NCBI GenBank assembly: GCA_029240395.1
Contig: JAREAJ010000008.1
Location: 1-18,214 of the forward strand
From: Nitrososphaeraceae archaeon
GTDB taxonomy: Archaea; Thermoproteota; Nitrososphaeria; Nitrososphaerales; Nitrososphaeraceae
Direction of reading: 5' to 3'
DNA length: 18,214 nucleotides
In this document: positions 1 through 18,214 of the stretch, one piece after another
How positions within the stretch are numbered: position 1 is the first letter of the stretch
How the letters are laid out: each line of letters opens with the position of its first letter
Made by a program: the position numbers and the translations under genes
The notes under the pieces: generated by a model
What the model was told of the DNA's origin: nothing
The model's input: the letters and a program-made list of their open reading frames with translations, nothing else
Databases searched by the model: none

Positions 1-2604
1 GATCCCTCCTTCTATTATAAGGTAAAGTTATCTCTCGATGACGTCTATTTGATAATCTGGACCACTATGCCCTTTACTATGGTGACAGATGAAATGGTCG
101 CAGTGAACCCGGAGCAAGACTACGCGCGAGTTAAAGTCGGCTCAGAGGAATGGATAGTTGGTCAGCATCGCGCGCATGACTTGTTGAATGACCTTGGTAT
201 TGATAAGTACTCAGTGGTTCAAGTCGTAAAAGGTAGAGAACTTGAAGGACTAAATTACATACACCCACTCTTGAATATGATACCCGGATTGGCTGAGTTA
301 GCAAAAGATCCAAAAGTCCATTCAGTTGTCGCTGAGGAGTTCGTCGATATAACTACTGGCAGCGGCATAGTGCATCTTGCACCAGCAAATGGTCAGGAGG
401 ACTTTCAGGTTGCGGAACGAAGAAAAATTCCCATCTTCGTCCCTATAGACGACAGGGCTGCTTTTACTCAGGAGGCAGGCCTTTTCCAGGGATTGTTCGT
501 AAGAGATGCTGATGCTAAGGTTATAGAAGCAATGAAGGCGGTGAATGCGTATTTACTGCTCGGAAGAGTGGAGCATCAGTATCCAACTTGCTGGCGGTCA
601 CACCATAAGATCGTTTGGCTAGCTAGAAGAGAATACTTCTACATGATTGAACAACTCGAGGACCGGCCAATTTTAGCTGCTAGCAATGTTGAATATTTTT
701 TCGATGCTCCCAGGAACAGGTACTTGGAGATAATAAAGGAGAAAGTACCATGGTGCATTTCCCGAGAAAGAATATGGGGCACTCCTCTTCCAATCTGGAC
801 TTGTCGTAGGTGCAGCCATAAACTTGGATTATTTTCCAGAAACGAGATAATAAAGTATGCAGATCACCTTCCTGATGGGCCGGCCTTCGAACTACATCGT
901 CCTCAAATTGATAGGGTCGAGATAAAGTGTGGGAGATGCGGTAGTAAAATGCAACGCGAACCCTTTGTCCTGGATACCTGGCACAACAGCGGCGCGGCTC
1001 CTTATGCGTCTCTCAGGGACGACGAGTTTTCTAGCATTATTCCTGCGGCTTTTATGACTGAAGGCGTCGATCAGACAAGGGGTTGGGCGTATACATTGCT
1101 AATGCAAAATGTAATCCTAACCGGTGGATCGCTGGCTCCTTTCAAATCATTTCTCTTCCAGGGTCATGTGTTGGATGAAAAAGGCAACAAAATGAGTAAG
1201 AGCTTGGGTAATGTCATAGATGCGTATCATCTACTGAAAGAGAATGCTGTTGACCTGGTGAGGTTCTATTTTATGTGGAAGTCATCCCCTATAGAGTCGC
1301 TTAACTTTAGCCTCACGGAAATGACGACGCGGACATACCAGATTATGAGTACTCTTTTTTATTTGCATGTTTATTTTAGCCAAAATAGTCAGTTCGACAA
1401 TTTCGATCGGAAGGCAAATGACCTAGGATGGGCACTCAAAACCGATCTGCTTCGTATAGCAGACAAATGGGTGTTGTCAAAACTAGAGTATGTAATTAAT
1501 GAAGTTACTGCCTCATTCCAAAAATGCCGATTTCACGAGGGGGCTAAGTCAGTTGAGGAATTTGTAATAAACACTCTGAGCCAGACATATATTCCCATGA
1601 CAAGGAACGAAATCTGGGATGATAGCCTAGAAACCCTGAATCGTAGGTTAGCTATTTACGCTGTGCTTGGCCATGTACTTAGGCAAATCGATATAATGAT
1701 TCATCCTTTTTCCCCCTACACTTCGGATTATCTTTATCTGTCTTGCTTTTCTGACAGGAAAAGCGTATTGCTTGAAGCTTGGCCAGCGCGTAACAAAGCG
1801 CTTATTGACATACAAATCGAAACAGTATTTGACAAGTTGATGGAAGTCGTTTCACTCTCGAACTCAGCTAGAATGAAGGCAAAGCTAAGGCGAAGGTGGC
1901 CGATAAGAAATGTATGGATTTGCTATCCAGCGCAAGATCATTTTGATCTCGAATCAATGCCCGAAATGTTAAAGACACAGATAAATGTCCAAAATTGTAT
2001 CTTTATTCAATACCAAAATGACACTTATTTACACAAGCTTCTTAGCCTCTTAGATACAGGAGTCCCAATAACACCAAAAGTCAGATTATCAAAGAAAAAC
2101 ATAGGCCAAAAAGCAAGGGGCAATTTTGAAAAGGTATTGATGTCATTTGAGAATGTAAACCCGTATCAACTACTAAGAATGATAGATTCCTCTGGAGAGT
2201 TTATGCTTGCATACGAAAATGGGCGAAGTGTAAAGCTAACATTGGAGGATCTAGAGCTATCATATGACCCCAAACCGGGTTTCGCCCTTGCTGAAAAGGA
2301 TGGGATAGCCGTAATCATAGATGGAAAGAGGGACAAGGAGCTGATTGCACTAGGGGTTATGAGGGATATTGCTAGAAATTTACAACAACTTCGCAAGGAG
2401 AGAGGTTATAATACTACTGACATTATCCCCATAGCGCATATCGCTGATCTGAGTGAACAAGAAATCTCTGATCTTTTGCCTTTGGCTGAAGAATTAAAGT
2501 ATCTTGTAAGAGTCAACAAAATAATTACGTCGAAATCGCGTATCCAAGGTGTTGACTACAAGGTCATTGAATTGGACGGAAGGAAACTTTACATTTCTGT
2601 TTAG
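1..2604 (+). CDS. ileS: Isoleucyl-tRNA synthetase, 5'-truncated by window edge
   Basis: Class I aminoacyl-tRNA synthetase that charges tRNA-Ile in the cytoplasm. The reading frame is open from base 1, so the gene enters from outside; the TTG at 49 is an internal codon, because the residues before it (ending VYLIIWTT) already match the family. About 867 residues are present; the N-terminal part with the HIGH motif is missing. In the visible part (residue 1 at base 1) the CP1 editing domain carries TTGSGIVHLAP near residues 118-127. Two Cys-X2-Cys pairs (TCRRC near 268, KCGRC near 310) suggest a zinc site. The DTWHNSG motif lies near 325, and KMSKS at bases 1189-1203 (residues 397-401) binds ATP. 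The rest is the helical anticodon-binding domain and a C-terminal tail. It stands alone; the next gene starts at least 200 bp downstream. Identification is very secure. Confidence 0.97.
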   Translation, partial: DPSFYYKVKLSLDDVYLIIWTTMPFTMVTDEMVAVNPEQDYARVKVGSEEWIVGQHRAHDLLNDLGIDKYSVVQVVKGRELEGLNYIHPLLNMIPGLAELAKDPKVHSVVAEEFVDITTGSGIVHLAPANGQEDFQVAERRKIPIFVPIDDRAAFTQEAGLFQGLFVRDADAKVIEAMKAVNAYLLLGRVEHQYPTCWRSHHKIVWLARREYFYMIEQLEDRPILAASNVEYFFDAPRNRYLEIIKEKVPWCISRERIWGTPLPIWTCRRCSHKLGLFSRNEIIKYADHLPDGPAFELHRPQIDRVEIKCGRCGSKMQREPFVLDTWHNSGAAPYASLRDDEFSSIIPAAFMTEGVDQTRGWAYTLLMQNVILTGGSLAPFKSFLFQGHVLDEKGNKMSKSLGNVIDAYHLLKENAVDLVRFYFMWKSSPIESLNFSLTEMTTRTYQIMSTLFYLHVYFSQNSQFDNFDRKANDLGWALKTDLLRIADKWVLSKLEYVINEVTASFQKCRFHEGAKSVEEFVINTLSQTYIPMTRNEIWDDSLETLNRRLAIYAVLGHVLRQIDIMIHPFSPYTSDYLYLSCFSDRKSVLLEAWPARNKALIDIQIETVFDKLMEVVSLSNSARMKAKLRRRWPIRNVWICYPAQDHFDLESMPEMLKTQINVQNCIFIQYQNDTYLHKLLSLLDTGVPITPKVRLSKKNIGQKARGNFEKVLMSFENVNPYQLLRMIDSSGEFMLAYENGRSVKLTLEDLELSYDPKPGFALAEKDGIAVIIDGKRDKELIALGVMRDIARNLQQLRKERGYNTTDIIPIAHIADLSEQEISDLLPLAEELKYLVRVNKIITSKSRIQGVDYKVIELDGRKLYISV

Positions 2605-2761
2605 ATTCCTCTGCGGAGTTAGGTTTCAAGGAAAAAGCTAGAACTAAGGGTACCTTATCATCCCGGATCCTGTACACGGATACCTTAACGAAATCTGGGC
2701 CATCTTATTGAGGAAAGATGTGCCCTAGCGTCTGTTTTTTGACCAATTCGTCCTCTCATGC

Positions 2762-2771
2762 AATATTTAAA
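2762..2771 (+). promoter_or_regulatory. TATA box upstream of small ORF / glycosyltransferase / cofGH
   Basis: AATATTTAAA is the best archaeal TATA-like element in the gap after ileS. A start about 26 bp downstream would fall near 2793, some 12 nt before the ATG at 2805. This favours transcription of the small ORF with the glycosyltransferase, and probably cofG and cofH, as one unit. It is a consensus match only. Confidence 0.5.
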
Positions 2772-2804
2772 TTTGGTCCCAGGCGTACCGTATCACTACA
2801 GCAT

Positions 2805-2975
2805 ATGCAAGTTCAGCAAATCAGCCGCCTTGCCTTAGACGTACCTGGGACCTACGGTTCTTTTCCTATCAGCAATAATATTGATCACGTAATTCCTCAG
2901 CCTGTAAAGGAAGAAGGTGATGCAAAGTATGCTTATACTGAAACGGGCTTGCTTCTGAGACGCTGGCACGTATGA
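2805..2975 (+). CDS. Possible small protein (56 aa), unknown function
   Basis: Not recognised. The ORF begins at ATG 2805, about 12 nt after the transcription start predicted from the TATA box at 2762-2771. Its TGA overlaps the ATG of the glycosyltransferase (ATGA, 2972-2975), the arrangement typical of translational coupling. The frame is open further upstream to an ATG at 2718, but that part would contain the TATA box and is unlikely to be translated. The product is soluble-looking, with no membrane segment or cysteine motif, and ends in RRWHV. Arguments for coding are position, promoter spacing and the stop/start overlap; no homology is visible. It could instead be a leader that merely carries ribosomes into the glycosyltransferase start. 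Confidence 0.35.
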   Translation: MQVQQISRLALDVPGTYGSFPISNNIDHVIPQPVKEEGDAKYAYTETGLLLRRWHV

Positions 2976-4246
2976 GTACACTCTATTTTAACTCTGAATT
3001 TGTTACTCTCATGGCTGCTCTCGGGATACTTGTCATCGCATTAGCCATTTCCGTAACGTGGTCGTATTTCCTCCTTTATATGGTAAAATCTTTTAGAGAG
3101 TCACCGAAGTTGCAGCAATATGCTCAACCCTGTAATGGTGTGTTTCCGCGGGTCAGCGTAATAGTACCAGCTAGAAACGAAGAAGATTATATCAGCGGAT
3201 GTTTGGACAGTTTAATCGAGCAAGATTATCCCAACTTTGAGATAATCCTTATAGACGATTCTTCTGAGGATCGGACCTGGGAGATAATGCAGAAGTATAC
3301 TGCCAAATATAATGGATTGATCAAATCTCTGCGTGCAGGCCCAAGACCTCACGGTTGGGTGGGAAAGAATTGGGCCTGCTATAGAGGGTACATTCTAAGT
3401 AGGGGTGATCTATTACTGTTCACAGATGCTGATACCAAACATAGTGCGTCTACAATGGGATCAGCAGTGCAGTATTTGGGGAGCCAGAATTTTGATGCTA
3501 TCACGCTTGTTCCGAGATTGCTGTGCAGGGAATTCTGGACAAGGATTACCTTACCTCTGTTAACAGTCTTTCTTCACACCAGATTTTCTGCCTTGCGCGT
3601 TAACAACCCAGCTACAAAAATCGGATATTTTTTCGGCAGCTTCTATTTGATTACCCGGTCCGCTTACGAAGCTGTAGGAACCCATAAACTCGTGAGACAA
3701 GAACTGGTGGAGGATGGGGCTCTCGGCGCGGAACTGAAACGAAGGAAATTTGCAATTAAGATGGTGAAGGGAGAACAGTATGTTACTGCAGTATGGGCAA
3801 GAGACCTCACCACGCTATGGCATGGTATCCGCAGGCTAGTAATTCCGATCTATAACCGAAACCGATATGCAACAGTTTTCATGACAGTGGCTGTTATTTT
3901 CTTACTCCTCTTGCCTTTCATATTAATGCCATTTTCAGTAGTGTTCTATGCCCTATCGCCAGAGTTTGTATCAAAGAATGACGACCGTGACAATGTTCAT
4001 GTAGTGGCGGCAATTGTAGCTTCAGCTGGTGCTCTCGGCGTGGCACTCATATTTCTATGTGCCGCCGTTCAGTCTAAGCTTGGCGTGTTCCAAAGCCCAT
4101 TGTATGCCCTATGTTGCCCGCTTGCCACTGTTATCATATGCTCCTGCTTTTTGTCCTCTTTGTATGACGCGACAAAAAGTGGGTCAATAAAGTGGAGGGG
4201 CAGACAATATAATGTAACCGAATATGCTGATGTCCCCCGCGATTAG
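2972..4246 (+). CDS. Membrane-anchored family 2 glycosyltransferase
   Basis: Transfers a sugar from a nucleotide-activated donor to an unidentified acceptor, with the catalytic domain on the cytoplasmic face. One N-terminal membrane segment (about residues 12-36) precedes a GT-A fold: VSVIVPARNEE (61-71), a donor-binding DDSSEDRTW stretch (95-103), the metal-binding DAD (152-154) and the catalytic-type VEDGALGAEL (246-255). Three hydrophobic segments close the protein (about 300-328, 343-366, 373-395). GWVGKNWACYRG (128-139) resembles the hopanoid-associated HpnB/CrtQ-like branch of GT2, which often acts on lipid acceptors; that is family resemblance, not proof of substrate. The start at 2972 overlaps the preceding small ORF by 4 nt, and cofG begins 8 nt after the stop, suggesting one operon. 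Lipid or cell-surface glycosylation are both possible roles. Confidence 0.88.
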   Translation: MSTLYFNSEFVTLMAALGILVIALAISVTWSYFLLYMVKSFRESPKLQQYAQPCNGVFPRVSVIVPARNEEDYISGCLDSLIEQDYPNFEIILIDDSSEDRTWEIMQKYTAKYNGLIKSLRAGPRPHGWVGKNWACYRGYILSRGDLLLFTDADTKHSASTMGSAVQYLGSQNFDAITLVPRLLCREFWTRITLPLLTVFLHTRFSALRVNNPATKIGYFFGSFYLITRSAYEAVGTHKLVRQELVEDGALGAELKRRKFAIKMVKGEQYVTAVWARDLTTLWHGIRRLVIPIYNRNRYATVFMTVAVIFLLLLPFILMPFSVVFYALSPEFVSKNDDRDNVHVVAAIVASAGALGVALIFLCAAVQSKLGVFQSPLYALCCPLATVIICSCFLSSLYDATKSGSIKWRGRQYNVTEYADVPRD

Positions 4247-4254
4247 GCTACAAC

Positions 4255-5532
4255 ATGCAGAGAGGTGAAACCGAAAGCCGAAATTGTTTATTAACAATGG
4301 ATGAATGTTATTATGCCAAGAACGATAAAATGCTATCCAATGGCCTGGTTTCTACTAGTTCTGCTCAAGAAACTCTGACTAGGGTTACAGAAGGAAAGTC
4401 TATTTCAAGAAGAGAAGCATATGAATTGATTCAATCAACTGATGATGATCTCATCCTTTCCTGTGCCAGAAAGATTCGTGATACTAACAACCACAATTTG
4501 AAGATTGTTACCTATTCTAGGAAGATCTTTGTTGATATAACCAATCTCTGCAGAGATACATGTTCCTATTGCACCTACAAAAAAGATCCGTATAGCGAAG
4601 CGGCTAGGATGATGAAGCCATCAGAGGTCATTTCGTTGGCTGAACTGGGAAAAAGATATGGATGCACTGAGGCATTAATAGTTACGGGGGAGAGGCCAGA
4701 ACAAAAATATGGAGAGGCGAGAGATTGGCTGAAATCCCTTGGTTACACCTCGACGGCCGAATACGTTGGCGCTATTGGAGAGGAGCTGATGAGGAAGACC
4801 GGCCTGCTTCCGCACACCAATGCTGGGAGCCTAACAAAAAAGGAAATGTCTCTCCTTAAAGAGAGCAATGCGAGCCTGGGCATGATGTTAGAGTCCTCCA
4901 GCCCGAGATTGACCGACGTCGGTATGCCGCATCACGCCGCCCCAAGTAAAAACCCTAAAGTTCGGTTAAGGACTCTAGAAGAAGCAGGACAATTGAAGAT
5001 ACCATTCACTACAGGTTTATTGTTGGGTATAGGGGAGACCGCTGAGGAAATTATTGATTCGCTATTTCTCATAAAGGAAATAAACGAAAAGTACGGTCAC
5101 ATCCAAGAAGTAATATTGCAGAACTTCATGCCAAAGACCGGTACGGCAATGGAAAAATCTTCTTCCATCAAAATGGATTTATTCCTCCGAATTGTTGCTC
5201 TTTCGCGGATCATTCTACGGGATATAAACATTCAGGTGCCACCAAACCTGAATCCGCATTGCTATGGGAGCCTCCTCGATGCAGGTATCAATGACTGGGG
5301 TGGGATTTCTCCGGTAACTATAGATCATGTTAATCCAGAATTCCCCTGGCCACCGCTGGAGGGTATCAGATCAGCCACACTCCAAAAGGGTTTCGCTCTT
5401 AGGGCGCGATTACCAATATATCCTGAGTTTATTTTTAAGTCGGACAACGGGTTCATTTCTGATACAGTTAGAGGCTATATGGAACAGCTCTCTGACTCCG
5501 GGGGTCTTGTACGGGAGGAAGTAGTAAACTGA
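4255..5532 (+). CDS. cofG: FO synthase subunit 1 (7,8-didemethyl-8-hydroxy-5-deazariboflavin synthase CofG)
   Basis: Radical-SAM enzyme that, with CofH, makes FO, the deazaflavin chromophore of coenzyme F420, from tyrosine and 5-amino-6-ribitylamino-uracil. The [4Fe-4S] motif CX3CX2C is C99, C103, C106 within NLCRDTCSYC. GERPE (145-149), LLPHTNAG and MMLESSSPRL are strongly CofG-like. At 425 residues it is slightly long because of a poorly conserved N-terminus of about 50 residues. ATG 4255 lies 8 nt after the glycosyltransferase stop; ATG 4297 and ATG 4327 are in-frame alternatives. The stop codon overlaps a possible CTG start of cofH. Other F420 genes (cofC, cofD, cofE) are not in the window. 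The tandem order with cofH makes the assignment firm. Confidence 0.96.
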   Translation: MQRGETESRNCLLTMDECYYAKNDKMLSNGLVSTSSAQETLTRVTEGKSISRREAYELIQSTDDDLILSCARKIRDTNNHNLKIVTYSRKIFVDITNLCRDTCSYCTYKKDPYSEAARMMKPSEVISLAELGKRYGCTEALIVTGERPEQKYGEARDWLKSLGYTSTAEYVGAIGEELMRKTGLLPHTNAGSLTKKEMSLLKESNASLGMMLESSSPRLTDVGMPHHAAPSKNPKVRLRTLEEAGQLKIPFTTGLLLGIGETAEEIIDSLFLIKEINEKYGHIQEVILQNFMPKTGTAMEKSSSIKMDLFLRIVALSRIILRDINIQVPPNLNPHCYGSLLDAGINDWGGISPVTIDHVNPEFPWPPLEGIRSATLQKGFALRARLPIYPEFIFKSDNGFISDTVRGYMEQLSDSGGLVREEVVN

Positions 5533-6773
5533 CTTTTGACTCACTTCTAAAGAGTGTGGATCCGGTAATTTCATCAGCTCTAGATGACGCTCTTGACGAA
5601 AAGGAACTCTCAGAAGTTGCAATCACTGAACTGTTCAAATGTAAGGGAACGGAAATGGGCATGATACTCATGGTCGCCGACGAGCTCCGTAGGAGGGCGA
5701 CCGGCGACTTTGTGACGTACGTTATTAATAGAAATATCAATTTCACAAATGTATGCGTCAAACGATGCGGCTTCTGTGCTTTTAGTCGCGGCTTCCTAGA
5801 AGAGGAGGGATACATGCTGCCGATTGAAGAGATAGTAACCAGAGCAAAACAAGCATGGAAATTAGGGGCGACAGAAGTATGCATTCAAGCGGGACTTCCA
5901 CCTAAAATGGATGGGAGGCTTTACATAGATATTTGCGAGGCCATTAAGAAGGCTCTTCCTGACATACATATACACGCTTTTTCTCCTGAAGAGATCCTAT
6001 ACGGAGCAAGGAGTCTAGGTGTTCCTATTCCAGAGTATATGAAAATGCTTAAAGAGGCAGGTGTTGGAAGCCACCCCGGAACAGCAGCTGAAATACTGGA
6101 CCAGCATATCCGTGATGTTATTTCCCCTGGACGAATAAAAGTTAGTGAATGGGTTTCAATAATAAAATATGCACACTACATTGGTATCCCCACAACAAGT
6201 ACCATCATGTACGGGCATGTAGAAAGTCCGAGTGATAGAGCAAAGCACTTGATTTTGCTCAGGTCAATACAGAAGGAAACGGGTGGATTTACAGAGTTTG
6301 TACCTTTGAGCTTTGTTCACACTGAAGCTCCGATGTATAGTCGCCACACCGTACCCGGTTTAAGAGCAGGTGCTACTGGAAATGAAGTTCTAATGATGCA
6401 CGCCGTGGCTCGAATAGCGCTGAATAGACATATCAACAATATCCAGGTTTCTTGGGTCAAAGAAGGGATGAGGATGTCGCAAGTACTGCTGGGTGCTGGA
6501 GCGAATGACTTCGGAGGAACATTGATTAATGAAAGCATTTCTACCGCCGCTGGATCTTCATACGGGCAAATTATGAAACCGAAAGAAATCAGATCGGCAA
6601 TAAGATCGGCAGGGAAGATACCAGCTCAAAGGTCCACGTCCTACCGTTTATTAAAAACCTATGAGGGGGGAGAAAATGACGATTCTGGTTCTTTACTTGA
6701 CCGTACGGATCCCTCTCAATTTGGTTCCTATGGCGAATTGATAAAGCTTGATCAGTTCAGATACAAAGTATAA
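5529..6773 (+). CDS. cofH: FO synthase subunit 2 (5-amino-6-(D-ribitylamino)uracil:L-tyrosine transferase CofH)
   Basis: Radical-SAM partner of CofG; it couples a tyrosine-derived radical to the uracil precursor, and CofG then closes the ring to FO. The cluster motif is CVKRCGFC at bases 5754-5777, followed by AFSRG. HAFSPEE, PGTAAEIL, STIMYGHVE and GGTLINESIS are all CofH signatures. The start is uncertain. The first standard codon is GTG 5556, giving 405 residues, but it would begin at VDPVISS, where I expect a few more residues in this family. The frame is open upstream to CTG 5529, which forms a CTGA overlap with the cofG stop and has GGAGG at 5514-5518, ten bases before it. I place the start there tentatively (414 aa). 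The function is not affected. Confidence 0.93.
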   Translation: MTFDSLLKSVDPVISSALDDALDEKELSEVAITELFKCKGTEMGMILMVADELRRRATGDFVTYVINRNINFTNVCVKRCGFCAFSRGFLEEEGYMLPIEEIVTRAKQAWKLGATEVCIQAGLPPKMDGRLYIDICEAIKKALPDIHIHAFSPEEILYGARSLGVPIPEYMKMLKEAGVGSHPGTAAEILDQHIRDVISPGRIKVSEWVSIIKYAHYIGIPTTSTIMYGHVESPSDRAKHLILLRSIQKETGGFTEFVPLSFVHTEAPMYSRHTVPGLRAGATGNEVLMMHAVARIALNRHINNIQVSWVKEGMRMSQVLLGAGANDFGGTLINESISTAAGSSYGQIMKPKEIRSAIRSAGKIPAQRSTSYRLLKTYEGGENDDSGSLLDRTDPSQFGSYGELIKLDQFRYKV

Positions 6774-6806
6774 ATCACAAAATCAGCAGAACACAAAACA
6801 CGGACA

Positions 6807-7040
6807 CTAATCTTCCATTATTAACATCGTCAGGGTCGATTTCACTCCTCTCATTCTCCGAATTCTTGTGCTTATGAATTCCTTGAGTTTGTCCATGGTT
6901 GGTGCTTCGACTTTGAGCAAAATATCGTAAACCCCATATATTGTGTATGCATTGCTTACCCCAGCGATACCTTTCATTTCATCTGCCAGTGTCGTTTCGT
7001 ATCCGAGCTCGGCATTAACGAGCACAAAGGCCCTTGGCAT
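6807..7040 (-). CDS. Stand-alone Lrp/AsnC ligand-binding (RAM) domain protein
   Basis: A 77-residue protein consisting only of the regulation-of-amino-acid-metabolism (RAM) domain of Lrp/AsnC regulators. It starts MPRAFVLVNAELG, has GVYDILLKVEA in the middle (about 36-46), and ends in a short strand after RRMRGVKST. The N-terminal helix-turn-helix of full-length Lrp proteins is absent, so it probably does not bind DNA by itself. Such single-domain proteins form dimers or octamers and may sense amino acids or pair with full-length partners; its ligand is unknown. I chose ATG 7040. The frame is open back to 7181, but the extra 47 residues (cysteine-rich, low similarity to anything) do not resemble an HTH. 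It converges on cofH with a 33-nt gap. Confidence 0.85.
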   Translation of the reverse strand: MPRAFVLVNAELGYETTLADEMKGIAGVSNAYTIYGVYDILLKVEAPTMDKLKEFISTRIRRMRGVKSTLTMLIMED

Positions 7041-7569
7041 ACCGCTATATTCAAACCTCACACTAATAACGATTGTAGTAGGAAGTTTAGTACAGCAACA
7101 ATATGAGATCCGACCTACTCTTAGCTTGGACCAGCGATTCTGGGGCAAACATCCCGCGACGAGTATGACCTGTTTCGACAACTGATAGGTTGACTTCTAC
7201 TTCTGACTATGTCGGAGAAGACCTCTATGCCTTGTTGGTATGATCCCCTTACAACTGATGTCACACTGAGGTTATCAATATACTACGATACTTTCTGCAC
7301 CGAACGCGCGACCATAATAATTTGTTTCTAAAGTATCAAAGGAGACAATGCCACACCGAATTATCAAACAAAGAGTTAAAACGGGACTAGAACTAAGAAG
7401 AGGATAATAAAATTGGAAACCCCCCTTCGAAGGATGAAAAGTTAACGGGATTATAATTGTAATGAAATGGCAGACTGTTTTCGGTGACATTATCTCTGGG
7501 CATTGATGAATGACAGTCAACAAGCAAGTCCCGTGTGCCTGTTTTAGCAAATCTTTCTTGCTGGGTAAA
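7041..7569. other. Long intergenic region without a convincing gene
   Basis: The longest gap in the window, about 530 bp between the start of the RAM-domain gene and the topoisomerase promoter. The 91-codon minus-strand frame at 7275-7550 has no recognisable features, no promoter and no start-site signal, and I do not call it. A perfect 10-bp palindrome, CCTTCGAAGG, lies at 7424-7433. No tRNA fold or clear C/D-box RNA was found by eye. Confidence 0.5.
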
Positions 7570-7579
7570 GTTTAAGAAT
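7570..7579 (+). promoter_or_regulatory. Probable TATA box of topoisomerase IB gene
   Basis: GTTTAAGAAT is centred about 31 bp before the ATG at 7606, which predicts a transcript with only a few leader bases. It is a consensus match only. Confidence 0.4.
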
Positions 7580-7605
7580 AGAGTTGCTCGTCATGAACAA
7601 AGTGC

Positions 7606-9369
7606 ATGAAGCTTAAGACTGAAGTCGCTCACCGAAAATGGACGACACTTGAGCATAGAGGGGTAGCCTTTCCGCCGAATTATCAAATTCGAGGCTTAAA
7701 AATATCGATAGCCGGTGAAAGACATCCCCTCAGTCACGAACAGGAGGAGCTCGTCTATTCATGGTCCAAGAAGAAAGACACTCACTATATTAAAGACCCG
7801 GTTTTCCAAGCAAACTTTCTTAGCGACTTCAAGAAACTACTTCCCGAAAGATTTCAGAATATATCACGTTTAACTGATATCGATTTCTCGGAGGCTTTTG
7901 CCCTAATCGACCAAGAAAAAATGATGAAAGAGTCGGAGATGGAAAGAATAAGGAATTTGCCCAAGGATGAAAAGAAGAAGATTAGGTTGGCAAAAAAGTC
8001 GGAAATAGACCGGCTAAAGGGTTGGTACGGAAAAGCAATTGTGGATGGCGTAGAAGTGGATGTCGCGAACTGGCTTGTCGAACCTCCGGGGCTTTTCATG
8101 GGACGCGGTCAGCATCCTCTGAGGGGCAGATGGAAACCTCGAGTTACCCCCAGCGACGTGATTTTAAATCTTGGGGAGGAGGCACCCGTACCCGAAGGGA
8201 ATTGGAAAGGAATAATTCATGATCACTCCTCCACTTGGCTTGCAACCTGGATTGAAAAGCTGACGGGCAAAAGGAAATACGTTTGGCTGCATGACTCTTC
8301 CAGCCTAAGGCAGAATAGCGATAGGGAAAAATATGATAAAGCCAACAGATTGGAGAGACACATCAGCAGGGTACAGCGCGAGATCATTAACAGGATGCTC
8401 AAATCCCGGGATGTTAACCAGAGGAAAACGTCTACTGTCTGCTACCTAATATTTAAACTCGCAATGAGAGTAGGAGATGAAAAGGACCCCGAGGAAGCCG
8501 ACACCGTAGGTGCGTCAACATTAAGGGTAGAGCATATCACTTTCAAAGAAGATAAAGATGGCGGAAAGCTCATAGAATTCAATTTTCTGGGAAAAGACAG
8601 TGTACCCTGGCAGAAAATAGTCAAAGTTACCGGCGAGGATACTATCGGGTTATATAATAACCTCAAGACGCTAATGCAGGGCAAGGAGAGAACCTCACAA
8701 ATATTTGAAGGCATAACTTCAAGCAAGGTAAATGCTTTTTTGAGAAGCATAGATAGCAAGAATCTCCCAGGACTGACTGCTAAAGTATTTCGAACTTTCA
8801 TCACGACAAATGTAGTTAGAGAAACCTTAGCAAGACCACCCTTCAACAGGATTGACAAAATGTCTTCAGAAGCCGAGAAAATTTACGCGGTTAAGATTGC
8901 AAACCTGAATGCGGCGATTACTTGTAATCACAAAAAAGGAATTGATCCAAAAAACCCTGCTAGTGCGAAGGCAATCCAAAAGTTTAAGGACTCTGTGGCT
9001 AAAAAAGAGGAGACTATCAGAAAACTGAGGTCAGAACTTGACTCGGACCGCTCGAAGACAGAAAGTCAAGTGAAAAGAATCAAGGACAGGCTAGAGAGAA
9101 TAGAATTGCAACTAAAACTACAGAAAGAAACCCGTGACTATAGCCTAGGCACCTCACTGAGGAATTATATAGATCCTAGGGTGATAGCGGCCTGGCTGCT
9201 TTACGTGGATTTGGACTGGAAGAAAGTTTATACGGCTACCTTACAGAGGAAATTCAGATGGGTCGAAGAGTACGATCCTGAAGAGCTTAAGTTGTTCTAT
9301 CCACTCCAAAAACAAGTCGGAAACGAAGTGATGAAAGTAGTGGTATCAGAGGAATCCAGTTCTACTTGA
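7606..9369 (+). CDS. topIB: DNA topoisomerase IB (eukaryote-like type)
   Basis: Relaxes positive and negative supercoils through a transient 3'-phosphotyrosyl break, without ATP. The 587-residue protein has the core and C-terminal domains of eukaryotic Top1 but lacks its long charged N-terminal region. All five catalytic residues can be placed: R288 (AMRVGDEKD), K330 (FLGKDS), R396 (AKVFRTF), H442 (TCNHKKG) and Y521 (SLRNYIDPR), matching human R488, K532, R590, H632 and Y723. LGTSLRNYIDPR almost copies the eukaryotic active-site segment. A charged coiled-coil linker (about 455-510) separates the core from the tyrosine domain. Among archaea, this type is known as a thaumarchaeal marker, which helps place the window. 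The gene is monocistronic; the ATG at 7606 fits the upstream TATA box. Confidence 0.97.
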   Translation: MKLKTEVAHRKWTTLEHRGVAFPPNYQIRGLKISIAGERHPLSHEQEELVYSWSKKKDTHYIKDPVFQANFLSDFKKLLPERFQNISRLTDIDFSEAFALIDQEKMMKESEMERIRNLPKDEKKKIRLAKKSEIDRLKGWYGKAIVDGVEVDVANWLVEPPGLFMGRGQHPLRGRWKPRVTPSDVILNLGEEAPVPEGNWKGIIHDHSSTWLATWIEKLTGKRKYVWLHDSSSLRQNSDREKYDKANRLERHISRVQREIINRMLKSRDVNQRKTSTVCYLIFKLAMRVGDEKDPEEADTVGASTLRVEHITFKEDKDGGKLIEFNFLGKDSVPWQKIVKVTGEDTIGLYNNLKTLMQGKERTSQIFEGITSSKVNAFLRSIDSKNLPGLTAKVFRTFITTNVVRETLARPPFNRIDKMSSEAEKIYAVKIANLNAAITCNHKKGIDPKNPASAKAIQKFKDSVAKKEETIRKLRSELDSDRSKTESQVKRIKDRLERIELQLKLQKETRDYSLGTSLRNYIDPRVIAAWLLYVDLDWKKVYTATLQRKFRWVEEYDPEELKLFYPLQKQVGNEVMKVVVSEESSST

Positions 9370-9669
9370 CTGGGCTCATTAGCGGAAACATCTACCTAGG
9401 CTTATATCGGCCAGTAGGCTGCATAATCTAATCCAAGAATCCCTCGGCGATAAGTGAAATCAATGAAGAGCCTTCAGAAGGGTAGTTGGCTCTGAGGTTT
9501 TTGAACGCGGTATTCGACCGTCAAACAATCAAATGTTTCTTGGATTTTCCACAATATGGTCTAGCATGCCCCTGGTATATTTGAGGGTAAATTTTCCCAC
9601 AAGGTTTGAGTACTTTATATTATGTTCAAAAAGAGGCTTTATTGGCTGAACGCTGCCAGAGCTTTTGGT
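9370..9669. other. Intergenic region before tRNA-Met
   Basis: Three hundred bases between the topoisomerase stop and tRNA-Met. Apart from a TATA-like TTTATATTA at 9614-9622, I see no gene or repeat. The minus-strand frame that crosses this stretch runs through both tRNA genes and is not credible. Confidence 0.5.
9614..9622 (+). promoter_or_regulatory. Probable TATA box of tRNA-Met
   Basis: TTTATATTA is centred about 52 bp before the mature 5' end of tRNA-Met, so it would give a 5' leader of about 25 nt for RNase P to remove. A weaker element near 9637-9643 would start closer to the tRNA. Confidence 0.4.
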
Positions 9670-9744
9670 GCCGGAGTAGCTCAGCCTGGCTGGAGCGTTC
9701 GACTCATAATCGAAAGGTCGCGGGCTCGAATCCCGTCTCCGGCA
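9670..9744 (+). tRNA. tRNA-Met (anticodon CAT), probably the elongator
   Basis: It folds into a complete cloverleaf without an intron. The acceptor GCCGGAG/CTCCGGC has 7 perfect pairs, the D stem is GCTC/GAGC, the anticodon stem TTCGA/TCGAA encloses loop CTCATAA with CAT at positions 34-36, and the T stem GCGGG/CCCGT ends in a G-T wobble. The discriminator is A73 and no CCA is encoded. It lacks archaeal initiator features (no A1-T72 pair, no three G-C pairs at the base of the anticodon stem), so elongator Met is preferred. A tRNA-Ile2 whose C34 is modified to agmatidine is a less likely alternative that sequence alone does not exclude. The T loop is CTCGAAT, with C where T54 is normal. Confidence 0.93.
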
Positions 9745-9840
9745 CGCATACCATTTATTTGAACTGCGACGAGGGCGATTGATGCTGAGGAGATACGATA
9801 GTTCGTCATCACCCGAAGCTGAAAACATAGCCAATTTAAG

Positions 9841-9962
9841 TGGGGCCTTCGGAGGGATTTGAACCCTCCTCAAGCGGTCTCTGCAAGCAAATCCATATTC
9901 TGCCTGTTTTCGATCCCCGCCACCACAGCCGCCTATACTGACCAGGCTATACTACGAAGGCC
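9841..9962 (-). tRNA. tRNA-His (GTG) with 44-nt intron, encoded G-1 and CCA
   Basis: On the minus strand the acceptor reads G-1 then GCCTTCG paired with CGAAGGC, then C73 opposite G-1, then a genomically encoded CCA (9843-9841). G-1:C73 is the tRNA-His identity element. The D stem is GTAT/GTAT with two wobbles. The anticodon stem is GGCGG/CCGCT, loop CTGTGG plus A38, anticodon GTG. The T arm GAGGG-TTCAAAT-CCCTC is canonical. An intron interrupts the loop at the canonical archaeal site between 37 and 38. It can form a bulge-helix-bulge: loop bases CTGT pair with GCAG near the intron's 3' end, leaving 3-nt bulges GG|T and AG|A cut by the splicing endonuclease. The mature tRNA has 78 nt. It converges on tRNA-Met, 96 bp away. 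Confidence 0.94.
9884..9927 (-). other. tRNA-His intron (44 nt)
   Basis: Intron at position 37/38, removed at a predicted bulge-helix-bulge. Its interior can also form a stem CAGGCA/TGCTTG (one G-T pair). The boundaries follow from restoring the 5-bp anticodon stem. Confidence 0.82.
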
Positions 9963-9985
9963 GCGGAATCCTTATTAGCATTGAC

Positions 9986-9995
9986 TATATTTATA
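9986..9995 (-). promoter_or_regulatory. TATA box of tRNA-His
   Basis: On the minus strand this reads TATAAATATA, an excellent archaeal TATA box, centred about 28 bp before G-1 at 9962. The predicted transcript would begin at or very near the mature 5' end, so G-1 may come straight from transcription. Confidence 0.65.
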
Positions 9996-10060
9996 CAGTT
10001 CTCGCTCCTTGATACTCGCAAAACCAATACATGATCCTAACTTGCCATTCTATTCTTTTC

Positions 10061-10882
10061 TTAAGAGCCGGAAATAATACCTAGCCTGATGGTTTGGATA
10101 CCGCGTCGTTCTAGCTTGTCAGCGAAGGCATTTAAGCCAATTGAGTCCCCGGCCAGGTGGCCAAGGAGTACAAGATTCCCTTTCACTTTTTCAGATTTCA
10201 GCCGTGCCGCCTCTCCTGGATCGATGTGAAGATAAATAACAGTAGTTATATCGTTCTCATAATATAGCTTAGCAATTCGGTAGCCCCCATTTGTTCCAGC
10301 GGCCAAAACCAGAGCCATCCTACCCACATAGTTTCGCATGCTTCCTAGGGCCACCAGTGGTCTAGTTACGGCATTTCGGAATTCCGGAATTTCTTGGAGA
10401 ACTTTTAGCAGATTTGAAACTCTTCCAGTGCATTTGATTGATTTAATTTTTGTCATAATGATCCTACGCATGAACTCGTCGCAAGGTTGGTGTATATTTA
10501 CCAGAGCAATTTGTAAAGCCTTTGCAGTGTCTACTGTTTGCCTGTAGATATTAGCGTGGGACTTCATTTGCGTTCTTTGCTTTAGGGCTCTTACCGCATC
10601 CTCGGCAGCATTTTTTGGAATTCCATTTTCTACCATATAATCCACGTGCCTGTCAAAAACCTTATGAAAATTGATAGCAGACACCCCAATTGGATGATGC
10701 GCGATAACTGCATCGCAGCCCATATTCTTTGCCAAGAGCAATTCTGCAGTGCTGACGTCCACTGATACTAGCACCTTTCGAATGTTGCGACCTCCTACAT
10801 GAACTGCACTGTCTGCTGGCAGCTTCTTCCAGCCCACGAGGCTAAGCCCCGCAGTCATGATTTCAGTCGTATCTGCGCTCAT
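10061..10882 (-). CDS. NIF3-family dinuclear metal-binding protein
   Basis: Member of the NIF3/YbgI family (often labelled GTP cyclohydrolase 1 type 2), widespread toroid-forming proteins with a two-metal site whose physiological reaction is not settled. Counting from ATG 10882 (273 aa), the expected ligands are visible: the HH pair in IAHHP (62-63), the H-x3-D unit in IHQPCD (131, 135), and a C-terminal H-x3-D in GHLAGD (242, 246), where most members have H-x3-E. The overall order fits the family. GTG 10885 is one codon upstream; the TATA-like element near 10911-10920 puts transcription start close to either, so this is a near-leaderless gene. It is divergent from taw1. Family assignment is good; substrate is unknown. 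Confidence 0.87.
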   Translation of the reverse strand: MSADTTEIMTAGLSLVGWKKLPADSAVHVGGRNIRKVLVSVDVSTAELLLAKNMGCDAVIAHHPIGVSAINFHKVFDRHVDYMVENGIPKNAAEDAVRALKQRTQMKSHANIYRQTVDTAKALQIALVNIHQPCDEFMRRIIMTKIKSIKCTGRVSNLLKVLQEIPEFRNAVTRPLVALGSMRNYVGRMALVLAAGTNGGYRIAKLYYENDITTVIYLHIDPGEAARLKSEKVKGNLVLLGHLAGDSIGLNAFADKLERRGIQTIRLGIISGS

Positions 10883-10910
10883 CACTTTATTTCCCTAGGA
10901 AGGACTACAA

Positions 10911-10920
10911 AAATTTTTAA
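10911..10920 (-). promoter_or_regulatory. TATA box of the NIF3-family gene
   Basis: On the minus strand TTAAAAATTT is centred about 33 bp before the ATG at 10882, inside the 270-bp divergent region shared with taw1. It is a consensus match only. Confidence 0.45.
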
Positions 10921-11115
10921 CCGTTCTCCTTCATATTATAAACTCACCCTGTATGGTTTTTATTTTCTGTTCTTCCGCGTATACGCAAGCAAATACAAAA
11001 TACTGTTAGTGAGAACCAGACTACTGTTACTTCAATTCCGAAGATGGACATTTCTTGTACCTGCAATGTTCCAGATTTCTAAAAGAGGTTAGAGAATATC
11101 CGTCAAGATTGGAAA

Positions 11116-11123
11116 CTTTAAAT
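11116..11123 (+). promoter_or_regulatory. TATA box of taw1
   Basis: CTTTAAAT is centred about 33 bp before the ATG at 11153 and predicts a leader of about 7 nt. Confidence 0.55.
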
Positions 11124-11152
11124 CCCCTGGTTTCAAAGCTCTCTATCTGTAA

Positions 11153-12181
11153 ATGAGCTGTTCAGGCGAATACATCTCCCATTCGGAGAAAGATAATTTA
11201 ATACAGATATCATCCTCGACAAAATCAAAGCTACAGAAGGCAAAGTATGGCGTGTACAACCATTCAGCTGTAGAGCTTTGCCACTGGACTAAGAAATCGT
11301 TTGCAAACGAAGGAAATTGCTACAAACACAAATTTTATGGAATTTCGACTCATCGGTGTATGGAAATGACACCTACAGCAATGAACTGCGAAAATAGATG
11401 CATTTATTGCTGGCGACCAACGGAATTTTACGATACTCTACAAATGCCTGCGCATCTTGTTGATGAACCGGATGTAATTGTTAACGAGTTGATGAAAGAA
11501 AGGGAGCGCCTCCTTTCTGGGTATTATGGTAACAAAAAAAATGATGCGAAAAGGCTGGACGAAAGTTTGCTACCAGCTCATTATGCTATATCATTATCTG
11601 GCGAACCGACCATGTATCCCAAATTGCCACAACTGATCAAATATTTGAAAAGTCTCAGGGCCACTAAATCTGTTTTCCTAGTGACCAACGGCCAGGAACC
11701 ACGAATGCTAAAGAGGCTTGCCGACGAAGATGCATTACCTACCCAGCTTTACCTGTCTACAAACGCAGTCAATAGGAAAATGTTCCATTTGATTAACAGA
11801 CCGCGACACAGGGACGCGTGGGAAAGATGGAGGGAAAGCTTGGAATTTTTAGCGACTGCTAAGACCAGAACGGTACTTAGAATGACGATTATTAGAGGTT
11901 ATAACGAAGGGACAGACCTTGCGAATGACTTTGCGCTGCTCGTGTCACAAGCAAACCCACACTTCGTAGAAATCAAATCTTATATGCACATTGGAATGTC
12001 GACGCAGCGTTTGGAGAAGAGTAATATGCTAGAAATGAACGAGGTAAAAACTATTGCACATGTTCTGGTAAAAAATCTTCCTGGATTCGTTATTATGGAT
12101 GAAAGCGAAATATCTAGGATAGTTGTACTTCAGAACCAGGACCGCTACACTAATAGGTATATTCAAGGATGCATCGTATGA
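11153..12181 (+). CDS. taw1: tRNA 4-demethylwyosine synthase (Taw1/TYW1)
   Basis: Radical-SAM enzyme that converts m1G37 of tRNA-Phe into 4-demethylwyosine (imG-14) using carbons 2 and 3 of pyruvate. The SAM cluster cysteines are C79, C83 and C86 (CENRCIYC). Three further cysteines, C43, C56 and C69, have the 13/13/10 spacing of the second [4Fe-4S] cluster described in archaeal Taw1. K58 in CYKHKFYG matches the lysine proposed to form a Schiff base with pyruvate. IYCWRP and LSGEPTMYP are further signatures. At 342 residues it has the archaeal form, without the flavodoxin domain of eukaryotic TYW1. It has its own promoter and is divergent from the NIF3-family gene. Its partners Trm5 and Taw2 are not in the window. 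Confidence 0.97.
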   Translation: MSCSGEYISHSEKDNLIQISSSTKSKLQKAKYGVYNHSAVELCHWTKKSFANEGNCYKHKFYGISTHRCMEMTPTAMNCENRCIYCWRPTEFYDTLQMPAHLVDEPDVIVNELMKERERLLSGYYGNKKNDAKRLDESLLPAHYAISLSGEPTMYPKLPQLIKYLKSLRATKSVFLVTNGQEPRMLKRLADEDALPTQLYLSTNAVNRKMFHLINRPRHRDAWERWRESLEFLATAKTRTVLRMTIIRGYNEGTDLANDFALLVSQANPHFVEIKSYMHIGMSTQRLEKSNMLEMNEVKTIAHVLVKNLPGFVIMDESEISRIVVLQNQDRYTNRYIQGCIV

Positions 12182-12378
12182 TCATATGGCCAACGCGAGA
12201 GAGGAGGCATCCCTTTACCGCATCTTTTCTTTATCGGAATAACTATAAGAGTTAACTCGGACGCAATAAAACATAATCCACTCCACCTACACTGGATACG
12301 AGCCCTGCAGGAATGCAGACGTATATATCAGTTGTGCAACCAAAACCGACTATCCATTAGGTCTCGGAACATAAAACC

Positions 12379-12387
12379 TAATATATA
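12379..12387 (+). promoter_or_regulatory. TATA box of the rhodanese gene
   Basis: TAATATATA is centred about 29 bp before ATG 12412, which predicts a leaderless or near-leaderless transcript. The remaining 12182-12378 stretch shows no gene. Confidence 0.6.
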
Positions 12388-12411
12388 CACATTCGTCACT
12401 TTGATCCTTAT

Positions 12412-13260
12412 ATGGAATATGCACATCCAGAGGTTTTAGTGGACACCCAGTGGGTCGAGGATCACTTTAAGGACTCAAATGTCAGAATAGCAGAAGTAGA
12501 TTACGATCCCAAGGCCAATTACCAGTTGGGACATATTCCCAATGCTGTGTTGTTTGATTGGAAAGAAGATATTAACGATCCGACTAATAGAAACATTCTA
12601 TCAAGGGACTCGTGTGAAAAATTGCTACGACGAGCCGGTGTAAACAATGAGAGCATTTTAGTTCTTTATGGGGATTTTAACAATTGGTTTGCCGCTTTTG
12701 CGTTTTGGGTCTTCAAATATTATGGATCTAATGACGTTAGATTGATGAATGGTGGAAGAAAAAAATGGCTCGAGGAAGACCGACCTTTGACCAAAGATAT
12801 CCCACAGAGCCTATCAGAAGGCAACTTTAAAGCGTCCGCTCCGGACGAGACCATTAGAGTGTTCTTAGACAACGTGAAAAAAGCCTTGGACCAAAAGCCC
12901 AAGGTAAAAATGGTTGATGTTCGGAGTCCCAAGGAATTTACCGGGGAGATACTTGCACCCCCAGAATACCCTACGGAGCACGCACAAAGAGGAGGCCATA
13001 TCCCGGGTGCAGAGAATATACCGTGGGCACAGGCTGTAAGGGAGGATGGCACATTCAAACCCAGGGAGGAACTGGAAGAGATGTACAAGAACAAGGGCAT
13101 TACATCAGATAAGGATATAATTACATACTGCAGGATAGGAGAAAGGTCTTCGCATACCTGGTTTGTTCTAAAATATTTGCTGGGATATCCCAATGTAAAG
13201 AATTACGACGGTTCGTGGACAGAGTGGGGTAACATGATAGCAAACCCTATAGAGAAATAG
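12412..13260 (+). CDS. Two-domain rhodanese (thiosulfate/3-mercaptopyruvate-type sulfurtransferase)
   Basis: Moves sulfane sulfur from a donor such as thiosulfate or 3-mercaptopyruvate to a thiol acceptor through a cysteine persulfide. Two rhodanese domains are seen: an N-terminal one (about 5-125; HIPNAVLFDW, VLYGDFNNW) without a catalytic cysteine at the loop, and a C-terminal one (about 145-278) with C240 in the active loop CRIGERS after DIITY. This is the usual pattern of tandem rhodaneses. The loop resembles thiosulfate-type enzymes more than the CGSGVTA loop of mercaptopyruvate enzymes, but specificity cannot be fixed by reading. There is no signal peptide, so it is cytoplasmic. It converges on the GcvH-TusA fusion gene with a 74-nt gap, and that neighbour is a plausible sulfur acceptor. 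Confidence 0.92.
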   Translation: MEYAHPEVLVDTQWVEDHFKDSNVRIAEVDYDPKANYQLGHIPNAVLFDWKEDINDPTNRNILSRDSCEKLLRRAGVNNESILVLYGDFNNWFAAFAFWVFKYYGSNDVRLMNGGRKKWLEEDRPLTKDIPQSLSEGNFKASAPDETIRVFLDNVKKALDQKPKVKMVDVRSPKEFTGEILAPPEYPTEHAQRGGHIPGAENIPWAQAVREDGTFKPREELEEMYKNKGITSDKDIITYCRIGERSSHTWFVLKYLLGYPNVKNYDGSWTEWGNMIANPIEK

Positions 13261-13287
13261 CAGTTCTGATGCCAGGTTTAAGGATCA

Positions 13288-13327
13288 ATCTGTACTTTGT
13301 GCCATCAATCTGCACACCTGTACAGAT
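13288..13327. repeat. Inverted repeat between convergent genes
   Basis: ATCTGTAC (13288-13295) and GTACAGAT (13320-13327) form an 8-bp inverted repeat around a 24-nt spacer. A near-copy of the left arm's context also occurs directly: ATCAATCTGTAC at 13284 and ATCAATCTGCAC at 13304. It lies between the stops of the rhodanese and the GcvH-TusA gene, so it could form a hairpin in both 3' ends. It has no U tract and may be chance. Confidence 0.3.
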
Positions 13328-13334
13328 CAACAGG

Positions 13335-14000
13335 CTATTTGACTTTCTTAACTATGATATGCAATAGGTTTCCTTCTGGCCTAGTTTCAAGTATTTTCTG
13401 TCCGCTGTCCTCAGACCATCTGGTAATTTCCAGGTCTGCCGTCTTGTCATCTGATACTACATGAATAATCTCTCCTAAATTTATTCTTGAAACCATCTCA
13501 TCTAATTTTGTGAGAGTCGCAGCGCATTCCACCCCTATTTCGTACATCTCATAGTCTGGATATGCTACGAAACAACGTATATGCAAGTTGTCTATTATGA
13601 TCTTTAACTTATCGTGACATTCTTCTATAGGCTGCAGGTTTCTGCGATATTGATTCACGGACGAGGGTTCCATTTTGACAAACCACCCATCTGAATAAGG
13701 AAAGTCGTTTACTAGTTTTGGTCTTTGAAGAATGGAATCATTTACCTCGATAATCGTTCCTGTGAACGGAGCTCTAATCACTCCGAAATACTTGTTGCTT
13801 TCGATAGTTGCGAGTCTTTTTCCGTTCTCTATCCTTGTTCCAGTATCCTTAATCTTGATGGTAGATATCCTACCAGAGATTGAAGATAGTATAGCAGTTA
13901 TTCCGATAGTGACTACCTTATTTGCCTTTGAATCTGCCCAAACAAGATTTTCAACATCATAGAGAAGATCCTCTGGAAAAATACAGCTATCTATCTTCAT
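13335..14000 (-). CDS. GcvH-like lipoyl domain fused to TusA-like sulfur-carrier domain
   Basis: The first about 115 of 221 residues match glycine cleavage H protein: VVTIGITAIL (29-38), the lipoylation-type motif ESNK with K70, RAPFTGTIIEVND (76-88), and LVNDFPYSDGWFVKM (96-110). The last about 75 residues resemble TusA/SirA: YEIGVECAATLTKLDE (153-168), then GEIIHVVSDD (176-185), TRWSED and a closing LLHIIVKK strand. C159 sits where TusA carries its sulfur-relay cysteine, but the usual CPxP prolines are absent. No glycine cleavage P or T genes lie nearby, whereas a rhodanese converges on it. This suggests a sulfur-shuttling lipoyl carrier, akin to LbpA of the sHdr pathway, instead of glycine cleavage; that role is inference. 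A TATA element sits about 26 bp before the ATG. Confidence 0.82.
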   Translation of the reverse strand: MKIDSCIFPEDLLYDVENLVWADSKANKVVTIGITAILSSISGRISTIKIKDTGTRIENGKRLATIESNKYFGVIRAPFTGTIIEVNDSILQRPKLVNDFPYSDGWFVKMEPSSVNQYRRNLQPIEECHDKLKIIIDNLHIRCFVAYPDYEMYEIGVECAATLTKLDEMVSRINLGEIIHVVSDDKTADLEITRWSEDSGQKILETRPEGNLLHIIVKKVK

Positions 14001-14020
14001 TGAATTTATTCCTAATCGGA

Positions 14021-14030
14021 GTTTTTTATT
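14021..14030 (-). promoter_or_regulatory. TATA box of the GcvH-TusA gene
   Basis: On the minus strand AATAAAAAAC is centred about 26 bp before ATG 14000, pointing to leaderless transcription. Confidence 0.5.
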
Positions 14031-14143
14031 CCTTTACACCTCATGAGCATTTGTCGGCTCTCGCTAGCGTCCATGGTTAGGTATGAGTCTAATCAGGGCG
14101 ATAGACCTAATACGGATACTACCAACATCAGATTAGTCCTCTA

Positions 14144-14716
14144 TTACTTCTGACCAACCTCAGGGCGGCGATCGAACCATTCTGCCAATTTTCTAAGAGC
14201 AATAGCTCGATGGGAAAATTTTCCCTTTTGCCCTATGGTCTCTAACGCCCCATATGTCAGCTGTGAATTCTCTGGAATGAATATAGGATCGTAACCCCAT
14301 CCTCCTTTTGTAGCATTTCTTGCTATAGTTCCTACCGTCTCCCCGCTAAAGGTAAGAGAACTCTTTCCGTCGTGAAAAGCGAAGACGGACCTGAATAGAG
14401 CGCGTCTACAGCTTGTCTTCTCCATTAGCTTCATAATCCCCAAATTCCCTATGGTTTTAAACACAAATGCAGAATACGGTCCAGGAAAACCACTTAGTTT
14501 ATCTATGAATAAACCATCGTCTTCAACAATAAGCGGCTTTGATATTTCCAAGTATGCAAGTTGTGACTTACTCATAGCAATGACCTCCATTGATTCTACT
14601 TGGGGCTCGATCAAATTTTTTCTAATAAACTTAACATGAATGTTGAAACCTTTGAGAAGCGATTTTACCTCATCGAACTTACTCTCGTTGGAACTAACAA
14701 AGACTATGGATTTCAT
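14144..14716 (-). CDS. rdgB: XTP/dITP diphosphatase (RdgB/HAM1 family)
   Basis: House-cleaning nucleotide pyrophosphatase that hydrolyses dITP, ITP and XTP to the monophosphate, keeping deaminated purines out of DNA and RNA. At 190 residues it has normal length. The family motifs are in order: SSNESKF (8-14), VEDDGLFID (64-72), the purine-binding GWGYDPIFIP (139-148) and KFSHRAIAL (166-174). A possible TATA element (CGTTTAATTG on the minus strand, 14741-14750) lies about 30 bp before ATG 14716. It sits between the GcvH-TusA gene and bud32 on the same strand, with 143- and 193-nt gaps, so it is probably transcribed alone. Confidence 0.95.
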   Translation of the reverse strand: MKSIVFVSSNESKFDEVKSLLKGFNIHVKFIRKNLIEPQVESMEVIAMSKSQLAYLEISKPLIVEDDGLFIDKLSGFPGPYSAFVFKTIGNLGIMKLMEKTSCRRALFRSVFAFHDGKSSLTFSGETVGTIARNATKGGWGYDPIFIPENSQLTYGALETIGQKGKFSHRAIALRKLAEWFDRRPEVGQK

Positions 14717-14846
14717 AAGCTTGGAATTAATACATCTCTCAATTAAACGATCATCCTTTGGCGGGAGTAACTCGTGTGAACTTGAGTTCTATTATGTGTG
14801 AGTGTACACCCCCCTCGGCAAGCTCATTCTGTCAAGCTAGGTAATC

Positions 14847-14858
14847 TCTCAATTGAGA
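14847..14858. repeat. 12-bp perfect palindrome in bud32-rdgB gap
   Basis: TCTCAATTGAGA is a perfect palindrome. The 11-mer ATCTCTCAATT that contains its left half is repeated directly at 14735-14745, next to the putative rdgB promoter. It could be a regulator-binding site, but two short matches in AT-rich DNA may be chance. Confidence 0.25.
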
Positions 14859-14909
14859 AATACAAGTATGACATCCGAAAGCTAATAGTTTCCCTAATCA
14901 GGATTGAGT

Positions 14910-15554
14910 TTAACCTACGCCCCCAGTCCTGGTGTACCTACCCCTGCGTTCAATTTCAAGGACTTTTCGCAGTGTAGCTTGAGTTTTTTCCTCACCTGTG
15001 ATCGACATATAACCAGCAATAAACTCTGAAAATGCATCAACGCAAATAGATACATAAGAGCTATAAAAAACTCCCTTAACTAAACGGATGTCTACCGCCT
15101 TATCCTCTAATCTCTCCGAGAAGAATGCTAGTCCAAAATCTAGCATTACAATCTCGTCATATTTAGAATTAATAAAGTTGGACGTGGTTAGATCGTTATG
15201 GATAATATTATTGATATGCAACAATCCTGTGCATTTACCCATTTTCAAAACAAGGTCAAGGGTTATTTTTTCTTTCAGACTTACTCCCTCAATATATTCC
15301 ATTACTATCTCTGTCGCCACGGGGTCGACAAAATAAACGAATGGTGTTCTAATTCCTATATCTTTAGCGCTGGATAGCATGGTGGCCTCATGTATAGTAC
15401 GGTGCCTACGAATTTCAAAGTCAAGTGTCTTTTGACGGTAAGACTTTTCAGGCCGGACTTTCGAAACAGCTTTATTGCCGTACCATCTCGTTCGGTAAAT
15501 GTCGGCTTCGGCCCCCTTACTCAGAAGGACATGAGGAGAACTTGCCAATATCAT
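14910..15554 (-). CDS. bud32: KEOPS complex kinase/ATPase Bud32
   Basis: Small atypical protein kinase of the KEOPS complex; its ATPase activity supports t6A formation at A37 of tRNAs by Kae1. Numbering from ATG 15554 (214 aa): LLSKGAEADIYR (10-21) is the Bud32 nucleotide-binding start, RHRTIHEA holds the conserved Glu, HNDLTTSN (119-126) is the catalytic loop and LDFGLAF (138-144) the metal-binding motif. The basic RRGRYTRTGG tail matches Bud32 C-termini. The usual catalytic-loop Gly (HGD) is Asn here. ATG 15563 is an in-frame alternative; a TATA-like element at 15571-15580 would start transcription near 15551, favouring the shorter form. It is separate from kae1, not fused as in some euryarchaea. 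Confidence 0.94.
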   Translation of the reverse strand: MILASSPHVLLSKGAEADIYRTRWYGNKAVSKVRPEKSYRQKTLDFEIRRHRTIHEATMLSSAKDIGIRTPFVYFVDPVATEIVMEYIEGVSLKEKITLDLVLKMGKCTGLLHINNIIHNDLTTSNFINSKYDEIVMLDFGLAFFSERLEDKAVDIRLVKGVFYSSYVSICVDAFSEFIAGYMSITGEEKTQATLRKVLEIERRGRYTRTGGVG

Positions 15555-15560
15555 TATATT
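15552..15560 (+). promoter_or_regulatory. TATA box of the PH-like gene
   Basis: CATTATATT is centred about 26 bp before GTG 15582, so a leaderless transcript would start on that codon. The element overlaps the start codon of bud32 on the other strand. Confidence 0.4.
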
Positions 15561-15570
15561 CATGAGTCTT

Positions 15571-15580
15571 GGAATAAAAA
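15571..15580 (-). promoter_or_regulatory. Candidate TATA box of bud32
   Basis: The minus strand reads TTTTTATTCC, centred about 22-26 bp before ATG 15554. It interlocks with the oppositely directed TATA element of the PH-like gene. Confidence 0.35.
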
Positions 15581-15581
15581 C

Positions 15582-15908
15582 GTGCGCGCCGAAGTTCTGC
15601 GGGAAGGAGAAAAGGTGGTTTTTCAGGAAGACTGCGCGGAAGATGACCTCAAAAGTGGCGTCTTAACACTTACTAATCAAAGGTTGCTCTTTGAGAAAAC
15701 GGAAGGTAAGATGACAACACTATGGAAAGAGGCAGGCGATTTGATCTTGAACATTGATCTGGCTAAGATCTCGAATGTCGAAGCTCGAGGTTTCTTGATA
15801 GCAAAAGTAGTAATTAGTGTTGGAGAATACATCTACAAGTTCGGGGTGCTTAATCCAGGCAAATGGGAAAAGCTAATTAGAAAACAGATCGCGAGCGTTA
15901 ACATTTAA
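15582..15908 (+). CDS. Small PH-like (GRAM/bacterial-PH type) domain protein
   Basis: About 108 residues that look like a single PH-superfamily domain: an N-terminal LREGEKVVFQED strand region, the typical GVLTLTNQRLLFEK turn, alternating beta strands (LILNIDLAKISNVE, AKVVISVGE), and a closing amphipathic helix GKWEKLIRKQI. The frame is open from 15390, but that part lies antisense inside bud32 and is not protein-like. GTG 15582 fits a TATA element at 15552-15560 for a leaderless message; ATG 15531 is the alternative and would overlap bud32. No membrane segment or signal peptide is present. Such domains bind lipids or proteins; the function here is unknown. It is on the opposite strand to both KEOPS neighbours and ends 8 nt from the kae1 stop. 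Confidence 0.72.
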   Translation: MRAEVLREGEKVVFQEDCAEDDLKSGVLTLTNQRLLFEKTEGKMTTLWKEAGDLILNIDLAKISNVEARGFLIAKVVISVGEYIYKFGVLNPGKWEKLIRKQIASVNI

Positions 15909-15916
15909 GACACATC

Positions 15917-16981
15917 CTAAGTCAGCCGCCGCCATCGTACGTCGACCGTATCAATTCTCCATGATTGGTGCACAAACGACTTTTCTACATCAACCTTGTT
16001 GTGTCCAGATAAATAATCGACAATACCAGTCCAGGCGATTTGACACCCGTTATCTCCAGCAAACTTACATGGTAAGACGAAAAGCTCAGAAGAATGCCTT
16101 AAACATGCCTGATGAAGCATATCCTTCAGTCTATTGTTCGCTGCCACTCCTCCGACCACCAACACTTCCTTCTTGCCAAAGAATGAGATGGCTCTCTCAA
16201 TTGTTTCGCTAATCATCGCAAACGCCGTCTCTTGCAATGAGTAACATAGATCCGCAAAAAATTCACTGTTTCCTCTTCTTGTGTCTAATAATCTTTTTGC
16301 AGCGCTCAAAACTCCTGAATAAGAAACGTCATTACCCTTGACAACATAAGGGAGACGGATATAGCTTCCTGTTGATTTTCTTGCAAACTGCTCAATTCTG
16401 TCACCACAAGGAGATGAAAGACCGTTCGCTCTACCGAACTGGTCCAAAAGCTGTCCAATAGTTAGATCAAGTGTTTCACCAAACACTCTCCATCTATTCT
16501 CAGAAAATGCAAGGATCATTGTGTGGCCGCCGGAAAGGAGCAGGACTAAGGGATTGCTCGCATGTGTAAGCATAATGCCGAGCTCTACATGTCCTAACGC
16601 GTGGTTCACAGGCACTAACGGCTTATTGTAGAATGAAGCCAATGTCCTAGAAACAACTGCTCCCACTCTCAGACACGGGCCCAGACCGGGCCCAGCAGAA
16701 TAGGCAATTATATCAATATCGCGGATACAATGACCTGCGTCGTTTAGGCTTTCTCTTAGGATATCCGCTGAGACCTCTGCATGATGTCTTGATGCAAGCC
16801 TAGGATGGATTCCGGAACCTTCGGAGGGTAAAAATACACTGCGCGAATCAGAAAGAATTCTTGCATGTAGATTCTCCTGATTCGTTAGGCGATTCCCATC
16901 TACAGGATTTACTATAGATGAACATTCTATAACGGATGAAGCAAATGTGTGAGCGGTGCTCTCTATCCCCAAGCAAAGCAT
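15917..16981 (-). CDS. kae1: tRNA N6-threonylcarbamoyladenosine transferase Kae1 (KEOPS)
   Basis: Catalytic KEOPS subunit that transfers the threonylcarbamoyl group from TC-AMP to A37 of ANN-decoding tRNAs. The ASKHA-fold motifs are clear: LGIESTAHTF at the start, GSGIHPRLASRHHAEV (55-70), SAGPGLGPCLRVG (95-107), metal ligands H127 and H131 in VNHALGHVE, LLLSGGHTM (147-154), GGVAANNRL (277-285) and D310 in FAGDNG. Its 354 residues include an acidic and polar insertion after residue 20 compared with typical Kae1. ATG 16981 is 12 nt after the YchF-type GTPase stop. An AGGAGGT overlaps that stop (17002-16996), about 14 nt from the ATG, so kae1 is probably translated from a shared message. bud32 follows downstream but is separated by a plus-strand gene. 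Confidence 0.96.
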   Translation of the reverse strand: MLCLGIESTAHTFASSVIECSSIVNPVDGNRLTNQENLHARILSDSRSVFLPSEGSGIHPRLASRHHAEVSADILRESLNDAGHCIRDIDIIAYSAGPGLGPCLRVGAVVSRTLASFYNKPLVPVNHALGHVELGIMLTHASNPLVLLLSGGHTMILAFSENRWRVFGETLDLTIGQLLDQFGRANGLSSPCGDRIEQFARKSTGSYIRLPYVVKGNDVSYSGVLSAAKRLLDTRRGNSEFFADLCYSLQETAFAMISETIERAISFFGKKEVLVVGGVAANNRLKDMLHQACLRHSSELFVLPCKFAGDNGCQIAWTGIVDYLSGHNKVDVEKSFVHQSWRIDTVDVRWRRLT

Positions 16982-16993
16982 CTGATAAATCTA

Positions 16994-18199
16994 TTACCTC
17001 CTGCTGCTTGTTGCCGACACAATTTTGACCACATCGTTGTTTTTGAGTTTATAGTCAGCTCCTAGCCTCATTTTGCTGCGTGCATCAATGGCATACATGA
17101 ATCCTTTGGCTAGATCTGCGTGGATCTTCTCTGCTAAGTCAATTGGAGTTGAGCTAGCCGGTAGCAAATGAGCGTCGGGCAATACATTCCCTCTTCGATC
17201 AGTGAGTTTTATTTCGTCTTCAACGGGATAAACAACTATGAGTTTCAATAAATCAAAAATTGCCTTATTGATAATTTTTTGCACGCCTGTGGAGCCATAT
17301 TCGACAAGAAAGGTGTTAGCCCTGTGAAGAGCATGTCGCTGTTGCGTGCTTATTGTGGCAGCTTCATTGATTTTGAAACTGCTGTCTCCCGGCAAATATT
17401 CTATCATTTTTAGTCTTGTCGCTCGCCTAAGCAATAACTCTAGCTCAGATGAGCATGCGATAGCGTTTTCCCTCATATGTCTAATGTTGCTTAGTCCAAT
17501 CCCTGCTGAAGGTAAATCGGCCTTGTTTGCGGCAATCACTATGGGTTTAGATTTGGCTCTTAATCTCTCGCAAAATTTTAGCAGGTCCTGTTCAGACCAT
17601 TCAGCAGCATTTCCCACTGAGAGACCCAACTCACCAATAGTGCTGACAATTTGTGTATCGTTGATAGATAGTCCCGATAATCGCGCGGAGATCGCGTGCT
17701 CAAGTTTTATGCTTTGGTTACTGGACTCCCGTACCAATTTGCCCCATTCTCTACCTAACACACTTGCAACCCACCGATCGAGTTCCTCTTCTACAAATTG
17801 CATATCAAACGCCGGATCCCCCGTACCAGGCGTCACTGGTCTTCCTTCGGCGTCTGTCGAGGCCGCTGCATCTACTACGTGAATTAGAGCATCAGCCTGC
17901 CTAGCATCATCCAAAAACTTATTACCCAGGCCTTTTCCCTTGGAAGCCCCAGGTATAAGGCCGGCGATATCCATTAGCTTGATGGGAATAAACCTTACCC
18001 CATCGATGCAGAGTGAATGGATTGGACTGTCTTGTACACTAAACTCTCTGCATACGCACTCAACTCTAGCATACGTTACTCCCATATTTGCAGAAATTGT
18101 TGTGAAGGGGTAATTTCCGCACTGTACGTTAAGATCTGTCGCCGAATTAAAAAATGTAGATTTACCTACATTTGCCTTTCCAATCAGGCCAAGAAGCAT
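16994..18199 (-). CDS. YchF/Obg-family GTP/ATP-binding protein with TGS domain
   Basis: TRAFAC-class P-loop NTPase of the Obg/YchF group, translation-associated proteins expected to act at the ribosome. The G1 loop GKANVGKST is at 7-15, G3 DIAGLIPGASKGKGLG at 77-92, and G4 NKAD at 225-228. NKAD is the classical guanine-binding form; bacterial YchF has NxxE and prefers ATP, so this archaeal protein likely prefers GTP. A helical insert (about 140-205) and a C-terminal TGS domain (about 335-397, ending LKNNDVVKIVSA) complete the archaeal form of 401 residues. ATG 18199 lies 15 nt from the window end, so its promoter is only partly visible (ATTTAATAC on the minus strand). It is first in a probable operon with kae1. 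Confidence 0.94.
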   Translation of the reverse strand: MLLGLIGKANVGKSTFFNSATDLNVQCGNYPFTTISANMGVTYARVECVCREFSVQDSPIHSLCIDGVRFIPIKLMDIAGLIPGASKGKGLGNKFLDDARQADALIHVVDAAASTDAEGRPVTPGTGDPAFDMQFVEEELDRWVASVLGREWGKLVRESSNQSIKLEHAISARLSGLSINDTQIVSTIGELGLSVGNAAEWSEQDLLKFCERLRAKSKPIVIAANKADLPSAGIGLSNIRHMRENAIACSSELELLLRRATRLKMIEYLPGDSSFKINEAATISTQQRHALHRANTFLVEYGSTGVQKIINKAIFDLLKLIVVYPVEDEIKLTDRRGNVLPDAHLLPASSTPIDLAEKIHADLAKGFMYAIDARSKMRLGADYKLKNNDVVKIVSATSSRR

Positions 18200-18214
18200 C
18201 TATTTGTATTAAAT

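Follow-up and report, generated by a model that had tools for sequence, protein, structure and literature searches.

An LbpA-like protein fused to a TusA-like domain and paired with a tandem rhodanese in Nitrososphaeraceae: a candidate lipoate-independent persulfide relay

One gene in the window, the whole stretch of 18,214 nucleotides of Nitrososphaeraceae DNA analysed here, encodes an LbpA-like protein and a TusA-like carrier joined end to end in one polypeptide. On balance, we favour a reading in which this fusion and the tandem rhodanese with a CRIGERS loop encoded beside it constitute a persulfide relay that works independently of lipoate, the lipoyl lysine being free of selection across the fusion family. 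More tentatively, this three-part, two-gene relay might perform the sulfur-transfer half of LbpA function by cysteines alone, without lipoate and, within Nitrososphaeraceae, also without sHdr. If this more tentative reading is true, the cysteine pair of LbpA is a sulfur-handling part that can be separated from lipoate. A natural family, in which the cysteines are kept and the lysine comes and goes, separates the role of the cysteines from that of lipoate, and the question of cysteine versus lipoate becomes testable on a single protein of 221 amino acids and its neighbour. For the Nitrososphaeraceae, the fusion and the rhodanese represent a candidate route for sulfane sulfur.

The two-domain fusion claimed in the original prediction is borne out by a single open reading frame (Table 1) that matches the Pfam families GCV_H (PF01597; residues 14-133, E 5.7e-29) and TusA (PF01206; residues 156-219, E 3.7e-6), the latter with 27.1 bits, 1.5 below the curated cut-off of 28.6. 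At E <= 1e-3, the PF01597 match recurs in 22/22 and the PF01206 match in 21/22 fusions of a first alignment (A1), and the same layout in 290 aligned proteins rules out chance as the source of an architecture combining a GcvH fold and a TusA-like domain. At E <= 0.1, a profile of the C-terminal part has just two matches, the structures 1pav_A (E 5.7e-4) and 1je3_A (E 0.02). The canonical TusA of the same genome, which is encoded elsewhere (locus L002 on contig C21 of genome G000), aligns with the C-terminal part at 26% over 66 residues in a two-sequence comparison (E 2e-9), and the cysteine of its CPEP motif falls on C159. By eye, cysteine synthase-like and thioredoxin reductase-like open reading frames lie near this TusA gene.

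Table 1. Features of the fusion gene and of the convergent rhodanese gene (positions are those of the window)
Feature	Position	Strand	Basis
LbpA-TusA-like fusion gene, 221 aa	13335..14000	(-)	single ORF, ATG start, Pfam
LbpA-like part, residues 1-146, GcvH fold, end just past C143	13563..14000	(-)	end-to-end alignment with standalone two-cysteine LbpA-like proteins; tree
C6, N-terminal LbpA-type cysteine	13983..13985	(-)	Cys in 289/290 aligned fusions
K70, lipoyl-lysine position, variable across the fusion family	13791..13793	(-)	K 117/290, R 158/290
C143, matching the C-terminal cysteine of LbpA-like proteins; fusion joint behind it	13572..13574	(-)	290/290
TusA-like domain, residues 147-221, without CPxP	13338..13562	(-)	PF01206, 1pav_A profile match, own-genome TusA
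C159, TusA relay cysteine position	13524..13526	(-)	Cys 290/290
Tandem rhodanese, CRIGERS loop, convergent partner, 74 bp stop to stop	12412..13260	(+)	two rhodanese stretches
C240, rhodanese active-site cysteine in CRIGERS	13129..13131	(+)	Cys 47/47 aligned rhodaneses, window included

The CPxP motif is a hallmark of TusA. The fusion shares with 1pav_A, 1je3_A and the TusA of its own genome a domain-wide sequence match and the position of the relay cysteine, but differs from them in that both prolines of the motif are gone. This loss, predicted for the window protein, holds throughout the fusion family (0/290 fusions with proline at either place), so that C159 may have another mode of action or none. 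In the N-terminal part, the lipoylation-type motif was correctly placed: alignment with standalone homologues puts the lipoyl position on K70 within ESNK. The window protein stays below the cut-offs of two NCBIfam GcvH models (90.9 bits, cut-off 117; 72.5 bits, cut-off 115.85) and scores still lower with the GcvH-related model (42.1 bits, cut-off 150).

The N-terminal part resembles LbpA. According to the available portion of PMC6067878, LbpA proteins are characterized by a strictly conserved lysine and by a pair of cysteines absent from GcvH, some archaeal LbpA are exceptions for the cysteines, and the pair has been explained just by analogy with SoxY. Judged by alignment, C6 and C143 of the fusion appear to be these two cysteines. 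Among 24 standalone homologues of the GcvH fold, which come from 20 stretches chosen among the better matches and not from a random draw, all have the lipoyl lysine, and eight have one cysteine at the place of C6 and another near their own C-terminus at the place of C143; the TusA-like domain of the fusion begins where these two-cysteine LbpA-like proteins end. One of the eight (L188) has neighbours with Pfam matches of the HdrC (Fer4), HdrA (Pyr_redox_2), HdrB (CCG), DsrE and lipoate ligase types, and we read its locus as a probable sHdr cluster with a putative HdrB1. The stretch of genome G534 that encodes a two-cysteine LbpA-like protein also contains a divergent LbpA-like open reading frame with ESEKWVG (L189, 6817-7293, plus strand).

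A tree computed without columns 6, 70 and 143 contained 22 fusions and all but one of the 24 standalone rows, with GcvH drawn from Nitrososphaeraceae alone. In it, the split between the five GcvH proteins of glycine cleavage systems (GCS) and everything else has support 100/100, and the 22 fusions stand together on one side of a branch with support 92/88. The nearest neighbours of the fusions are five standalone rows without C6, and the two-cysteine LbpA-like rows stand further out, with weak support; since the order within the LbpA-like part is weak and the nearest rows lack C6, the tree does not establish the fusions as sisters of the two-cysteine proteins. GcvH and the fusion have the Pfam family PF01597 in common, but differ by the 100/100 split and in that the five GCS GcvH keep the lysine and lack both C6 and C143. 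LbpA and the fusion, on the other hand, share the GcvH fold, an N- and a C-terminal cysteine at aligned places and the same kinds of sulfur partners; they differ in that the lipoyl lysine of the fusion is variable and a TusA-like domain is attached. Thus, alignment and tree make the N-terminal part LbpA-like, and the comparison with sHdr sulfur oxidation drawn in the original prediction is apt.

Conservation was counted in 290 aligned fusions, which comprise the best 120 of 646 and the best 120 of 793 protein matches together with fusions from individually retrieved loci, and near relatives of the window protein and of locus L007 are therefore over-represented; 93 representatives sharing less than 72% identity correct this in part. 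The 290 rows derive from a 292-row alignment, in which rows identical over the last 200 residues had been merged, after removal of two rows gapped at C143 or C159, namely the non-fusion L086 and one near-family row without the C-terminal part. Two fragments from L015, a MAG copy interrupted by an internal stop, were omitted before counting. C143 and C159 are cysteine in all 290 fusions (gapped rows at these positions having been removed beforehand) and C6 in 289, the sole exception (P0183) having F. The assignment of a TusA-like C-terminal part with a cysteine at the relay position is thereby upheld across the family. The representatives give the same picture for the cysteines, with C6 in 92, C143 in 93 and C159 in 93 of 93; K70 is found in 19.

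At position 70, 158 fusions have R and 117 have K; T is found in 6, S in 4 and one of N, I, V or A in the other 5. The alignment at this position is gap-free in most rows and unsure in a few rows of groups f17 and f48. Of the 173 fusions without K70, 171 have no lysine anywhere at positions 66-74 and two do. All of the best 120 rows nearest L007 have R at this position, and K70 occurs in 9 of 30 loci from the wider class of L007. On a quick tree, the state of K70 changes at least 14 times among the 93 representatives. Cysteines that are kept while the lipoate site comes and goes suggest a sulfur relay working without lipoate. As the window protein retains K70, it may nevertheless be lipoylated.

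The convergent neighbour was described as a tandem rhodanese with an active-site C240, and this description stands: the gene encodes two rhodanese stretches, and the cysteine is present in all 47 aligned rhodaneses, within a CRIGERS (41/47) or CRIGERA (6/47) loop. The best NCBIfam model for the window rhodanese is 3-mercaptopyruvate sulfurtransferase, under its cut-off. Linkage between the two genes was examined in 65 contexts from 64 genomes, counted by hand, and confirmed. A rhodanese adjoins the fusion in 43 of them, with at most 102 bp between aligned stretches, in two arrangements: convergent in 34 and, in 9 (f17 and f32), immediately upstream on the same strand. In the other 22 contexts the rhodanese lies 1.5 to 8.2 kb off (4) or was not seen (18), some of these contexts being on short contigs. 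At L139 the convergent rhodanese is split into two frames, and at L089 and L090 (f3) two long genes separate the fusion from the rhodanese, which follows roughly 4.3 kb downstream.

Nitrososphaeraceae genomes have either a rhodanese at least 69% identical to that of the window or only one at about 58-68%. With the former regarded as near, a threshold chosen after the list had been seen, the 70 Nitrososphaeraceae genomes comprise 38 with fusion and near rhodanese, 4 with the fusion alone, 3 with the rhodanese alone and 25 with neither; the Fisher p of 9e-12 is too small because the genomes are kin, group g7 alone accounting for 18 of the 25 genomes with neither. The window rhodanese has the two rhodanese stretches and the active-site cysteine loop in common with other tandem rhodaneses and with 3-mercaptopyruvate or thiosulfate sulfurtransferases, but differs in that its near subfamily travels with the fusion.

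In the relay that we propose, the rhodanese would take sulfane sulfur onto C240 and transfer it to the TusA-like domain at C159; the LbpA-type pair C143/C6 might then receive or resolve it, before a final hand-over to a further acceptor. Persulfide on the cysteines, the direction in which sulfur moves and the hand-over to an acceptor are what we infer from this arrangement; assimilation, tRNA thiolation and detoxification are possible acceptor processes. In Hyphomicrobium, sulfur is thought to pass from a rhodanese via DsrE3C to sHdr-LbpA, possibly with TusA, all being separate proteins (PMC11582611, available in part). Compared with that chain, the fusion and its rhodanese look like a joined part of it that dispenses with lipoate and, in Nitrososphaeraceae, also with the Hdr end.

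The relay reading is weakened by the loss of CPxP in 290/290 fusions, by the 22/65 contexts without an adjacent rhodanese, by the lack of C6 in the tree neighbours of the fusions, by the better scores of the NCBIfam GcvH models over the GcvH-related one, by the K70 of the window protein and by the sHdr genes and lipoate ligases of Thermoplasmata. An sHdrB1-like gene, sought in 80 of the 119 genomes first listed, was found in 16/80 overall, in 5/5 genomes of f22 (from its gene content, at a guess, Sulfolobaceae) and in 11/21 fusion-bearing Thermoplasmata, so that the fusion coexists with sHdr in roughly half of these Thermoplasmata. No such gene was detected in 42 fusion-bearing Nitrososphaeraceae or in 12 genomes from f3, f59, f48, f32 and f17, and no hdr-like gene cluster was recognised by eye in the window. 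LbpA is encoded in or near hdr-like clusters with lipoate ligase, and the fusion-bearing Nitrososphaeraceae differ in this respect. In genome G517 the LbpA of the sHdr cluster is a gene separate from the fusion.

The cysteines of the fusion could instead form disulfides or bind metal. As a redox or sulfane-sulfur sensor, a scaffold or a disulfide switch, the protein would use disulfide or polysulfide bridges for regulation and not for relay. Three near-invariant cysteines and the loss of CPxP in 290/290 fusions would suit such a role, which we nevertheless regard as unlikely: a sulfurtransferase adjoining in 43/65 contexts and the likeness to two sulfur carriers are more simply explained by a relay, and a Pfam scan of the window protein at E <= 1 revealed no DNA-binding or signalling domain. 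The same near-invariance has led us to consider a metal site made of C6, C143 and C159, perhaps with H180 or H214, the latter being histidine in 255/292 aligned rows (141/147, 91/120 and 23/25 by row set). This appears quite improbable, since C6 and C143 also occur in LbpA-like proteins without a TusA part, and H180 is replaced by leucine in 83/120 Thermoplasmata rows.

Against the persulfide relay by cysteines stands the model of the original prediction, in which lipoate on K70 receives sulfur from the C159 persulfide, yielding a relay to dihydrolipoate. The window protein has ESNK at the lipoyl place, dihydrolipoate can accept sulfane sulfur from rhodaneses in vitro (PMC6067878, in its available portion), and K70 and a lipoate ligase occur together in 16 of the 89 fusion genomes tabulated. 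As a function of the fusion family this model was rejected, and we hold it to be very unlikely. The lysine is missing in 173/290 fusions and yet present in 24/24 standalone homologues, and K70 does not track the ligase. In the 89 genomes (35 of the 42 fusion-bearing Nitrososphaeraceae and 54 others), a ligase over the cut-off is absent from 13 of the 29 with K70, and present in 28 and absent from 32 of the 60 without (Fisher p 0.50); hence, some genomes with no detected ligase retain the lysine, and some that have a ligase have lost it.

A lipoate ligase (PF21948 over the cut-off) was found in 8/70 Nitrososphaeraceae genomes, namely 2/42 fusion-bearing and 6/28 fusion-free ones; none over the cut-off was detected in the other 40 of the 42 or in 4/4 genomes of f3. 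Seven further Nitrososphaeraceae genomes, five of them fusion-bearing, have matches under the cut-off and were scored as ligase-free. Restricting the count to fusion-bearing Nitrososphaeraceae genomes with a completeness of 90% or more and a contamination of 5% or less leaves a ligase in 1/27. Of 14 controls for the search, 13 matched and 12 did so over the cut-off. Five Thaumarchaeota have been reported, in the available part of PMC3904984, to lack lipoylation genes, which also speaks against a lipoate relay. Outside the Nitrososphaeraceae, a ligase is present in 59/72 fusion-bearing genomes, including most of the fusion-bearing Thermoplasmata searched. The genome that harbours the window is 60% complete, and thus may still encode a ligase. 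A genome of the same genus, G064, encodes a ligase, GDC-P and GcvH, which counts against independence from lipoate, though the fusion was not found in it.

That the fusion is a glycine cleavage H protein with an accessory tail is scarcely credible and was rejected despite the PF01597 match and the many database entries named glycine cleavage system H protein, given the 100/100 split from the five GCS GcvH, the occurrence of GDC-P in only 3/42 fusion-bearing Nitrososphaeraceae (10/70 overall) and the presence of a separate, lysine-bearing GcvH at each of the five GCS loci (L195-L199). In two of the three genomes with fusion and GDC-P (G060 and G001), such a GcvH lies beside GDC-P on a contig different from that of the fusion. 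By eye, neither gcvP nor gcvT is found among the window's open reading frames of at least 80 aa, in agreement with their reported absence nearby, and GDC-P was not detected in the 60% complete genome of the window.

A profile search with hits judged by reading revealed the fusion, whole or as an evident fragment, in 42/70 Nitrososphaeraceae genomes; as the genomes are mostly drafts in many contigs, the absence of a gene is weaker evidence than its presence. Across the phylum, 244/398 genomes have a profile match at E <= 1e-12, mostly to the N-terminal part alone, and full-length fusions occur, among the matches listed, in groups f1, f3, f59, f48, f32 and f17. In the class Thermoplasmata, 50/200 genomes match at E <= 1e-25, and by our own count 44 of these 50 matches are full-length. 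A 456-aa open frame in a Thermoplasmata genome (L088, G461:C5:139150-139485) contains a second GCV_H-like match. Twenty matches of 70-177 aa are candidates for a free-standing C-terminal part; 6/20 still carry PF01597 and 18/20 lie on contigs under 3 kb. P0254, with 79 aa on a contig of 46.9 kb, could be such a free-standing part.

The architecture is already present in databases, where automatic annotation has labelled some entries, for instance as "glycine cleavage system H lipoate-binding protein/TusA-related sulfurtransferase". In the open-licence PubMed Central literature, as far as its texts were accessible, no description of an LbpA-TusA fusion was found. The accessible main text of a survey of archaeal fusions (PMC11237513) does not mention glycine cleavage, sirA, PF01206, PF01597 or lipoyl, nor does the accessible part of PMC10332631 mention TusA, Nitroso or thaumarchae.

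Apart from the rhodanese, a wider conserved neighbourhood was considered and rejected: in 26 loci, two contigs being counted twice, the other genes of the window are not kept beside the fusion, and only scattered matches to lrp, tyw1 and a glycosyltransferase were found around it. The names of window genes other than tyw1, rdgB and the rhodanese were assigned by eye. Contexts free of rhodanese have unrelated neighbours, including HEM4 at L040, a zinc-type dehydrogenase and a glyoxalase-like gene at L140 and an ABC ATPase at L097. At L097, L101 and L102 (f32, no adjacent rhodanese) the fusion is followed, as judged by eye, by genes for an ABC ATPase (confirmed at L097), a permease-like and a TrmO-like protein. 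In the window itself, an open reading frame at 15390-15908 on the plus strand overlaps the start of a Bud32-like gene on the opposite strand and gives weak matches only, for instance to bPH_3 (E 0.09).
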